The notes under the pieces are model-generated. The model did no database searches. It saw nothing but the letters and a program-made list of their open reading frames with translations, and was not told the DNA's origin. A DNA stretch of 64,000 bases. Source: Acidobacteria bacterium 13_1_20CM_3_53_8. Lineage in GTDB: Bacteria; Acidobacteriota; Blastocatellia; Pyrinomonadales; Pyrinomonadaceae. The position numbers and the translations under genes are program-made. Location of the stretch: NCBI GenBank assembly GCA_001920415.1, contig MNJR01000011.1:1-64000 (forward strand), in the 5' to 3' direction. Shown piece by piece: positions 1 to 64,000 of this stretch (within the stretch, counting starts at the first letter, position 1; each line of letters opens with the position of its first letter).

Positions 1-1
1 C

Positions 2-1729
2 TCTCCTATTCAATCGGACAAAGGCGAGATGGTGGGCGCTTCGACGATCACGCTCGACATCACTGCGCGCAGGCGTCTGGAGGAGCGGAGCGCGCGACTT
101 ATAGAAGAGATTGAGACGCAGCGGCAGCGGTTGGACGCCATAGTGTCGAACGTGCCGGGCGTAGTGTGGGAGGCTTGGGGCGAGCCTGACGAATCGTCGC
201 AGCGCATAAACTTCGTGAGCGATTACGTCGAAAAGATGCTCGGTTACTCGATCGAAGAATGGTTACAGACGCCAAACTTCTGGCTCACCATAGTTCACCC
301 TGATGACCGCGAGATGGCCGCAGAGAGAGCAGCGCGCCACTACGAGCGAGGCGGCGCGGACGTTAACCGCTTTCGCTGGATAGCGAAGGACGGGCGCGTT
401 GTTGACGTAGAGTCTCAGTCCATAATCATAAAGGACGAGCATGGACGCTCCACAGGCATGCGCGGCGTGACTATGGACATCACAGAGCGAAAGCGCGCAG
501 AGCGTGAGCGCGAAGAACTGCTGGCTAGTGAACGTAAAGCGCGCGAGGCTGCTGAAGCTGCCAATCGTCTCAAGGACGAATTCCTCGCAACGGTCTCGCA
601 TGAACTGCGCACGCCGCTGACTTCAATGCTCGGCTGGTCTCTAATGCTTCGCTCGAAACAACTGGACGCTGTGAGCGCCGAGCATGCTCTTGAAGTGATA
701 GAGAGAAACGCCAGGATTCAGAAGCAGATCATAGACGACCTGTTGGATGTTTCGCGCATAATCTCAGGCAAGCTTCATCTGAACGTCAGCCGCATTGATC
801 TTGCGCCCGTTCTGCTCTCTGCGATTGATGCCGTGCGGCTCGCAGCCGACGCCAAAGAGATTCAGATTCAGACGGAGTTCGACAATCTGGGTGTAACTCT
901 CCTGGGCGACCCCGACCGCTTGCAGCAGGTCGTCTGGAATCTTCTCTCGAACGCCGTAAAATTCACGCCGCGCGGCGGTCGAATTGAAGTCCAGCTTGGA
1001 CAGAATAACTCGCATGCAGAGATCGTAGTCAGAGACACTGGCGCAGGTATAGATAATGATTTCCAGCCCTTTCTCTTCGACCGTTTTCGTCAGGCCGATA
1101 GCTCAACGACGCGCCTGCACGGCGGGCTTGGGTTGGGATTAGCCATCGTGCGCCATCTGGTTGAATTGCATGGCGGGACTGTAGAGGCAACAAGCGATGG
1201 CGAAGGCAAAGGAGCAGCGTTCACTGTGCGACTTCCCGTGCAAGCTCAGGCGACGGGCGCACTCGCGCACGCTCAGGCTACAACGCAGGCTCGCGCTCGC
1301 TCGCTAGACATTGAATGTCATCCGACTCTTCAAGGGTTGAAGATTATGGTTGTTGACGATGACCCGGACGCGCTCACTCTTCTGCACGCGCTCTTTACAG
1401 GTTGCGGCGCGCAAGTCATAACTGCAAGCTCTACTGCGCAGGCGCTGGAGATTTTTGAGAGTTCCAGCCCGCAGATGCTCATCTGCGACATAGGAATGCC
1501 CGGCGAAGATGGCTATGCGCTGTTAAGAAAAATTCGTGCGGGTGAGGCCGGACAGAATTCCAATCTTCCGTCTGTGGCATTGACGGCCTATGCAAGAAGC
1601 GAAGACCGCGTGCGCGCTATGGCCGAAGGATTTCAGGCGCACGTTGCTAAGCCGCCGGAGCCGAATGAGCTTCTGGCAATCGTCGCCAGCCTCTGCGAGA
1701 CGACGGTGAAAAGCAAGGCGGAAGTATAA
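2..1729 (+). CDS. Hybrid sensor histidine kinase/response regulator, 5' end outside window
   Basis: The reading frame is open to the window edge. Its first residues (GEMVGASTITLDIT) are the closing strand of a PAS domain, so the ATG at 29 is internal and the gene starts upstream. Numbered from that ATG, a complete PAS/PAC domain spans about 35-155 (ends GVTMDITERKRAE). A HisKA domain follows with the phosphoacceptor at His191 (SHELRTPL). The HATPase has its N box near 305 (NLLSNAVKFTP), then DTGAGI and GLGLGLAIV. A C-terminal receiver (about 440-555) starts MVVDDDP and has phosphoacceptor Asp487 in ICDIGMPG. No membrane segment is seen in this part, so it is probably a cytoplasmic phosphorelay kinase with a fused receiver. 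The signal sensed is unknown. Kinase identity is certain; the full domain layout is not visible. Confidence 0.95.
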   Translation, partial: SPIQSDKGEMVGASTITLDITARRRLEERSARLIEEIETQRQRLDAIVSNVPGVVWEAWGEPDESSQRINFVSDYVEKMLGYSIEEWLQTPNFWLTIVHPDDREMAAERAARHYERGGADVNRFRWIAKDGRVVDVESQSIIIKDEHGRSTGMRGVTMDITERKRAEREREELLASERKAREAAEAANRLKDEFLATVSHELRTPLTSMLGWSLMLRSKQLDAVSAEHALEVIERNARIQKQIIDDLLDVSRIISGKLHLNVSRIDLAPVLLSAIDAVRLAADAKEIQIQTEFDNLGVTLLGDPDRLQQVVWNLLSNAVKFTPRGGRIEVQLGQNNSHAEIVVRDTGAGIDNDFQPFLFDRFRQADSSTTRLHGGLGLGLAIVRHLVELHGGTVEATSDGEGKGAAFTVRLPVQAQATGALAHAQATTQARARSLDIECHPTLQGLKIMVVDDDPDALTLLHALFTGCGAQVITASSTAQALEIFESSSPQMLICDIGMPGEDGYALLRKIRAGEAGQNSNLPSVALTAYARSEDRVRAMAEGFQAHVAKPPEPNELLAIVASLCETTVKSKAEV

Positions 1730-1846
1730 AGAAGAGACGCGGAGACGCGGAGACCGAGGCGACGCGGAGATAAAGAGAGTTGAAGTTAAAAGATTTCTTT
1801 CGCCGCGTCTCCCACTCGCCGCGTCTCCGCGTCTCCTCTTTATTCT
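1728..1846. repeat. Long palindrome, family A (GCGTCTCCGCGTCTC words), copy 1
   Basis: The left arm is built from GACGCGGAGACGCGG words and the right arm (about 1800-1845) is its complement, giving one long hairpin just after the kinase stop. A second copy with the same words is at 25099-25215. The rest of the gap (1847-2064) holds no recognisable gene. It has a small CTCTGAGAG hairpin near 1930 and the ribosome site of the next gene. Confidence 0.85.
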
Positions 1847-2064
1847 TGCTTTTCAAGGGTTGACTTGACGCAGGCCGATAGCGTAAAAGGCTTTTCTGAC
1901 CCCCTATATTGAAATTCTTTCCCCTGAGAGTTTCTCTGAGAGAAGTGTTAGAAGGTCTGGCGCGGGCGCTTTTTTCGGTTTGCCGCGCATGTGAGTGAGA
2001 GATGATGAAGAATCGTGGTTCCCGTTCCCCCGTAAAATCATGTCACATTTCGGGGAGCGGTTAG

Positions 2065-2436
2065 ATGATCGTGCAGGATGACTTCGATCAATTCGTCAAG
2101 AACTACAACAACGACTACTTTTACCTGCTGACGCGCGCCAGCCGGGGCAGCTACGATTGTTTGATAACGTCGTTCATAGTTCTCAAAGATTTGTATGATG
2201 TTGTGCTCAAGCTGCACGAGACTACGCGCCTTGAGTATCGCATAGTGCCCTACCCGCTGACGTTCCGTGCCAGCGAGCCTTTCTTGAAAGGCCTGGGGTT
2301 CGATGACGAGCAGATTCAGTTAATCCATGGCTTTCTAAGCCACGTCAGGAACACTCAGGGCAAGGAGTTTGAGGAATGCATTGAGGAGGGCGTGGCCTTC
2401 TGCGCCACAACAGGCACTAAACATGGCCCAACCTGA
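2065..2436 (+). CDS. Hypothetical protein, 123 aa
   Basis: The ATG at 2065 follows a good ribosome site (CGGGGAGCGG). The protein has no signal peptide or membrane segment, is mixed alpha in character and rich in Tyr, Phe and Leu, and ends with a short GTKHGPT tail. I do not recognise the family. The stop overlaps the start of the next gene (ATG at 2423), so the two are probably translationally coupled. Since the partner resembles a stressosome RsbRD N-terminal domain, a signalling role is possible, but that is context only. Confidence 0.75.
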   Translation: MIVQDDFDQFVKNYNNDYFYLLTRASRGSYDCLITSFIVLKDLYDVVLKLHETTRLEYRIVPYPLTFRASEPFLKGLGFDDEQIQLIHGFLSHVRNTQGKEFEECIEEGVAFCATTGTKHGPT

Positions 2437-2860
2437 CGCTGCCAGTCTGATAGAAGAGCATATTAGTGAGCTAGTAGAAGTTTGGGTTAAAGCTGTCAGA
2501 AGCGATCAGACAATACAATCAGACTCAGACCTTTCCGAAGGCGGCCTGATTGACCACGTTCCAATCCTGTTGGAAGAGATTTGCAGCGTCCTCAGATCGG
2601 GCGAGCGCCCTTGCGCCGAAAACACACACGAGGCGCGCGTTCACTCCTACACTAGATTTCGTCAGGGCTATAGAGCACGCGATTTGGTGCGCGAAACCTC
2701 CTTGCTGCGTATAATCATTCTGGATCATTTAGGCAAAAACCTCATTAACGGGTCGAACCACTCATCAATGGAACTGTTCATCAACGCCTCGCGCACAATC
2801 AACCTCTACATTGACGAAGAACTGCGCTACGCCGTCTCCATATACATGGAATCAAAGTGA
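2423..2860 (+). CDS. RsbRD N-terminal-like (RsbT co-antagonist-type) sensor domain protein
   Basis: This is a 145-residue all-helical protein. The order IEEHISELVEVWVKAVR, a central RVHSYTRFRQGYRARDLVRE segment and a C-terminal INLYIDEELRYAVSIYME helix matches the globin-like N-terminal domain of RsbRD stressosome proteins, which is also found in front of some histidine kinases and phosphatases. Here the domain stands alone: no STAS or kinase domain follows. I chose the ATG at 2423 because it overlaps the upstream stop in the usual coupled way; an upstream in-frame start at 2369 would bury 54 nt more of the neighbour. It may be a stand-alone sensory subunit; the partner is unknown. Confidence 0.7.
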   Translation: MAQPDAASLIEEHISELVEVWVKAVRSDQTIQSDSDLSEGGLIDHVPILLEEICSVLRSGERPCAENTHEARVHSYTRFRQGYRARDLVRETSLLRIIILDHLGKNLINGSNHSSMELFINASRTINLYIDEELRYAVSIYMESK

Positions 2861-2962
2861 ATTTTGGATTTTAGATTTTCGATTTTGGATTAAGCGATTG
2901 AACGTCTCTCAACTTGAGATATAACTTCTCATGTTTGATTCACTACTCCAATCCAAAATCGA
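2861..2962. repeat. Simple-word palindrome (GATTTTGGATT words)
   Basis: Starting at the stop codon of the previous gene, the words ATTTTGGATTTTAGATTTTCG form a left arm. It is answered at about 2948-2962 by AATCCAAAATCGA. The same vocabulary recurs at 24752-24890. A hairpin after the two-gene unit could end transcription. Confidence 0.7.
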
Positions 2963-3045
2963 GTTGACTCTATCGCCGCGTTTAGCTAAAAAAGCCTGTA
3001 TAAAAAAAGCTCTGCAAGTAACAACTGAAAATCAAAGGGGGAGAC

Positions 3046-3504
3046 ATGGCAAACAGACGAAGGGGACAGAAAGAGACTGCGCGCGCAACTATGGACGTGG
3101 CGGGCGAAGCGCTCAATCAGACGACGGAACTCGCAGGAGAGGTGATGAATCAAGCGTCTAGCGTGGCTGGCACAATAGTCGAGGCCGGAGCAAGCGTGGT
3201 CAAGGCTGTCACGCCCGGTATCAGTAATATAATAAGCGATGGCGGCTCGCAGTCGGTCGCAGAGATCGCGCGAAAGGCCGCTAGAGAAGGAGCGCGGCGA
3301 AGCAGAAAAGTTGTGAAGCGCGGAACGAAAGCCGCGAAAAGGGTCGCTGGCCGCGCAAGCAAAGCCACGAAGAAAACCGCAAGCGCTGGAAGAAAATCTT
3401 CCGGCAAGGGAGCGAAGAAAGCCTCTTCCAAAGGTGGGGCGAAAGGTCGTGGCGCTGCGAAGGGAAGCAAGAAAGGTGGAAAGAAGAGCAGCAAGAAGAG
3501 ATAA
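3046..3504 (+). CDS. Histone H1-like lysine/alanine-rich basic protein
   Basis: This is a 152-residue protein with a strong ribosome site (GGGGGAG) before the ATG at 3046. Residues about 15-75 are neutral and Ala/Val/Gly-rich, and could form an amphipathic helix. From about 80 onward the chain is almost only Lys, Arg, Ala, Ser and Gly, with KKTASAGRKSSGKGAKK-type repeats like eukaryotic H1 tails and bacterial Hc1/AlgP-like proteins. Such tails bind and condense DNA or bind RNA. It differs from known Hc1 proteins in its acidic-poor N-terminal segment. There is no signal peptide. The nucleoid role is inferred from composition; polyphosphate or RNA binding are alternatives. Confidence 0.75.
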   Translation: MANRRRGQKETARATMDVAGEALNQTTELAGEVMNQASSVAGTIVEAGASVVKAVTPGISNIISDGGSQSVAEIARKAAREGARRSRKVVKRGTKAAKRVAGRASKATKKTASAGRKSSGKGAKKASSKGGAKGRGAAKGSKKGGKKSSKKR

Positions 3505-3522
3505 CCTTCGCGCTCATTCATC

Positions 3523-3600
3523 GCCGCAGGCGCAGAGAAATTTTTCATTTGTAATTTAAAATTCCTTCGCGCTTTCTCTGCGCCTATGGCGGCGAAGTTT
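3523..3600. repeat. Inverted repeat after the H1-like gene
   Basis: Arms CGCCGCAGGCGCAGAGAAA and TTTCTCTGCGCCTATGGCGGCG enclose an AT-rich loop of about 37 nt. It lies between two co-directional genes and may act as a terminator. It belongs to the same style of gap-filling palindromes as the others in this window. Confidence 0.7.
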
Positions 3601-3644
3601 TTTAGCCGCACAAGCAAAAATTCTGAGACCTGAAGCGAACCCAG

Positions 3645-4730
3645 ATGTCCGACGAATACTCTTTCGAGAAGCGTCTTGCCGCAGCCTCCACTATCCCGGC
3701 TCGTCTATACACAGACCCGGAAGCTTTAGAAGAAGAGAAGAGAAAAGTCTTCGGGCGCACGTGGCAATTGGTCGGCCACACGGAGCAGGTGGCAGAGCCT
3801 GGACAGTATTTCACGACAACAATCGCGGACGAACCATTGATAGTTGCGCGCGGCGCGGACGCTACCTTGCGCGCGTTTTCAAACGTCTGCCGCCACCGTG
3901 CAGGGCCTGTTGCCAGTGGCGCAGGAAGCTGCAAGAATTTTCGTTGCGGCTATCACGGCTGGACTTACGCGCTCGACGGCAGCCTCATTGCGACGCGAGA
4001 GTTCGATGGCGTCGAAAATTTCAGCAGAGAAGAGAACTGCCTGCCCCAATTTCGTGTAGAAACATGGGGCGCGCTCGTCTTCGTCAACTTGGACAATGAC
4101 AGTGCGCCGCTTCTAGAATTTCTTGAAGACATACCCGCGCGTGTAGGCGACAGAAACTTTGAAGGCATGAAGTTGGCCCAGGCGAAAGACTGGTATGTTA
4201 ACTGCAACTGGAAGGTCTACGTTGACAACTATCTGGAAGGCTATCACATTCCCATTGTTCACCCAGCGCTCAACCGCGAACTAGATTACGCACGCTACCG
4301 CACGGAGACAAAACGATTCTACTCGATCCAGCACTCGCCCATCAGACAGGATCGCGCGACACGCTTGCAAGCCAACTCGACGAGCGACGAGGCGCAATAC
4401 TTCTGGCTCTTTCCCAACCTGATGCTCAACGTCTATCCAGACAACTATTCTACGAACCTGATTGTGCCGCTCAGCGCTGAAAAGACGCTGACAATCTTCG
4501 AGTGGTACTTCCGCGACATTGACAATGATGAAACGCAGGCGGCACTCAAACGCACCGTAGAATTCAGCGACGAGATTCAACGCGAGGACATCTCAATCTG
4601 CGAAGCCGTCCAACGCGGCCTGCGCTCGCGCACCTATCGAGCGGGGCGCTACTCGGTCAAGCGCGAGAACGGCGTGCACCATTTTCACGGTTTGTTATCG
4701 CAGTTTTTATCGGGCGGTCGGATTGAATGA
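3645..4730 (+). CDS. Aromatic ring-hydroxylating oxygenase alpha subunit (Rieske), GbcA/choline monooxygenase-like
   Basis: A 361-residue protein. The Rieske [2Fe-2S] site is clear: Cys82-x-His84 and Cys101-x2-His104 (CRH...CGYH). The catalytic domain has the bridging and iron ligands in the motif DNYLEGYHIPIVHP. The length is typical for the alpha subunit of the choline/glycine betaine/stachydrine demethylase branch. These are cytoplasmic enzymes that use electrons from a separate reductase to hydroxylate or demethylate a small substrate. No reductase, ferredoxin or beta subunit gene lies nearby, so the electron donor must be elsewhere. The substrate cannot be read from sequence. A terminator-like hairpin follows the stop. 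Confidence 0.88.
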   Translation: MSDEYSFEKRLAAASTIPARLYTDPEALEEEKRKVFGRTWQLVGHTEQVAEPGQYFTTTIADEPLIVARGADATLRAFSNVCRHRAGPVASGAGSCKNFRCGYHGWTYALDGSLIATREFDGVENFSREENCLPQFRVETWGALVFVNLDNDSAPLLEFLEDIPARVGDRNFEGMKLAQAKDWYVNCNWKVYVDNYLEGYHIPIVHPALNRELDYARYRTETKRFYSIQHSPIRQDRATRLQANSTSDEAQYFWLFPNLMLNVYPDNYSTNLIVPLSAEKTLTIFEWYFRDIDNDETQAALKRTVEFSDEIQREDISICEAVQRGLRSRTYRAGRYSVKRENGVHHFHGLLSQFLSGGRIE

Positions 4731-4746
4731 TTAGGGCGGCGTGTGG

Positions 4747-4776
4747 GCCATAAGATTCAACGACGAATCTTATGGC
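4747..4776. terminator. Bidirectional hairpin terminator between convergent genes
   Basis: A perfect 12-bp stem (GCCATAAGATTC / GAATCTTATGGC) with a 6-nt loop is followed by TTGCTT. It sits between the Rieske gene and the convergent gene ending at 4781. Confidence 0.7.
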
Positions 4777-4780
4777 TTGC

Positions 4781-5026
4781 TTATTGAGAAGTGCGTAATA
4801 AGGCGCGTTCAATTTCTCTCGGAAAATCCACGAAAATAAAATAGTCCGCCGGGTATAGATAATCTTCGCCTTCGTTATCTATAACTCGAATGTAATTCGA
4901 CTTTGCCGCACTTTCATCTGGCAACATCTGATAAATCATGCGCGGGGTCAGCATATCTATATCATCACTGTGGATGCAGATGGCAAACTTTGGAACCGAA
5001 TCTTTACGCTTCGTCATAATTCTCAA
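4781..5026 (-). CDS. Hypothetical protein, 81 aa, second gene of an overlapping pair
   Basis: A small protein with an acidic middle (NEGEDYLYPADYFIFVDFP) and no membrane segment. Its start overlaps the stop of the upstream gene by 4 nt (ATGA), which points to translational coupling. I do not recognise a family. The size, acidity and pairing with a basic partner resemble a toxin-antitoxin or small regulatory pair, but there is no family match to support that. Confidence 0.6.
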   Translation of the reverse strand: MRIMTKRKDSVPKFAICIHSDDIDMLTPRMIYQMLPDESAAKSNYIRVIDNEGEDYLYPADYFIFVDFPREIERALLRTSQ

Positions 5027-5256
5027 TCCAAATAACGTTTGATTCTCATAAACCTTTTGCCTATGCCATGAGCTTCAAACCAATGCACTTCGGCATGTCG
5101 AATTGTACCATCACGAAGACGAACCTGAGCCACACCTTTCAACTTCCTCCAGCGACCTTTCCCAAATCTCTTTCGCAAAATGGGAAGAATGCGAATGCTG
5201 CTTCCGATGGCGATTGTTTCAACATCCGCGATCTTTCCAATGATCTCAAAGTTCAT
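5023..5256 (-). CDS. Hypothetical protein, 77 aa, first gene of an overlapping pair
   Basis: A basic small protein (RKRFGKGRWRKLKGVAQVRL...HWFEAHGIGKRFMRIKRYLD) of beta-rich character. Sequences of this style (RWRKLKG, then HWYEAHGIG, then KRFLD) occur as conserved hypothetical proteins in several phyla and often sit next to a small acidic protein, as here. The function is unknown. The ATG is at 5256 and the stop overlaps the next start. Confidence 0.65.
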   Translation of the reverse strand: MNFEIIGKIADVETIAIGSSIRILPILRKRFGKGRWRKLKGVAQVRLRDGTIRHAEVHWFEAHGIGKRFMRIKRYLD

Positions 5257-5397
5257 CCACTCACATTATGTCAGGCGTGTTCAGAAGATTCAATAGATGC
5301 CCAACGCCGAATTCAACCACCGCGAGCAAGCAGATAAAAAGCGAGGATTTACCACAAGATTATGAAAGTCTTGCTATCAGGCGGCTTGAGTGATTCG

Positions 5398-5619
5398 TTA
5401 TGCGGCGCGTACTTCAACATATTCAATGCTGGAAGAAGGCTCAGGAACAGGCTGACCATCTTCGCGCAGCCCTTCGATGTGAAACTCTATAGCCTCTTGA
5501 ATCAATTCCAGCACTTCTTCTCTTGTGTCTCCTACGGCAACACAGCCCGGTAAATCGGGCACATACGCGCCAAAGCTGCTTTCACCTTCTTCGACAATCA
5601 CGGCATATTTCATAAGCAT
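5398..5619 (-). CDS. hicB: HicB-family antitoxin
   Basis: A 73-residue protein with the HicB partial RNase H-like fold: KYAVIVEEGESSFGAYVPDLPGCVAVGDTREE, then a helix (ELIQEAIEFHIEGL). It lacks the C-terminal DNA-binding helix-turn-helix or ribbon-helix-helix of longer HicB proteins, so autoregulation may need another factor. It lies 12 nt downstream of hicA, the usual order for HicAB. Two start codons (MLMKY or MKY) are possible; a GAGG precedes the first. Confidence 0.85.
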   Translation of the reverse strand: MLMKYAVIVEEGESSFGAYVPDLPGCVAVGDTREEVLELIQEAIEFHIEGLREDGQPVPEPSSSIEYVEVRAA

Positions 5620-5631
5620 TGAACCTCGCGA

Positions 5632-5817
5632 CTATTTCAAACCTGCCTGTTTCAAGATGCTGTTGAGCGTACCCGGCGGCACATCAACGCTCTCTTTACC
5701 TGCGACCGTAACCGTTCCAGGTTTGTTCGGATGCTTGAATTGGCGATGACTATCTCTCGTTCTCGCCAGATACCAGCCATCTTTTTCAAGGAGTCTGATG
5801 ACCTCCCTAACTTTCAT
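5632..5817 (-). CDS. hicA: HicA-family mRNA interferase toxin
   Basis: A 61-residue protein with the double-stranded-RNA-binding-like HicA fold: MKVREVIRLLEKDGWYLARTRDSHRQFKHP. The conserved catalytic His is in SHRQFKHP, and the ending VPPGTLNSILKQAGL is typical. HicA degrades mRNA when its antitoxin is lost. Intact length and motif suggest an active module. Confidence 0.88.
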   Translation of the reverse strand: MKVREVIRLLEKDGWYLARTRDSHRQFKHPNKPGTVTVAGKESVDVPPGTLNSILKQAGLK

Positions 5818-5898
5818 GCGGGAATAATAAGACTTTTCCTGTTGTCATGCTCCGATAATATGTCATGTTTTGGAAAGAGGAAAGAATTCAACCAAGAT

Positions 5899-7149
5899 TT
5901 ATGGACTCAATTGAGCCAACGCGACTTCGAGCAGAATAACTTTCTTGATGCCGCCATAGATGGTCTCGATCTGGCAGTTTTCTTCTAGCGAGTGCGAGGC
6001 GCTGCAATCGCCTGCGCCGGTCGAGATTGCGGGGATTCCTTCGTGCAACGCAACGTTTGAGTTGTTAGAGCCTGTGATGGTAACGGGCGGGTTCGTAAAA
6101 CCCATCTGGATTTGCACGGCCTCGGCTGTGCGCACGAGTGTGGAATCGCGGTGGCCTGGAAGGATTGCTGCGGGAGTTCTTGAAATCACTTCGGTCTTGA
6201 CGGTCATGCCTGCGCGCTCCGCTTCTTCCTGAAGTATGCGCGCGATACGGTGTTCGTAATCGTCCAGAAGCTCGTTGCTTGTAGAGCGCAGATCAACCGT
6301 GAACCATGCGTCCGAAGCTTTCGCGTTGACTACCTGAGAGCCTCCGAGCATACCAATGTTCAAGTTGGTCGGCGGATTTTCGGGAAGCTTCAGTTCGTAG
6401 ATGCGCTCTATGGCGCGAGCGAGCGGGAGCGTGGCCGAGTAGGGCGGCGTGCGCGAGCGCGTGTGGCCGCCGGGGCCAATGAAGTGATGCCGGTACCAGT
6501 TGATTCCTATGCCGCCGTAGGTCAAGCCTTCGTAGCCGCCATCCAGAGCGACGTAGTAATTAATCTTGCTCTTGTTATCCTGAACGAACTGCTTCACGCC
6601 CTTAAACGTCGTCTCCTCTTCGACTGTGAAGACGAACAGCAGATCACCCTTGGTCTTAACGTGCGCAGCATCCAGCGCGCGTATGCTCGCAAGCATAGCC
6701 TCTACGTTGCGCGTATCGTCGCCTATGCCGGGCGCGTAGATAGTGCCGCCACGCACGGTCGCTTTAATCTTCAATCCGGGCTGAAACACAGTATCCATGT
6801 GCGAGTCGAACACGACGGTTGGCCCGCCGCCCGTGCCCTTACGCAAGGCTATGAGGTTTCCGACCGCATCGTAATAGATTTTTTGGAGCTTGTACTTTCT
6901 CAAAAGCTTCTCAATATATTTGGCGCGCTCCTGCTCGTGACCCGACGGTGCATTAATCTCCGTGATAGTAGTCCACTCGCGCAAAATCGCGTCGCGGTTT
7001 CTATCAACGAAGTCGAAGGAAGATTTCATCTGGGCTTCGGCGGCGAGTGCGCTCACCTGCGCGGTGTACGGAGCAAGTTTCGTCGTGTCCTGGGCGCGCA
7101 TTGATATAAACGCGACGAGAAGCAGTAGAATTGAGAGAGACTTTTTCAT
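5899..7149 (-). CDS. Secreted M20-family metallopeptidase (peptidase T-like)
   Basis: A 416-residue protein with an N-terminal signal peptide (MKKSLSILLLLVAFISMRAQ). The di-zinc site is visible in order: DSHMDTVF (His and catalytic Asp), GIGDDTRN (bridging Asp), FTVEEE (general base Glu and ligand), and a C-terminal ASHSLEENC His ligand. The nearest family style is tripeptide aminopeptidase PepT within M20B/M42-like clades. It probably trims peptides in the periplasm or outside the cell. It is monocistronic. Confidence 0.87.
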   Translation of the reverse strand: MKKSLSILLLLVAFISMRAQDTTKLAPYTAQVSALAAEAQMKSSFDFVDRNRDAILREWTTITEINAPSGHEQERAKYIEKLLRKYKLQKIYYDAVGNLIALRKGTGGGPTVVFDSHMDTVFQPGLKIKATVRGGTIYAPGIGDDTRNVEAMLASIRALDAAHVKTKGDLLFVFTVEEETTFKGVKQFVQDNKSKINYYVALDGGYEGLTYGGIGINWYRHHFIGPGGHTRSRTPPYSATLPLARAIERIYELKLPENPPTNLNIGMLGGSQVVNAKASDAWFTVDLRSTSNELLDDYEHRIARILQEEAERAGMTVKTEVISRTPAAILPGHRDSTLVRTAEAVQIQMGFTNPPVTITGSNNSNVALHEGIPAISTGAGDCSASHSLEENCQIETIYGGIKKVILLEVALAQLSP

Positions 7150-7239
7150 TGAAACTCCTTCTTGAGCCGAGAAGAGTTGTCGGCGTTGTTGACGAAATAA
7201 AGATTAGTTCTTAAGAGCGGCGATTTCAAGAAGTGTAGA

Positions 7240-7342
7240 GATTTTTTCATTGACCCATTTGTTCGTTTTTCATTGATTTTATTCTCTTGTTTTCTAATTG
7301 AATGAATGAAAAATAGATAAATGAGTCAATGAAAAATGGATA
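7240..7342. repeat. Simple-word palindrome (TTTTTCATTGA words)
   Basis: The left arm is built from TTTTTCATTGACCCATTT-type words and the right arm from AATGAGTCAATGAAAAAT words, with an AT-rich centre. It fills the gap between two genes on the minus strand and may end the kinase transcript. Confidence 0.65.
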
Positions 7343-7366
7343 GACCTCTTTCGCCTTTGCTCCTAA

Positions 7367-10300
7367 TCACTCACCTGATGATCTAGCTGTGTCTGTGATT
7401 AGGAGCACGTCGTTCGTCGTAAGGCTGCGAGCGAAGACCAGGCGTCCGTCGCGCGCGAGAGCGTAAGAGTAAAAGAGGTCTTTGGCGAAGTTCGTAAAAG
7501 CTTGCGGTGCGCCGCCGTCAATCGGCTGGAATTTCAGATTGGTGAGGTTGTCTCGATAGTCTGTGTAGACAATGCCGCGACCGTCTTGCGTCCAGAAGAT
7601 GTTGGAGTTTCCGTCAGCGTCCGATTGCGGCACGTCGAAGATTTTTACGGCCTGCCCGCCCTCGAATGGAATGATTGCAATCTGCCAGGGAGCGTTCGGT
7701 TGATCTTCGCGCTGCCAGCATGCTATCCATCGTCCATCGGGCGAAATGGCAGGGCGCAGTGAGAGCTTTTCTGTGAGACGGACAGGCTCGCCGCCGTCAA
7801 TCGAAATCTTCCATAGAGTTTTGATAGAGCTTTGCGCCGAGTGTTCATAAATCACCCAGCGTCCATCGGGCGACACCTGCGCCCAGTTGCTCTCCTGCTG
7901 GTCGTTGGTCAACTGCACTGGGAGACTGCCATCCCTGTTCATGCGCCAGATTTGCCACGCGCCCGCGCGGCTTGAATGGAAAACTATGTAGCGCCCGTCG
8001 GGCGAAGCCATTGGCCCGTAATTTCTTCCCGCGCCAGCGGTCAACTGACGCTGGTTAGTACCGTCCGCGTCCATCTCCCAAATGTCAGCGCTCCCCTGCG
8101 CTTCGGACGCATAGAGAATCTTTCCTTCGGGAGTCCAACGCAGATCGAAGTAGCGCCCCGCGCCGGAAGTTATCTGCGCAAGCTGGTTGGAATTTCCGCG
8201 AGCGGCTACCCAGATGCTAGTGAAAGTCTGACGCTGAATTGTGAGCAACTCTCCAGCGTTCGCAGATAGACTCAAGCCTCTGTAATCGCTCAGGTCGTTG
8301 ATGACTCTGCGCGCTTGCCCAGAAGCATAATCGAGACGCCAGAGTTGTAGATAAGAGGATGATTGATCCTGCGCAGCGATGAGCAGGCCATTGCCATCGT
8401 GCAGCCACGCAACCTGATTTATGTCTTGCCATCGGTCTGGCGAGATCAGTCTTTCGTTTCGGCCATCCGCCTGCACCTCTGCGACTTTCATGAACACGCC
8501 GTTGGCGTCTGTCTTTTGTATTACGAAAGCTATGCGGCTGCCGTCAGGAGACCACGCGGGCGCGCCTGTTGCTGAAATATGCTCAGGGAATTTGCGCGAG
8601 GCTACAGCCTGCTCGTTCGTTCCGTCTGCGTCTGCTATGACGAGCGATTCAAAGCCTCGCGCCGCCAGCCCGCGCACGAATGCCAAGTGCTTTCCATCGG
8701 GCGAGAGACCAACGGGGCTGCTCACGCCGTCGCGCAATTTTTTAACGGAGCCGCCGAGCGCAGGCACTTGATAGAGCGCCATCTTGCTATCGTCCATTTT
8801 GTCGGCAGTGACGTAGAAGATGAACGTTCCGTCGCGCGAAAAAGTTAGCCCGCGATAATTCAGGTCTGCTGGAGCGACCAAGCGCACGCTGTTTGCGATT
8901 GCCACCTGCCTGACCCATAAGCCCTGTTTGCCCGCCTCGTCCATAGCATAAGCCACGTACTTGCCGTCGGGCGAGAGCGCAGCCGCCACAATGTTGCCGC
9001 TGGTTGTGAGCTTCGTGCTCTTCGTCCATTGAAAGTGCGAAACAGAACTGTTTCTGAATACAAAAGCGTAGAGGACTACAACGGCGATTAAGCTTAAAGC
9101 CAGAACTGCTGCGATGAATGCCCATCTCGTTCGCGCGGGCTTCTCCATTAAAGAAGAGAAGAGAACTTTGGTTGAAGCAACGGAGCGCGGCTCAGCCGTT
9201 CCATGCGTTTGCGGTTCAATGGTCAGCGGTTTTGCCACGTCTTCGGTCGTAATAGCTTTACCGGCGAGCGCTGTTTCTCCTTCATCGTCGTGCTCTTTCA
9301 ACAGTTCGGGCGCAGGAGCAGCCGCTAAACTTTCGTCGCCATCATCGGTCAGCAAACCTTTCGAGTCCGGGCCGGGAGCGAGCGCTTCAGCGACCTGCTC
9401 GGAGATTGAATCTTCGACGGTGAAGATGTCCGTGAAATTTTCATCAAGCTTCGTGGCCCAGAGCGGCGCTCCGTCGCGCACACGCACAAGCTGAACTGTG
9501 ACGCGCACACGGTCTGCAACGCGCTGTATGCGACCGTCCAGAACGTAGCCTACGTTCAGTTCGTAGCCAGCGGCCTGCGCGCTGTGCTCGCCGTCGTAGT
9601 ATTTGAGAACTGAGCTTGTTGGCTTGACGTTGATGAGCGCGTTGTTGCTGAGCTTGGTGATGATTGCATCGGCCAGTCCCATGCCCAGAAACTCATCCGA
9701 CTTCTCTTCCACGCGCAGCACTTTGAAAGGAAGGACAGCAATGGAGCGCGACGCGGTTGGCATCTCGTCCCGTTGCACATTGGTTGCGGCGGTAGGGAAA
9801 TATGAAGGAGCCAGAACAGGTTGACCATCCAGATAGCGCTTGATGTCTTCGGAAAACTCTTCGGCGGACTGATAGCGACGCTGGGCTTCTTTCCTGAGCG
9901 CCTTCATCATAATGTTGTCCAGGCTGCCGGCAAGCTGGCGGCGCAACTGCTCAATCGAAGTGTTGCGCGCGCGTGCGACCGAATCGGGCGTTATCTCTAT
10001 GGGTTCGTCGCCGTCAACGGGTATGACCTCAATCTGGTTTACGGCAACGCTTGGGCTTTCCGGCTCTTCACCGCAGATGACGTGCGCGAGTTCTTCAGGC
10101 AGGCGTGTGCGCAGGCGATACGGACGATGATCCGTCAGCAGTTCGTAGAGCATAACGCCTAGCGTGTAAACGTCGCTGACAATGGTCGCTCGCTCGCCAC
10201 GCACCTGCTCAGGACTTGCGTACTCAGGCGTCATAAGGCGTAGCGTTGCGGTCGTAGGGTCAAGCGTGGGCGAAGCAATCTCAGGGTTGAGAATCTTAGC

Positions 10301-10981
10301 AATGCCGAAGTCCAGAAGCTTCGGCGTGCCGTCGTGCGTGACCAGAATGTTAGAGGGCTTGAGGTCGCGGTGAATGATAAGATTCTGGTGCGCGTAAGCA
10401 ACGGCAGAGCAGACTTTTCTGAAAAGTCTCAGACGCTCTGCTACGGAGAGCTTCTGCGTGTCGCAGTAGTAATGTATCTGCTGGCCTTCGACATACTCCA
10501 TGACGAAGTAAGGCAGACCGTCTTCCGTTGTGCCTCCGTCAAGAAGACGCGCGATGTAGGGATGATCCAGCGAGGCCAGAATCTGTCGTTCGTTGCGGAA
10601 GCGGCGCACTATGAAATCCGTATCCATGCCGCGCTTTATCAGCTTGATTGCGACGCGCTTCTGAAACTCGTCATCGGCGCGCACGGCCAGAAAGACTGAC
10701 CCCATGCCGCCGCGCCCAATCTCGCGCACGGTCTTGTACGCTCCAATGCGACGGCCAATGAATTCGTCAACGGATTCTTCTACAAGCGTTTGAGCAGAGA
10801 GCGGGCTGCGGTTGGCGTAGCTCCCAGCGCTTTCATAAGAGGCTATGAGCGTCTCGACCTGATTGCGCAGCCGCTCGTCCGTGCCGCACGCATCAGAGAG
10901 AAAAGCCTGACGCTCGCCGGGCGCAAGCCTGAGCGCAGACTCAAACACTTCTTCAACTTTCTTCCAACGCTCAGGATTCAT
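7367..10981 (-). CDS. Membrane Ser/Thr protein kinase with TolB-like/PD40 propeller
   Basis: A 1204-residue protein. Residues 1-75 form the acidobacterial-type leader (NPERWKKVEEVFESAL). The kinase domain spans about 80-390 with the glycine loop IGRGGMGSVF, Lys113, catalytic Asp206 (HRDLKPSN), Asp224 (DFGIAK) and activation segment TPEYASPEQVRGE. Residues about 410-540 match the FlgO/TolB-N-like domain found in such proteins (SIAVLPFK...YVLDGRIQ). One transmembrane helix is at about 619-642. From about 660 to the end come repeated SPDGKYVAY-type blades, that is, PD40/WD40-like propellers outside the membrane. The layout suggests an extracytoplasmic sensor controlling a cytoplasmic kinase. A nested MITE lies 30 bp upstream of the start. 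Confidence 0.93.
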   Translation of the reverse strand: MNPERWKKVEEVFESALRLAPGERQAFLSDACGTDERLRNQVETLIASYESAGSYANRSPLSAQTLVEESVDEFIGRRIGAYKTVREIGRGGMGSVFLAVRADDEFQKRVAIKLIKRGMDTDFIVRRFRNERQILASLDHPYIARLLDGGTTEDGLPYFVMEYVEGQQIHYYCDTQKLSVAERLRLFRKVCSAVAYAHQNLIIHRDLKPSNILVTHDGTPKLLDFGIAKILNPEIASPTLDPTTATLRLMTPEYASPEQVRGERATIVSDVYTLGVMLYELLTDHRPYRLRTRLPEELAHVICGEEPESPSVAVNQIEVIPVDGDEPIEITPDSVARARNTSIEQLRRQLAGSLDNIMMKALRKEAQRRYQSAEEFSEDIKRYLDGQPVLAPSYFPTAATNVQRDEMPTASRSIAVLPFKVLRVEEKSDEFLGMGLADAIITKLSNNALINVKPTSSVLKYYDGEHSAQAAGYELNVGYVLDGRIQRVADRVRVTVQLVRVRDGAPLWATKLDENFTDIFTVEDSISEQVAEALAPGPDSKGLLTDDGDESLAAAPAPELLKEHDDEGETALAGKAITTEDVAKPLTIEPQTHGTAEPRSVASTKVLFSSLMEKPARTRWAFIAAVLALSLIAVVVLYAFVFRNSSVSHFQWTKSTKLTTSGNIVAAALSPDGKYVAYAMDEAGKQGLWVRQVAIANSVRLVAPADLNYRGLTFSRDGTFIFYVTADKMDDSKMALYQVPALGGSVKKLRDGVSSPVGLSPDGKHLAFVRGLAARGFESLVIADADGTNEQAVASRKFPEHISATGAPAWSPDGSRIAFVIQKTDANGVFMKVAEVQADGRNERLISPDRWQDINQVAWLHDGNGLLIAAQDQSSSYLQLWRLDYASGQARRVINDLSDYRGLSLSANAGELLTIQRQTFTSIWVAARGNSNQLAQITSGAGRYFDLRWTPEGKILYASEAQGSADIWEMDADGTNQRQLTAGAGRNYGPMASPDGRYIVFHSSRAGAWQIWRMNRDGSLPVQLTNDQQESNWAQVSPDGRWVIYEHSAQSSIKTLWKISIDGGEPVRLTEKLSLRPAISPDGRWIACWQREDQPNAPWQIAIIPFEGGQAVKIFDVPQSDADGNSNIFWTQDGRGIVYTDYRDNLTNLKFQPIDGGAPQAFTNFAKDLFYSYALARDGRLVFARSLTTNDVLLITDTARSSGE

Positions 10982-11010
10982 AAAACGTTAACGTGCGAAA
11001 CGATTAATAC

Positions 11011-11160
11011 TATAGCGGTTCTCACTTGAATGCGACTCATGTCAGTACCGCCTGCGGTAGCGGGCGGGTCGTAGCCGCACCGATACCCGCCCGCTACCGC
11101 AGGCGGTACTGACCTGCATGCCTTGATCAGAGTGGTCGCACCCAAGTGAGAACCGCTATA
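11011..11160. mobile_element. Nested palindromic MITE, copy 1 (150 bp)
   Basis: It starts TATAGCGGTTCTCACTTG and ends with the exact inverse, so the terminal repeats are 18 bp perfect and continue imperfectly (AATGCGAC versus GTCGCACC). Inside, 11041-11113 is a second palindrome with 29-bp perfect arms and a 15-nt loop (CGTAGCCGCACCGAT). The TA at each end would fit TA-target insertion as in Tc1/mariner and IS630 elements. It carries no gene. Copy 2 is at 62039-62185 and a core-only copy is at 39601-39674. Confidence 0.85.
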
Positions 11161-11428
11161 TAAGCTCCAAAAAATTGTTTCCCGGTTTCACTCACCAATT
11201 TATGAAGAAGCGGCAGCCACGCCCTCGTGTTCCTGCATCACCGAAGCGCCCTGGACAAAGAGGCAAGCCTATCAACCATAGATGGTCTTAGCAGATTGGC
11301 GCTCGGGAGTTGCGGTGTGCGGTCTCTCGTGCGTTCTAGGAACGAGCGGCGTGCAGTGCCGGGCAACAAAGTTAATAATAAACGACCGCGAGAGGTTTGT
11401 CTAAAGGCGAATGCCGTGCTATGGCGCG
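11161..11428. other. Gap with no recognised gene
   Basis: Between the MITE and the next palindrome I see no gene with a ribosome site. An ATG at 11203 opens a 29-codon basic frame, and longer overlapping frames run on both strands, but none has a start signal or family match. It may be decayed coding sequence. Confidence 0.4.
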
Positions 11429-11560
11429 GTGACAAGTGAAGAGCAAGCATCACTTTTAATTTTTCATTTACAGTAATAAGAAAAGCAATCAACTTATTTC
11501 TGTAAACTGAAAAAAATAGATTTAAAATTAAAAATTCTTTCTTGCTCGTCACTTGTCACA
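11429..11560. repeat. Long inverted repeat (GGTGACAAGTGAAGAGCAAG arms)
   Basis: The left arm GGTGACAAGTGAAGAGCAAG is answered at about 11541-11560 by CTTGCTCGTCACTTGTCAC, with AT-rich complementary words (TTTTAATTTTTCATTTACAG and its partner) in between. It ends at the stop codon of the membrane protein gene. Confidence 0.75.
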
Positions 11561-11563
11561 CGG

Positions 11564-12229
11564 TCAATCTGAAGCAGCGCGTGTGCGAAAGATGCGTTTG
11601 CTGCTGTCGGCGCTCAGCCAGCGATAGACGGAATAGATGCTGCCGACGAGCGAAATGATTATCAATGCATAAACGGCGTACTCTATGACCCACGAGTTCA
11701 TGAAGCGAATCAGCTTGCGACCAAAATAGAGAGCCAGCATCGCCTCGATTGTGAAGCGCAGGAGTCGCCCCAGAAAGATTGCCGGAAACATCCTCTTCTT
11801 TTTTATCTGGAGCGCGGAGGCCGTCATTACCACCACGGTAAACGGGAAAGGCGGCGGCAGCAGCGCCGAAACCAAAAGTGTGCGGCGCGCGCGCCTCTTC
11901 AACTGCTTCCGCACAACTCTTATCTTGTCTGAATCTACGAATCCTTTCAGCCCTCTTTGTCCCAGCCGCCGCGTCGCCGCGTCCAGAACGAACACGCCTA
12001 TCATAGAACCCGCTAGCGCCATCATTACATAGTAAATCCAGATGAGGCCGGTGCGGTTGGCGCTGACGAGGGCTATGAGCAAAAAGTCGTTGCCGAACGG
12101 TAGGAATAGAAACGAAGAGTCGAGCGCGCCGAATAGTAGGAGACCGAACCCGCCCAGATGACGGAAGAAACCAAAAATTTTTCTGGTGAAAGGGCTGACG
12201 ATGAAGAGGGCAACAAGTTTCAGCAACAA
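11564..12229 (-). CDS. VTT/DedA-family (YqaA-like) membrane protein
   Basis: A 221-residue polytopic protein. Hydrophobic segments lie near 5-20, 28-50, 60-85, 118-138, 150-170 and 183-203. The VTT (SNARE-associated) signature is visible as FGALDSSFLFLPFGNDFLLIAL near the N terminus and SALLPPPFPFTVVVMTASALQ in the middle, whose proline-rich re-entrant loop is typical. DedA/VTT proteins act in lipid scrambling, undecaprenyl phosphate recycling and membrane homeostasis. The branch resembles YqaA rather than DedA itself. The C-terminal tail (SADSSKRIFRTRAASD) is basic and cytoplasmic. Confidence 0.8.
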   Translation of the reverse strand: MLLKLVALFIVSPFTRKIFGFFRHLGGFGLLLFGALDSSFLFLPFGNDFLLIALVSANRTGLIWIYYVMMALAGSMIGVFVLDAATRRLGQRGLKGFVDSDKIRVVRKQLKRRARRTLLVSALLPPPFPFTVVVMTASALQIKKKRMFPAIFLGRLLRFTIEAMLALYFGRKLIRFMNSWVIEYAVYALIIISLVGSIYSVYRWLSADSSKRIFRTRAASD

Positions 12230-12310
12230 TTACCTCTTGCGGTCTCGCGCTGGAAGCGAATGACTGTTATGAAAAGTATAAACCCGAACCCGCGCACGCC
12301 GCACCGCTCA

Positions 12311-12420
12311 ACCCTTTCGAGTTCTCGCTTTGCGTCTTTGCGTCTACAGCGTGAGAAATAGGTTCACGCTGTAGACGCAAAGACGCTAAGAGAAATACAG
12401 AAGCGCGCAAAGAATGTTTT
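12311..12420. repeat. CGCAAAG-type palindrome, family B, copy 1
   Basis: The left arm (GCGTCTTTGCGTCTACAGCG) and right arm (ACGCTGTAGACGCAAAGACG) pair over about 25 bp. It begins AACCCTTTCGAG, like the other family B ends. It contains no gene. It lies after the minus-strand YtxH-like gene and in front of the DedA-like gene. Confidence 0.85.
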
Positions 12421-12429
12421 GAGTTGCTT

Positions 12430-12993
12430 CTAAGTCTGCGAAGTCTCGCCCTGTTGCTGCTGAGACTCGCCAGCGCCTTGTTCTTCGTTGTCGTTCGATC
12501 TAAGAAGGCTGCGAGTTTCAGCTATCACGCCTTGCGCGCGGTTACGCAGGTGACGGGATTTGCTCGCAATAGCATCTGATGCATCATTAGTGAATGCGAC
12601 CAGCTTGTCGCGCAGCAGCGCACGACGACGCGCTCCCTTGTCAGGATCGAGTATGTACATCAGACTCGCGCCCAAGCCCATCCCTACAAGAAGCGTCCAG
12701 CCCGCGTTGAATCCGCCGCCGCTCGTTCGCGTGCTCGTTCTGCCTGAGCTTTGCACGCTTTTGCGCTCGCCGGAATAAGATTGCGCCCCAGGCTCAAGCC
12801 CTTCCTCGTTGAGACGCCCGCCGTATGCAAGGTCGCCGTAATCGCTGCGAGCGCTCCCCGGATTCTGCGGCTCAGTGCTAGCCGTTTGTTGTCTAGTGCC
12901 TGCGCCCAAATCTTGCGCGCCGCTCAAGACGCCAGCGTTGCCGCTCATAACTTCCGCTCCACCGTTCCCTCTATCTGTTTGTTGTGTTGACAT
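12430..12993 (-). CDS. YtxH-like single-pass membrane protein
   Basis: A 187-residue protein. The first 95 residues are low-complexity Gln/Gly/Ser/Thr. One hydrophobic segment (about 97-113, WTLLVGMGLGASLMYIL) is followed by DPDKGARRRALLRDK, a signature common to YtxH-like proteins in soil bacteria. A helical region and an acidic Gln-rich tail follow. Such proteins are tied to envelope or osmotic stress, with no known activity. The next gene upstream on the same strand encodes another small low-complexity protein. Confidence 0.7.
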   Translation of the reverse strand: MSTQQTDRGNGGAEVMSGNAGVLSGAQDLGAGTRQQTASTEPQNPGSARSDYGDLAYGGRLNEEGLEPGAQSYSGERKSVQSSGRTSTRTSGGGFNAGWTLLVGMGLGASLMYILDPDKGARRRALLRDKLVAFTNDASDAIASKSRHLRNRAQGVIAETRSLLRSNDNEEQGAGESQQQQGETSQT

Positions 12994-13043
12994 GAAAAGT
13001 CTTCCCTCCCTCTTACGAATTTGATGGCGTTTTACAGTAAAAA

Positions 13044-13271
13044 TCAGTGATAGCGCTCACCACCGGGCGTGCCACTCTTTTTGCCGCTGCCCTCGCCTTT
13101 GTTGGTTGAGCCACTGCCTTGGCTGCGGCTGCCTGATTCGCCGCGCTCGCCCTGTCCTCCCTTTTGTCGCGTGCCTCCGCTATGGCCGCTGCCGCCCTGA
13201 TTCTTCCCGCCGCTCTCTTTGCCCGCCGCGCTGAGGCTCAAAGGTGTACCACTCTCCAGCATGTGTCTCAT
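13044..13271 (-). CDS. Small Gly/Ser-rich hypothetical protein, 75 aa
   Basis: A good ribosome site (GAAGGGAGAG) precedes the ATG at 13271. After about 15 ordinary residues the chain is almost only Gly, Ser, Lys, Gln, Glu and Arg (GGKNQGGSGHSGGTRQKGGQ), so it is likely disordered and very hydrophilic, in the style of hydrophilin stress proteins. No family is recognised. It is co-directional with the YtxH-like gene 50 bp away. Confidence 0.6.
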   Translation of the reverse strand: MRHMLESGTPLSLSAAGKESGGKNQGGSGHSGGTRQKGGQGERGESGSRSQGSGSTNKGEGSGKKSGTPGGERYH

Positions 13272-13438
13272 GCTCTACTCTCCCTTCAAGTTGATGTTCT
13301 CCTGAAAAGTAAAGCTCAGCCGTTTGTCGAGAGCGTCACATAAAACTCGCCCCTTTGTTAATTGCTTATTAGAATCTTCTATTTCGAGTGCAGGCCGCAT
13401 GCAGGAAGATGAAGAGAGGTGAGGATACTGCCAGATTC

Positions 13439-15385
13439 TCAGAGGTTTTCAATCGTCACAGGCTCAACCTCGTCTGCTAGATTGAAGCCGAAGATGCGCG
13501 AGTAGAAGTAGAGTTCGCCATCGAGCGCGCGCTTGATGTTTTCGGCGCGGCGGAAACCGTGCTGCTCGCCTTCAAAGGGAACGTATGCGACCGGCAGCCC
13601 CTTCTTTCTTAAAGCTTCGACCATCACTTCGGCCTGAGCTGGCGGCACGACCTTGTCTTCCAGCCCTTGAAAGAAGATGACTGGACAAGACAGCTTGTCC
13701 GTAAAATGAATAGGCGAGCGTTCGCGGTAGAGGTCTGCACGCTCAGGGTACGGGCCAATCAGCCCGTCCAGATAGCGCGACTCGAATTTGTGTGTATCGG
13801 TCGCAAGCGCCGCAAGATCGCTCACGCCGTAATGGCTCGCGCCCGCTCCGAAAGTTTTTCTGAAGGTGAGAGCGGCGAGCGTCGTGTAGCCTCCTGCGCT
13901 TCCGCCGCTGATGGCCGAACGCGCGCCGTCCGCCAACCCGCGCTTCGTTAGATAACGCGCGCCGTTCACGCAATCGTCAACGTCAACTATGCCCCATGCA
14001 TCTTTCAACCTCTCACGGTAATCACGCCCGTAGCCAGTGCTTCCGCCGTAGTTCACATCCAAAACTGCTATGCCTCGACTCGTCCAATATTGAATGCTCA
14101 AGCTAAGCGTGGTCGTCGTGGCGGAAGTTGGCCCACCATGACTTCTGACCAGAAGCGGCGGGCGCTCACCATCTGGCGCTTGAAAGTCCATGTTGCGCGG
14201 CGCATAGAAAAAAGCGTGCGCGGTCTTCCCATCTTCGGTCGGAAACTCTATAGCCTGCGGCACAGAAAGATAACCTTCATCAATTTGCAGATCGCTTGCG
14301 CGGCGCAAGATTTTTATCTCGCTTGTGACCAAGTCTAATTCGACGATTGAAGCGAACTGCGTTGGCGACCCTGCGCGAAAACTGGCGCGACCCTGCGCGG
14401 CGCGCACGTAAGTAATATCTGTGAAAGGAGTCTCTATGCTGCCAAGCTTGCCCGTAACGGTGTTCAATCTTGCAAGGCGCGTCGCACCCTGTTCGATGTA
14501 AGCGCAGATGATTGAATCTGCGTTCTCGAAGGCGTACATTGAAAGCCCAAAAACCCACTGCGGCATGCCAAACTCCGCGCTCATCTCACGAACCGCGACG
14601 ACGTTGCCATCCTGATCGGCGCGATAGATATTCCACCAATTGTTTCTGTCAGAGACGAAATAGAGTGTGCCATCGGGCGACCACTCCGGCTGAAATATTG
14701 ATTCTTTGATGCTGCCTGCAATCAACCTGGATTGGCCCAAACTTCCATCATCTTTAACTTCTGCAACGCGCAACTCACACCCGTCCCAAGGCATGTTCGG
14801 ATGATTCCACTCCAGCCAAGCAAGGCGCGTCCCGTCAGGACTCAATCGCGGCGACGAATAAAAGTTGCGCCCGCTGACCAACACGCTGCCGCCATTGTCT
14901 TCGCCGTCAAGACGAACGCTCACGATTGTGTTCTGAGGTTCGCCGCCGCCTATAGTGTGATCTTCGCGCACGGCTATTAAACGGTTACGCCTGCGGTCAA
15001 TGATTGCGTCCGCATAACGCATGTCTACTGCGGGCGTGAGGGGGCGAGGTTCACCATCTGCGGCCTGTTTATAAAGTCTCTGATCTGTAAAGTTCGAAAA
15101 ATAGATAGTGCCTTCAGCAACCACGTAGTCGCCGCCGCCATATTCGTGAACGCGTGTGCGCGCGCTGAAATCCTTTGGCGTCATGTCGTTGATTCTTCCT
15201 TCAACATCACGCCGCACGATGCAATTTCGCCCGCCCTCTTTCGGTCGCATCTCTATCCAGTAAGTGTCCCGGCCATCGAGCACGACCTGGCTCAAGCCTA
15301 TAGTTCCGCCCACGATCAAGTCCGAAGTTATAGGCGATTTCCATGAACCGTATGGTGCTACCTGTTTCTCGTCATTATTCGTCAT
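13439..15385 (-). CDS. S9-family prolyl oligopeptidase-type peptidase (cytoplasmic)
   Basis: A 648-residue protein. The N-terminal part is a seven-blade propeller (repeated SPDGTxxAW/F motifs) and the C-terminal 250 residues are an alpha/beta hydrolase with the nucleophile in SGGSAGGY, the acid in GLEDKVVPP and the base in GEQHGF. There is no signal peptide. I chose the ATG at 15385 ([15 protein letters not shown]) because GGAG lies at correct spacing. A longer frame reaches 15472, but its extra residues (PRRKDAKKN) are translated from a family B palindrome. Function: cleavage of short peptides or acylaminoacyl peptides. Confidence 0.88.
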
Positions 15386-15417
15386 CTTCATCTCCGAAAT
15401 GTGAACTTCAAAATTCA

Positions 15418-15514
15418 ACTCTTTCGAGTTCTTCTTAGCGTCTTTGCGTCTTGGCGTGAAACCCTTTCTCACGCTGTAGACGCCAAGACGCTAAGAAAGA
15501 GCGCAAAGAATTGT
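15418..15514. repeat. CGCAAAG-type palindrome, family B, copy 2
   Basis: Arms CTTAGCGTCTTTGCGTCTTGGCG and CGCTGTAGACGCCAAGACGCTAAG pair imperfectly, because one arm carries the GTAGACGC variant. It lies between two minus-strand genes. Confidence 0.85.
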
Positions 15515-15517
15515 CTC

Positions 15518-16081
15518 TCATAAAGCTTCTTCGCATACGCCGCGCATGCTGCATCCGGTGCAACGCCGCGAGTCGTTATGGCTGCGATGAACAATTTCCA
15601 CAGCGCGAGCCTCGCGCATCTCTTCAAGCAGCGCTAGAAGTTCTTCGCGTAAATTTGCTGTGAACTCGACCTCTATCTCACGGTCATTGTAACGAATCAG
15701 CCCGTAAGGAACACGCGCGCCCGTAGTCTCTTCCACCAGCAGGCAGTAGGCCGCAAGCTGCATCAGGTTCGATGCGTACGGGCGACCGCTCGCGGGGCAG
15801 TTACCAGATTTCGCCTCGACCGGAACGATGCCTTCGCGCGTTCGCACAAGATAGTCCGGCCTTCCCACCAGCCCGTACCGTTTCGAGATAAGTGGTCGCT
15901 CCTGTCTGGTGCCATGCTCGTCAACGGAGAGCGGAGCGAGGTGTCCAATGGGAAAGCCCGTGTCGCCGTACAGTAGTTTCCCGCGCGGAAGCCCTGAGCG
16001 CTTCAAGGACGCGCGCGCTTTTGTGTAAGCGGCGAGCGCGCAGATGAGCAGGACGACGATTGCTGATAGAAGCCAGATCAT
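15518..16081 (-). CDS. Membrane-anchored Cas4-like PD-(D/E)XK nuclease, C-terminal half
   Basis: A 187-residue protein starting with a transmembrane helix (MIWLLSAIVVLLICALAAY), then a RecB/Cas4-type nuclease core: Asp76 in GRPDYLV, Glu89-x-Lys91 in VEAKSG and the QxxxY motif at Gln108-Tyr112. The C terminus has Cys174-x2-Cys177-x5-Cys183, the three distal ligands of the Cas4/AddB [4Fe-4S] cluster. The first cluster cysteine is missing here and is found in the upstream gene, which overlaps by 4 nt (ATGA). I chose the ATG at 16081 for that overlap; a longer frame to 16201 would run antiparallel to the neighbour's coding frame. It probably acts on DNA at the inner membrane. No CRISPR locus is near. 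Confidence 0.8.
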   Translation of the reverse strand: MIWLLSAIVVLLICALAAYTKARASLKRSGLPRGKLLYGDTGFPIGHLAPLSVDEHGTRQERPLISKRYGLVGRPDYLVRTREGIVPVEAKSGNCPASGRPYASNLMQLAAYCLLVEETTGARVPYGLIRYNDREIEVEFTANLREELLALLEEMREARAVEIVHRSHNDSRRCTGCSMRGVCEEAL

Positions 16082-16332
16082 ACGCGCCACCACACCAGCA
16101 GAAGAAACGTTGCGAGCATCAATGCGAGCAGAATAAAGAAGAGAGCCATCTGCCGCAAACGCCGCGCGCGAGCAACTTCGCGCCCGTGCGCCAGATGCCA
16201 ACGAGTGCCGCGCTCGCGCGCTTCGTGCCCTGCGGTAGGCTCAAAGCCTTCTGCGCGCAGCCACCACGCGCGAGAGCAGAAAACATACTCGCCGACTTCC
16301 GATGCCCTGATTAATTCTCGCTTCCTGCTCAC
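16078..16332 (-). CDS. Cas4-like nuclease N-terminal half with C-terminal membrane anchor
   Basis: An 84-residue protein with a GTG start whose GTGA overlaps the stop of the methyltransferase gene. It opens with the Cas4 N-terminal motif: EVGEYVFCSRAWWLR places Cys19 where Cas4 has its first iron-sulfur ligand, and RGTRWHLAHG supplies His46 like the Cas4 metal-binding His. It then ends in one hydrophobic helix (about 61-82, MALFFILLALMLATFLLLVW) and stops. The next gene begins with another hydrophobic helix and carries the rest of the nuclease. The two helices would form a hairpin that leaves both soluble parts in the cytoplasm. Function as one split enzyme is inferred. Confidence 0.75.
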   Translation of the reverse strand: MSRKRELIRASEVGEYVFCSRAWWLRAEGFEPTAGHEARERGTRWHLAHGREVARARRLRQMALFFILLALMLATFLLLVWWRV

Positions 16333-17363
16333 ACGCGCACGCCTTCAACAATAGACACGGGCGAACTCGTTTGTATGACTCTGGAGAGCTTAAATCCTGC
16401 GGCCTCGAAAAGCGAAGCGAACTCCTCGCGTGTGCGCTCGCGCCCGCCCGTCATCACGAGCATGTTTATGTCTATGAGCTTGCTCGGCGATGGTTCATCG
16501 TGTGGCGTCACAACCATTTCGACTACAGCTATCTTTCCGTTCTCCTTCATCGCGCGATGACAATTCCGCAGGATTGCAACACACTGTTCGTCGTCCCAGT
16601 CATGCAGTATCATCTTCATCGCGTACAGGTCGCCGCCTTCCGGCACAGCCTTGAAAAAATCGCCGCCCACAACCTCGCAGCGCGGCGTCAATCCTTCCGC
16701 GTCGAACCGTGCGCGCGCGCCATCTGCGACCTGCGGCGCATCGAAGAGAACGCCCTGTGCTCGCGTGTTCGCTTTCAAGATAGAAGCTAGAAAGCTTCCG
16801 TGCCCGCCGCCAACGTCAACGATCTTTTCAAAAGGCGAAAAATCGTAAGCCTCCATCACAGCCGCCTCTACGGCGAGCGTGAGGTCTGTCATGGCTTCGT
16901 TGAAGATTGCTCCGTTCTCAGGATGCTCCGCGTAGTATTGCCAGACGGGCATGCCGAAGATGTTATCGAAAGCCTTCTCTCCTGTCTTAACGCTGTGAAG
17001 AAGATTGCCCCATGCTACGAAATGGTCTTCGCCAAGCTCAGCGATGGCGAATGAACGCATCGCCCCGCTCTTCAAAGTCTCGCCAAGCGGAGTCAGAGCA
17101 AAACGCTTCTCGTCATCTTCATTTAATAGACCGACGCTTGCTAACGCGCGCAAGAGCCTGTATATGGAAGGCGCGTGCGCGCCCACACTGGTCGCAATCT
17201 CGTCAAAACTCTTCGCACCGTCCGAGAGTATATCTGCGATGCCGAGTTTGGCGGCGGCGTAGGTGATTCTTGAAACCCAGAAACCGAAGATCATTTGCAG
17301 CATCACATCTTGCGGCTGCTGATTCACATTCTTCTTTTCGGACATTTCCAACTTTTCGGACAT
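16329..17363 (-). CDS. Class I SAM-dependent O-methyltransferase (ASMT-like)
   Basis: A 344-residue protein with two parts. The N-terminal dimerisation winged helix (about 10-110) contains MIFGFWVSRITYAAAKLGIADIL and SVGAHAPSIYRLLRALASVG. The Rossmann methyltransferase has its SAM loop in KIVDVGGGHGSFLASIL and the downstream motif MKMILHDWDDEQC. This is the plant COMT/acetylserotonin O-methyltransferase type, common in bacterial natural-product genes. I chose the ATG at 17363 because GGGAG precedes it. The stop overlaps the GTG of the Cas4-like first half, so the three genes form one tightly coupled unit. The substrate is unknown, and a link to the nuclease is not obvious. Confidence 0.85.
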   Translation of the reverse strand: MSEKLEMSEKKNVNQQPQDVMLQMIFGFWVSRITYAAAKLGIADILSDGAKSFDEIATSVGAHAPSIYRLLRALASVGLLNEDDEKRFALTPLGETLKSGAMRSFAIAELGEDHFVAWGNLLHSVKTGEKAFDNIFGMPVWQYYAEHPENGAIFNEAMTDLTLAVEAAVMEAYDFSPFEKIVDVGGGHGSFLASILKANTRAQGVLFDAPQVADGARARFDAEGLTPRCEVVGGDFFKAVPEGGDLYAMKMILHDWDDEQCVAILRNCHRAMKENGKIAVVEMVVTPHDEPSPSKLIDINMLVMTGGRERTREEFASLFEAAGFKLSRVIQTSSPVSIVEGVRV

Positions 17364-17488
17364 TAAGATTAGCTCCCTTTGATTTAAGCTTTTCTGAACG
17401 AAACTTGATAGAAACATTCGGCGTAAAACTTTTGTCGAACCCTGTTAGAGCAGGACTGACAATCTAAACGTCTTCGCATCGCCCGCGC

Positions 17489-17591
17489 AAGAGCAGTTTT
17501 TAGTTTTAAGTTTTCAGTTTACAGTTTTCAGAAGAAGAGCAGAAAGCTTTTTACTTAAAACTGTAAACTGAAAACTTAAAACTGCTCTTCG
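17489..17591. repeat. Simple-word palindrome, family D (AGTTTTCAGTTT words), copy 1
   Basis: The left arm AAGAGCAGTTTTTAGTTTTAAG is answered by CTTAAAACTGCTCTT at 17572-17588, with the AAAACTGTAAACTG words pairing in between. The vocabulary recurs at 29064-29154, 37034-37122 and 39446-39528. It ends 13 bp before the ATG of the selenoprotein candidate. Confidence 0.85.
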
Positions 17592-17603
17592 GGGGTGAAA
17601 GCT

Positions 17604-18143
17604 ATGGCGCGAATTGAGGGCGTGAACCCGGCGGAGGCTAGTGGCTACATCAAGCGGGTATTCGACGCGCAGGCGGCAAAGTGGGGCGCGCCTCTACTGA
17701 ATCATCTGATATACGCGCGGCGGCCTACAGTTTTTCGCGGCGTGCGCGGGATGTGGCAGGGGCTGGAAGGCTCCGGGCTGATTGACAGGAAGTTGCAGGC
17801 GCTTGTGAACCGTCGCGTTGCTTACTTGAACGGCTGCGAGTTTTGACAGGACATCAACGCTGCCGTGAGCAGCGAGCTTGGAGTTTCCGACGAGAAGATT
17901 GAAGCGCTGCACGATTACGCAACCAGCACGCTTTACAATGCGAAGGAGCGTGTTGCGTTGGAGTACGCGGACGCCATGACCATCACGGGGCGCGACGTGA
18001 GTGACGAGCTTTTCGAGAGGCTGAGTGCAAGTTTCAGTGATGATGAGATTGTAGAATTGACAGAAGTCATCGCGTGGGAGAATGCATCTGCAAAATTCAA
18101 CCGCGCGCTTCGCATCCCTTCGCAGAAGTTATGGAAGCGCTGA
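17604..18143 (+). CDS. AhpD-like carboxymuconolactone decarboxylase-family protein, probable selenoprotein (in-frame TGA at 17844)
   Basis: One continuous 180-codon frame broken only by TGA at 17844-17846. Around it the protein reads NGCEF-(TGA)-QDINAAV, so the TGA takes the place of the second cysteine of the family's redox motif (CxxC, here C-E-F-U). Both sides fit the AhpD/CMD helical fold: ARIEGVNPAEASGYIKRVFDAQ before, and KIEALHDYATSTLYNAKERVALEYADAMT then AKFNRALRIPSQ after. A 6-bp hairpin directly after the TGA fits a bacterial SECIS. The ATG at 17604 has GGGGG upstream. AhpD-like selenoproteins with CxxU are a known class. The likely role is a peroxidase or thiol oxidoreductase. The alternative is a nonsense mutation; no sel genes lie in the window. 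Confidence 0.75.
17858..17874 (+). promoter_or_regulatory. SECIS-like hairpin
   Basis: CGCTGC and GCAGCG form a perfect 6-bp stem closed by a 5-nt CGTGA loop. It starts 11 nt after the TGA and places the loop (with G and U) at +18 to +22, inside the spacing known for bacterial SECIS elements bound by SelB. Confidence 0.55.
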
Positions 18144-18170
18144 TGCTATTTCAAAGCTTCTGGCAACCAC

Positions 18171-18308
18171 TCAACCCCTTAGCGAGCTTAAGCATTTCCC
18201 TTTGCGCCTTTGCGTGAACATGCAACTTTCATTAACTTGAGCTTAGAGATAATTGCAGGTTCACGCAAAGGCGCAAAGAAAAGAGCAAAGCTCGCAAAGG
18301 TGTTTTGA
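18171..18308. repeat. CGCAAAG-type palindrome, family B, copy 3
   Basis: The left end is CAACCCCTTAGCGAGCTTAA followed by TTTGCGCCTTTGCGTGAAC. The right arm is GGTTCACGCAAAGGCGCAAAG and ends AGCTCGCAAAGGTGTT. About 45 nt lie between the arms. The ends match the frame of the GxxExxY cassette at 62225-62746 closely, but no gene is inside. Confidence 0.88.
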
Positions 18309-18351
18309 AACACGCTCTAAAATTTCAAGGACAAGCCTTTCCAAAATCGCC

Positions 18352-19263
18352 ATGAAAAAAACTTTAGTTCTTCTGCTCATACTGACTGCTTTTATCTCAA
18401 GCGGTCTTGCCCAAATAGATGACCCTGCGCGCGAAGTGCGCTCGCTCGTAGAAACAGAAAGAGCTTTCTCCGCAGCTTCAGTAGCGCACGGCATACGCGA
18501 CTCTTTTCTGGCTTTCCTTGCAGACGACGGGATCGTTTTCCATCCCGGCCCTGTGAACGGTAAGCAATCATGGGGCGCGCGTGCGCCTGTGCCGGGCGTG
18601 CTCAAGTGGGAGCCTATTTACGCGTACGTATCTCAAGCGGGCGATATGGGCTACGACACAGGCCCATGGGAATATCGCAGGGGAAGTTTGCAGGACGAGC
18701 CTGTAGCTTTCGGAAATTTCGTGACCGTCTGGAAAAAACAGCAGGACGGCACGTGGAAGTTCGTGCTAGACCTGGGGACTGAAAACGAGCGACCGACGCA
18801 GCCAGCGCCCGCGTGGCAACTGCCTGCGAATTTCGTGATGAACGTTTGGAAAGCTAGATCAGCAGTTGACGTTCAGGCAGAGAGCGCCGCGATTCTAGAT
18901 TTAGAGCGCGAGTTCTCTCAAGCCGCAGCGACGAAAGGCTTGGTCAAAGCTTATCAAGATTACGTCTCATCTGACATAAGACTCTTTCGAACGGGCAAGT
19001 TTCCGTCAGTTGGAAGAGACGCAGCGCTCGCCGTGTTCACAGCGCGACCGCAAACGCTTGTCTGGCAATCTACGAAAGCGGATGTTTCGCGCTCTGGCGA
19101 TCTGGCTTACGATTACGGCACTTACGAATTGAGGGAGGCCGCAAACGCCGGTGCTGCACAGACAGAAAGCGGCAACTACGTTCACATCTGGAAACGGCAG
19201 CGCGGCGGCAAGTGGAAGCTGGTCGTTGACGTTCAGAATCCGATTCCGCCACAGACTCATTAG
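18352..19263 (+). CDS. Exported protein with two NTF2-like (DUF4440/SnoaL) domains
   Basis: A 303-residue protein with a signal peptide (MKKTLVLLLILTAFISSGLAQ). Two repeats follow, about 28-150 and 180-300. Each has an N-terminal helix (VRSLVETERAFSAASVAHG; ILDLEREFSQAAATKG), a central strand set, and an ending of the type DLAYDYGTYE...G(N)YVHIWKRQ...WKLVVDV. That is the DUF4440 pattern, a ketosteroid isomerase-like cone fold that usually binds a small ligand. I chose the ATG at 18352; an earlier in-frame start lies inside the palindrome. The function is unknown. The cupin gene follows 12 bp later. Confidence 0.82.
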   Translation: MKKTLVLLLILTAFISSGLAQIDDPAREVRSLVETERAFSAASVAHGIRDSFLAFLADDGIVFHPGPVNGKQSWGARAPVPGVLKWEPIYAYVSQAGDMGYDTGPWEYRRGSLQDEPVAFGNFVTVWKKQQDGTWKFVLDLGTENERPTQPAPAWQLPANFVMNVWKARSAVDVQAESAAILDLEREFSQAAATKGLVKAYQDYVSSDIRLFRTGKFPSVGRDAALAVFTARPQTLVWQSTKADVSRSGDLAYDYGTYELREAANAGAAQTESGNYVHIWKRQRGGKWKLVVDVQNPIPPQTH

Positions 19264-19275
19264 CCTGCAAAAATC

Positions 19276-19596
19276 ATGGAAGCATTCGACATCTCTCAAC
19301 TTACCTCAGAGCGCAAGCGCTCTGAGCGTCTCTATCTTGAATTCCTCCGAAAACCCTCGCTCAGCATGGGCGTTTACGAACTCGTGGCTGGCGCGACCGA
19401 CCCGCAAAAGCCACACACCGAAGACGAGGTCTATTATGTTGTGCGCGGACGCGCGACTGCACAGGTCGGACAGGAATCACGCCCCGTTCAAGAGGGCAGC
19501 ATCATCTTCGTCGCGGCGAATGTAGAGCATCGCTTCCACACAATCACGGAAGACCTGACGCTGCTTGTCTTCTTCGCGCCTGCTGAGAGTGTATAG
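19276..19596 (+). CDS. Small single-domain cupin protein
   Basis: A 106-residue protein with the two cupin motifs: the first around PHTEDEVYYVVRGRATAQVG (His and Glu metal ligands) and the second around GSIIFVAANVEHRFHTI (His ligand). It sits 12 bp after the DUF4440 gene, probably in one operon. The metal and substrate are not predictable. Confidence 0.82.
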   Translation: MEAFDISQLTSERKRSERLYLEFLRKPSLSMGVYELVAGATDPQKPHTEDEVYYVVRGRATAQVGQESRPVQEGSIIFVAANVEHRFHTITEDLTLLVFFAPAESV

Positions 19597-19685
19597 AGAA
19601 CGTGAAAGGATTTAATTATGAAATGGGTTTGATAGATTAGTAGCCGCGTGATGGATGATTGCAGCAAATTATCAGATGACAGATT

Positions 19686-19961
19686 TCAGCGACTATCGCC
19701 CTTATGAGCTTCAGCATAGGTGCGCAACGCCGCGTTGATTAAATTTTGATATTCCGAACCCTGCGCTTTGAACCATTCCATCACCTCCGCATCCACGCTC
19801 ACCAATATGGGCACTTTGCCTTTCGGAATGCGCAGTTTGGCGTTGGCAAAAAACGTCTCGTCCAAAGGCGGGATGTCTGAGGTATCAACCTCTTCGTCCG
19901 TCATTCGATCAACCCTCTCCCAGTTCGTTTCTGAGGAATTCTTCAAATCGTTCACGCTCAT
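19686..19961 (-). CDS. brnA: BrnA-family antitoxin
   Basis: A 91-residue protein with the BrnA pattern TNWERVDRMTDEEVDTSDIPPLDETFF, then a ribbon-helix-helix-like C-terminal half (VPILVSVDAEVMEWFKAQGSEYQNLINAALRTYAE). It overlaps brnT by about 50 nt. The long start is kept because the WERVD segment is conserved in the family; a start at 19904 right after the brnT stop is the alternative. BrnA neutralises BrnT and represses the operon. Confidence 0.87.
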   Translation of the reverse strand: MSVNDLKNSSETNWERVDRMTDEEVDTSDIPPLDETFFANAKLRIPKGKVPILVSVDAEVMEWFKAQGSEYQNLINAALRTYAEAHKGDSR

Positions 19962-20202
19962 GTTTCAGTGCCTTTCGCAAAGAGATGATACGAATTGTGT
20001 TCTCGTCAGGCTCGGCATAAACAATAACGACAACTCGCCCGCCGATAAAGCCTATGCCTATAAAACGATCTTCGCCATAATTTGCTCTGACATCAAGGGC
20101 AGCGAGAACAGGAAGTTCAAAGATTTCCCATGCGTTTGCAAAATCAAACCCGTGTTTGCGAATATTTGCCTGGTTCTTATCCTCGTCCCATTCAAATTCC
20201 AC
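19909..20202 (-). CDS. brnT: BrnT-family ribonuclease toxin
   Basis: A 97-residue protein starting with GTG. It shows the family pattern FEWDEDKNQANIRKHGFDFANAWEIFE, then RFIGIGFIGGRVVVIVYAE and the ending IRIISLRKALKHERERFEEF. BrnT is a RelE-fold RNase. The length and motifs are complete, so the module looks intact. Confidence 0.88.
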   Translation of the reverse strand: MEFEWDEDKNQANIRKHGFDFANAWEIFELPVLAALDVRANYGEDRFIGIGFIGGRVVVIVYAEPDENTIRIISLRKALKHERERFEEFLRNELGEG

Positions 20203-20279
20203 CGGAAAAGTGTAACCGCAAGCCCTTCATTAAGACAAGAAGGTTGAGGCGATACGCAAGGCAACACTGCGTTGATAGG

Positions 20280-21911
20280 TTAGTGAGATTGCTTATAGAG
20301 CTTTTTCAACCGGGCTAGCGTGTCGGCTTCGCGTATGCTCTTGTCTGTGCGTTCGCGTTTGAAGCGTGGGATGCGCAAGACATATCCGGCTTCGTAGGCA
20401 CTGGTCTTTTGAATGTCTTGAAAATCAACTTCGATGACCATCTCCGGTTCAATCACTACGTTGCGCCCGCGCGCGGTGATGATCTTCGGCTCCAATTTTT
20501 TAGTCAGATCCCTCAGAATCTCTTCCGAAAATCCCGTGCCGACTTTGCCTACGGTTTTGAATTTCTCGTCATCACGAATCGCAACGACCAGACTTGATAA
20601 CAGCCCACGGCGTCGGCCTGAGCCGTAGATGCCACCGACCACCACCACGTCAAGAGTCTCGAACGCTGGCTTGATCTTCATCCAGTTGTCTGAGCGCTGT
20701 CCAGGCGTGTACGTGGCGTCGGGGTCTTTCGCCATCAAGCCTTCGTGACCTGCTTTGATAGCCTGCTTGAAAAACTTCTGCTGCTCCGCAATCTTGTCCG
20801 TGACGATTGATTCTGTCATCTTCACGCGCTCCGTCACGCGAAAAAGTTTTTCAAGCTCGCGCCGACGCTCTGCCTGCGCCACATTCATCAAATCACGCCC
20901 GTCGTGATAGACAAGCTCGAAGAGAAACAGCACTAGCGGAATCTCTCTGGTCTTCTCTTCGATTTCGTGGCGGCGTCCGAGCCGCATCAATACGGACTGA
21001 AAAGGCAGACGCTTCTTCAGCGTTGGATCAAACGCAACGGCTTCGCCTTCAATGATCGCATCGCCGCCTTTCCATGCTCTGCTTAATGCCTCGACCAAAT
21101 CCGGCATAGCTTGCGTGTCGTCGTTCAACCGGCGCGAGTAGAATTTCATCTCGGCTTCGCGTCCGCCTTTGATGTGAATCTGAAGCCGCGCGCCGTCGTA
21201 TTTTATTTCGAAAATAATTTGCTTGTCCTTGAGCCTTTCAAAAATCTCGCGGGGGTCATCAACCTTGTGCGCGTTCATGAATTGATAAGGCCGGAAGAGT
21301 CTCAGTCCGGTGCGCGCCAGAGCCTTTCGTCCTTTCTTCGCTCGTGCGGCTGCAAGCCCTATGTCGTTGGTCATAGCATAGAGATGCTCTACGGCGTCAA
21401 CATCAACATCGAAGGCGCGAGCCAGAGCTTTCATTAGCGTTCCGAAGCCTACATTTATTCGCATCTGCCCCAGAAGCATGCGCGTGAAATATTTCGCGCC
21501 GGGGGCGTTCGTGCTGGCGAAAACATATTCGATCAATTTCGAGCGATCCTCATCGCGCTTCACCGTTCGGTTAACACGCTCCCACAGATCGTCAACGGTC
21601 AATTGATCGCGCCCGCTCGCGAATTCCGCGACGACTTCGCTCATGTCCCCAGTCTGCTTCACACGCTCGTCAATCAACGATTCATCTTTGCCGGAAACTT
21701 TCGAGAGCGCCGCGCGAATCTTGCCCGGCCCGATTCCAAGTTTGTCAGTGAGCTGTGGGTCAACGACTTCGCCGACGGTGAAATGAGCCAGAGCCTCAAG
21801 CGTCTTCTCGTTAACCTGTCTGAAGAGGTCTGCCAGAATCTCTACACGCTTCGGCTCACGTGTTGACTGCTGCAATTGGTCGTAAACCTGTGCGAGCTTA
21901 GAAAGCTTCAT
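20280..21911 (-). CDS. ATP-dependent DNA ligase (archaeal/eukaryotic LigI-like, LigB type)
   Basis: About 543 residues. The N-terminal DNA-binding helical domain spans about 1-190 (KLSKLAQVYDQLQQSTREPKRVEILADLF...GPGKIRAAL). The nucleotidyltransferase core has the adenylated lysine near residue 237 (EIKYDGARLQIH), later IIEGEAVAFD and EGLMAKDPDATY, and the OB domain ends IPRFKRERTDKSIREADT. This complete three-domain form is typical of archaeal and some bacterial stand-alone ligases. An in-frame TTG at 21917 could also start it. It lies next to a uracil-DNA glycosylase and a LigD-type polymerase on the other strand, so it may seal breaks made in their pathways. Confidence 0.92.
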   Translation of the reverse strand: MKLSKLAQVYDQLQQSTREPKRVEILADLFRQVNEKTLEALAHFTVGEVVDPQLTDKLGIGPGKIRAALSKVSGKDESLIDERVKQTGDMSEVVAEFASGRDQLTVDDLWERVNRTVKRDEDRSKLIEYVFASTNAPGAKYFTRMLLGQMRINVGFGTLMKALARAFDVDVDAVEHLYAMTNDIGLAAARAKKGRKALARTGLRLFRPYQFMNAHKVDDPREIFERLKDKQIIFEIKYDGARLQIHIKGGREAEMKFYSRRLNDDTQAMPDLVEALSRAWKGGDAIIEGEAVAFDPTLKKRLPFQSVLMRLGRRHEIEEKTREIPLVLFLFELVYHDGRDLMNVAQAERRRELEKLFRVTERVKMTESIVTDKIAEQQKFFKQAIKAGHEGLMAKDPDATYTPGQRSDNWMKIKPAFETLDVVVVGGIYGSGRRRGLLSSLVVAIRDDEKFKTVGKVGTGFSEEILRDLTKKLEPKIITARGRNVVIEPEMVIEVDFQDIQKTSAYEAGYVLRIPRFKRERTDKSIREADTLARLKKLYKQSH

Positions 21912-21937
21912 CCTCAATCGCCGCCAGAAGTTTAATA

Positions 21938-22030
21938 ATCTTTGCGCTCTCCTTTGCGTCCTTGCGCCTTTGCGTAAGGAAATATTTCACGCTGGAGACG
22001 CCAAGGCGCTAAGAAGAGACGCAAAATCGT
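21938..22030. repeat. CGCAAAG-type palindrome, family B, copy 4
   Basis: Left words TTTGCGTCCTTGCGCCTTTGCG pair imperfectly with GAGACGCCAAGGCGCTAAGAAGAGACGCAAA. It lies in the divergent gap between the ligase and the glycosylase gene, so it may overlap their promoters. Confidence 0.8.
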
Positions 22031-22084
22031 TGGGCAGCTTACATGCAAATTGCAAGCCTCGTATGAAGAGATGGAGGGATTGTT

Positions 22085-22660
22085 ATGGCGAAGTCTAAAA
22101 AGGCGCAGGGGCTTGAAGAATTGGCGGCGCAGATTCGCGTGTGCACGCGCTGTCCCTTGCACGAATCGCGTACGTTGGCCGTTCCGGGCGACGGAAAATT
22201 CTCTGCGAAAGTTATGATTATAGGCGAAGCGCCCGGCAAGGAAGAGGATGAATCGGGGCATCCGTTCGTGGGGAGCGCAGGCCGTTTCCTCAACCATGTG
22301 CTAGAAGGAACAGGACTGGATCGAAACGATTTCTTCATCACCAATACCGTGAAATGCCGCCCGCCGAAGAACCGCACGCCGAAGAAGCTGGAGGTTGATA
22401 CCTGCACCTCGAACTACCTGTTCGAGCAGATTGCGCTACTGAATCCTAAGTTAATTATGCTGCTCGGCACGGTCGCAGCGAAAAAAGTCTTGGGCGTTAA
22501 GAGCATAAACGAGGCGCGCGGTCGCGTAATCCTTCACGAAGGGCGCAAATATCTGGTCGGCTATCACCCGGCTGTCAGATTTTACAGAGAAGATTTGGGC
22601 GAAAAGGTGAAAGAAGATTTCGCGCTGCTCAAACGCGAGGTCAAGAAAGTAAAAAGGTAA
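22085..22660 (+). CDS. udg: Type 4 (Fe-S) uracil-DNA glycosylase
   Basis: A 191-residue protein. The four [4Fe-4S] cysteines are in place: Cys20 and Cys23 (VCTRCPL), Cys91 (NTVKCRPP) and Cys107. The catalytic loop is GEAPGKEEDESGHPFVG and the second motif is GYHPAVRFYRE. The enzyme removes uracil from deaminated DNA. The last residues (KKVKR) are encoded inside the left arm of a palindrome, so the C terminus seems to have been reshaped by repeat insertion. Its neighbours are two other repair genes. Confidence 0.93.
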   Translation: MAKSKKAQGLEELAAQIRVCTRCPLHESRTLAVPGDGKFSAKVMIIGEAPGKEEDESGHPFVGSAGRFLNHVLEGTGLDRNDFFITNTVKCRPPKNRTPKKLEVDTCTSNYLFEQIALLNPKLIMLLGTVAAKKVLGVKSINEARGRVILHEGRKYLVGYHPAVRFYREDLGEKVKEDFALLKREVKKVKR

Positions 22661-22780
22661 AAGGTAAAAGGAAAAAGTGAGGCTGAAACCACTTTTACAG
22701 ATTTGGAGAAAAGAAGTAATAGCAATGCTTTCAACCTTCTTCACTTTTGCCTTTTACCTTTTTACTTTTGACTTTCTTAT
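22642..22780. repeat. Simple-word palindrome, family C (AAAGGTAAAAGG words), copy 1
   Basis: The left arm has TAAAAAGGTAAAAGGTAAAAGG words and the right arm (about 22740-22776) is the complement (TTTTGCCTTTTACCTTTTTAC). The left arm overlaps the stop of the glycosylase gene. Sister copies are at 30276-30393, 34280-34396 and 58433-58537. Confidence 0.85.
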
Positions 22781-22920
22781 CCGGCACTTGCCTTGCAGAA
22801 CAAAGTGGCTGAACGGCTATTTGCGCGCAGAAAGTGAGTGAGAATAAAACGCTCGTGTATGAGAATTGAGCAATCTCTTTGTGCGCAACCGCACATAGCT
22901 TTTAGCAGTGAACTACGAAG

Positions 22921-24498
22921 ATGAGCCTTGAGATTTATCACAAAAAGCGTGACTTCAGCCGGACGCCCGAACCGCACGGGAAGATTTCTAAAACTGACCG
23001 CCATCGCTTCGTAGTACAGGAGCACCACGCCTCAATGCTCCATTTCGATTTTCGTCTTGAGATAGAAGGCGTGCTGAAATCCTGGTCTGTGCGTCGCGGC
23101 CCTTCGCTTGATCCAAACGAAAAGCGGCTTGCGGTTCAGACCGAAGATCATCCGGTCGAGTACCTGAAGTTTCAGGGACATATCCCGGAAGGCAACTACG
23201 GCGCGGGCGAGCACATGAAATGGGACGAGGGCACGTACAAGTTGTTGGAAGGCGACGATCCGCTTGAACAGTTAGAGAAAGGCAGATTGAAATTTGAGCT
23301 TCATGGCGAAAAGCTTAAGGGCGCGTTCAATCTGATAAAGATGGGCGGGCGCGACAACCAGTGGCTCTTGATAAAAAGCAGAGATGAAGAGGCGAAAGAA
23401 GGCTGGGAGCTTGAGACGCTTTTGAAGACGGACGAATTGAAGAGACTGAATAGGCCGAAGAAGCGCGCGAGAGTGAAGGGCGTGAAGAAGTTGAAGACGA
23501 AAATCGAAGGCAAAGTCATTTCGGCCAGCAACGCTTTCAAGAAGAAGAAGCTCAGCGGCGATCTCAACATCAAAGTAAGTAGCGACGTTATCCATCTCAC
23601 GAATCTGGATAAAGTTTACTGGCCTGATGAGGGCTACACGAAAGGCGACCTAATACGTTACTACTACGAAATCTCTAAATACATCTTGCCTTACTTGAAA
23701 GACCGTCCGCTGATTATGAAGCGCTATCCGAACGGCATACGCGGCCAATTCTTTCACCAGCACGACGTGAACGAAGCTCCCCATTACGTTCGCACCGCTA
23801 CGCTCGAAGTTGAAGAAGGGCACGAGGTTGATTACATCGTGGGCGATAATCTTCAGACGCTTCTCTACATGGCTAACCTGGGCGCGATTGAGCGACACCC
23901 TTGGCACTCGCGCGTCGCAGACCTTGAACATCCAGATTGGTTCGTCTTCGACATGGACCCGGGCAAGGGCGTGGAGTTCGAGACCATTTGCGAAGTCGCG
24001 TTGAGCACCAGAGAGATTTTGACAAAGTTAGGGCTTCAATCTTACGCCAAAACTTCCGGCTCAAGAGGCATTCACGTCTATGTGCCCATAAAGCCGAAGT
24101 ACAGCTATGAAGAGGTTGCGGAGTTTGCGGAAGGCGTTGCCGGGATTGTTGCCAGCGAAAACCGTGATGTCGCAACGGTCGAGCGCTCGCTAGGCAAGCG
24201 CAGGCGCGGGCAGATTTACGTTGACCACATGCAGAACGCGCGCGGCAAATCTGTCGTCGCGCCTTACTCCGTTCGACCGCGCGAGGGCGCGACCGTCTCC
24301 GCTCCGCTCAACTGGAGCGAGGTCAAACGAAAGAAGATAAGGACACAGGATTTCACCATCTTGAACATGTTGAAGAGAGTGAAGCAGAAGGGCGATCTAT
24401 TCAAACCCGTTTTGAGCAAACGTCAGAACCTGGACGGGGCAATGAAAAAGTTGAAAGAACTTCTCGGTGAACCAAAGGCTCGCAGCGCGCGGGCTTGA
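22921..24498 (+). CDS. ligD: LigD-type protein: 3'-phosphoesterase plus primase-polymerase, no ligase domain
   Basis: A 525-residue protein. The N-terminal phosphoesterase domain (about 1-165) has the signature FVVQEHHASMLHFDFRLE and GNYGAGEH. A lysine-rich linker (about 165-215) follows. The archaeo-eukaryotic primase-type polymerase domain (about 220-510) has catalytic Asp344 and Asp346 in FDMDPG, KTSGSRGIHVYVP, and IYVDHMQNARGKSVVAPYS. In non-homologous end joining this pair trims and fills DNA ends. The order PE-POL without ligase differs from Pseudomonas LigD (PE-LIG-POL). The nearby separate ATP ligase could supply the missing step. No Ku gene is visible in the window. Confidence 0.93.
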   Translation: MSLEIYHKKRDFSRTPEPHGKISKTDRHRFVVQEHHASMLHFDFRLEIEGVLKSWSVRRGPSLDPNEKRLAVQTEDHPVEYLKFQGHIPEGNYGAGEHMKWDEGTYKLLEGDDPLEQLEKGRLKFELHGEKLKGAFNLIKMGGRDNQWLLIKSRDEEAKEGWELETLLKTDELKRLNRPKKRARVKGVKKLKTKIEGKVISASNAFKKKKLSGDLNIKVSSDVIHLTNLDKVYWPDEGYTKGDLIRYYYEISKYILPYLKDRPLIMKRYPNGIRGQFFHQHDVNEAPHYVRTATLEVEEGHEVDYIVGDNLQTLLYMANLGAIERHPWHSRVADLEHPDWFVFDMDPGKGVEFETICEVALSTREILTKLGLQSYAKTSGSRGIHVYVPIKPKYSYEEVAEFAEGVAGIVASENRDVATVERSLGKRRRGQIYVDHMQNARGKSVVAPYSVRPREGATVSAPLNWSEVKRKKIRTQDFTILNMLKRVKQKGDLFKPVLSKRQNLDGAMKKLKELLGEPKARSARA

Positions 24499-24542
24499 AT
24501 CTGAAGTAATCATTAGTATGAACAAGGAAAGGGAGGATTGAA

Positions 24543-24743
24543 ATGGAGGGCAAAAGGGGAGCAAGCAGACGTGAAATGATTGATACGGGTCGAGACAAAC
24601 GCTACGTGCGCCGCGACGAGAAAGGGCGCTTCGACGAAGTGGACGAGATGAGCCGTTCGCTTTCGCAGGACGTTAGACATCATGCGAAGACGAAGGTGAA
24701 AGCGGGCCAAGGCGACAAAGGCGATCAGGAGCGTAAAAGCTAA
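24543..24743 (+). CDS. Small conserved basic protein, 66 aa
   Basis: The ribosome site GGGAGG precedes the ATG at 24543. The sequence (REMIDTGRDKRYVRRDEKGRFDEVDEMSRSLSQDVRHHAKTKVKAGQGDKGD) belongs to a short hydrophilic family seen widely in soil bacteria, often near stress or DNA-protection genes. The function is unknown. It follows the LigD-type gene by 44 bp and is likely cotranscribed. Confidence 0.72.
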   Translation: MEGKRGASRREMIDTGRDKRYVRRDEKGRFDEVDEMSRSLSQDVRHHAKTKVKAGQGDKGDQERKS

Positions 24744-24751
24744 ACCGATTG

Positions 24752-24890
24752 CGGAATGCGGAATTCGGAATGCGGATTGAAAGCTCAGATTTAAAATCTC
24801 AAATCTGAAATTTCAAATTTGAGATTTAAGATTAAGTTCTTCAATCCATCTCTTAAATCCACAATCCGAAATCTAAAATCCGAAATGAAA
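24752..24890. repeat. Simple-word palindromes (GCGGAATGCGGAATTCGG and AAATCTGAAATTTC words)
   Basis: Two stacked sets occur: GCGGAATGCGGAATTCGGAA words and TTTAAAATCTCAAATCTGAAA words, answered by AAATTTGAGATTTAAGATT and AATCCGAAATCTAAAATCC. It fills the gap between two small genes. Confidence 0.65.
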
Positions 24891-24905
24891 GAGGGGGTAA
24901 AGAAA

Positions 24906-25091
24906 ATGCCAAGAGGTGATAAGTCATCTTACACAGACAAGCAGAAACGGCAGGCCGAGCACATAGAGGAAGGCTACGAAGATCGTGGCGTGTCCAAGAA
25001 GGAGGCCGAGAGCCGCGCGTGGGCAACCGTGAACAAAGAATCGGGCGGCGGTAAGAAGAGCGGCTCGGGGCACGGCAAGAAAGAGAAGTAG
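24906..25091 (+). CDS. Small stress-type protein (MPRGDKSSYTDKQKR family), 61 aa
   Basis: I chose the ATG at 24906 because GAGGGGG precedes it and the family always starts MPRGDK. The protein reads KQKRQAEHIEEGYEDRGVSKKEAESRAWATVNKESGGGKKSG. This short highly charged family is common in bacteria and is often labelled plasmid stabilisation protein without evidence. It is likely a hydrophilin-like stress protein. It clusters with the 66-aa protein and the metallothionein. Confidence 0.75.
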   Translation: MPRGDKSSYTDKQKRQAEHIEEGYEDRGVSKKEAESRAWATVNKESGGGKKSGSGHGKKEK

Positions 25092-25098
25092 GAAGGCG

Positions 25099-25215
25099 TA
25101 AGAAGAGACGCGGAGAGTGGGAGACCAAGGCGACGCGGCGAAAGAAAAAGAGATGCTGCGCACGAACTCTTCTTTTATCTCCGCGTCCCCGCGTCTCCGC
25201 GTCTCTTCTTTCTCA
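25099..25215. repeat. Long palindrome, family A, copy 2
   Basis: AAGAAGAGACGCGGAGAGTG words on the left are answered by CTCCGCGTCCCCGCGTCTCC and GCGTCTCTTCTTTCTC on the right. It has the same vocabulary as 1728-1846. Confidence 0.85.
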
Positions 25216-25241
25216 CTTGCTTTTCATCGGGAGGGATTTTT

Positions 25242-25385
25242 ATGCCTGAGGCAACTGAGAAATGCGCGCACCCGCGTTGTCGCTGCGCAGCGCCGACCGT
25301 TGGCGGCTATTGCAGCGAGTTTTGTAAGAACGCTGTGAACGCTGGCGAGATCGAATGCAAGTGCGGCCACGCTGAGTGCAAGTGA
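25242..25385 (+). CDS. Metallothionein (bacterial SmtA/BmtA-like), 47 aa
   Basis: A strong ribosome site (GGGAGG, 6 nt) precedes the ATG. The 47-residue chain has eight Cys (8, 13, 15, 24, 28, 39, 41, 46) and two His (10, 43) in the pattern C-x-H-x2-C-x-C ... YCSEFC ... C-x-C-GH-x2-C, which is that of bacterial metallothioneins that bind zinc, cadmium or copper through thiolates. It is a little shorter than SmtA (56 aa). It is probably expressed with the two small stress proteins before it, though palindrome A2 lies between. The gene is short and easily missed. Confidence 0.88.
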   Translation: MPEATEKCAHPRCRCAAPTVGGYCSEFCKNAVNAGEIECKCGHAECK

Positions 25386-25556
25386 GACGAGTGCGCCCGG
25401 ACGCGCTGCTTTTTCAATGTGGCATACTTTAATCACAGACCTTCGTCCGAACTTCACACCTGCGCCATCTGAATATCATCAAAACGCAACGACCTTGAAA
25501 CGTGTCGCAATAGACCTCGCGCTCGACCTTTAGAGTTAAGATGAACCGGGTATCTA

Positions 25557-25746
25557 ATACCGGATTGCAAAACAAAATAAGGAAGAAGAAAGCGGGGCAG
25601 CGGGGGCAAGCCCGCCTTCCAGACCTTCGAGGTTAAGAGAGTTGAGTGGTTCAGATAAACCATCTCAACTGTGAAAGTCTCACAGGTGAGGAAGGCGGGC
25701 TTGCCCCCGCTCTCTTCTTCCTTAACTTTATTTTGCAACTTGGTAT
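25557..25746. repeat. Large inverted repeat with AAGGCGGGCTTGCCCCCGCT arms
   Basis: Arms of about 55-60 nt (25558-25618 and 25691-25745) start ATACCGGATTGCAAAACAAAA, carry AGGAAGAAGA, and end in GCGGGGGCAAGCCCGCCTT. The centre (GAGTTGAGTGGTTCAGATAA) has smaller complements. It contains no gene and has the size of a MITE. Confidence 0.8.
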
Positions 25747-26141
25747 AAGTCCTTGTAATTGCAGGCATCCAGCCACGTCTGGGTCGCGCCCGATGCGACC
25801 GGAATGTGACTCTTCTTTCCCTGAAATCTCGTCCTCAAGAATTGCTCAAGTATTTCTCAACCCGCCTTCATATCATGTAGCCGTCGCATAAGTTTACGAA
25901 TTTCAACGAAGCTCATGAATTTGAACGAGGCTCGCGGCAAGCGCGATAGAACCAACGAGAACAAGCCGATGAAACCAGTTACCGAAGAAAGCTATAAAAT
26001 TTTTCGTCGGCACGAAGCGCGCACGCTCTTCGTCACGCATGAGCTTCGGACAAGCCCCCTCAAACCATTACCCGGCACAACGATCCCTACACGCCAAAGC
26101 GCGAGGTGGATTGTTGCGGTTTTCAGAAAAGGAGAACTCCA
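25747..26141 (+). other. Gap upstream of BNR-repeat gene, no recognised gene
   Basis: I see no supported gene. At 25845-25860 is a CTCAAGTATTTCTCAA motif that recurs in close form at 30394-30410 and 30480-30495 before another secreted-protein gene. The last bases hold the ribosome site AAAAGGAG of the next gene. Confidence 0.5.
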
Positions 26142-28130
26142 ATGTTCATCAGACGGCTCATGAAATATTCCACTTCGCAAAGCTTTCGTTTAAGAGTGAT
26201 GCTGTGCGCGCTCGTCGTCGCTCTTCTCTGTGCGGTCGCAATTTACAGAAGCGTGGGCGTGAGGGCTTCCGACCCCGCGAACGGCACACTCACGCTCGCC
26301 AACACAGAGAGCAACCCGCTCACCTATACGGCTGGGCCGTTCTTCGTCTCGAACCAGACGGCGTTGACGGGAGGGATAATTGACGGCGTAGGCCAGCAGT
26401 GCAACCCTACGTTTCAGTGCGACGATTACACTCTGATCGTAAATGTGCCGGACGGGCTACTCGATACGAAAGAGATAAGAGTGATAGTCGCGTGGGGCAA
26501 GCCTGTCTCCGACTTTGATATTTACGCGCTGAAGAACAATAAGATTTTTACGTCTGCGGGCAGTTCTATGAACCCTGAGACGATAACGCTTCCGGCTGTC
26601 TCAGGCGTTTACACCATCAGGTCAGTCCCTTTCACAGTTTCGGGCGACACAATCACTACGACAATGTTCATACGCGACAAAGCGCCGACCACGCAGCCGA
26701 GTACAGAAACCCCGCCGAGCTACCGGAACTATCAATCGCCTGCGGGCATGGGCGATGGTGCGGGCGAGCCTTCAATAGGCGTGAACTGGAAAACGGGCAA
26801 AGTGATGTTCGAGGCCAAGCTTCAAACTCTGCGCGTTACTTTCGACGATACTGTGTCGCCTGCGACAGCTACTTGGGCGAGTGTATCCCCGAATACTAAT
26901 CACGTGAGCCTAGACCCTATTCTCTTCACCGACAGCCGCACGGGGCGCACGATCGTTTCACAGCTTTTCGGCACAACGAGCCTATCGTCTTACAGCGACG
27001 ACGACGGCGCTACGTGGATACCGAACGAAGGCGGCGGCATGACTTCGGGCATAGACCACCAGACTGTCGGCGGCGGGCCGTTCCATGATCCGCTTACCAG
27101 AAACCAGAGCGGGCCTGTTTATCCGAACGCCGTCTACTACTGTTCGCAAGACCTCTACACGGCCTTCTGCGCGCGTAGCGATAACGGCGGTTTGACCTAC
27201 GGGCCGACGATTCCTATCTACACGTCGATTGATACCTGCTCAGGCATACACGGCCACGTCAAGGTCGCGTTCAATGGAATAGTTTACGTGCCCAACCACA
27301 CGTGCGGGCTAAATCAGGGCGTAGCAATCTCGGAAGATAATGGCATCAACTGGAGAGTCTCGAAAGTCGTGGACGCGGATACGACGAACGCTATAGGCGA
27401 CAGCACGCCGAGCGACTGGGACCCTTCCATAGGCACAGGAAAGAAAGGGACGACAGTCTATTTCGGTTACAAGAACGGCGACGGACACCCGCATGTCGCC
27501 GTCTCGTACGACCATGCCACGTCCTGGTCTTATGATCAGGATGTAGGCGTGGCCTCCCACATACGCAATATTGCTTTCCCGACTGTGGTCGCCGGAGACG
27601 AAGACCGCGCAGCCTTCGCCTTCTTAGGCTCGGACTTGCCGGGCGACGACCCTGCGGCGGTCTGGTATCTCTACGTTTCGACAACCTACGACAGAGGCCG
27701 GACTTGGGTAACGACGAACATCACGCCGAACGATCCTGTGCAGCGCGGTACGATCTGCTCCGGCGGAATTAGTTGCAGCGGCAATGACCGCAACCTGCTC
27801 GACTTCATAGACTCAACCGTTGACTCGCAGGGGCGCGTGCTCGTAGGTTACGCGGACGGTTGCATTACACCGCAGTGCATAGGCGGTGGGCCGAACGACT
27901 TTAAAAGCAAGGCTACGATTGCGCGGCAGACAGGGGGCAAGCGACTCTTCGCCGATTTCGACTCTGCGAGCACTCTTACGTCCGGCGCGTCTCTTTTAGC
28001 GGAAACGACCAACACGAGCGACCGTATGCTCGCGCGCATCTTCAACGCGCCGGGCGCTAGAAGCGCGCGCTCGAACGCGGCTAGAATAAATCGTTCGCCA
28101 TCTCTCACAACGGCGCGTAAAGGGTCGTAA
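26142..28130 (+). CDS. Exported BNR/sialidase-like beta-propeller protein
   Basis: A 662-residue protein. The ATG at 26142 has AAAAGGAG upstream. The N terminus has a hydrophobic signal-like segment (about 20-34, VMLCALVVALLCAVAIY). A domain of about 45-165 (TYTAGPFFVSNQT...DDYTLIVNVPDG...IRVIVAWGKPVSDFDIYAL) is beta-rich and precedes a propeller with Asp-box-like repeats (YSDDDGATW, SDNGGLTYG, SEDNGINW, TYDRGRTW). Such Asp-box propellers occur in sialidases and many non-enzymatic exported proteins. Catalytic sialidase residues cannot be assigned, so glycosidase activity is unproven. Confidence 0.82.
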   Translation: MFIRRLMKYSTSQSFRLRVMLCALVVALLCAVAIYRSVGVRASDPANGTLTLANTESNPLTYTAGPFFVSNQTALTGGIIDGVGQQCNPTFQCDDYTLIVNVPDGLLDTKEIRVIVAWGKPVSDFDIYALKNNKIFTSAGSSMNPETITLPAVSGVYTIRSVPFTVSGDTITTTMFIRDKAPTTQPSTETPPSYRNYQSPAGMGDGAGEPSIGVNWKTGKVMFEAKLQTLRVTFDDTVSPATATWASVSPNTNHVSLDPILFTDSRTGRTIVSQLFGTTSLSSYSDDDGATWIPNEGGGMTSGIDHQTVGGGPFHDPLTRNQSGPVYPNAVYYCSQDLYTAFCARSDNGGLTYGPTIPIYTSIDTCSGIHGHVKVAFNGIVYVPNHTCGLNQGVAISEDNGINWRVSKVVDADTTNAIGDSTPSDWDPSIGTGKKGTTVYFGYKNGDGHPHVAVSYDHATSWSYDQDVGVASHIRNIAFPTVVAGDEDRAAFAFLGSDLPGDDPAAVWYLYVSTTYDRGRTWVTTNITPNDPVQRGTICSGGISCSGNDRNLLDFIDSTVDSQGRVLVGYADGCITPQCIGGGPNDFKSKATIARQTGGKRLFADFDSASTLTSGASLLAETTNTSDRMLARIFNAPGARSARSNAARINRSPSLTTARKGS

Positions 28131-28176
28131 TCAACACGAGCCTTGCGCGTCTTTGTGTAAGGCGCGACCGATACAC

Positions 28177-28233
28177 TCTGAAGCCAGCGCCTGAGACTCG
28201 TTCGATGCGAATCGAGTCGGCGCTGGCTTCAGA
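28177..28233. terminator. Strong hairpin after the BNR gene
   Basis: The arms TCTGAAGCCAGCGCC and GGCGCTGGCTTCAGA continue inward (GACTCG/CGAGTC) and close on a short loop. No T-run follows, so Rho-independent termination is uncertain. Confidence 0.55.
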
Positions 28234-28333
28234 TTGTGCGCGGCACTCGCCCGATCAAAGTTTGATTTCACAGGCGTCCGCGTGTAAGAATCCGCAGCAA
28301 TATTTTGTTCTTCAGTTTAAGGAGTTGAATTAA

Positions 28334-29062
28334 ATGAGGAAGAAGCCTTGCGCCTTCGCGCTTCTGCTTCTGCTTGCAACGGCTTGCGCGAAGTCGCCTG
28401 ACAATCAGACGACCGTCACGTCACAACAGCAGACAACGCAAGTGACGACGAACAGCCAAATTGTGAACGCGAATGCGCAGCCAACGGCGGCGAACACCAA
28501 CAGCGCGCAAACGACTAAACAGTTGGACGCATGCTCGCTGCTAACGACCGACGAAGTTGCACAAGTGCAGGGCGATCAGGTGGGAGACGCTAAATCGTCA
28601 AGCTCCGCGCAGGGCGACTTTCTGGTCTCGCAATGCTTCTACACAACGAACAATTTCGCCAACTCTGTGAGCCTTAGCCTTGCCGAACCTGACCCGACGA
28701 AGGTTGGCGCGCCCGGGCCAAGAAAGTTCTGGGAGACGACCTTTCATCGGGCAGGCCAGAATGGAAGTGAGCAAGAGCATGAGCGCGAACGTGAACGCGG
28801 GCGGAAGAAACAATCTCAGTCGAACGAGCAGGAGCAGACACGCCGTAACGAAGGCGAAGAAGAAGAGAGCGTTCCGCCGAAAAAGATTGCTGGCCTTGGC
28901 GATGAGGCGTACTGGTCTGCGAATGCAGTGGGAGGCGTGCTATATGTGCTGAAGAAGAATTCTTTCTTGCGAATCAGCGTAGGTAGCGGCCCCGGCGATA
29001 ACGACGCGCGTATTCGTAAGTGCAAGGCTCTGGCACAAAAAGCTCTGAAACGAATGCCATAA
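28334..29062 (+). CDS. Putative lipoprotein, DUF3558-like
   Basis: A 242-residue protein. The signal peptide ends in a lipobox (LLLATAC, lipid on Cys18), followed by a Thr/Gln/Asn-rich linker to about 62. The segment LDACSLLTTDEVAQVQGDQVGDAK resembles the start of DUF3558-type lipoproteins. A highly charged Glu/Arg/Gln stretch (about 143-175) interrupts the domain before KKIAGLGDEAYWSANAVGG and the C-terminal Cys. Probably a surface or periplasmic lipoprotein; function unknown. Confidence 0.75.
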   Translation: MRKKPCAFALLLLLATACAKSPDNQTTVTSQQQTTQVTTNSQIVNANAQPTAANTNSAQTTKQLDACSLLTTDEVAQVQGDQVGDAKSSSSAQGDFLVSQCFYTTNNFANSVSLSLAEPDPTKVGAPGPRKFWETTFHRAGQNGSEQEHERERERGRKKQSQSNEQEQTRRNEGEEEESVPPKKIAGLGDEAYWSANAVGGVLYVLKKNSFLRISVGSGPGDNDARIRKCKALAQKALKRMP

Positions 29063-29063
29063 A

Positions 29064-29154
29064 GCAGTTTTCAGTTTTTAGTTTTCAGTTTTCAGAAAGA
29101 AGAGCAGAAAGCTTTTAACTTAAAACTGAAAACTAAAAACTGAAAACTGTTCTT
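29064..29154. repeat. Simple-word palindrome, family D, copy 2
   Basis: AGCAGTTTTCAGTTTTTAG words pair with TAAAAACTGAAAACTGTTCTT. It directly follows the lipoprotein stop and lies just before the next gene. Confidence 0.85.
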
Positions 29155-29167
29155 AATACAGGCCACT

Positions 29168-30277
29168 ATGCTGCGCGCACCAATATCTTTCTCATTTCGA
29201 ATCATCTCAACTCTTCTGCTTCTTTGCTTGCTCCTGATGGGCTGCGCGAAGCAATCTACAAACGCGAACTCCCAACAGCTACCTGCGGTCGTTGCGACTG
29301 TGAATGATAGGCCAATCCCAACCAAACTTTATGAGATGTATTTGAAGAATGGTCAGGAGGCTCTCTCGCTTGATCCGAACTCTGCGGAAGGGCGCGCGAA
29401 GCTTGACGAGTTGCGCGAAGGCATCGTATCGGAGTTGATTGATCGCGCGCTGATTGTAGAGGAGGCCGAAAGGCGCGGACTCAACATAACGCCAGAGAAG
29501 TTGCAGGAGGCAGAGCGTAAGACCATAGCGCAGTTTGGCGGCGAGCAGAAGTATGATGAATATTTGCGGGAAAACAGATTGACGCGCGACGAATACCGCG
29601 ACGTTATCCGAACGGAAATTTATGGGGAAATGATGCGCGAGGAACTGACCAAAGGGATGACGGCGACGGACGATGAGGTCAAAGCTTATTACGATACGCA
29701 CAAAGGCGATCAGGATTTCCAGTTGCCTGAGCGCGTCACTGCCTCGCACATACTGATTGAAGCGCGACCCAATCTGATAGCACAGCAGATTGGCCGGGAG
29801 AGAAATCTATCGGGCGCAGCGCTGGATGAGGCCGTGCGCGAAGAGATGTTGAAGAGGCGCAATCGCGCAAGTGAGTTGCGGCGCAAGGCTGCATCGGGCG
29901 CGGACTTCGCAGGGCTTGCGCGTGCGTCGTCAGATGATTCGGCTACGAAGAGTCTGGGCGGCGATCTTGGAAGCTTCCCGCGCAACTCGCACCCGCGCGC
30001 ATTCGACGATGCAGCCTTTGAGTTGCATGAACCCGGCGAGGTCAGCGAAGTTGTGCAGACAGATTTCGGCTTCCACATCATCAAGCTCTTCAAGCACGAG
30101 CCTGCGCGCGTGCAGACTCTAGAAGAGGCTACGCCTGAGATTCGACGGCGAATCATGAACGATCACGAGGCCGCGCTCCTATCAGACACGCTCAAGAATC
30201 TTCGTAAGAACGCGCGCGTCAGAATCAACGAGCCTTTCCGCTTCGGCCAACTCCGCAACGAATTCCCGCAAAGCTAA
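29168..30277 (+). CDS. Lipoprotein parvulin-type peptidyl-prolyl isomerase (SurA/PrsA-like)
   Basis: A 369-residue protein. The signal peptide ends in a lipobox (LLLMGC). The N-terminal SurA-like helical domain (about 38-175: VATVNDRPIPTKLYEMYL...EEAERRGLNITPEKLQEAE) precedes one PpiC/rotamase domain (about 190-330: PERVTASHILIEARPN...GGDLGSFPRNSHPRAFDDAAFELHEPGEVSEVVQTDFGFHIIKLF). It helps exported proteins fold, which suits a region with three large secreted S8 peptidases downstream. Confidence 0.9.
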   Translation: MLRAPISFSFRIISTLLLLCLLLMGCAKQSTNANSQQLPAVVATVNDRPIPTKLYEMYLKNGQEALSLDPNSAEGRAKLDELREGIVSELIDRALIVEEAERRGLNITPEKLQEAERKTIAQFGGEQKYDEYLRENRLTRDEYRDVIRTEIYGEMMREELTKGMTATDDEVKAYYDTHKGDQDFQLPERVTASHILIEARPNLIAQQIGRERNLSGAALDEAVREEMLKRRNRASELRRKAASGADFAGLARASSDDSATKSLGGDLGSFPRNSHPRAFDDAAFELHEPGEVSEVVQTDFGFHIIKLFKHEPARVQTLEEATPEIRRRIMNDHEAALLSDTLKNLRKNARVRINEPFRFGQLRNEFPQS

Positions 30278-30393
30278 AAGGCAAAAGTGAAAAGGTAAAA
30301 GGCAAAAGTGAAGGCACGCCTTGCAGGCGTGAATGATAAATTAAAAATGGTTTCCTCCTAACTTTTGCCTTTTACCTTTTTCCTTTTGCCTTC
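30276..30393. repeat. Simple-word palindrome, family C, copy 2
   Basis: AAAGGCAAAAGTGAAAAGG words pair with ACTTTTGCCTTTTACCTTTTT. The inner part holds a small GGCACGCCTTGCAGGCGTG hairpin. Confidence 0.85.
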
Positions 30394-30690
30394 CTCAAGT
30401 TTTCCTCAACCACCCTGCAGAAATCGAAAATAGCGAAATTTCCTAAGAAATTCGGTTGTTTCTGGCTTGACCCGTGTGCCTCAAGTTTTTCTCAGGTGTG
30501 GGCGCGTATCTTCTCGGCATGGTTGAGATGCACGATTCATAGGGGAACGGTTAACCCTCGCGCAAGTAGGGTGGCGTCGCTGTGGGGGCGGCGGCGCCAC
30601 CCGCTCCTTGATGAAACAGTTCACGCCCCTTTCGGAACCCGAAGCATTTCGAGAAGGCTTCAAAACAATATTTCAGGAGAATCAAAATCC
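30394..30690 (+). other. Leader region before S8 peptidase, with CTCAAG motifs and a GC-rich hairpin
   Basis: Two CTCAAGTTTTCCTCAA-like motifs sit at 30394-30410 and 30480-30495. A hairpin with 8-bp stem GGGTGGCG/CGCCACCC lies at 30569-30602, about 90 nt before the start codon. The ribosome site CAGGAGA is at about 30674. No known riboswitch is recognised. Confidence 0.4.
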
Positions 30691-33600
30691 ATGTTTAAAA
30701 ATTTTTCTAACTTTCGTCTGGCTATGACGCTCTTTCTGCTCATTGCCGGAATAATTTTCGCGCTGCACCACACGAGCGCAACTTCTGCCTCATCCAGTGC
30801 AGGCACAACTTCTGTGATAGTCGAATTACGAGGCGACCCCGGCGCGGTTTACAAAGCCAGGATTCAACGCGCTGGCGGGAGCGTTTCAAACGAACAGCTT
30901 CAATCATATCGCAATCAATTGAGCGTCGGTCAGGATCAGCTTCTCAACGATCTCAAGCAGCGCGGAGTTCAATTTCAGGTTGACTCGGTTGACGTAAACA
31001 ATTTTGACGGAAGCCTTGCTGGAAAAGTCGAATATCGCTACACGCTCGTTCTTAACGCCGTCACGCTCACGGTTCCGCGAGCCGCTATACCGACCATAGA
31101 AAGTTTGCCGCAGGTTAAGAAGGTTCACCAGAACGGTTACCTTCACGTTGCGCTTCAGAAGAGCGTTGACTATATCAACGCACCGAAAGTTTATGGCCGC
31201 TATCAAGAGTTGACTCCGACAGACAATTTCAACGAAGGCTACGAAGGGCAGGGCATCAACATAGCCGTGCTGGACACAGGCATTGACTGGAAGCACGAGA
31301 TGTTCGGCGGCGACCCTACGCCTCCGCGTCTTGGCATTCTGCCTGAAGTTGCCGCAGTCAACACGAACAAGAAAGTTATCTACTATCTACCGCTCGCAGG
31401 CACTGTTGACGATTTCGGTCACGGCACGCACGCTTCGGCTGACGCGGCTGGTTACATGGGCACAGCGCCCGGCCCGGACGGGATTCCCGGCACGACTGAC
31501 GACATACGCATTCATGGTGTCGCGCCGCAGGCTCGCCTGATGGGCTACAAGGTCTGCACGGGCACGGGCAGTTGTTTGAACGCTGCGACGATTCTTGCAA
31601 TCGAAGATGCGGTTTCGCCTTACACATTGAAAGCGGTCGGCTCGAACACAACGGGCGGCGACGTTCCTTTAGTCCAGAAGCCGATTGCGCACGTCATCAA
31701 CATGAGTCTTGGCGGGGCGGGTGGCCCTGACGATACAACAGCGCTCGCTTCTGACAACGCAACGCTGATGGGCACGATTGTCGTGGCATCGGCTGGCAAC
31801 GATGGGCCTGTTGATTCAACTGTTGGTTCGCCCGCTTCCGGTCGTCGCGTTATCGCCGTAGGCGCTGACACAGACCCCGGCACAGGCGTCAACACTGCGG
31901 ACGTTGTAGGCGGTCGCACAGGAATGAAGGCGATTGCTATGGACGGCTCGCCAGCCGTTATGGCAGACATCGCACAGAACTTCGTCTACTGCGGTCTGGC
32001 CGAAACCATTGACACGGTGCCCGACAACGTGAGCGGCAAGATTGCCGTCATCAAGCGCGGCAGCACTATTAATACGCCTGACCTGCCCGTAGTAGGCAAT
32101 CCCGGCCTAGGCACAGGATTATTCCAGACCAAGACTTACAACGCGACCGCGAAGGGCGCGATTGCCGTCATCTTCGTCAACAACGTGGATGGAGAGCTTG
32201 CTGCCACGACCGTGCGCAAGTCAATCGTCCCAGTCTTTGGCATGTCCAGAGAGAATGGCCGTTACCTTCTCTCGCTTATAGGCGCAACGCCTTCAGACCC
32301 GGACAACGCGACGATTGGCGCGACTTCAACTCAACTTCTGCGCATCAACAAGTCGCTCGTTTTCTCGCCAGACATGGCAGAGTTCAGTTCGCGCGGCCCC
32401 GTAGAAGGTTTGGGACAGATTAAGCCAGACGTGACAGCGCCGGGCGTGGACATTCTTTCGGCTACTGTGCGCGCAGGGTTGGCAGAGACGAACACTGGAA
32501 CGATGTTCGACCCGACCGGCTACATAAAGGCTAGCGGCACGAGCTTTTCAGGCCCACACGTCACAGGCTCAGTCGCTCTAATCAAGCAGGCGCATCTGGA
32601 TTGGACGCCGGACATGGTTCGCACTGCGCTCATTAACAGTGCGACGAGCTTGCGCGACTCTTCGGGCGCGCCGAAGGCGGACGGACTTACTTCTGATGCG
32701 ATCATGGCGCAGGGCGGCGGACTCGTTGATGTCTATCGCGCGGTCAACACGAAAGCTTTGATGGGTGTTGCGGGCGATGGAATCGCGCAGCCGAGCATTC
32801 TTGGCAGCTATTCGTTCGGCGCAGTTCCCGTCATCAACTCGCGCGTGACGCACACGGAAAACGTCACGGTCACAATTCAAGACCTTACGGGACAGGGCGG
32901 AACTTACAACCTGTCGGTCGCAAACAATCGCTACCTTGAACGGGACGGAATCACTGCGAATCTTAACACGCAGAGCGTGACGGTTCCTGCGGGCGGCACT
33001 GCGACCTTCACAGTTAACGCGACGGTTGATGGCGACAAGGTTAGGGATACCAGCAAGGCTTTGCCTATGCAGTGGTACGTCGTGGCGCAATCAGCTACGG
33101 GGCAGACGATTGACGCGGGCACTGTCACGGCGGGCGATGGCGGCAGCCAGTTGGCTCCCGGCGTTAGCTACGAAGACTTCACTGTCACGGCTGATTCGCC
33201 AGCGGCGAGCCTTGATGTGACATTGAACTTCGATCAGATAGTTGATGGCGTTGTTTCCGACCTAGACCTTTATCTCTACGATGCGGCTGGCAACGAGGTT
33301 ACGCATTCGGGCAATCCCGGCGGGCCAGAGCACATCGCAACTGTATTAGCTAATTCGGGCAACTACACTTTGCGAGTTGTGGGCTTCTTAAATGGCCCAA
33401 CAGATTTCACATTGACGGGCACAATCTCGAAAGGCGGCGCTGTGCCAGCCTTGCAAGCAATTGCGGGCGAGTTCACGGACGCGCAAGGGAAAGCGATTGA
33501 CTTCGACGGCAGCTACGCGATTACGTGGCAGCCCGTGAGCAACGCTCAGAAGTTCGAGATTGAGCAGTCAGTCAACGGCGGCGACTATCAGGTAGTAGGC

Positions 33601-34278
33601 CAGACGGATGGCAGCAGCACGCGCCAGTCGTTCACGAACCAGCAGGACGGCCAGTATTCCTATCGCGTGCGAGCGTTGACGCCGGGGCAAATTGGCTACT
33701 ACGTCACAGCGCCAAGCAACACGCAAGCGATCGTAGTTGACCATCGGACGCTGACAGACATCTCGACGCAGGTGAAGACGGCTATCTCGAACGTATCGCT
33801 CACGAGCGGCCTGTTCAAGATGGACATGACGCTTACGAACCAGTCGGCAAACACCTACTTCCCGATGGTTAACCTGAACGTTGTTCGTGTCAGTTCGACT
33901 TCAGGCACGGTTAGTGTGAAGAACGCTGACAATGGCGGAAGCGGCACAAGCGCTACGACGCCTGCGCTCTTCGATTATTCGAACAAGCTCGGCACGGATC
34001 AAATATTCAGTCCGGCTGAGACTACTAGCAGCCGCACGCTGCAATTCAACGACTCTGCGTCGGAGATGTTCACCTTCGATGTTGCTGTCACGGCTTACAC
34101 GCGCTCGGCGGGAGCAGGCGCGACGAATGGCAACACCGGTTCGTCACAGTCAAACACAACGAGCAGTCAAAGCAACACACTGCCGCTGTCATTGAACGGT
34201 GTGACGAACGTGCTGCGCTTTACCGTCAATCCTTTGACGCGAAGCGTGACGACACAAGTATTACCGCTCGGTCGGTAG
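30691..34278 (+). CDS. Large secreted S8 (subtilisin) peptidase with PA-like insert
   Basis: A 1195-residue protein. I chose the ATG at 30691 (GGAGA upstream, then a signal peptide FRLAMTLFLLIAGIIFALHH). A propeptide-like domain spans about 35-160. The catalytic triad is Asp195 (IAVLDTGID), His244 (GHGTHASA) and Ser618 (GTSFSGPH). The long distance between His and Ser is explained by a PA-like insertion around 430-560. C-terminal beta-rich domains follow: a fibronectin-like part, a segment like a bacterial pre-peptidase C domain (DLDLYLYDAAGNEVTHSG), and a Ser/Asn/Thr-rich stretch. Probably an extracellular protein-degrading enzyme. First of three adjacent S8 genes. Confidence 0.92.
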   Translation: MFKNFSNFRLAMTLFLLIAGIIFALHHTSATSASSSAGTTSVIVELRGDPGAVYKARIQRAGGSVSNEQLQSYRNQLSVGQDQLLNDLKQRGVQFQVDSVDVNNFDGSLAGKVEYRYTLVLNAVTLTVPRAAIPTIESLPQVKKVHQNGYLHVALQKSVDYINAPKVYGRYQELTPTDNFNEGYEGQGINIAVLDTGIDWKHEMFGGDPTPPRLGILPEVAAVNTNKKVIYYLPLAGTVDDFGHGTHASADAAGYMGTAPGPDGIPGTTDDIRIHGVAPQARLMGYKVCTGTGSCLNAATILAIEDAVSPYTLKAVGSNTTGGDVPLVQKPIAHVINMSLGGAGGPDDTTALASDNATLMGTIVVASAGNDGPVDSTVGSPASGRRVIAVGADTDPGTGVNTADVVGGRTGMKAIAMDGSPAVMADIAQNFVYCGLAETIDTVPDNVSGKIAVIKRGSTINTPDLPVVGNPGLGTGLFQTKTYNATAKGAIAVIFVNNVDGELAATTVRKSIVPVFGMSRENGRYLLSLIGATPSDPDNATIGATSTQLLRINKSLVFSPDMAEFSSRGPVEGLGQIKPDVTAPGVDILSATVRAGLAETNTGTMFDPTGYIKASGTSFSGPHVTGSVALIKQAHLDWTPDMVRTALINSATSLRDSSGAPKADGLTSDAIMAQGGGLVDVYRAVNTKALMGVAGDGIAQPSILGSYSFGAVPVINSRVTHTENVTVTIQDLTGQGGTYNLSVANNRYLERDGITANLNTQSVTVPAGGTATFTVNATVDGDKVRDTSKALPMQWYVVAQSATGQTIDAGTVTAGDGGSQLAPGVSYEDFTVTADSPAASLDVTLNFDQIVDGVVSDLDLYLYDAAGNEVTHSGNPGGPEHIATVLANSGNYTLRVVGFLNGPTDFTLTGTISKGGAVPALQAIAGEFTDAQGKAIDFDGSYAITWQPVSNAQKFEIEQSVNGGDYQVVGQTDGSSTRQSFTNQQDGQYSYRVRALTPGQIGYYVTAPSNTQAIVVDHRTLTDISTQVKTAISNVSLTSGLFKMDMTLTNQSANTYFPMVNLNVVRVSSTSGTVSVKNADNGGSGTSATTPALFDYSNKLGTDQIFSPAETTSSRTLQFNDSASEMFTFDVAVTAYTRSAGAGATNGNTGSSQSNTTSSQSNTLPLSLNGVTNVLRFTVNPLTRSVTTQVLPLGR

Positions 34279-34279
34279 A

Positions 34280-34396
34280 GGGAGAAAGGCAAAAGGTAAA
34301 AGTAAAAAGGCAAAAGTGCGGCCAAAAGCACTTTAATTAAAAGTGGTTTGGAGCCTCACTTTTGCCTTTTACCTTTTTACTTCTGACTTTCTTTAC
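34280..34396. repeat. Simple-word palindrome, family C, copy 3
   Basis: GGCAAAAGGTAAAAGTAAAAAGG words pair with CTTTTGCCTTTTACCTTTTTAC. It lies between the first and second S8 genes. Confidence 0.85.
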
Positions 34397-34410
34397 ATTC
34401 GGAGACAGGC

Positions 34411-36876
34411 ATGAAAAGAATCTTAGGCATAATCTCGGTTTTCATCCTCGCTCTCATTTTCACGGCAGATGGCGCAATGGCCGCGCCAAGTGTTGACGCT
34501 GAACTTGCTGCGCGATTGACGAACGCGCAGAGCACTAAACAACTCTGCGTGATTCTGACGTTCGACACAGCGCGCATCACAGAGCAGCAGATTGCTGCGG
34601 TCAAAGCGCTCGGAATCACAACGGGCGTGACGATGCGCAACTTTGCGATCATGGGAGTCAACGCGACGCCTGATCAGATAAGACAGTTGATGAATTTAGG
34701 CGGATTGCGCTCCATCTACTTGAACACGCCGCTTCAACTCGAAATGAACCAGACGCGCCCTATCATAGGCGTCAACCGATTAGAGACGGACACGGATTTG
34801 ACAAGGCGCAACGGCGGGCTTCCATTTTCCGGGCGCGGCGTGACCATAGCGATTGACGACACGGGCATTGATGGCAGCCACCCGGACGTTCAGTTCAACC
34901 CGCTAGACCCATCTAGCGGCAAGACGATTCAGAACGTCATAGTCAATCCGAACGATCAGGATGGCCTAGTCGTTCGCACGGACACATTCGGCAACGTTCT
35001 GTCGGGAATTCTTCCTGCTTCTTACGTCGAGAACGTCATCAACACGGACACGCACGTAGGTCATGGCACGCACTGCGCTGGAATCTCTGCGGGAACAGGT
35101 CAACAGTCTGGCGGACTTTATAAAGGCGTAGCGCCGGGCGCAAAGCTTGTTGGTTTGGGTTCAGGCGGAACGCTATTCGTTTTGGGCCAAGTGGCCGCGC
35201 TAGATTACATAGCAACGAATCAATTCATCTACAACATACGAGTTGTTAGCAATTCCTGGGGCAACTCTGCGGTCGCGGCTGACCCGGATCATCCCGTAAA
35301 CGTTGCAACGAAGATTCTGCACGACGTTAACAAGATAGTGGTCGTCTTCGCCAACGGCAACGATGGGCCAAAACCGAACTCGCAGAATCGCTGGGCAGAT
35401 TTCCCTTGGGTAATCGCAGTCGGCGCTGCTACGAAGAACTGGCAACTCGCTGGCTTTTCATCGCGCGGAATATTCGGTGACTCTGTAATTCATCCAACCA
35501 TACTGACGCCCGGCACTGGTGGGCCAAGCAGTCAGGGATTCACGTCCGATGTCGTTTCAGTTCGCGCTTCTACGAATCTGGTTGCGAACGGCTTGAACGC
35601 GGACACGCAGATTCCTACGGCCTATCTTCCTTATTACACGCAGATAAGCGGCACTTCAATGGCGTGCCCGCACTTGGCTGGTGTGGTCGCCCTCATTCTA
35701 GAAGCTAATCCGTCGCTCAACCCGGATCAGGTGAAAGAGATTATTGAGCGCACGGCGACGCCTATGGCGCCATATGATCAGTTCGAGGCTGGCGCAGGGA
35801 TGGCGAACGTTCACGCGGCAGTTGATCTCGCACTGAACCCGCAGAAGTTTTATGGCAACTTCGGATTCACAGGCAAAGGGCTAACGCTTCAACGCCAAAG
35901 CGACCAGAACTTCGCGGACACTCTGCCTGCGAACGGCTCGCAGTCGCACACGTTCACTATACCCGCTAACGCGCGCTTCGCTTTCATTCAACTCGATTGG
36001 GATGATGCTGCGGGCGAGGGCGGCTTGATTATTGATAACACCAATATGGCCGCGAACGACCTTGCGCTCAGTATCACGCGCAATGGTCAGACGGTTGCTG
36101 ATTCGGATGAGCTTAACCTGCTGGCGTTCTTCGGCTCGCGCGAGGGCATCAAGCTTGAATTTCCAGCCGGTGGAACTTACACAGCGACCGTTAGCGGCGG
36201 CATAGCGCAAACAGCCCAACCGTTGGATCAACCTTATCGCCTGACCGTCACGAGTTACACATTCGATCCGAGTCAGGTGTCAGACGTGAACGGTCTTGAC
36301 GCTGCGACCAGAACAAATGCGTTGCGGCTCATTTACGACCGCATCATGTTCACGACCGCCGGGCAGTTTCGTCCCAACGATGCGCTGACGCGAATGGATT
36401 TGGCGCGCGCAGCTATGTTCGGCGCTCACGTCATGCAGTACGTGCCCAATAGTCCGAGCTTCAGCGATGTCACTGCGGGCACGCCCGAACAGTTGATAGC
36501 CGAATCTCTGCGCCGCTCTTCGATCATGGGTCACGACACGGGTACAACGTTTGGCCCCGAAACGCAGGTGAGCCGGGTCGAGGAAGCAGTTGCTCTCGTT
36601 CGTGCGCTGCGCGTGAACCCGCCCGCGAAGATGACCGTCACAGTTGGCGGCCAGCCGCTCGTGGACAACGCGCAGATTCCAGCAAGCTCTCGCGGTTACG
36701 TTCAGTACGCGCTTGATAACGGGTTGATGGAATCGTTCCCGGCTGAAGTTAGAGAGATTGCGCCGGGTCAGTTCCAGGCGCTGCCGGGGCCACGCTTCGA
36801 GCCAACGCGCACGGTCAAACGCGCGGAGTTCATAGCCCCGGCCACGAAGCTCATCAACATGATCTTTGGAGAATAG
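34411..36876 (+). CDS. Secreted S8 peptidase with C-terminal SLH repeats
   Basis: An 821-residue protein with signal peptide (MKRILGIISVFILALIFTADGAMA). A short propeptide domain spans about 27-115. Catalytic Asp150 (IAIDDTGID), His218 (GHGTHCAG) and Ser416 (GTSMACPH). After a beta domain (about 490-615), three S-layer homology-like repeats fill about 620-821 (FRPNDALTRMDLARAA, FGPETQVSRVEEAVALV, FEPTRTVKRAEFIAPA). SLH repeats bind secondary cell-wall polymers or outer-envelope components, so this enzyme is probably surface-attached. It is paralogous to the next gene in the first 480 residues. Confidence 0.92.
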   Translation: MKRILGIISVFILALIFTADGAMAAPSVDAELAARLTNAQSTKQLCVILTFDTARITEQQIAAVKALGITTGVTMRNFAIMGVNATPDQIRQLMNLGGLRSIYLNTPLQLEMNQTRPIIGVNRLETDTDLTRRNGGLPFSGRGVTIAIDDTGIDGSHPDVQFNPLDPSSGKTIQNVIVNPNDQDGLVVRTDTFGNVLSGILPASYVENVINTDTHVGHGTHCAGISAGTGQQSGGLYKGVAPGAKLVGLGSGGTLFVLGQVAALDYIATNQFIYNIRVVSNSWGNSAVAADPDHPVNVATKILHDVNKIVVVFANGNDGPKPNSQNRWADFPWVIAVGAATKNWQLAGFSSRGIFGDSVIHPTILTPGTGGPSSQGFTSDVVSVRASTNLVANGLNADTQIPTAYLPYYTQISGTSMACPHLAGVVALILEANPSLNPDQVKEIIERTATPMAPYDQFEAGAGMANVHAAVDLALNPQKFYGNFGFTGKGLTLQRQSDQNFADTLPANGSQSHTFTIPANARFAFIQLDWDDAAGEGGLIIDNTNMAANDLALSITRNGQTVADSDELNLLAFFGSREGIKLEFPAGGTYTATVSGGIAQTAQPLDQPYRLTVTSYTFDPSQVSDVNGLDAATRTNALRLIYDRIMFTTAGQFRPNDALTRMDLARAAMFGAHVMQYVPNSPSFSDVTAGTPEQLIAESLRRSSIMGHDTGTTFGPETQVSRVEEAVALVRALRVNPPAKMTVTVGGQPLVDNAQIPASSRGYVQYALDNGLMESFPAEVREIAPGQFQALPGPRFEPTRTVKRAEFIAPATKLINMIFGE

Positions 36877-36969
36877 AAGAGCAACGAGCGCCGTCGCGCG
36901 GCGCGTTGAAATTTTACGAGTTCGTCCGCGTATCCTTGCTTTGTCGGGGAGCAGCGATGCGTGAGACGC

Positions 36970-37028
36970 GCTGCCGGTTCGAAAGAACGACTCAAAGGCA
37001 GCCCGAGTCGTTCTTCCGAACCGGCAGC
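36970..37028. terminator. Long perfect-type hairpin between S8 genes
   Basis: 24-nt arms (GCTGCCGGTTCGAAAGAACG... and its complement) pair with one mismatch around an 11-nt loop. It is a probable terminator or processing hairpin. Confidence 0.6.
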
Positions 37029-37033
37029 AATAA

Positions 37034-37122
37034 AAGCAGTTTTCAGTTTTTAGTTTTCAGTTTTTAGTAAAAAGCTTTTCTCTTCTTTCTGAAAACTAAA
37101 AACTTAAAACTTAAAACTGTTC
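37034..37122. repeat. Simple-word palindrome, family D, copy 3
   Basis: AAGCAGTTTTCAGTTTTTAG words pair with AAAACTTAAAACTTAAAACTG. It is stacked directly after the hairpin at 36970-37028. Confidence 0.85.
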
Positions 37123-37137
37123 CGAAGGGGAGAGCAC

Positions 37138-39165
37138 ATGACTAGAGGAATCATCGTCGTTCTAACATTCGTCCTAGCTCTAACGCTGTGCGCGGCGAGC
37201 GCTATGGCCGCGCCGAGCCTTGACCCGCAACTTGTCAAGGCAGTCAACGCCAGACCTACGGATTTGACGCCGGTCATCATCACGTTCACGCATAAGCCGT
37301 CGTCCATTGAATTCACGCAGTTGAAAATGCTAGGCATCAAAGGCGGCCTCTACTTCAACTCGCTGCCGATGGTGATAACGGTCGTGAACAAGACGCAACT
37401 TGATGCGCTCTCGCGCCGTTCGGACGTGCGCTCGATTTACGCCAATCATCATCTAAATCTGCTGGATGATCGCAGCCGTCCCTTCATAGGCGTGACCGCC
37501 TTGAGGTCTGACAACGAGACTACGGCGCGCAATCGCGGCTTACCAATTTCAGGCAACGGCGTAGGCATAGCCTACGTTGATACAGGGATTGACGGCACGC
37601 ATCCAGACTTGCAGCTTGGCAAGAATTTGGCGGCCAACGTCTTCTTTCCACTGGCAGAACAAACGGCTGTAGAGATTGCGAATTTTAGTCAGTTCGCGCC
37701 AGTCCTTGCGGTCGAGAATATACCGAACTCTGATGTTGAAGGCGGACATGGAACATTCGGCGCGGGCGTAACTGCTGGCACAGGCCAACAGTCGGGCGGC
37801 TTTTATGGCGGCATGGCTCCGGGCGCAAAACTCGTCGGATTGGTTGCCGGCAACGACGTTGGATTAACCTCTTTCGCAATCGTGCAGGCTTACGATTACG
37901 CGCTCGTCAACCAGTTTCGTTACAACATACGAGTCTGCAACAACTCTTGGGGAACAACCATAGGCGACGTTCCGTTTGACGCGAACGATCCGATTAACGT
38001 CGCAACTCTCGCTCTACACGATCACAACGTCACAGTTGTCTTCGCCGCAGGTAATGATGGCGACGCGCCGGACGTTATCAACCCTTACTCTGTGGCGCCC
38101 TGGACGATTTCAGTTGCGGCAGGCGATAAAGAGTTCAAGGGAAGCCCTGCGGGTTTCTCTTCACGCGGCAATAACAATGGCACGGGCTACGACGTTGCGG
38201 GGCAGCCGGGTGATCCAACACTCGCGCCGAATCTTCGCCCGGACATCATAGGCTCGGGCGTCAACATCAAGAGCACACGGTTGAAGGGGCCGGGCTTGAC
38301 GAACATAGCGGGAACGCCGCCCTACATTGGCAACGACACGACTACGATTCCTCCTGCGTACCTGCCCTACTACACGACTTCGCAGGGCACAAGCTTTTCC
38401 ACGCCGCAGGTGACGGGCGTGGTTGCGTTGATGATGGAAGCTAATCCGCTTCTGACGCCTGATGAAGTGGTGACAATCCTTCGTCAGACGGCAACGCCTA
38501 TGCCTTACGAGCAGCGAGTGGTAGGCGCTGGTTACGTTGACGCGCATAACGCAGTGCGCGTGGCTATGAATCTTGCTGTGGTCGCGCATCCTGCGAACCT
38601 TATGCTCGCTCCGGGCGATGCGCAGGTGAACGACCCTGCTGGCGACACTGGCGGCGACGCGGCGCAAGACGTTTTGACAGGGCGCTTCCAGTACGATCCG
38701 GGCGATCTGGCGCACGGCGTTCAGCCAGCAATCGTTTACACTATGACTGTGGTTGACCTGTCAACGAAGCAGCCGAACAACGCATGGATAATGAGTTCCA
38801 ACTGGCGCAACCCTGACACGGGCGCGGTCATAAACATCTACGTCTCTGGTGAAGAAGACCCTGGACTGGGAGAGTTCTACGACGCTGGCAAGGTCGCTCC
38901 AGACCCGCAGACGGGCGTGAATACACAATCGTCTCTAAGCAACTCTGGCGTCGCGGGGCAGATGGTTGGCAACCAGATAATCATACGGCTGCCTATCAAG
39001 GCTGTTAACGAAGCCATCTTCGGAGCAGGCACTACGCGCAGCGTGGTTGGCATGACATCTACTGGGACGGAAGCGGACGCGCAGGAGTTGGTGGGAGCTT
39101 TCGGCGGCGGTCTTCTGGTATTCCCGGACACGGCGGGCGGCGTTGATTTCAAAGTTGGCCCATGA
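37138..39165 (+). CDS. Secreted S8 peptidase
   Basis: A 675-residue protein with a signal peptide (MTRGIIVVLTFVLALTLCAASAMA). Its N-terminal half is a paralogue of the previous gene. Catalytic Asp148 (IAYVDTGID), His204 (GGHGTFGAG) and Ser419 (GTSFSTPQV). The oxyanion Asn lies in FAAGNDG. The C-terminal 200 residues are a beta domain without SLH repeats, so this version is likely released or held differently. The family variation (GHGTF instead of GHGTH) is tolerated in subtilases. Confidence 0.9.
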   Translation: MTRGIIVVLTFVLALTLCAASAMAAPSLDPQLVKAVNARPTDLTPVIITFTHKPSSIEFTQLKMLGIKGGLYFNSLPMVITVVNKTQLDALSRRSDVRSIYANHHLNLLDDRSRPFIGVTALRSDNETTARNRGLPISGNGVGIAYVDTGIDGTHPDLQLGKNLAANVFFPLAEQTAVEIANFSQFAPVLAVENIPNSDVEGGHGTFGAGVTAGTGQQSGGFYGGMAPGAKLVGLVAGNDVGLTSFAIVQAYDYALVNQFRYNIRVCNNSWGTTIGDVPFDANDPINVATLALHDHNVTVVFAAGNDGDAPDVINPYSVAPWTISVAAGDKEFKGSPAGFSSRGNNNGTGYDVAGQPGDPTLAPNLRPDIIGSGVNIKSTRLKGPGLTNIAGTPPYIGNDTTTIPPAYLPYYTTSQGTSFSTPQVTGVVALMMEANPLLTPDEVVTILRQTATPMPYEQRVVGAGYVDAHNAVRVAMNLAVVAHPANLMLAPGDAQVNDPAGDTGGDAAQDVLTGRFQYDPGDLAHGVQPAIVYTMTVVDLSTKQPNNAWIMSSNWRNPDTGAVINIYVSGEEDPGLGEFYDAGKVAPDPQTGVNTQSSLSNSGVAGQMVGNQIIIRLPIKAVNEAIFGAGTTRSVVGMTSTGTEADAQELVGAFGGGLLVFPDTAGGVDFKVGP

Positions 39166-39212
39166 TGTTTGATAACTACGGGTTGAAGATTTCGATTCAG
39201 ACTTGTAGTAAC

Positions 39213-39357
39213 CGTTCAACCCTTTGCGAGCTTTGCTCTTTTCTTTGCTTCTACAGCGAGAACCATCAATTCACATGAATCTTGAAGTGTTAATAGAATT
39301 GCATGTTCACGCAAAGGCGCAAAGATAAAAGATAAGCTCGCTAAGAAGGGTGTTGAA
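39213..39357. repeat. CGCAAAG-type palindrome, family B, copy 5
   Basis: The left end is TTCAACCCTTTGCGAGC with the CTTCTACAGCGAGAAC variant. The right arm is GTTCACGCAAAGGCGCAAAG and ends AAGCTCGCTAAGAAGGG. The two arms carry different variants, as in the GxxExxY cassette. The inner part shares AATTGCATGTTCACGC with copy 10 at 59768-59910. Confidence 0.87.
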
Positions 39358-39445
39358 ATGCGCTTTTAATCTTCATTCCAACCATTCGGGGAAACCGGGT
39401 GGCCGGTCGTGCTTGCTCTCCCCGCTCGACCGGGCATCTGGCAGG

Positions 39446-39528
39446 GAACAGTTTTCAGTTTTCAGTTTTCAGTTTTAAGTAAAGGCAACTCGCACCTTTC
39501 TAAAAACTGAAAACTGAAAACTGTTCTC
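39446..39528. repeat. Simple-word palindrome, family D, copy 4
   Basis: GGAACAGTTTTCAGTTTTCAG words pair with CTGAAAACTGAAAACTGTTC. It is the third palindrome in this 557-bp gap. Between 39358 and 39445 there is only a small GGCCGGTC/GACCGGGC-like fold and no gene. Confidence 0.85.
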
Positions 39529-39600
39529 AGCCTCACGCAATCTTTCAGAGTAAAATCGCAAAACATTTTCTAAAGGAGTGGCGCAGGCTAAGGCGTCCAT

Positions 39601-39674
39601 GTCAGTACCGCCTGCGGTAGCGGGCGGGTATTAGCGTGGCTTGAGACCCGCCCGCTACCGCAGGCGGTACTGAC
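39601..39674. repeat. Core palindrome of the nested MITE, stand-alone copy
   Basis: 29-bp arms (GTCAGTACCGCCTGCGGTAG and onward) are identical to the core inside the MITE at 11011-11160, but the 16-nt loop (ATTAGCGTGGCTTGAG) is different and the outer TIRs are missing. It shows that the core moves or amplifies on its own. Confidence 0.85.
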
Positions 39675-39722
39675 ACTTACTTAGCTCAGCGTAAGCTTCG
39701 GCCTCGCGCCGTTCCGGTTGAA

Positions 39723-40109
39723 ATGAGTCTAAAGTTACAAATAGTCTGGCTATTCTTGCTTGCCATACCAATCGCGTGCGTCGCTTGGACTGTGACGCAT
39801 GAGGAAGTGTTCCGAGAGCCGCGCGAGTTCTGCGCACGAAAGAGCCAGACCTGTCGCACTCTTGTCGAGCGAAAATTCTTCTATCTCTTCACCTGCGAAT
39901 ACTGCTTCAGCCATTACGTGACAATCATCTTCCTCATAATCACTCGCTACAAACTGCTCATGACGGACTGGCGCGGATACCTTCTGGCGTGGCTTGCGCT
40001 CGTCTGGGTCGCCAATCAATACATGAGCATCTACAACCGCCTGCGCCTTGACATCAAGAGCGAGAGCGTCGAGATTGAGAACAAGGAAAAGAGCGTGAAT
40101 GGTAAATAG
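39723..40109 (+). CDS. Hypothetical membrane protein, 128 aa
   Basis: Three hydrophobic segments: about 6-24 (IVWLFLLAIPIACVAW), 63-78 (YVTIIFLIITRYKL) and 86-102 (YLLAWLALVWVANQYM). Between the first two is a cysteine-containing loop (FCARKSQTC and FTCEYCFSHYV), in which CxxC plus His could bind metal or an iron-sulfur cluster. No strong ribosome site is seen. The last residues (KEKSVNGK) are encoded within a palindrome. Family not recognised. Confidence 0.65.
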   Translation: MSLKLQIVWLFLLAIPIACVAWTVTHEEVFREPREFCARKSQTCRTLVERKFFYLFTCEYCFSHYVTIIFLIITRYKLLMTDWRGYLLAWLALVWVANQYMSIYNRLRLDIKSESVEIENKEKSVNGK

Positions 40110-40215
40110 TAAATGGTAAATGGTAAATAGAAAGAAGCTTTCATCCATTCACCATTTACTATTTTCCATTTACCTGCTTTTCTCTATTCACCATTTACCA
40201 TTCACCATTCACCTC
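40100..40215. repeat. Simple-word palindrome (GGTAAATAGTAAATGG words)
   Basis: Left words AATGGTAAATAGTAAATGG are answered on the right by CACCATTTACTATTTTCC and ACCATTTACCATTCACC. It overlaps the stop of the membrane protein gene. Confidence 0.85.
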
Positions 40216-40278
40216 TTTTCTGTTGTATAAATATAGTTGCCTGCATAAAAGCTGATTATCAAAAGCCGGAGAATTTTT

Positions 40279-41652
40279 ATGAACTATTACGAGAACGTGC
40301 TCGGGCTTATAGGCCACACGCCTCTTGTGAAATTGAACCGCATCACGCGAGGGCTAAAAGCCACTATCTTAGGGAAGATGGAAAACTTGAACCCCGGCGC
40401 ATCTGTGAAAGACCGCATAGGCATCTCGATGATCGAAGCAGCCGAGCGCGAAGGAAAATTAAGACCCGGCGGCACGATTATCGAAGCGACTTCCGGCAAC
40501 ACAGGCATTGGCCTCGCTCTAGCTGCCGCAGTCAAAGGCTACAACTCCATATTCGTAATGACTGACAAATGTTCGGTCGAAAAAGTTCGCTATCTGAAAT
40601 CGCTTGGCGCTGATGTAATCATCACACCTGTCTCTGCGAAACCCGGCTCGGCGGATCATTACGTTACGGTCGCCCAACGCATTGCCAAGGAGACGCCGAA
40701 CTCTTTTTATCCAGACCAGTATTCGAACCCTGCAAACCCGGAAGCGCACTACCTGACGACGGGGCCGGAGATTTGGGAGCAGACTGAAGGAAAGATAACT
40801 CACTTCGTTGCGGGCATTGGAACTGGCGGAACAATCTCAGGCACTGGCAGATTCTTGAAAGAGAAGAACCCGAATATTCAAGTCATAGGCGCAGACCCTT
40901 ACGGCTCGATCTATAAAACTTACAAGGAGACGGGCGAGATTCCTGAAAGCACTCCTTATCTGGTCGAAGGCATAGGCCAGGCCACTCTGCCAGAGATCGC
41001 AGACGTTCGTGTGATTGACGAGATATTGAACATCACAGACCGCGAATCTTTCGAGATGTCCAGAAACCTTGGGCGCATGGAAGGTATATTCTGCGGTGGC
41101 TCTACGGGTACGAACCTTGCGGCAGCCATGCAGATTGCGCGAGATTTAGATGAAACGGCTGTCATAGTCTTCATAGTCTGCGACACGGGCGAGCATTATC
41201 TCTCAAAGCATCACTCGGACGAATGGATGAAGGAGAAGCGACTGCTTGAGCCGCAGAAGATAACCGCAGGATTAATCAATGAGACCAAGTCTGAGAAAGC
41301 CCCGCAGGTTCTCATCAGCGCTTCACCTCATGAGCGCATCGCAGACGTGCTGGCGAAGATGAACGAGCATGGCATCACGCAGATTCCCGTTCTTGAAGAC
41401 GGTCAATCGGTCGGTTCCTTGCGCGAGAACCGCGTGCTCGCAAAGGTCTTGGGCAACCGCGACCTGCTGGAATCGCCCGTCAGCGAAGTGATGGAAAAAG
41501 GCTTTCCGGTTCTGGACGTTGATTCAAGCGCTGCCGAAGTCACATACCAACTTCAATCCAGCCCCGCAGTCCTGGTAGAAGAGTACGGTCGCATCACAGG
41601 CATCATCACACGTCACGACGTGCTGGACGTGTCTAGCAGCACGCGCGGTTAA
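40279..41652 (+). CDS. Cystathionine beta-synthase (PLP enzyme with CBS domain pair)
   Basis: A 457-residue protein. The fold type II PLP core (about 1-320) has the Schiff-base lysine Lys44 (GASVKDRIG), SGNTGIGLA and the phosphate loop [13 protein letters not shown]. Two CBS motifs fill 330-455 ([30 protein letters not shown] and [18 protein letters not shown]...[12 protein letters not shown]). The CBS pair marks the eukaryote-like cystathionine beta-synthase rather than plain cysteine synthase. It condenses serine and homocysteine, or O-acetylserine and sulfide. It may work with the cysteine desulfurase-like and homoserine genes nearby in sulfur amino-acid metabolism. Confidence 0.9.
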
Positions 41653-41677
41653 AAATCTTCCTGCTGGAACGTCCAGA

Positions 41678-42154
41678 TTACGCTTTTTCGTAAAACGTTA
41701 CTTTCAAGCTCTCTTCCAAATTCAAAGTCGTTCGCGCTTTGAACCCTTGCAGGTAATCTTCGGGCATAAAAGTGTCCGCGCCTTCGACCGTGAGCGGGAC
41801 TTCCGTTACGATCCAGCGTTCTATGTGCGGGAGGAAAGAGCCATAGACCTGCGCGCCGCCTATGATGAAGAGATCGCAGGCCAGATATTTTCTTAAGCTC
41901 AGGACGGAATCAACGTCGCGCAGCATTATGATGGAAGGCTGCGTCTCTATTTGTGATGAGCGGCTGAGGATGATGTTGAGTCTCTCTTTCAAAGGCTTCC
42001 TTAGTGAAGTCCATGTGCGCGCGCCCATGACGCAGGCGTTATTAATCGTCTGCTCCTTGAAAAATTTCAGATCAGCGGAGTAATGCCAGGGCAACTGGCC
42101 GCCCTTGCCAATCGCGCCCTGCCCGTCCACTGCAACGATGCCTACGATAGCCAT
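41678..42154 (-). CDS. folA: Dihydrofolate reductase
   Basis: A 158-residue protein: VGIVAVDGQGAIGKGGQLPWHYSADLKFFKEQT gives the folate and NADPH sites, then GARTWTSL, and FIIGGAQVYGSFLP. It reduces dihydrofolate made by ThyA. It is the last gene of the pepE-thyA-folA run and lies 30 nt after thyA. Confidence 0.95.
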   Translation of the reverse strand: MAIVGIVAVDGQGAIGKGGQLPWHYSADLKFFKEQTINNACVMGARTWTSLRKPLKERLNIILSRSSQIETQPSIIMLRDVDSVLSLRKYLACDLFIIGGAQVYGSFLPHIERWIVTEVPLTVEGADTFMPEDYLQGFKARTTLNLEESLKVTFYEKA

Positions 42155-42184
42155 TTTCGATTAAAGACACACCTTAAAAATTTT

Positions 42185-43033
42185 TCAGACCGCGACTGGC
42201 GCTTCAATCTTGCCGTGCGACTTGTAGCCAACGAGATTCAGATTCTCATACTTCATGCGAAGAAGACCTTCCAACCCGCGCAAGAGTTTCTCTTCATCAA
42301 CAATCTCAAGGCGCGGCAAGTCGAGCGGCTCGCGTGACAGCAACTCTTCGACCTGCTCCAGGTGATTCTGATAGATGTGATAATCGCCGAGCGTGTAAAT
42401 GAATTCTCCAGCTTCCAACTCGCACACGTGCGCGACCATGTGCGTGAGTAGCGCGTATGAACTGATGTTGAAAGGCACGCCTAAGAATGCGTCGGCTGAG
42501 CGTTGATAAAGCTGGCAGTGCAAGATTTTTTCATTCTCAATTTTGAATTGAAAGAGCGTGTGACACGGTGGAAGATCAACTGCATCGCAGACACGCGGGT
42601 CCCATCCCGAAACTATCAACCGGCGCGAGTTCGGGTTTGTTTCTATCTCACGAAGAAGTCGCGCAATCTGGTCAACTCCATCTTTTTGGGGATAATGACC
42701 GCCGAACGAGCGCCATAGATAACCGTAGATTGGCCCAAGATCGCCCGCCGCGCGACCGAATTTTCGGGTGTGCTCCTCGTCAGCCCATTCTTTCCAGATG
42801 TCAACGCCGCGCGCTCGCAATTCATTCTCGTCCGTGCTGCCGGATAAGAACCAAAATGATTCCTCCGCAATCCATCTGAACGGCACGCGCTTGGTCGTCA
42901 CAATCGGGAAACCTTCGCGCAAATGAAAACGTGTTTGATAGCCGAAGTGAGAGATTGTTCCGACGCCCGTTCGGTCTTGATGACGATGACCGTGCGCTAG
43001 AATTGATTTTAGAAGGTCGTGGTACTGTCTCAT
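42185..43033 (-). CDS. thyA: Thymidylate synthase
   Basis: A 282-residue protein with the catalytic Cys157 in DLPPCHTLFQF, the folate-binding start YHDLLKSILAHGHRHQDRTGVGT, the phosphate Arg pair in PNSRRLIVSGWDP and the C-terminal GKIEAPVAV. It makes dTMP from dUMP using methylene-tetrahydrofolate. Standard length and complete. Confidence 0.97.
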   Translation of the reverse strand: MRQYHDLLKSILAHGHRHQDRTGVGTISHFGYQTRFHLREGFPIVTTKRVPFRWIAEESFWFLSGSTDENELRARGVDIWKEWADEEHTRKFGRAAGDLGPIYGYLWRSFGGHYPQKDGVDQIARLLREIETNPNSRRLIVSGWDPRVCDAVDLPPCHTLFQFKIENEKILHCQLYQRSADAFLGVPFNISSYALLTHMVAHVCELEAGEFIYTLGDYHIYQNHLEQVEELLSREPLDLPRLEIVDEEKLLRGLEGLLRMKYENLNLVGYKSHGKIEAPVAV

Positions 43034-43051
43034 GCTATTTCGTTTGAAAAA

Positions 43052-43825
43052 TCAGCCGAGAAGAAAATCTAGCGAGTCGCGTGAAGTGTAATCAACAGTC
43101 ACGCTGTCCTTCTGAAAAACGCGAGCGGGTTTGTCGCCGACGAGAGAAATTTTTGTCCCCTCGATTCTTAACATTGTGCCTTCGGGCAATCCAACAACGC
43201 GCATGTCAGGATTGGCTATAATGAATTCCGCAATGCGCTCGGCGCGAGTTTCGCCTGCGTGTCCGGGCGGGTGCGCGTCCATGTAGTGCGGGTTGATTTG
43301 AAACGGCACCAGGTTGAGCGCGTCGAAACTCTGCGGCTCGACAATAGGCATGTCATTCGTAGTTCTTATAGTGGGGCATGCCACGTTCGACCCAGCGCTC
43401 CAACCTATGTAAGGCACGCCTTCACAAACACGCGCACGAATTTCATCTAAAATTTTAGTTTCGTAAAGGCCGCGCAGCAGGTGAAAGGTGTTTCCGCCGC
43501 CGACCGATATGGCCTCTGCCTCTCGCACCGCTTTAATTGCGTCTTCCGCTTCGTGTACTGAATCCAGAACATAACCTATCTGGCCGAACGGTTCGCGCAC
43601 AGTCGCCGCGTATTCGTCAAAAGTCCATCGGACGCCTGCGAACGGGACGAAGAGAACGCGCCTCTTTTCCGCGCCCAGAAAATCTTTGATGTATGTTATG
43701 GCGAATTGAAGATAAGGCTCGCCCTCAGTGGTCGAGTTGCTTAGAAGTAGTAATCTACGATTGAGCATTAGGGCTTGAAAGAATTCTTCTCGAAAATTCT
43801 CGAAGGTATTATAAGCTGTGCTCAT
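43052..43825 (-). CDS. pepE: Peptidase E (S51, Asp-specific dipeptidase)
   Basis: About 238-257 residues. Recognised from LLLLSNST, FVPFAGVRWTFDEY, ISVGGGNTFHLLRGL, the nucleophile in GWSAGSNVACPTIRTTNDMPI, INPHYMDAHPPGHAGETR and VGLPEGT, which run parallel to E. coli PepE. It cleaves Asp-Xaa dipeptides in the cytoplasm. The first 19 residues before MLNRRLLLLSNST are extra compared with PepE; a start at 43768 is possible. Neither site has a good ribosome signal. It precedes thyA by 18 nt. Confidence 0.92.
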   Translation of the reverse strand: MSTAYNTFENFREEFFQALMLNRRLLLLSNSTTEGEPYLQFAITYIKDFLGAEKRRVLFVPFAGVRWTFDEYAATVREPFGQIGYVLDSVHEAEDAIKAVREAEAISVGGGNTFHLLRGLYETKILDEIRARVCEGVPYIGWSAGSNVACPTIRTTNDMPIVEPQSFDALNLVPFQINPHYMDAHPPGHAGETRAERIAEFIIANPDMRVVGLPEGTMLRIEGTKISLVGDKPARVFQKDSVTVDYTSRDSLDFLLG

Positions 43826-43857
43826 ATTCGTAATGCAAGTTTAACCGCCGCAGGAAG

Positions 43858-43985
43858 GGTGGAAGAAAAGGAAAAAAGGGAAATGGGGAAAAGGGTAAAG
43901 GGAGAAGGCTGTTAGTCATCTTCCTTTTCTCTCTTTCCCTCTTCCCCTTTTACCCATTTCCCCTTTTTCCCCTTCTTCTTTTATA
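43858..43985. repeat. Simple-word palindrome (AAAAGGGAAATGGGGAAAAGGG words)
   Basis: GGAAAAAAGGGAAATGGGG words are answered by CCCCTTTTACCCATTTCCCC and TTTCCCTCTTCC. It occupies the divergent gap between pepE and the homoserine dehydrogenase gene, just before the latter's start. Confidence 0.85.
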
Positions 43986-44005
43986 TCTTTGCAGGGAAAC
44001 TGAAA

Positions 44006-45031
44006 ATGAGTTGCTACAACCTCTGCTTGCTAGGCTTCGGAAACGTAGGACGCGCGCTCGCCGAATTGCTCGTCAAGAAAGATGAAGAGATGCGCGAGGA
44101 GTTCGGCATTGAGTGGCGCATCACGGGCGTTGCTACCAGACGCATGGGCTGGCTCGCTTCGCCAGAAGGTTTTGACTTGGTGAAGCTGTTGGCCGGAGAT
44201 GTGGTGGCGAACGTTGAGCCGCAGCCCTATGGTGTGCGCGAATGGTTGAAGACAGCGCGAGCCGACGTTCTATTCGAGACTACTTCGCTCAACCATTTGA
44301 CAGGTCGGCCAGCCATTGATTATCTGCGCGCGGCATTGGAAGCGGGCGCGCATGCGATTACTGCTAACAAAGGCGCGGTTGTTCATGGTTACAGGGAATT
44401 GAGCGAGTTGGCCCGGAATGTCGGGAAAAGATTTTTCTTCGAGGCGACCTGTCTGGATAGCGCGCCCGTCTTCTCGCTCTTCCGCGAAACCTTGCCCGCC
44501 GCGCGCCTCTTAAGTTTCAAGGGCATCTTCAACTCTACTACGACCGTGATCCTTGAAGAGATGGAGGCTGGAAAAAGTTTTGAAGATGGTGTGAGACGCG
44601 CGCAAGCGTTGGGTATAACCGAGACCGATCCGAGCCAGGATGTTGACGGCTGGGACGCCGCCGTGAAGCTTTGCGCGATAGCAAATGTTTTGATGAGCGT
44701 GCCGCTCAAGCTTGATGAGATTGAAAGGGAAGGAATTCGCGGATTGAATACTGAAAAGGTTAGGGCAGCGCGCGACGTAGGGAGACCTTTCAGGCTTGTC
44801 GCGCGTGCTGCGCGCACAATTGATAATCGTGTTGTGGCGAGCGTGCGGCCCGAACAGATTTCTGGGGATGATCCGCTCGGCGCAATCAGCGGCACGTCGC
44901 TTATGGTTCATTTCGAACTTGATATGATGCCGGGCTTGACCGTCACCTCGCATCATCCGAATTTGCAGAGCACGGCTTACGCCTTTGCGAGAACCTGCAA
45001 TGCACTTAAAGCTCAAGTCAATGAGAATTGA
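44006..45031 (+). CDS. hom: Homoserine dehydrogenase
   Basis: A 341-residue protein. The NAD(P) site is LCLLGFGNVGRALAELL, followed by the substrate domain with ITANKGAVVHGY, FEATCLDSAPV and GIFNSTTTVILEEMEAGKSFEDGVRRAQALGITETDPSQDVDGWDAAVK, in which the Asp and Lys of the active site are visible. It lacks the C-terminal ACT domain of most feedback-regulated forms, so it may escape threonine control. It reduces aspartate semialdehyde to homoserine for methionine and threonine. The stop lies in the half-palindrome that follows. Confidence 0.93.
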   Translation: MSCYNLCLLGFGNVGRALAELLVKKDEEMREEFGIEWRITGVATRRMGWLASPEGFDLVKLLAGDVVANVEPQPYGVREWLKTARADVLFETTSLNHLTGRPAIDYLRAALEAGAHAITANKGAVVHGYRELSELARNVGKRFFFEATCLDSAPVFSLFRETLPAARLLSFKGIFNSTTTVILEEMEAGKSFEDGVRRAQALGITETDPSQDVDGWDAAVKLCAIANVLMSVPLKLDEIEREGIRGLNTEKVRAARDVGRPFRLVARAARTIDNRVVASVRPEQISGDDPLGAISGTSLMVHFELDMMPGLTVTSHHPNLQSTAYAFARTCNALKAQVNEN

Positions 45032-45085
45032 GGGTTCACGCAAAGGCGCAAAGAAAAGAGATAAGCTCGCTAAGGCTTGGCATTT
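45024..45085. repeat. Half of a CGCAAAG-type palindrome, family B, copy 6
   Basis: Only one arm is present: TTGAGGGTTCACGCAAAGGC, then GCAAAGAAAAGAGATAAGCTC. It contributes the final codons of the homoserine dehydrogenase gene. The partner arm is missing, so it is a solo end or a remnant. Confidence 0.75.
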
Positions 45086-45090
45086 GATTC

Positions 45091-46356
45091 TCAAGTTGAA
45101 TTCATGTTCCCGCTTGCAACCTCTCTTACTGCGTCAACCAAGCGCTCAATCTCTTCCCCGGTCGTGTAGCAGGCGCAGCCCGCGCGTACGAAGCCTTCTA
45201 CGGCCTGGCCGCAGCGCTCTACAACAGTCGCAGCGTAAAAATCTCCGTGCGAAGCGAAGATGCCGCGCGATGCTAATCTCCTAGAAACATCAGTTGACGC
45301 GCAGTTCGAGACCGTAAAGGAGAGCGTAGGAGTGCGTGGGCTTTCGGGCGGCGGGCCGTAGAGGCAGACACCGTTGATTGAAGAGAGGCCGTCCCACATT
45401 TTCCCGAAAAGCGCCGCGCCGCGCGTGTGAAGCTCTGCGAAAACCGTTTCCAATCTCTCGCGTCTTGTGTCGCCGTCTGCGAGCGATGCTAGAAAATTCA
45501 GGGCTTCGGCAGCGCCCACTATGCCCTCATGATTCTGCGTTCCTGTCTCTACACGTTCGGGCGCTGTGTCGGGCGCTGGAATCAGTTTCGGAAAATCCAG
45601 CGATTCTAGAAGGTGCTGCTTGCCATAAAACATGCCAACGTGCGGGCCGTAGAACTTGTATGCGGAGCAAGCTAGAAAATCGCAATCCAACTCGCGCACG
45701 TCTATGAGCACGTGCGGCGCGTAATGAACTGCGTCAACGAAGACGAGCGCGCCTACAGAGTGAGCAAGCTCAGCCGCGCGCTTCACATCAGTGATCGTTC
45801 CCAGAGCATTTGAGGCCGCGCCTATCGCTAAAAGTTTAGTTCGGCGGTTGATGTTTCGCTGAAAATCTTCCCAATCAAGCTCGCCCGTCTCCGGCTTCAT
45901 CTTCACGACGCGCACCGTCACGCCACGCTCACGCGCGAGCGCCTGCCAAGGCGCAACGTTCGCGTGATGGTCTAACTCTGTGACTACTATTTCATCGCCT
46001 GAGCCAATCATTCTCCCGATTGTTCTTGAAAGATGAAAGGCGAGCGTCGTCATGTTCGCGCCGAACGCAATCTCGGTCGGCTTCGCGTGAAGATATTCAG
46101 CAAACGCTTCGCGCGCCATTTCAAGCGCCGCATCCGTCTCTGCGCTAGTAGGATATTCCCAGTGCGTGTTTGCATTGTGATGAAAGAGATAATCGTTCAT
46201 CGCTTCAACCACGGAGCGCGGAACTTGCGTGCCGCCCGGCCCGTCGAAGTACGCGACCGGAAAACCGTTATGCATGCGCTCAAGTGCAGGAAAATGCGAC
46301 CTGATTTCTGTTATTGAAGCGACGCGCATGGTCGCTCGTTGTGCTTGTTCGGTCAT
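45091..46356 (-). CDS. Cysteine desulfurase-like aminotransferase class V protein
   Basis: A 421-residue protein. The N-terminal PVAYFDGPGGTQVPRSVVEAM, the PLP lysine in ACSAYKFYGPHVGMFYG, and VETGTQNHEGIVGAAEALNFL mark the VC1184-type cysteine desulfurase-like family (TIGR01976). It lacks the mobile catalytic Cys loop of IscS at the usual place, so it may act as a selenocysteine lyase-like or isopenicillin epimerase-like enzyme rather than in Fe-S assembly. It is convergent with hom. A link with a selenoprotein in this genome is only speculative. Confidence 0.88.
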   Translation of the reverse strand: MTEQAQRATMRVASITEIRSHFPALERMHNGFPVAYFDGPGGTQVPRSVVEAMNDYLFHHNANTHWEYPTSAETDAALEMAREAFAEYLHAKPTEIAFGANMTTLAFHLSRTIGRMIGSGDEIVVTELDHHANVAPWQALARERGVTVRVVKMKPETGELDWEDFQRNINRRTKLLAIGAASNALGTITDVKRAAELAHSVGALVFVDAVHYAPHVLIDVRELDCDFLACSAYKFYGPHVGMFYGKQHLLESLDFPKLIPAPDTAPERVETGTQNHEGIVGAAEALNFLASLADGDTRRERLETVFAELHTRGAALFGKMWDGLSSINGVCLYGPPPESPRTPTLSFTVSNCASTDVSRRLASRGIFASHGDFYAATVVERCGQAVEGFVRAGCACYTTGEEIERLVDAVREVASGNMNST

Positions 46357-46396
46357 AAACTTAAAGAATGGAATTGAGAGCGGTCAGCCAATCGTC

Positions 46397-46798
46397 TCAC
46401 TCTGTACTTTCGTATGATTGGAATTCGCTTGGACTAAGTATGCTAATGCCTTTGAACTGCTTCAGAATAAGCAAATCCTTATCGCCTGTGACAATGCACT
46501 CACAATTACCTGCCACAGCAGTCGCTAAAATATTATCATCGTCGGCATCTCTGCAAACGGGCGCGTCTAACGCCACAGGTAACACAACTTCCAGTTGTGA
46601 GCGTAAGAGTCTTACTACTTCATCAGCAGTTTCTGACGTGTGCTTGAATTTCTCAACCAGCTTGTCTCTAACTTCGTTGAGAATAAATTCGGAGGTTACT
46701 AATTCGTGATGGCTGATGCAATGTTCAAGCAGTTGATGGCAGACGCCGCGAGCGATAAGGGCGGCAATGAGGACGTTAGTATCAAGGACGATTTTCAC
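46397..46798 (-). CDS. PIN-domain toxin (TIGR00305-type putative toxin)
   Basis: A 133-residue protein with the PIN acidic residues in MKIVLDTNVLIAALI (Asp6), SEFILNEV (Glu), CRDADDDNILATA (Asp) and CIVTGDKDLL (Asp). These Mg-dependent RNases usually cut tRNA or rRNA. It overlaps its antitoxin by 4 nt. Confidence 0.88.
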   Translation of the reverse strand: MKIVLDTNVLIAALIARGVCHQLLEHCISHHELVTSEFILNEVRDKLVEKFKHTSETADEVVRLLRSQLEVVLPVALDAPVCRDADDDNILATAVAGNCECIVTGDKDLLILKQFKGISILSPSEFQSYESTE

Positions 46799-47007
46799 GA
46801 GACCTTATCAAACACATCTTGGTCGGTGTAAGGCTCTGACGATTGCGCCATCATACGCTCCCGCAGATTCCTGAATCGTCGTATGAATAGATAATCTTTC
46901 AAAGCCTTTTCGACAATCTCTTCCTGCGAAACACCCTCTTCGCGCACAGCATCGTCAAGCGCTGCTTTAGTATCGTCCGGCAAATCAATAGTTATTATCT
47001 GGCTCAT
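46795..47007 (-). CDS. Ribbon-helix-helix antitoxin of the PIN toxin
   Basis: A 70-residue protein with the RHH pattern IITIDLPDDTKAALDDAVREEGVSQEEIVEKALKDYLFIR, followed by a short tail that probably wraps the toxin. It is immediately upstream of and overlapping the PIN gene, as in VapBC modules. Confidence 0.83.
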   Translation of the reverse strand: MSQIITIDLPDDTKAALDDAVREEGVSQEEIVEKALKDYLFIRRFRNLRERMMAQSSEPYTDQDVFDKVS

Positions 47008-47135
47008 AAGTCATCCCTCAACTTTGGAGCGAGAATAACATAAGCTGAATTATGCGTTAAGTGACGCTGACGACAAGTAAGAGGGACTAAGAATGATGAG
47101 GGGCATGTTAACTCGCGGTTAGCCTGAAGGACTTG

Positions 47136-47888
47136 TTAGGCTTGGTGCGACCGGACTCTCCAATTCCTTTCCTGAATGCTTTGATGGAATTCACGCACAA
47201 ATGCAAAGTCATCTTCTGTAATAGGCATTCCTTTAACCGGATGCATAACGTAATTACGAATGCTATTCAACTTGTTCAGATTACTGAGAAACTTCTTCTT
47301 CTCTTTAACAAAGAGTTGAGGCAGAACTTGAGAAAACACTGCCCACTGATCCTCTAAGATTTTTCGCAAGTGTATGAATGTGGTGTAGCAGAATAGCTCC
47401 GCTGCTGGCTCCGTTTCTTCTTCTCTTAACCTCGCGCAATCTTTACGAATCTCGACATGAATCCCTTTACGCCACCAGCAATCTTCTCCTTCTCCATAAT
47501 TAGCAATAAGGATTCTCTTAATCATTTCGTGTAGTGTAGTTTCAATTTTGTAAATGAATTCATACATATCACCGAGAGAAATCCTAGCATCCTTAAGCTT
47601 CATGTAAATTTCAAGCTCTTTATAATCCAGCAAATGACCTTCTCTTTTAGCAGTATGAAATACTGAGTGGTAATCTTTCTTTTCGCTTCTAAGGATTATA
47701 TCTTCCATAGTTTTTCTCGTTTCAGCATCAATACTGAAAAGAATGTCAGATCGTCTGATTGCTCCTTCTACAACTTTGATATACAAATATTGCTCTACCG
47801 TGCCAGTGCTTATGCCCATCATAGAAGCAATTTGACTCGGACTATTGCCCGCAATTAAAAGTGATGCTGCTTCGTCTTTCCTAGCCAT
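47136..47888 (-). CDS. HTH plus HEPN (Swt1-type) domain protein
   Basis: A 250-residue protein. Residues about 1-40 form a resolvase/LuxR-like helix-turn-helix (EAASLLIAGNSPSQIASMMGISTGTVEQYL). From about 105 to 240 a helical HEPN domain carries the R-x4-H motif as Arg211...His216 (LNSIRNYVMHP), with upstream YEFIYKIETTLHEMIKRIL and HLRKILEDQW segments that resemble the Swt1 HEPN branch. HEPN proteins with R-x4-6-H are RNases of toxin-antitoxin and defence systems. Combining DNA-binding and HEPN parts suggests a self-regulated toxin or a specificity factor. It lies beside a PIN toxin pair; no minimal nucleotidyltransferase antitoxin is next to it. Confidence 0.7.
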   Translation of the reverse strand: MARKDEAASLLIAGNSPSQIASMMGISTGTVEQYLYIKVVEGAIRRSDILFSIDAETRKTMEDIILRSEKKDYHSVFHTAKREGHLLDYKELEIYMKLKDARISLGDMYEFIYKIETTLHEMIKRILIANYGEGEDCWWRKGIHVEIRKDCARLREEETEPAAELFCYTTFIHLRKILEDQWAVFSQVLPQLFVKEKKKFLSNLNKLNSIRNYVMHPVKGMPITEDDFAFVREFHQSIQERNWRVRSHQA

Positions 47889-47922
47889 AAGTTCTCTCTA
47901 GAAGAAAAAGCCTAACTCATAT

Positions 47923-48732
47923 TCAACTCGCCTGCTTGTGCTGATCCTCGTTCGCCTGATTGCGTTGCGCTATTGTGTAGAGAATCGTCTTGACTTGAAA
48001 TGGTGTGAGACCGGGGTAGGCTTCCATGATGAGCGCTATGACTCCGGCGATGTGCGGGCAGGCGAAGCTGTTGCCGGTCAGTTGGCGATAGCCGCCGCCG
48101 GGCCATGTGGTGCGAACCTGTACGCCGGGCGCTATGAGTTCAATCACCTGACCGTAGCGGAAGCCGAAGTTGAAGGGATCGCCGCCTTCGCGTTTGACTA
48201 CGGAGACGAGCGAGGAGGAGAAGATTGAAGGGTAGCTGGGCTGCGGTAGATTGTTTGCGGCGGCGACTACTATGCAGCCGAAGTGGTATGCGCGATCCAG
48301 CAGATCGTGAAGAGGCCCGAAGTATTCCGGCTTCGTAGTGCCGAGCGAGAGGTTTATGACGCTCATGCGCTGCTTGACGGCGTAATCAAGTCCGGCAAGA
48401 AACATCTCGCCTGAGCCTGATGCGTTTGGCCCAAGCACTTTTATGCTGTAAAGCTCTGCTTCGGGCGCGACCGTAGTGATGATGCCTGCGCAAGCCGTTC
48501 CATGACCCGCCACGTCGCCCGCAGTTGATTGGCGAAAGACAGTTCGCCCGCCTTCCTGGATTGCCTCGACAGACTCTTTTATCTTGCCTTTGAGCGCGGG
48601 GTGTTCCGTGTCAATGCCGCTGTCAATGATGGCAACGCGCACGCCACGCCCCGTACGCCCTTTCCATGTCGTGTCGGGCGTGATAGTCCCCCACAAGTCG
48701 TTCTTGGTTTTTGCGGCACGAGCACGCGCCAT
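47923..48732 (-). CDS. Short cytoplasmic S8 peptidase
   Basis: A 269-residue protein with no signal peptide or propeptide. The triad is in VAIIDSGIDTEHP, GHGTACAGI and GNSFACPHIAG; the oxyanion Asn is in VAAANNLPQ. It consists of the catalytic domain only, so its activity must be controlled from outside. The gene follows the GAF-domain gene by about 20 nt. The pair may form a sensor-protease switch. Confidence 0.87.
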   Translation of the reverse strand: MARARAAKTKNDLWGTITPDTTWKGRTGRGVRVAIIDSGIDTEHPALKGKIKESVEAIQEGGRTVFRQSTAGDVAGHGTACAGIITTVAPEAELYSIKVLGPNASGSGEMFLAGLDYAVKQRMSVINLSLGTTKPEYFGPLHDLLDRAYHFGCIVVAAANNLPQPSYPSIFSSSLVSVVKREGGDPFNFGFRYGQVIELIAPGVQVRTTWPGGGYRQLTGNSFACPHIAGVIALIMEAYPGLTPFQVKTILYTIAQRNQANEDQHKQAS

Positions 48733-48753
48733 GTCTGAATAGTCCTCTTCGGT

Positions 48754-49584
48754 TTAGAAGCTGAAATAGCCAGTGCTGATTGTAGAGCGCTTCTCAGTCC
48801 AGCGCGCGAGCGAGTCCAGTATGTCTCGGCACAACTGCCGCTCGGCGTCGCCGCGACTCGCTATGTCGCGCAAAGAGATGGCGAGTTGCAGAAGGTCTTT
48901 GTGTTCGGGCGCAGAGCGCACACGCTTGACCCACTCGCGCACCTCGCGCCCATCGTCGCCTTTCATAGCTGCGTCTAGCGAGCGCGCGAATAGAGTTTCA
49001 ATCAACCCTGCGGTCTCGTGCGCTTCTACTAATGAAGCGATTGCATCTGCGAAGTGCGCTGCGCGATCCATCTCTTCGGGCGAGAATGGATCATAGGGCG
49101 GCTCGCCCGGTCGGTTGACGAATTCCAAAACGCCGACCATCTCGCTGCCCGTGCGCAATGGCGTTGCCAGCAGCGTCACGGTCTTGAAGCCCGTTCGCTT
49201 GTCCGCTTCAGACCAGAAAGAGCCTTCTTTGGAAACGTCAGCGACGGCCATAGGCTGACCCGTTGAGAAGACCAGTCCCGCTATGCCTTTGCCGGGCGGG
49301 ATGCGAACCTTCTTTAATTCATCGGCCACGTCGCTGAGCGCGGCAAGGAATTTCAGGCCGCCGCGCGAGCCGTCGCGCACAAGGACTGAGGCTGTGTCCG
49401 AGCCTACGTCCGCAGCGGCTATGCGCAGCAGGTTCTCTATTGAATTCGTGAGCGGCGAGGTAAGCGAGTTTGCCACGTCAATCGCTCTGACGGCGTCGCG
49501 CAGCCGCGCCTCGAACGAACCCTTTCGGCTGGCGCGCTTTCGTGACGCGCTCTTCTTACTCGATTTCCTGGGGGCAGATTTCAT
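48754..49584 (-). CDS. GAF-domain sensor protein
   Basis: A 276-residue protein. Residues 1-30 are strongly basic (KSAPRKSSKKSASRKRASRKG), followed by a helix (about 35-60) and one GAF domain (about 60-190: NLLRIAAADVGSDTASVLVRDG...IPPGKGIAGLVFSTGQPMAVADVSKE...LLATPLRTGSEMVGVLEFVN). A C-terminal helical region follows with no known output domain. GAF domains bind small ligands or cofactors. I chose the ATG at 49584 because AGGA precedes it at suitable distance; 49593 is possible. It is upstream of the S8 peptidase. Confidence 0.78.
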   Translation of the reverse strand: MKSAPRKSSKKSASRKRASRKGSFEARLRDAVRAIDVANSLTSPLTNSIENLLRIAAADVGSDTASVLVRDGSRGGLKFLAALSDVADELKKVRIPPGKGIAGLVFSTGQPMAVADVSKEGSFWSEADKRTGFKTVTLLATPLRTGSEMVGVLEFVNRPGEPPYDPFSPEEMDRAAHFADAIASLVEAHETAGLIETLFARSLDAAMKGDDGREVREWVKRVRSAPEHKDLLQLAISLRDIASRGDAERQLCRDILDSLARWTEKRSTISTGYFSF

Positions 49585-49726
49585 CGTCTTCATTCCTAGG
49601 TAGAAAGATTCTCGGCCAGTTGAGATTAAAATGCGCACGGACATTATACGCAAGTTCGTGCAGCGTGGAAGGGAAGAAAGGTAAAGCCAGGCTTGAGAGC
49701 AGGCGGTCTTATGATATTTTAATGCG

Positions 49727-49812
49727 AAGACGCTTTGCCTTTCTTAGCGTCTTTGCTTCTACAGCGTGAAACTTTTTCTCACGCAAAGACGCCAAGTCGC
49801 TAAGAAGTATCT
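49727..49812. repeat. CGCAAAG-type palindrome, family B, copy 7
   Basis: The left arm CTTAGCGTCTTTGCTTCTAC has the TACAGCG variant. The right arm TCACGCAAAGACGCCAAGTCGCTAAGAAG lacks it, so the arms pair only partly. It lies in a divergent gap. Confidence 0.85.
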
Positions 49813-49854
49813 CGGTTTACATGTTTTAAGATGAATTTCAAATTTTGGGTAGAG

Positions 49855-50685
49855 ATGATGTCTGAAACTGCTGCTCCAAAGATTCAGGATCGTGTGAGAG
49901 AAGGGTTGAATCGCGCGTCGAGCCTTGTAAAAGAGAAGGATGTGAGCGGGGCTATTGAAGAGCTTGAGGCCGCGCTATTAAACGCTCGCTCGTCGCCTTA
50001 CGAAGTAGAGTTCGCAACGCGCGTGCAATTGGCGCTCACGCTTGCAGACCTTTACCTTTCTGTTGACGAGCGAGAGCGTGCGCGCTTGATGCTTGTTGAA
50101 GAGGCTGCATTCGCAGATAAGATTGTAGAGATAACGCGATTGACAGGCTCTGCCGCGCAGAAGCGCTCGGCTGCGGGCTTTCGTGTGCAGGTGCGTGACC
50201 GCGCAACGCAAGTTGCGTTAATTGGCAAGCAAGCGCCGGAGATTTCCGTGAAGGAATGGTTGATGGGAGAGCCTGTGACGCTTCAAGATTTGCGCGGGCG
50301 CGTCGTGCTGCTTGAATTCTGGGCAACATGGTGCAAGCCATGCGGGGAGATGTTCCCGAAGTTGAAGCGATTGGACGAAGAGCATAGAGCGCACGGTCTG
50401 GAAATCATTGCGCTCACGCGCCACTATTTCGCGCAGCGCAACGAGGCATCGTCCGTCGAAGAAGAATTTAATCTGATGCGCGCCATGATAACGCAGCATG
50501 AGTTAAAGTTTCGCGTGGGCGTCGCGGAAGACGAGCGATTGCAGGCAACTTACGGCGCGACCGGCCTGCCTACGCTGGTGCTGATTGATCGTCGCGGCAT
50601 CGTGCGCGACGCGGGGCCGGGTGGCGGCGACGACAGGCGTTTCAACGAGTTATTGTTGAATTGTCTGGAAGAAGATTTTAATTGA
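49855..50685 (+). CDS. TlpA-like thioredoxin-fold protein with N-terminal helical domain
   Basis: About 276 residues from the ATG at 49855 (ATG at 49858 is equally possible; GGGTAGAG precedes both). Residues 1-120 are TPR-like helices (REGLNRASSLVKEKDVSGAIEELEAALLNA). From about 130 comes a TlpA/ResA-type thioredoxin fold (IGKQAPEISVKEWL...EFWATWCKPCGEMFPKLK) with active-site CKPC, cis-Pro region GLPTLVLID. There is no signal peptide, so a cytoplasmic disulfide reductase or thiol regulator is likelier than a periplasmic one. Confidence 0.83.
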   Translation: MMSETAAPKIQDRVREGLNRASSLVKEKDVSGAIEELEAALLNARSSPYEVEFATRVQLALTLADLYLSVDERERARLMLVEEAAFADKIVEITRLTGSAAQKRSAAGFRVQVRDRATQVALIGKQAPEISVKEWLMGEPVTLQDLRGRVVLLEFWATWCKPCGEMFPKLKRLDEEHRAHGLEIIALTRHYFAQRNEASSVEEEFNLMRAMITQHELKFRVGVAEDERLQATYGATGLPTLVLIDRRGIVRDAGPGGGDDRRFNELLLNCLEEDFN

Positions 50686-50736
50686 ACAGGTCGCTCGGCG
50701 TCTTCAGCTTGAGATTAAGTTTTCGCACACTTACAG

Positions 50737-51201
50737 TCACCACCGATGATAAGCCGGATGTCCGGGCTTGACCGCAACGAATGTCCCGCGACAGGTGGCG
50801 CAGACCTTTTCCTTTGCTATCAGTTCAGCTTCTACAATTGCTTTGTCGTCCGTTGATTCGACTACGCGAGCGACCAGTCGCACCGCTTCATCCGTAGGCG
50901 TCGGGCGAAGCAGTTTTATGTGATAATCTGCGGTCACAGTGCACGGCGGATGATCCGCCCCTGCGCGTTTCATCAAGTGATAGGCGGCTGTCCAGTTCGA
51001 GTGGCAGTCTAAGAGCGTTCCAATGATTCCGCCGCTCAGTATGCCCGTGAACGCCTCGTGATGCTTTTCAGGCATCCACTCTGCGATAACTTCATCGCCA
51101 CTCGTGAAGCTGCGAATGTGCAAGCCCTTCGGATTAGCCGGGCCGCAGCCGAAGCAAGCGTTAGCGAGCGAGTATGTTTCCTGTAAGCTCTTTTCAGTCA
51201 T
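50737..51201 (-). CDS. PaaI-type hotdog thioesterase
   Basis: A 154-residue hotdog fold: ACFGCGPANPKGLHI, then FTGILSGGIIGTLLDCHSNWTAAYHL (the central helix) and YHIKLLRPTP. It hydrolyses acyl-CoA thioesters, substrate unknown. It is monocistronic. Confidence 0.83.
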   Translation of the reverse strand: MTEKSLQETYSLANACFGCGPANPKGLHIRSFTSGDEVIAEWMPEKHHEAFTGILSGGIIGTLLDCHSNWTAAYHLMKRAGADHPPCTVTADYHIKLLRPTPTDEAVRLVARVVESTDDKAIVEAELIAKEKVCATCRGTFVAVKPGHPAYHRW

Positions 51202-51277
51202 AAGAAAATTTTCTGATAGAGTTAGTGATTAAGCTCGAAAGGATTTTACGCGCTCGCGCTTGAATCTCACAAGAAGC

Positions 51278-51365
51278 TTCGCAATCTATTAGATGATTGA
51301 CTCATTGGCTCATTGAATCAATGATTAAATGAATCAATCTATCAATTCTTTCATCCTTGCTCTTG
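51278..51365. repeat. Simple-word repeat (GATTGACTCATTGGCTCATTG words)
   Basis: The words GACTCATTGGCTCATTGAATC are partly complemented by GATTAAATGAATCAATC. It is a weaker palindrome in the divergent gap before the peroxiredoxin gene. The rest of the gap holds no gene. Confidence 0.5.
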
Positions 51366-51481
51366 CTCGCCCAATTTTCTTGAGGAAATCGCATTATCTT
51401 CGTGTCGCTTTCGCAGTCAGGCGGATGCTAAAATATCCGCGCAATCTGAAACTCTAAAATTTTCATCAAGGAGCAAGGCTC

Positions 51482-51940
51482 ATGCTCAAGGAAGGACAGC
51501 CAGCGCCGGATTTTCGCGCGCGTGATGCGGAAGGCAGCGAAGTGAAACTCTCTGACCTGCTAGGCCAAAGGGTTGTGCTCTATTTTTATCCGAAGGACGA
51601 CACGCCGGGCTGCACGAAAGAGGCTTGCTCGTTCCGAGACAGTTTTAAGGAGTTTGAAGGGAAGAACATAAAAGTTCTGGGAGTTTCGCTGGACTCGGAA
51701 GAGTCTCATCAGAAGTTCGCCTCTAAGTACAATCTGCCGTTCACGCTCTTGAGCGATCCCAACCACGAGGTCTCGGACGCTTATGGCGTTTACGGAGAGC
51801 GCGAGTTCATGGGCAAGAAGTATATGGGGCTTGCACGAAAAACTTTTTTGATTGATGAGAGCGGAAAGATTAAGAAGATTTTCGACCATGTGAATGTTGA
51901 AGAGCACGCTGGCGAAGTTATGGATGCGTTCGCGGCGTGA
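51482..51940 (+). CDS. bcp: Thioredoxin-dependent peroxiredoxin (BCP/PrxQ)
   Basis: A 152-residue protein with peroxidatic Cys44 and resolving Cys49 (DDTPGCTKEACSFRD), which is the C-x4-C pattern of atypical 2-Cys PrxQ. It reduces peroxides in the cytoplasm with thioredoxin. The ribosome site AAGGAG at about 51468 is good. Another thiol gene (TlpA-like) lies nearby. Confidence 0.94.
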   Translation: MLKEGQPAPDFRARDAEGSEVKLSDLLGQRVVLYFYPKDDTPGCTKEACSFRDSFKEFEGKNIKVLGVSLDSEESHQKFASKYNLPFTLLSDPNHEVSDAYGVYGEREFMGKKYMGLARKTFLIDESGKIKKIFDHVNVEEHAGEVMDAFAA

Positions 51941-51983
51941 GTGAAGTTTTCCGCCAAAAGTTTTTTCAAGGAGGGAAAGCGAA

Positions 51984-52511
51984 ATGGCATCTGACACGAA
52001 AAAAGGAAAGAAGACTGAGAGCCGTGGGCGCATGCCCAAAGTGAGCAAGAAGGAGCAGATCATAGCTCTCTTCACTTCCGGCATGGGCGAGGTTGAAGAC
52101 CTTGCGCTAATCACGGGTTCGCGTCCCAGTTACGTAGGCTCTGTTTTGCAAGAGGCAGGATTGGTGAGCGGCTACTTTGATCTATACACATCGTCCGCTC
52201 ACCCTATGAACGTCTATTCAAAGTTCTTCGCCAACCAGCTAGGCTTCAAGGACGAGGAGGTAGCGCGCAACAGCGTGGAGATAATTGACCGATTGCATAG
52301 TCAGTTCGAGTTCGCTGGCGACCGCGCAGGTCAGCATCACGCGCTTTCTATGGCGCTAATAATGTTCGACCGAGCGCGATGGACAGGCAAAGGGCGCGAG
52401 GCCGCAATCTTCCGCGAGTGGTTGCTGAATCGTCTGGCCGAAGCAGAGCTTGTTGACGAAGAGGACATTGACGAGGAAGAAGAACGAGCCTCGTCCGCGT
52501 CAGCACGATAG
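51984..52511 (+). CDS. Hypothetical protein with helix-turn-helix-like N terminus, 175 aa
   Basis: A strong ribosome site (AAGGAGGGAAAG). After a basic lead, residues about 22-58 look like a helix-turn-helix (KKEQIIALFTSGMGEVEDLALITGSRPSYVGSVLQEAGL). The rest is helical (VEIIDRLHSQFEFAGDRAGQHHALSMALIMFDRARWTGKG) and the C terminus is very acidic (VDEEDIDEEEE). A DNA-binding or partner-binding regulator is plausible; the family is not recognised. It follows bcp by 43 bp, probably one transcript. Confidence 0.68.
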   Translation: MASDTKKGKKTESRGRMPKVSKKEQIIALFTSGMGEVEDLALITGSRPSYVGSVLQEAGLVSGYFDLYTSSAHPMNVYSKFFANQLGFKDEEVARNSVEIIDRLHSQFEFAGDRAGQHHALSMALIMFDRARWTGKGREAAIFREWLLNRLAEAELVDEEDIDEEEERASSASAR

Positions 52512-52559
52512 AATCGAGTACGTGCGATTCTGAAATGACTTAACGCGCTCTCTTCGCGC

Positions 52560-52640
52560 GGGCGCTCGATTCTTTGCGCCTTCTTTGCGTCTTAGCGTCT
52601 TTGCGTGAGAAACCTATCTCTCATCAGAGACGCTTTGCAA
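52560..52640. repeat. CGCAAAG-type palindrome, family B, copy 8
   Basis: TTTGCGCCTTCTTTGCGTCTTAGCGTCTTTGCGTGAG is followed by ATCTCTCATCAGAGACGCTTTGC. It is degenerate and imperfectly paired between convergent genes. Confidence 0.7.
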
Positions 52641-52656
52641 TTTTAAGATTCTACGG

Positions 52657-53016
52657 TCAGAGTCTTTCCAATTCAGCAAGCGTTCTTTCGTTCTGTACGT
52701 TGCCCGTGTTCAGGGTCGAGCGCGGCTCAAACAGCATAACTTGAGCCTCTTCGTCTGCGACGGGACGATGTTCTACGCCGCGCGGGATGATGATGAACTC
52801 GCCCTCTTCCAGCGAGATGTCGCCGTCGCGCAACTCCATACGCATGCGCCCCTTCACGACCAGAAACATCTCGTCTTCCGCCTCGTGATGATGCCAGACG
52901 AACTCGCCTTGAAATTTCACGAGCTTCACCAGAGAGTCGTTGACTTCGCCCACCACCTTCGGACTCCACTGCTCTTGAAAGAGCGAGAAAGCTTTTTCGA
53001 GATTCACTTTTTTCAT
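52657..53016 (-). CDS. Cupin-domain protein
   Basis: A 119-residue protein. I chose the ATG at 53016 (MKKVNLEKAFSLF). The cupin motif is WHHHEAEDEMFLVVKGRMRMEL (three His and Glu) with IIPRGVEHRPVADE as the second motif. It lies about 80 nt downstream of the DinB-family gene on the same strand. The substrate is unknown. Confidence 0.83.
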   Translation of the reverse strand: MKKVNLEKAFSLFQEQWSPKVVGEVNDSLVKLVKFQGEFVWHHHEAEDEMFLVVKGRMRMELRDGDISLEEGEFIIIPRGVEHRPVADEEAQVMLFEPRSTLNTGNVQNERTLAELERL

Positions 53017-53099
53017 AATCACATTTAACGAAGAGAGAGCGTTGAAAAGTTCCGGTTGAACGAAGAGGCAAGTGTTTTGGGCGAAAGTTTTGTACGCTC

Positions 53100-53603
53100 T
53101 TATCCTGTAACCGGCTCGCGCGTCCAGAACACGAAGTCCGTGACGGCTGGCTCCGCGCCGATTGATCTTAAGAGTTGAGCTATCTGTCCACGGTGATACC
53201 ACGAGTGACCGAACAACTGCGTGAGAATGTCTTCGATTGTGTTTCGGAACCGAGGCCCTTCATAGCTCTGATATTCAAAGCTTCGGGCGATTGCTTCATC
53301 CGTTAGCCCGTCAAGAAATTCCGACCACCCCGACTCCATCTCTACTAAAAGCGCCGGAAGTTCCGTGATCGAATTTTCGCGCGGAAACAGTTCCGGCGAG
53401 GACTCCTGTTCGAGAACACCGAATCGCCACAGCCACATCCTGCGCGCCGCAACGATGTGCGCCATCAAATCAATAGCCTTCTGAAATTTCTCCGACGCAC
53501 GCAACTCAACGGGCGCAGCCGCGAGCGACGCCATAACTTTCGCGTGGCTATCCCGTTCGTACTCGAACCATCGGCGATACATTTCAAGCGCACTGTGATT
53601 CAT
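53100..53603 (-). CDS. DinB-family four-helix protein
   Basis: A 167-residue four-helix bundle with the metal-binding His set: MAHIVAARRMWLWR and LFGHSWYHRGQIAQLLRS. DinB-like (YfiT/bacillithiol transferase-like) proteins bind a metal and often attach thiols to electrophiles. Detoxification is likely; the thiol partner is unknown. Confidence 0.85.
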   Translation of the reverse strand: MNHSALEMYRRWFEYERDSHAKVMASLAAAPVELRASEKFQKAIDLMAHIVAARRMWLWRFGVLEQESSPELFPRENSITELPALLVEMESGWSEFLDGLTDEAIARSFEYQSYEGPRFRNTIEDILTQLFGHSWYHRGQIAQLLRSIGAEPAVTDFVFWTREPVTG

Positions 53604-53656
53604 TACTGTTTCCCTTATGTTATTACTGATGATGTCTGAAGCGTGTGCACAAAGTA

Positions 53657-53853
53657 AGCCGCGCTAGCGGCGCGTTGAATTTAGCCCGGCTTTTCAAAGC
53701 CGGGAGAGAGCGTCAAATTTTGTAGGCGTCGCGTTAGCGACGATTGAGGTGAAGAAGAATTCAGTCGTCGCTACCGCGACGCGGCGCTCTGCGTTGGCTT
53801 CTTGTTCCCGGCTTTGAAAAGCCGGGCTAAACTCATTATGCCGCTACGCGGCT
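53657..53853. repeat. Triple-nested palindrome (CCCGGCTTTGAAAAGCCGGG type)
   Basis: Three nested arm pairs occur: the outer GCCGCGCTAGCGGC with GCCGCTACGCGGC, the middle TAGCCCGGCTTTTCAAAGCC with its inverse around 53806-53828, and the inner GTCGCGTTAGCGACGATTGA with CAGTCGTCGCTACCGCGACG. Each arm is itself self-complementary, so the folded form could be cruciform or REP-like. Confidence 0.8.
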
Positions 53854-53873
53854 GATTTATGCAGATACTTCAT

Positions 53874-54080
53874 TTAACTTTCTGCTTTTGAAAGGATGAG
53901 AACACGTCCAGCAATCGGTTGAGCATCTTTGCGCTCCACGATCATGGGATTGTTCTCCAACACCAGATCGGTGAAAAAGCACAGCATCTCCATTCGCTCT
54001 TCCAACGACAGCGATTGAAACCAACGCGCTTTGGATTCAGGCGTCTCTTCTTGAAGATCGTGAGAAATAGCTTCTAGCAT
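53874..54080 (-). CDS. Hypothetical small protein, 68 aa
   Basis: A 68-residue acidic-helical protein with a conserved-looking core (ESKARWFQSLSLEERMEMLCFFTDLVLENNP). Similar short sequences are found in environmental bacteria near nucleotidyltransferases or addiction-type genes. I cannot name a function. Confidence 0.55.
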   Translation of the reverse strand: MLEAISHDLQEETPESKARWFQSLSLEERMEMLCFFTDLVLENNPMIVERKDAQPIAGRVLILSKAES

Positions 54081-54249
54081 GAAAGCAATATACTATCGGA
54101 GAACATATAATAAAAGGCGCAAACGTTCGAACGACTTGTTGGGTATAGCATTCACAAAAACTCAATTCTATGATTCTTCATCTTCGTCAGATGCTAGGGC
54201 TAATGCACCTCCGAAGTGATCGAGAATCCGCAAATACTCATTTTGAATT

Positions 54250-54570
54250 TTAAGTGTTTCGATATAGATCATTCAACCGAGCTATGGCTGCCTCTGAAGC
54301 ATCAGGATTTCGCGAATAAAAAACCAGATCAGGATTCGTTGAATGTACGCGCTTCATCCATTCTGATTCTGGACGCCCGGCAAGTCTCCTCTTGAGCAAT
54401 CCAAGATGAGCCATGGCATACCCGGTTAATCGTTTTTCTTGATTATCACCCCAAGGATAAAGGCGCATCACATCAAACTCTGCCCCATTTATAGCCTCAG
54501 CAGTTCGCAGAATTTGTATTGCGGTAGCTGGGTCTTTGCTAATGCGTGTCCACGCATGCTGTTCAGTCAT
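54250..54570 (-). CDS. Hypothetical protein, 106 aa, possibly frameshifted near its end
   Basis: The ribosome site AAGGAGAATAATCAA precedes the ATG. The protein reads helix-rich (KDPATAIQILRTAEAINGAEFDVMRLYPW...LTGYAMAHLGLLKRRLAG). After LNDLYRNT it stops. In the neighbouring frame the sequence continues as IYIETLKIQNEYLRILDHFGG to a stop at 54168, which looks like a natural C-terminal helix. A one-base change near 54258 could have truncated the gene. Family unknown. Confidence 0.6.
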   Translation of the reverse strand: MTEQHAWTRISKDPATAIQILRTAEAINGAEFDVMRLYPWGDNQEKRLTGYAMAHLGLLKRRLAGRPESEWMKRVHSTNPDLVFYSRNPDASEAAIARLNDLYRNT

Positions 54571-54599
54571 TTGATTATTCTCCTTTCGATTCTAGAACA

Positions 54600-54659
54600 A
54601 TAGCTATCTAACTACTGATTCGATGTCTTATCTATTGAAAACACCGAATCAGTAGCTAT
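54600..54659. terminator. Hairpin between the ATPase gene and the next gene
   Basis: Arms ATAGCTA...CTACTGATTCG and CGAATCAGTAGCTAT pair over a 20-nt loop. It sits just past the stop of the minus-strand ATPase gene and may end its transcript. Confidence 0.6.
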
Positions 54660-54669
54660 GTTTTCACTC

Positions 54670-55737
54670 TCATGCTCGCTTAAGACTGCGCGCAGCCTGC
54701 GCTTTCGGAGTTATTTCAGTCGCTCTGGGTTTCGCCGCTTGTCCTTGCGCGGTTTGCGTCTTCTCTATGCGCGCGGTCATGCGGCGGTCAAGGTCTGCTA
54801 TCTCGTCGGGCGTGAGACGATAGATGTTGTGCTGGTTGTGGTAGAGCTTGGCTGCGGTAAGTATGTCTGCGGGCTTGAAGCCGTGCGCCTCTGCCTTTGC
54901 TATAAGGTCTTGAATCGTCATGGGCGTAGGCACCAGGCTGATGGGCGAAGGCTTCTCTTCAAGAATCTCTGGAACGCTGGAAGGCTTCGGCGCTTCCATT
55001 GGCAATTCCGTGCCGTGCTCGCGCTTCATGTGGCTGATAAAATCGTCGAAGGTTATGTCGCCCGTCATCTCGAAGCCGACTTCAAAAGCAGGGCTGTTGG
55101 ATTTGACGATCTGAAAGACCCTTAGAATCTCGCCGTCGCGCTCCTGCATTGAAACTTCGACCATGATGTCAACGAAGTATTCCAGACCGCTCGCCGTCAT
55201 GGGCAGCACGCGACCAACTTCGTTGTCCTCTTTCGCCTCTTTGCCTTTGGCTGGAATCTGGTCAACGATGACTACGGACTTGCCGCTCTCTATGCAGAGA
55301 CGACGAAGCACTCCTTGAAGAATCATCTGATCGGCAGCGAGTTCTTCTGCGGAAGGCTGAGCGAGCGGATCGCCGGTTCTTTCACGAACGGCTGCGACCA
55401 CTTCGCTGTGCTTGGCACTGAAATATCCCGCCCAAGAATCCAGAGCGTAGCAGCCGTAGTTCTGCGCCTGACCTTCACCTGACAATGCCCAGTCAATGAA
55501 TTCCGGTAGCTCGTCCGGGTAGTGAACTTCTATTGCGTCGAAATGGTTGCCGACGCCTTTCAGCAGTCGCGCCTTTCGCTCAACGTCGAAGATGCAGAGA
55601 CGGCCCAAACCAGCCTCTGCCATGCTGCGTATGAAGTGGCTCTTGCCTGTGCCTGCGCCGCCGCGCACGGCCATAACGAGGCGCTGCTGGCGCGGAATTC
55701 GACTCAAAGGATTTACTTTCGGTCTTGTTGTGCTCAT
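54670..55737 (-). CDS. Phage-type AAA/RecA-like ATPase (Sak4-like)
   Basis: A 355-residue protein. The P-loop is VMAVRGGAGTGKSHFIRSMAEAG, the RecA-like core includes CYALDSWAGYFSAK and SVVIVDQIPAKGKE, and the core ends near 230. The C-terminal 120 residues are low in complexity with a small helical hairpin (TIQDLIAKAEAHGFKPADILTAAKLYHNQ). This layout matches Sak4-type single-strand annealing ATPases of phages. No other phage gene is visible, so it may be a domesticated remnant or a resident recombination helper. It is the only gene on its transcript. Confidence 0.78.
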   Translation of the reverse strand: MSTTRPKVNPLSRIPRQQRLVMAVRGGAGTGKSHFIRSMAEAGLGRLCIFDVERKARLLKGVGNHFDAIEVHYPDELPEFIDWALSGEGQAQNYGCYALDSWAGYFSAKHSEVVAAVRERTGDPLAQPSAEELAADQMILQGVLRRLCIESGKSVVIVDQIPAKGKEAKEDNEVGRVLPMTASGLEYFVDIMVEVSMQERDGEILRVFQIVKSNSPAFEVGFEMTGDITFDDFISHMKREHGTELPMEAPKPSSVPEILEEKPSPISLVPTPMTIQDLIAKAEAHGFKPADILTAAKLYHNQHNIYRLTPDEIADLDRRMTARIEKTQTAQGQAAKPRATEITPKAQAARSLKRA

Positions 55738-55974
55738 CTTCTCTCCTTAATTAGCCGCCCATCAAACGGCGTCTCTCCAAAAATTCTAGAAACTCGCATG
55801 AACTCCACCTTCTACGCGCCCCGTCGGGAGCGGGGACGTTCACGCCTCTTCCATTTCGGCGGCAAGTCTAGCATAAGTTTAGGCGAAAATAAAACAAAAT
55901 TTCATGCGTGAAACAGAAAAGTACGGAAAATAAAGGGGAGGAGGCCAAGGGCATAAGGGTTAGAGAAACCCCGC

Positions 55975-56003
55975 TTGACAATAGTCGTTGCAACGACTAT
56001 ATT
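55975..56003 (+). promoter_or_regulatory. Sigma70-type promoter with MarR operator as spacer
   Basis: TTGACA (55975-55980), a 17-nt spacer and TATATT (55998-56003) form a near-consensus promoter. The spacer and first bases of the -10 make a perfect 20-nt palindrome (ATAGTCGTTGCAACGACTAT, 55981-56000) of the type bound by MarR-family dimers. Binding would cover both boxes and repress the gene that follows. The expected transcription start falls at about 56009-56011, on the GTG start codon. Confidence 0.8.
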
Positions 56004-56010
56004 GGTTTTC

Positions 56011-56481
56011 GTGCCGAAAAAGCTGCGAGACGAGTTAAAGAGCAGGCGACCTTTCACAAGCCGTGAAGAAGAGGTCTTCCTTAACGTGCTGCGGACTGCG
56101 GACGCTCTGACGCGCAACTTCGTTGAAGTATTGAAGCCTGCGAACCTTTCGCCTACGCAGTACAACGCGCTTCGCATACTTCGAGGCGCTGGCCTGGAAG
56201 GTTTGGCCTGCAAAGAGATTTCCGGGCGCATGGTGACGCGCGATCCAGACATCACGCGCCTGCTTGATCGCATGGAACGGCGCAAACTCGTCACACGCTC
56301 GCGTGAAGCGCGCGACCGCCGCGTCATCACCATACGCATCACGGACGATGGGCTTCGCTTACTAAACGAGTTGGACGACGCGATTGATCGCATGCACACA
56401 AGTATGCTGGGGCACATGGGAGAGAAGAAGTTAGAGGCGCTCTCAGAGATGTTAGAGTTGGCGCGCGAGAAGAGCGTCTAA
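56011..56481 (+). CDS. MarR-family transcriptional regulator (probably leaderless)
   Basis: A 156-residue protein from the GTG at 56011. The winged helix is in the middle: NLSPTQYNALRILRGAGLEGLACKEISGRMVTRDPDITRLLDRMERRKLVTRSREARDRRVITIRITDDG. Flanking helices form the dimer. The GTG lies at the predicted transcription start, so translation would be leaderless; a longer frame would start inside the -35 box and is not credible. It likely represses itself and perhaps the FMN reductase and pirin genes downstream, as in quinone- or peroxide-sensing MarR systems. Confidence 0.9.
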   Translation: MPKKLRDELKSRRPFTSREEEVFLNVLRTADALTRNFVEVLKPANLSPTQYNALRILRGAGLEGLACKEISGRMVTRDPDITRLLDRMERRKLVTRSREARDRRVITIRITDDGLRLLNELDDAIDRMHTSMLGHMGEKKLEALSEMLELAREKSV

Positions 56482-56550
56482 AAAATTTTAAGAAAATAGT
56501 TGTTGATGGTCTATGACGAAGCAATCGGATAATAAATGAAGGCAGGAAAC

Positions 56551-56632
56551 CTTATCCACTAAATCACACGAAACAACACGAAGGAATACATCAAGCAGTT
56601 TCGTGTCGTTTCGTGTGATTTAGTGGATAGTC
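56551..56632. repeat. Inverted repeat (ATCCACTAAATCACACGAAA arms)
   Basis: TATCCACTAAATCACACGAA is answered by TTCGTGTGATTTAGTGGATA, with ACAACACGAA/TTCGTGTCGTTT inside. It lies between marR and the reductase gene, so they may be separate transcripts or joined by a folded leader. Confidence 0.8.
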
Positions 56633-56691
56633 TTTCGCTCCACTTTTATTGCCAGATTAAGTTGTCAAAAACTATTGAAAGGTGAATGGCG

Positions 56692-57270
56692 ATGAGCAAG
56701 TTCTACGTTCCTATTATCTTGGGCAGCACAAGGCGCGGTAGAAAGAGCGAACGGGTCGCGCGCTTTGTTCATGCTCGAATGAGTAAGAGGGAAAATCTGG
56801 AGACAGAGGTTCTTGATCTTCTTGATTACAATTTTCCGATTATGGAAGAGCGCCTGCGATTTGACGAAAACCCGCCGCCGCATGTACGCGAGTTTAGCGA
56901 AAAGATTGCGCGCTCCGATTCCGTAGTCATAGTCACGCCCGAATACAATCACGGCTACCCCGGCGTATTGAAGAACGCGCTCGATTATCTGCTGCCCGAA
57001 TACAAGCGTAAGCCCATAGGAATCGTGACCGTTTCGGGCGGAAATTTTGGTGGCATCAACTGTCTCGAACAACTTCGTCTGGTCACACTTGGCTTCGGAG
57101 CGTTTCCAATCCCTGCGTCGCTTCCCATCTCGCGCGTGCAGGAGAGTTTTGACGAAGAGGGGAATCCGCAGGAAGCTTTTTATGAGAAGAACGCTGAGAA
57201 TTTTATCAATGAAGTGCTGTGGTTCGCGGAAGCTATAAGGACGCAACGAGAGAAAGGGGAAACTAGATGA
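56692..57270 (+). CDS. NADPH-dependent FMN reductase (SsuE/ArsH-like flavodoxin fold)
   Basis: A 192-residue flavodoxin-fold protein with the FMN phosphate loop in ILGSTRRGRKSERVARFV, VIVTPEYNHGYPGVLKNALDYL, and VTVSGGNFGGINCLEQL. It reduces FMN, quinones or azo compounds. The ATG at 56692 (MSKFYVP) is chosen; 56686 is also in frame. It overlaps the pirin gene by 4 nt. With marR upstream this is a stress-response trio. Confidence 0.9.
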   Translation: MSKFYVPIILGSTRRGRKSERVARFVHARMSKRENLETEVLDLLDYNFPIMEERLRFDENPPPHVREFSEKIARSDSVVIVTPEYNHGYPGVLKNALDYLLPEYKRKPIGIVTVSGGNFGGINCLEQLRLVTLGFGAFPIPASLPISRVQESFDEEGNPQEAFYEKNAENFINEVLWFAEAIRTQREKGETR

Positions 57271-57968
57271 TTAAAGTTAGACGTGCAGAGGAGAGAGGCG
57301 AGACAGAGACCTGGTGGTTGATGAGCCATCACACGTTTTCGTTCAACAACTATTACGACCCGCAGAACATGGGATGGAGCGATCTGCGTGTCATCAACGA
57401 GGATTTCGTCAAACCCGCTGCCGGCTTCGGCACGCACTCGCACAAAGATATGGAGATCATAACTTACGTGTTAGAAGGCGCGCTCGAACACAAAGACAGC
57501 ATGGGCAATACCTCCATCATTCGTCCGGGCGAAGTTCAGCGAATGACCGCAGGGAAGGGCGTGAGCCACAGCGAGTTCAACTCGTCCAAAACTGAGCCTG
57601 TTCATCTTCTTCAAATCTGGATTTTACCGGAAAGAAGAGACCTTGAGCCGGGATACGAACAAAAGTCTTTTCCTGCGGAAGAGCGAAAAGGAAAATTGCG
57701 TCTGGTTGCTTCCAGAGCGGGCAGCGATGGCTCAGTCACCATTCATCAGGATGCGAAGCTGTTCGTTGCCAGCTTAGGCGCTGGCGAAGAAGTAAGCCAC
57801 AACTTTGAGCCGGGGCGTAAAGCGTGGGTGCAGGTCGCGCGCGGCTCCGTCAATTTAAATGGGCAGAGCTTACAGCAGGGCGACGGTGCGGCAATCAGCG
57901 ATGAAGAATCTCTTAAGATTGCTGCACAGGATGAAGCAGAGATTTTATTGTTCGACCTTGCAGCTTAA
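57267..57968 (+). CDS. Pirin-family bicupin (YhhW-like quercetinase)
   Basis: A 233-residue protein with the pirin N-terminal motif FGTHSHKDMEIITYVLEGALEHKDSMGN (His and Glu iron ligands), GKGVSHSEFN, and the C-terminal cupin half (EEVSHNFEPGRKAWVQVARGSVNLNG). YhhW-like pirins act as quercetin dioxygenases or redox sensors. It overlaps the reductase stop, so it is translationally coupled. Confidence 0.92.
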   Translation: MIKVRRAEERGETETWWLMSHHTFSFNNYYDPQNMGWSDLRVINEDFVKPAAGFGTHSHKDMEIITYVLEGALEHKDSMGNTSIIRPGEVQRMTAGKGVSHSEFNSSKTEPVHLLQIWILPERRDLEPGYEQKSFPAEERKGKLRLVASRAGSDGSVTIHQDAKLFVASLGAGEEVSHNFEPGRKAWVQVARGSVNLNGQSLQQGDGAAISDEESLKIAAQDEAEILLFDLAA

Positions 57969-57974
57969 AAACCG

Positions 57975-58050
57975 CTTCGCGTTTCTTTGCGTCTTAGCGT
58001 GAAACTTAGCCTCACGCAAAGACGCTAAGACGCAAAGAGAGAGCGCAAAG
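57975..58050. repeat. CGCAAAG-type palindrome, family B, copy 9
   Basis: GCGTTTCTTTGCGTCTTAGCG pairs with CGCTAAGACGCAAAGAGAGAGC after TGAAACTTAGCCTCA. It directly follows the pirin stop. Confidence 0.85.
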
Positions 58051-58202
58051 GATTGTTCCTTCAATCTCGTTATGAAATTAATTCTCACCGTCCGTCTGTT
58101 ACAAAATGGTTACAGCTTGGAGTTATGGAAGCGCGAGCCAGAGCATGCAGGTGCGCCGTAGATTTTCGCGCCGTATGCTTCGCGTTCGGTCAAGCTGATT
58201 CT

Positions 58203-58430
58203 TGACAGAGGCGCGCTGTGTGACTAAAATCTTTGCCACTCAGACAGGATATTGGAGGCTGTTCCCGCGGGACTCCATTACACGTGAGTTGGACGCGGGC
58301 GAAGAGTCAAATACGTGGCTCTCTACAGTTAGTCGGTGACTTAAGCACCGCTCCAAAAAATGTGCCGGAGCTTTCCGGCACGCGCTCCGTCGCCCCACGA
58401 GTTTTATGCTGGTGGGGCGATGTCGTGTAA
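58203..58430 (+). ncRNA. Candidate structured non-coding RNA with its own promoter
   Basis: TTGACA (58203-58208), a 17-nt spacer and TAAAAT (58226-58231) make a near-consensus promoter with no good coding frame after it. The following about 190 nt contain CCCGCG/CGCGGG and TTGGAG/CTCCAA pairs, a GGTG/CACC hairpin, a perfect GTGCCGGA/TCCGGCAC hairpin at 58361-58380 and a CGCCCCAC/GTGGGGCG hairpin at the end, then the palindrome at 58433. The size is like 6S RNA but I cannot assign it. The segment 58051-58202 before it holds nothing recognised. Confidence 0.4.
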
Positions 58431-58432
58431 AG

Positions 58433-58537
58433 AAGGCAAAAGGAAAAAGTAAAAAGGCAAAAGTGCGGACAAGAGCATCTTTCTGATAAAGCTCTTCGGC
58501 CTTACTTTTACCTTTTTACTTTTTCCTTTTGCCTTAT
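58433..58537. repeat. Simple-word palindrome, family C, copy 4
   Basis: GAAGGCAAAAGGAAAAAGTA words pair with TACTTTTTCCTTTTGCCTT. It overlaps the stop of the minus-strand PHP gene. Confidence 0.85.
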
Positions 58538-59748
58538 CTTACGTATATCGGGTTGGAGATTATCCAGGGATTATTTCCGACGAACGGTTGAAGCTGGTTG
58601 AGATAAACTTCAACGCGATATACGCCCTTTTGATTCACAGTGAATTCTTTGTGCGACGTAGAATTTTCCGTCTGAACAATCGCGCCGTCTCTGATTAGAA
58701 CGATGCGGCTCGCAACGGGCGCGCGAACCTCTAGTCGAACGCCGTCGCCAAGCTGTATCTCGTCGCCCATAATCTTCTGTTCACTGCTGTTTGAAGCAAT
58801 GAAAGAGAAACCCGTCGCGTCGCAAAAAAGATCGAAGGAGAAATAGGAGTGACCGCGTCGTAGAGCTTCAAGCAGCGTGTCGGCGACGAGCGGTTGCCCC
58901 GCTTGCAGTAGCACGTGCGTGCGAACTATTTGAAAGCTTCGCTCGTAAGGGTCTAGCTTTATCCCCAGAAATCTTTTTCCGGTTTCGTCGCCGAAATGTA
59001 TTCCGACGTTCGCGTGCGCGTCCGAGCCAGCCGTTGCGACCAGACGCGCGTTGCCTGACGAATTCAATTCATCCCATCGCCGCAAATTTTCGGAAGGTCG
59101 CTCGTAGAATTTAACAAAAAGAAGATCAGGGTAACTTCTGTAAGACCATAGACCATCGAAAAAGAGCGTGAAATAGTTAATCTGCTTCGAGTTCGTGTAG
59201 AGGTTATAGACTTCGATCCCGTCATAACCTCCCGCGCTCCAACTGCGGAACTCCTGCGGGTACGCTACTAAGCTCAACTCGCCGCTGGCCTTCGCCTCGT
59301 TGATGACATCCTCAGTCCCCTTTGACGAAGCTTTATTCGCAGTCTCGCTGCCCGGCACAAGCAGGAGGCGATCTCCAGCGCTCGTGCTGACTTCGTTGCC
59401 GCCTACGAATAGCACGCCGCCGTGCGTTCCATTCAGAGTCATCGCGGCTGTGTCTAAAAGATCGGAAGGATGCTCTGTCATGACTACAAAGTTGAGAGCG
59501 TTGGCCTGCGCCGCTCGCACAATATCTTCGAGCGTTCCGGTGCTGTGTCCCCCCAGATTCGAGTGTACGTGAATTACGCCTCTGTAATCCGCGTAGCCGT
59601 TCTCGTTTCGGTTGACGATGCGCTCGGAATTCAACTGCACAATCGCCGCGTGCAGTTTTCCGAAACGATAGCGCCTGTACGCGAACGGAATCTGCGAGAG
59701 CAGAAGAATCGCCAACAGGATTAGCAGAATTTTCTTCCAAAGTTTCAT
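58534..59748 (-). CDS. Membrane-anchored PHP-family metallophosphoesterase (CehA/McbA-like)
   Basis: A 404-residue protein. I chose the ATG at 59748 (MKLWKKILLILLAILLLSQ), an N-terminal anchor. The PHP site starts with GVIHVHSNLGGHSTGTLEDIV and continues NFVVMTEHPSD, with later metal ligands in GNEVSTS and AGSDAHANVG. The C-terminal about 100 residues are a beta domain (APVASRIVLIRDGAIVQ). The enzyme faces outward and probably hydrolyses a phosphate ester of unknown identity. Confidence 0.85.
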   Translation of the reverse strand: MKLWKKILLILLAILLLSQIPFAYRRYRFGKLHAAIVQLNSERIVNRNENGYADYRGVIHVHSNLGGHSTGTLEDIVRAAQANALNFVVMTEHPSDLLDTAAMTLNGTHGGVLFVGGNEVSTSAGDRLLLVPGSETANKASSKGTEDVINEAKASGELSLVAYPQEFRSWSAGGYDGIEVYNLYTNSKQINYFTLFFDGLWSYRSYPDLLFVKFYERPSENLRRWDELNSSGNARLVATAGSDAHANVGIHFGDETGKRFLGIKLDPYERSFQIVRTHVLLQAGQPLVADTLLEALRRGHSYFSFDLFCDATGFSFIASNSSEQKIMGDEIQLGDGVRLEVRAPVASRIVLIRDGAIVQTENSTSHKEFTVNQKGVYRVEVYLNQLQPFVGNNPWIISNPIYVR

Positions 59749-59767
59749 TGCAAAACTGCGAGCAGGC

Positions 59768-59910
59768 ATTTAATCCTTAGCGAGCTTAAGCATTTTCCTT
59801 TGCGCCTTTGCGTGAACCCTCAGCTCTCATTAATTCTTAAGATTCATGTGAATTGCATGTTCACGCAAAGGCGCAAAGATAAGAGATAAGCCCGCAAAGA
59901 GGATTTTGAA
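59768..59910. repeat. CGCAAAG-type palindrome, family B, copy 10
   Basis: The left end is TTTAATCCTTAGCGAGCTTAA then TTTGCGCCTTTGCGTGAAC; the right arm is GTTCACGCAAAGGCGCAAAG, ending AGCCCGCAAAGAGG. The inner AATTGCAT segment matches copy 5. It lies between two minus-strand genes. Confidence 0.88.
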
Positions 59911-59918
59911 AGTTGACC

Positions 59919-62036
59919 TTATCTCAAAAATCTGTCGAACCACGCGAGCGTTCGTTCAAGAGCGTCCTGCCTGTGCTTTGGCTCGTGAAAACTGTGTCCC
60001 TCGCGCGGGTAGCGCACCAGAACGGTTTCAATCCCACGTCGGCGGAGCGCCATGTACATCTCTTCCGATTGCGTGATGTGAACATCGTTGTCCTGTTCGC
60101 CGTGTATGAAGAGCGTAGGCGTTTGCGCAGCCCGCGCGTAGCGAAGCGGCGACCACTGCCACAGATTTTCATAATCGTCCCAAGGGAAGCCGCCGAACTC
60201 CGCGTGAATCAAGTCCTGATAAAGAGATGTCGAGTAGAAGCTGATTAGATTGCTCACGCTAGCCTTGGATACTGCTGCGCGAAAACGCGGCGTCTGCGTA
60301 ATCATCCAGTTGGTCATAAAACCGCCGTATGAACCGCCCGTTACGCCAATCCTATCCGCGTCAATCCAGTTGTACCTGCGCAAGGCTTCGTCAACGCCCG
60401 CCATCAAATCTCTGTAATCGCTGCCGCCCCACTCGCGCAAAGTCCCGTCCGAAAATTTTTGTCCATAGCCATTAGACCCGCGCGGGTTCATGTATAGCAC
60501 AGCATAGCCGCGAGCCGCGTAAGCCTGAAAGTCCGTGTAAAAGGTATAGCCGTACATCCCGTGCGGCCCGCCATGAATGCTCAAGATTAGCGGATAGCGT
60601 TGATTATCACGAAAGCCTGCGGGCTTCATCAGCCAAGCTTGAATCGTCGTATTGTCGAAGCTTTTGAACGTGAACTCTTCAGGCTCGATAGGTCTAACAG
60701 AGCGCAGGAGAGTATCGTTGTGCGCGCTCAAACGATACTCAAGTCGCTCGAAATAAGAAGAACTATACACCTTTCCTTGCCAAACTTCGGCGGGGGTAAT
60801 GCTGTTGCTTGCCGTTAAGGCTAGATTCCAAATCTGGCCGGAAGAACTAACACTGAAGCTCGTTATCTGAAACGGGCGAGCCAAGAATCTAACCGATTCA
60901 AGTGTCATGCGTGGAGGCTCTGGGCCAAAACCTTCAAAGAATGATCGGAGTCCAGTTCCGTCTGCATTTACGCGATAAATAACCGCTCTCCCGCGATTGT
61001 TAGCAAGAAAGAATATAGCGCGGCTATCAGGCGACCATCGCGGACTTTGTGCTCGACGATCCTGCGCAGCAGTAAGTTCTCGCCCTCTGCCACCGCCAGC
61101 ATCAATCACCCAAACGTGCCTGTCTTCCGCCACACTGTCAATCGTCGTAACCTCTCGCGTAGTAGCCGTGTAAGCTATCCATTTTCCATCAGGCGACCAC
61201 GCGGGTTCATATTCGCAGCCCTGTGTGCTCGTTATCTGGCGAACGCGCCCGCTCATGTCAACTGCGAAGATGTCAGAATTGTTGTTCGCGTCCGGGTCTT
61301 GTTCATGGTTTGAGAGAAACGCAATTTCGTTCCCGTTCGGATTCCATGTGAGAGCATGATCGTAGTACGAGCCGGAAGTGAGTTGACGAGGCGGCCTGTC
61401 ATCAGAGTTCGGCGGGTCAACATCAACGAGCCATACGTGCGTGCGCAGGTTATCGGAGAAAGAGGTTCGTGACTTGTACTGTATGCGGTCTATCACGCGC
61501 GGGTCATCATCGCCGCGCCGCGCCACTTCACCCGGAGCGGTTTCCGCCGTCGCGTTGATGTATGCGATGCGGTGCGAGTCTGGCGACCATGTAAGGCGCT
61601 CGCCAGCGTAGGTAATGAAAAAGTTTGTCTCGCGTACTTGAGTTATGAAGCGCGGCGTGCCGCCCGTTGGCCCAACCACCCAGATGCCGTAGCGGTTCTC
61701 ATGTTCCGCCAGAAACGCTATACGCTGACTGTCCGGCGACCATCGCGGATTCGTAGCCTCCCACCCTGCTGGCAGCAGTGGACGCGTAGCTCGCCCCAAA
61801 TCTGTCGTGCGCGGTAGTGCTTCACCCGCCGCTCGCACAATCCACAACGCAGTGCGCTGCGCGTCCGCATCATTCATCGTCACAGTGTAAACGACCCAGC
61901 CACCGTCCGGCGAAATCTGCGCATCCTTTACTTCTGCCACGCGCAGAGTCTCCGCGGGCGTCATGCCGCGTTGCGCGTATGCAGAGGTGAAGGACGCAAG
62001 AAGAAATAGAGCTATGAAGATGAGCGTTCGTTTCAT
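59919..62036 (-). CDS. Secreted S9-family peptidase (dipeptidyl/acylaminoacyl peptidase-like)
   Basis: A 705-residue protein with a signal peptide (MKRTLIFIALFLLASFTSAYA). The propeller spans about 30-420 (WSPDSQRIAFL, WSPDSHRIAYI, WSPDGKWIAYT and similar). The alpha/beta hydrolase has the nucleophile in TGGSYGGFMTNW, acid in HGEQDNDVH and base in REGHSF. It degrades peptides outside the cytoplasm. A nested MITE ends 2 bp before the ATG, so the native promoter and ribosome site are displaced. The element end offers TATAAT next to the start. Confidence 0.92.
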   Translation of the reverse strand: MKRTLIFIALFLLASFTSAYAQRGMTPAETLRVAEVKDAQISPDGGWVVYTVTMNDADAQRTALWIVRAAGEALPRTTDLGRATRPLLPAGWEATNPRWSPDSQRIAFLAEHENRYGIWVVGPTGGTPRFITQVRETNFFITYAGERLTWSPDSHRIAYINATAETAPGEVARRGDDDPRVIDRIQYKSRTSFSDNLRTHVWLVDVDPPNSDDRPPRQLTSGSYYDHALTWNPNGNEIAFLSNHEQDPDANNNSDIFAVDMSGRVRQITSTQGCEYEPAWSPDGKWIAYTATTREVTTIDSVAEDRHVWVIDAGGGRGRELTAAQDRRAQSPRWSPDSRAIFFLANNRGRAVIYRVNADGTGLRSFFEGFGPEPPRMTLESVRFLARPFQITSFSVSSSGQIWNLALTASNSITPAEVWQGKVYSSSYFERLEYRLSAHNDTLLRSVRPIEPEEFTFKSFDNTTIQAWLMKPAGFRDNQRYPLILSIHGGPHGMYGYTFYTDFQAYAARGYAVLYMNPRGSNGYGQKFSDGTLREWGGSDYRDLMAGVDEALRRYNWIDADRIGVTGGSYGGFMTNWMITQTPRFRAAVSKASVSNLISFYSTSLYQDLIHAEFGGFPWDDYENLWQWSPLRYARAAQTPTLFIHGEQDNDVHITQSEEMYMALRRRGIETVLVRYPREGHSFHEPKHRQDALERTLAWFDRFLR

Positions 62037-62038
62037 AT

Positions 62039-62185
62039 TATAGCGGTTCTCACTTGAATGCGACTCATGTCAGTGCCTGCGGTAGCGGGCGGGTATCGGT
62101 GCGGCTACGACCCGCCCGCTACCGCAGGCGGTACTGACCTGCATGCCTTGATCAGAGTGGTCGCACCCAAGTGAGAACCGCTATA
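62039..62185. mobile_element. Nested palindromic MITE, copy 2 (147 bp)
   Basis: It has the same ends as copy 1 (TATAGCGGTTCTCACTTG and its inverse) and the same outer arms in the same orientation. It lacks ACC in the left core arm. The 15-nt core loop reads ATCGGTGCGGCTACG, the exact reverse complement of the loop in copy 1. It lies 2 bp from the S9 start codon. Confidence 0.85.
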
Positions 62186-62224
62186 ATTCCTAATGCGAAG
62201 GAAAGTGGGAGGTAAAATGGCATT

Positions 62225-62746
62225 CAACCTTCTTTGCGAGCTTAAGCTTTTAACCTTGCTTCTACAGCGAGAACCTATAACTCGTTAACCACTCTCGTAA
62301 CCCCATCCTTAATCAACTCCACATTAAAATTAATCAGCAGACCCAACTTCTTCCCAGTTACCCGCAAGTATGTCAGCAATTGCTTTTTGTGCACAGGAGA
62401 GATTGCATCAACCGACTTGATTTCTACGATGACCTTGCCATCAACAACCAGATCAGCGCGAAAGCCCATGTCCATATGGATGGTTTCATAAACTACTGGG
62501 AAAGGCTGCTGCCTGGAGACTACTATTCCGTGCTTCTGAAGTTCATGGGCAAGAGTTTTTTCGTAAACGGATTCGAGAAGGCCGGGGCCGAAAGTGGTGT
62601 GGATTTTGTAAGCGGCGTTGACGATCTCTTTGGATAGTTCGTTTTCGGTCATGGATGGAGTCTCCGATTCGAGTTGTGCGGTTAAGAGAATTGAGGGTTC
62701 TCGCAAAGGCGCAAAGAGAAAAGCTTAAGCTCGCAAAGAGGGTTGA
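62225..62746 (-). mobile_element. GxxExxY cassette framed by family B inverted repeats
   Basis: The left end (62225-62276) reads CAACCTTCTTTGCGAGCTTAA and so on to GCGAGAACC. The right end (62697-62746), inverted, reads CAACCCTCTTTGCGAGCTTA to GCGAGAACC, so about 50 nt match imperfectly. Between them lies only the GxxExxY gene. The same ends without a gene occur at least ten times in the window. No transposase is inside. Confidence 0.75.
62275..62652 (-). CDS. GxxExxY-family PD-(D/E)XK nuclease-like protein
   Basis: A 125-residue protein. I chose the ATG at 62652 (MTENELSKEIVNAAYKIHTT), the family start. The signature Gly24-x2-Glu27-x2-Tyr30 is in GPGLLESVY. The nuclease-fold residues are Asp67 (FRADLVV), Glu77-x-Lys79 (VEIKSV) and Gln91 (QLLTYL). 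GxxExxY proteins (TIGR04256) occur in many copies in environmental genomes, with unknown function. The stop and the upstream extension lie inside flanking repeats, so gene and repeats form one unit. Confidence 0.88.
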   Translation of the reverse strand: MTENELSKEIVNAAYKIHTTFGPGLLESVYEKTLAHELQKHGIVVSRQQPFPVVYETIHMDMGFRADLVVDGKVIVEIKSVDAISPVHKKQLLTYLRVTGKKLGLLINFNVELIKDGVTRVVNEL

Positions 62747-62768
62747 GCGTTTATAGCACAATGAGGTG

Positions 62769-64000
62769 CTATTTGAGTAGATTTAATTGTTCGTTGAGGA
62801 GTTCCCATGCGCGTGCAATATGCTTTTCAGTTGTGCGTATGTTGCCGATGGAGAGACGCAAGCTGAGTTTATCGCCGAGGCGCGTGTGTGAGAGATAGAC
62901 TTCGCCCGTTGAGTTGACGCCGTGCATGATTGCTTCATTCAAAGCATCAAGACGCGCGGCGCGTGTCTCTTCAGTTTCATTCTCTATTTTTGGGCACGCG
63001 CGGAAGCATACGAGACTGAAGGGAACGGGCGCGACGAGTTCCCAATCGTTTGATTCTTCAACCCATGAGGCGAACAGCCGCGCCAGTCTGCAATGCTCGC
63101 GTATGCGCCCTGCTATGCCTTCGTGGCCGAAGTAGCGCAAGACCATCCAGAGTTTCAATGCGCGGAAGCGGCGACCGAGTTGAATGCCGTAGTCCGATAG
63201 GTTTCGCACGCTCTCGCCTTCGGGCGTGCGCAGGTATTCGGGCACAAGCGAGAAGGCGCGGCGTATGCTCTCCATATCACGGCAGTAGAGCACAGAGAGA
63301 TCGAACGGCGTGAAGAGCCACTTGTGCGGGTTGGTCGCAAGAGAATCTGCGCGCTCGCAGCCAGCGAAAAAGTTACGCATTTCAGGCAGAACTGCGGCTG
63401 AGCCAGCATAGGCCGCGTCAACGTGAAGCCAGAGACTATTTTTTGCGCAGATGTCTGCAATCGCAGGAACAGGATCAACGCTTGAGCTTGAAGTCGTGCC
63501 GATGGTTGCGACGACGCAGAAGGGAAGCACGCCGTTTTGTTTGTCTTCTTCAATCGCCTGTTCCAGAGCCTGTGCGTCCATGCGAAACTCCGCGTCGCTC
63601 GGAATCTTTCGCAGACTTCTTTGTCCCAATCCTAGAGTGATGACGCCTTTCTCTATTGACGAGTGGGCTTGATCGGAAGAGTAAACGCGTAGCAGAGGCA
63701 GGTCTGGTCGCCCGCTCATGCCGTCTTCGCGTATGCGTAAGTTCAGTCTCTCAGTCGCCGCAGCAATCGCGTGCATGCTCGAAACAGAAGCTGTGTCGTA
63801 AATCAATCCTCCGAAATCTTCCGGTAAATTCATCATCTGACGCAGCCAAGAGAGCGCTACCTCTTCCAACTCTGTCGCGGCGGGCGATGTGCGCCACAGC
63901 ATCGCTTTGACATCGAAAGCTGCGCTGAACATTTCACCAAAAATTCCGGGCGCGCTGGTGGAAGTTGCGAAGAGCGCGAAGAAGGCCGGATGATTCCAGT
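62769..64000 (-). CDS. PLP-dependent group II decarboxylase (aromatic-L-amino-acid type), 5' end outside window
   Basis: The frame is open to the window end. The residues upstream of the ATG at 63932 (HPAFFALFATSTSAPGIFGE) match the conserved N-terminal segment of aromatic amino-acid and glutamate decarboxylases, so the start is beyond 64000. The PLP lysine is in NPHKWLFTPFDLSVLY, with LWLHVDAAYAGSA for the cofactor ring and TIGTTSSSSVDP. The C-terminal part (VSLSHTRLGDKLSLRLSIGN) is typical. Likely substrates are tryptophan, phenylalanine, tyrosine or DOPA. Confidence 0.92.
   Translation of the reverse strand, partial: WNHPAFFALFATSTSAPGIFGEMFSAAFDVKAMLWRTSPAATELEEVALSWLRQMMNLPEDFGGLIYDTASVSSMHAIAAATERLNLRIREDGMSGRPDLPLLRVYSSDQAHSSIEKGVITLGLGQRSLRKIPSDAEFRMDAQALEQAIEEDKQNGVLPFCVVATIGTTSSSSVDPVPAIADICAKNSLWLHVDAAYAGSAAVLPEMRNFFAGCERADSLATNPHKWLFTPFDLSVLYCRDMESIRRAFSLVPEYLRTPEGESVRNLSDYGIQLGRRFRALKLWMVLRYFGHEGIAGRIREHCRLARLFASWVEESNDWELVAPVPFSLVCFRACPKIENETEETRAARLDALNEAIMHGVNSTGEVYLSHTRLGDKLSLRLSIGNIRTTEKHIARAWELLNEQLNLLK

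Follow-up and report, generated by a model that had tools for sequence, protein, structure and literature searches.

Archaea commonly carry solo-Cas4 nucleases, whose distribution in bacteria is patchy, and we know of no established job for them. The locus described here raises the question of whether such an enzyme can be built from two membrane-anchored chains instead of one. It lies in a stretch of 64,000 nucleotides, referred to throughout as the window, in which the first-pass annotation had read two small overlapping genes as the halves of a split, membrane-anchored Cas4. Splitting at one place, together with membrane anchoring, would fix where in the cell the enzyme works and makes its function directly testable. 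If true, this would be an unusual case in which two membrane-anchored chains have a single Fe-S cluster and a single nuclease active site in common. In the open-licence literature we found no published split or membrane-anchored Cas4, and the words "transmembrane" and "split" are absent from the main text of Hudaiberdiev et al. 2017 (PMC5704561).

Architecture of the gene pair

The N-terminal half, ORF A (window 16078..16332, minus strand), begins with GTG and encodes 84 amino acids, comprising the Cas4 N-terminal block with Cys19 and His46 followed by a C-terminal membrane helix. The C-terminal half, ORF B (15518..16081, minus strand; 187 amino acids), opens with an N-terminal membrane helix and continues into a PD-(D/E)XK core, a QxxxY motif and three C-terminal cysteines. 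The stop codon of A and the start codon of B overlap as ATGA (16078..16081, minus strand), which makes translational coupling probable; a 4-base overlap is found in most loci. The coordinates, strands and overlap given by the first-pass annotation proved exact. So did the features that it had assigned to each gene, namely, Cys19, His46 and a terminal membrane helix (hydrophobic segment, residues 62-80) in A, and an N-terminal helix, Asp76, Glu89, Lys91, QxxxY and Cys174/177/183 in B.

Upstream of A lies an O-methyltransferase gene whose stop codon shares the bases GTGA with the GTG start of A, so that A and B may end a three-gene transcript in the window. The adjacency of the O-methyltransferase gene (window 16329-17417) to A is not conserved in other loci. 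Just after ORF B sits one copy of a 28-base dispersed repeat, TCACGCTGTAGACGCAAAGACGCTAAGA, whose intergenic copies (window 12364-12391, 15469-15496, and 21987-22014) are 89-100% alike.

Membership in the Cas4 family

Profile comparison assigns the two ORFs to adjacent parts of a single family model. Against TIGR00372 (cas4; model length 180, curated cut-off 65 bits), A aligns over model positions 2-49 with 15.2 bits, an E-value of 0.014 in a comparison with 18,950 models, and B over positions 55-179 with 76.9 bits. When joined without their membrane helices, the two reach 98 bits over positions 2-179 of 180, the addition of A lifting the score of B by 21 bits. Because the two matches cover adjacent parts of the model and the joined sequence scores higher, A supplies what B lacks, and the agreement with complementary halves of one Cas4, as the first-pass annotation had it, is far beyond chance. 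Taken alone, A gives weak family matches, and for some homologues none. Automatic annotation would call B a CRISPR Cas4, as it passes the TIGR00372 cut-off, which would be misleading, and A could be missed.

Cas4 nucleases are defined by four cysteines, one near the N-terminus and three near the C-terminus, by His, Asp, and Glu residues that bind metal, and by a QhxxY motif (PMC12538437, PMC5704561). Conservation of the corresponding residues was scored over 16 readable pairs. On A, Cys19 (codon 16276..16278, minus strand), the first predicted Fe-S ligand, and His46 (codon 16195..16197, minus strand), predicted to bind the active-site metal, do not vary across the 16 pairs. On B, the same holds for Asp76 in the RPDYL motif (15854..15856, minus strand), for the Glu and Lys of the Glu89-Ala-Lys91 ExK motif (15809..15817, minus strand), and for the Gln and Tyr of the Gln108-Tyr112 QxxxY motif (15746..15760, minus strand). 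The last three predicted Fe-S ligands, Cys174-x2-Cys177-x5-Cys183 (15533..15562, minus strand), are all kept in 14 of the 16, the exceptions being L031, in which B is truncated, and L047, in which the degenerate end of B has suffered partial loss.

The predicted active site is thus divided in all 16 loci, with His on A and Asp, Glu, Lys, and QxxxY on B. The four cysteines are divided one to three, and the earlier observation that neither half holds a full set while the pair holds all four extends from the window to 14 of the 16 loci, the window included. The residues that are invariant in the pair are those that define the Cas4 family in the published comparisons (PMC12538437, PMC5704561). One further residue of B, Asp40 (window 15962-15964), part of a G-x3-Y-x-D motif that directly follows the membrane helix, is also invariant in 16 of 16 and lies outside the known set of Cas4 catalytic residues.

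By the whole-length model match above the cut-off, the active-site residues, the four cysteines, and the fold described below, the pair belongs to the Cas4 family. It departs from the single-polypeptide form that is usual for Cas4, though not part of the TIGR00372 definition, in that all 17 loci have two ORFs. The split membrane form is therefore a variant of the family in terms of sequence and fold.

Membrane topology and predicted fold

The membrane helix of A spans residues 62-80 (16093..16149, minus strand; mean Kyte-Doolittle 2.95; model helix 36-83), and that of B residues 1-20 (16022..16081, minus strand; mean Kyte-Doolittle 2.61 over residues 1-19; model helix 90-121). Across 15 loci, each half has such a hydrophobic helix, with maximal 19-residue hydropathy of 2.0-3.3 and positive-inside flanks, as expected of integral membrane proteins. 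Summed over these loci, the ratio of K/R to D/E is 69:14 in the 15 residues preceding the A helix versus 10:1 at its outer end, and 53:9 in the 15 residues after the B helix versus 0:2 at its outer end. By the positive-inside rule, this charge bias predicts an N-in orientation for A and a C-in orientation for B, which would place both catalytic halves in the cytoplasm, in agreement with the placement of the soluble halves originally suggested from the window.

Structure prediction made use of L065, a locus in which A and B lie in the same frame with one TAA between them; the modelled chain was L065 A and B joined, with the TAA read as Gln, and hence one chain, not two. AlphaFold2 (42 aligned rows) returned a mean pLDDT of 91.9 and a pTM of 0.88 for a Cas4 fold on a two-helix stalk. 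Helices 36-83 and 90-121 of this model run from the nuclease body through the hydrophobic segments and read as a hairpin, with His46 near the base of the first. The best PDB match was 8d3l_I (type I-C Cas4; 298 columns, TM-score by target 0.64), followed in order by 7mi4 (Cas4/Cas1), 4r5q (Pcal_0546), Dna2, MGME1, and ACE1. A control without single-chain Cas4 rows kept the fold and the same top PDB matches at a pLDDT of 82.0 and a pTM of 0.76, the cysteine-rich end being predicted with low confidence; the folding runs rested on 28 to 42 aligned rows. The confident Cas4 fold of the joined chain supports, only indirectly, the closeness of Cys19 to Cys174/177/183 that the first-pass annotation had made a condition.

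Recurrence, co-occurrence, and selection

Starting from relatives of B within Acidobacteriota, to which the search was limited, we gathered 17 loci from two classes with A directly before B and a hydrophobic helix in each half. Thirteen belong to the window's own class (the window, L002, L003, L005, L006, L029, L062, and L064-L069) and four to a second class (L031, L047, L079, and L080). L029, from a one-sequence contig scan, and L063 have identical pair proteins and were counted once, and L007, a B fragment at a contig edge, stands outside the count. At the junction, A and B either overlap, by 4 bases in most loci and by 1, 10, or 13 in others, or lie 3, 4, or 18 bases apart, and B has its own start codon close to the junction in every intact locus.

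The first-pass annotation had named A and B homologues that never co-occur as a refuting outcome, and the opposite was observed. Among 60 relatives, A was found in six genomes, all with a complete B, and in a phylum sample of 396 genomes A and a long B were found in the same three (G000, G049, and G386). A was thus found only together with B, save for one weak match, in G027, that has an internal stop. The natural single-chain fusions that the first-pass annotation had proposed looking for did not turn up in more than 800 Acidobacteriota genomes searched. In a tree with long branches, drawn from rows with many gaps, the 15 split rows fall on one side of a branch and 39 Cas4s on the other, but the support for that branch is only 74. 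Values of dN/dS range from 0.10 to 0.44 for both halves, with a single A comparison at 0.78, and indicate that both are mostly under purifying selection. Judged by these comparisons, the split is ancestral, not an error.

The pair has also degenerated in places. In L080, an internal stop interrupts A and a frameshift disrupts B, so both halves have decayed together, and in L031 B is cut after about residue 138. These two loci and the loss of cysteines in L047, all in the second class, argue that the system is dispensable.

Genomic context

The genes neighbouring the pair are of housekeeping types and differ between lineages, and in the loci examined none is conserved beyond close relatives; the neighbourhood holds no hint of defence or of substrate. 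An ATP-dependent DNA ligase and a uracil-DNA glycosylase family protein are encoded 4-6 kb from the pair (window 20280-22660); these are DNA-repair genes, but they are not conserved neighbours of it. ComEC, present in 56 of 60 relatives, does not discriminate.

Cas1 was not detected in 10 of the 16 pair genomes checked, two nearly complete second-class assemblies, G386 and G484, being among these 10, and no cas gene adjoins any pair examined. In the window's own genome, a CRISPR array with 35 repeats of GTCTTAATCGAACCAGAGTGGAATTGAAAC was found on a contig other than that of the pair (G000:C12:9135-13600, L061), beside cas1 and an ordinary single-chain Cas4 that is separate from the split pair. 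The initial statement that a CRISPR array and other cas genes are absent holds for the surroundings of the pair and does not extend to the genome as a whole. The position next to cas1 or cas2 that characterizes a gene of CRISPR adaptation is not that of the pair. Viral contigs searched with the B alignment contained no relative, nor did phage records at the sequence level. Given its varied housekeeping neighbours, the frequent absence of Cas1, and the lack of viral or phage relatives, the pair is a solo-Cas4 in genomic terms, lying outside characterized CRISPR or mobile contexts.

Comparison with known systems

Solo-Cas4 proteins (TIGR00372 / PF01930 / PF12705; PMC5704561) resemble the pair in their catalytic residues, their four cysteines, their location away from cas genes, and their frequent presence in genomes without Cas1. 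They consist of one chain, whereas the pair consists of two, each bearing a membrane helix where the chain is interrupted. The CRISPR Cas4 proteins (8d3l, type I-C; 7mi4, a Cas4/Cas1 fusion; 4r5q, Pcal_0546) are the best fold matches of the joined model, yet they are soluble, single-chain, and part of an adaptation complex, in contrast to the two membrane-anchored chains of the pair. Dna2 and MGME1 share the related PD-(D/E)XK fold in other architectures that are not membrane hairpins.

Two further proteins share with the pair a Cas4 fold outside CRISPR. The first is the Argonaute-associated Cas4-family protein ACE1 (9iab, 9iac); when an Argonaute link was sought for the pair, Piwi was found in 1 of the 17 pair genomes. 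The second, a Cas4-like nuclease of S. elongatus, is reported to lower the transfer or maintenance of RSF1010, which by analogy offers a precedent for action on incoming plasmids or DNA (PMC10653904). Unlike the pair, neither ACE1 nor the S. elongatus nuclease is reported to be split in the sources consulted.

Proposed mechanism and alternatives

We consider the pair to be a two-subunit, membrane-anchored solo-Cas4 nuclease that shares an Fe-S cluster and a metal site between its chains, with a probability of about 0.78. The conserved pairing, the complementary halves, the conserved residues, and the topology signals are directly legible in the sequences; from them we infer the complex, the cluster, the nuclease activity, and a membrane-proximal DNA substrate. 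The retention of the pair over long evolution, in unrelated chromosomal places and often without CRISPR, suggests a nuclease at the inner face of the membrane. The first-pass reading of a split Cas4 in the membrane accordingly stands in part, as regards the conserved pair, its complementary halves, and its predicted cytoplasmic orientation, and the neighbourhood lends no defence-related hint to the action on incoming DNA that it suggested.

In the proposed mechanism, A (N-in, with its C-terminal helix) and B (with a short N-out end and its N-terminal helix) would pair within the inner membrane, their helices forming a hairpin stalk that brings the cytoplasmic halves together. Cys19 of A and Cys174/177/183 of B would then surround one Fe-S cluster, and the metal site would consist of His46 from A together with Asp76, Glu89, and Lys91 from B, either chain alone being expected to be inactive. 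The resulting nuclease would be held against the cytoplasmic side of the inner membrane. It would most likely cleave or resect DNA ends or single-stranded DNA at that place, where it would meet entering strands, DNA ends, or membrane-linked replicons. That the metal site and cluster form only on pairing of the two anchored chains, leaving the enzyme inactive elsewhere and confined to DNA entering or at the membrane, is a more tentative proposal, to which we give rather less than even odds. A role in limiting incoming DNA, suggested by analogy, is likewise possible but somewhat doubtful; the pair may instead repair or process chromosomal or replicon DNA that lies close to the membrane, which is about as likely.

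Could the two ORFs encode one chain after all? Programmed frameshifting or stop read-through would join the halves into a single two-pass membrane Cas4, the two ORFs being a recoding signal, and both the well-folded joined chain and the single in-frame TAA of L065 speak for it. However, the junctions vary in spacing and frame, so that a single kind of slip or read-through cannot account for every locus, and the start codon that B has near the junction in all intact loci mostly lies in an ATGA-type overlap, an arrangement typical of coupled translation. The common split, the differing junctions, and the dN/dS values of both halves together make obligatory frameshifting unlikely, and we regard recoding in general as improbable. 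The same three observations exclude sequencing error. Pseudogenes of the pair do exist, as the decayed L080 and the truncated L031 attest, but there is a negligible chance that faulty assembly, or a normal Cas4 recently turned into a pseudogene by a frameshift, explains what is seen: 17 loci from two classes divided in the same way, each with two hydrophobic helices, with varied junctions and with purifying selection on both halves.

The remaining alternatives concern what the chains do. B might be a membrane nuclease by itself, since it passes the TIGR00372 cut-off and the family matches of A are weak, in which case A would be a regulator or a remnant partner without catalytic or cluster residues. 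This too is unlikely: A has two invariant residues, Cys19 and His46, it covers precisely the stretch of Cas4 missing from B, with the corresponding gain in score, and it was not found without B. As a member of the Cas4 family that occurs in some genomes with CRISPR, the window's included, the pair might also be a hidden component of the CRISPR adaptation machinery that trims prespacers at the membrane. Against this very improbable reading stand the many pair genomes in which Cas1 was not detected, G386 and G484 among them, the lack of an adjoining cas gene, and the separate Cas4 of the window genome's own CRISPR locus. The two-subunit membrane nuclease is thus the reading that we prefer.

Distant relatives

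Plasmids gave only three matches to B, all distant and all from Bacillus subtilis. Chloroflexota may hold similar proteins with a transmembrane segment and a Cas4 domain, which offers a lead. One of the B. subtilis plasmid matches (L052, CP120602.1) is annotated as a Dna2/Cas4 domain-containing gene and has genes annotated as helicase, Hfq, and thermonuclease in its vicinity.
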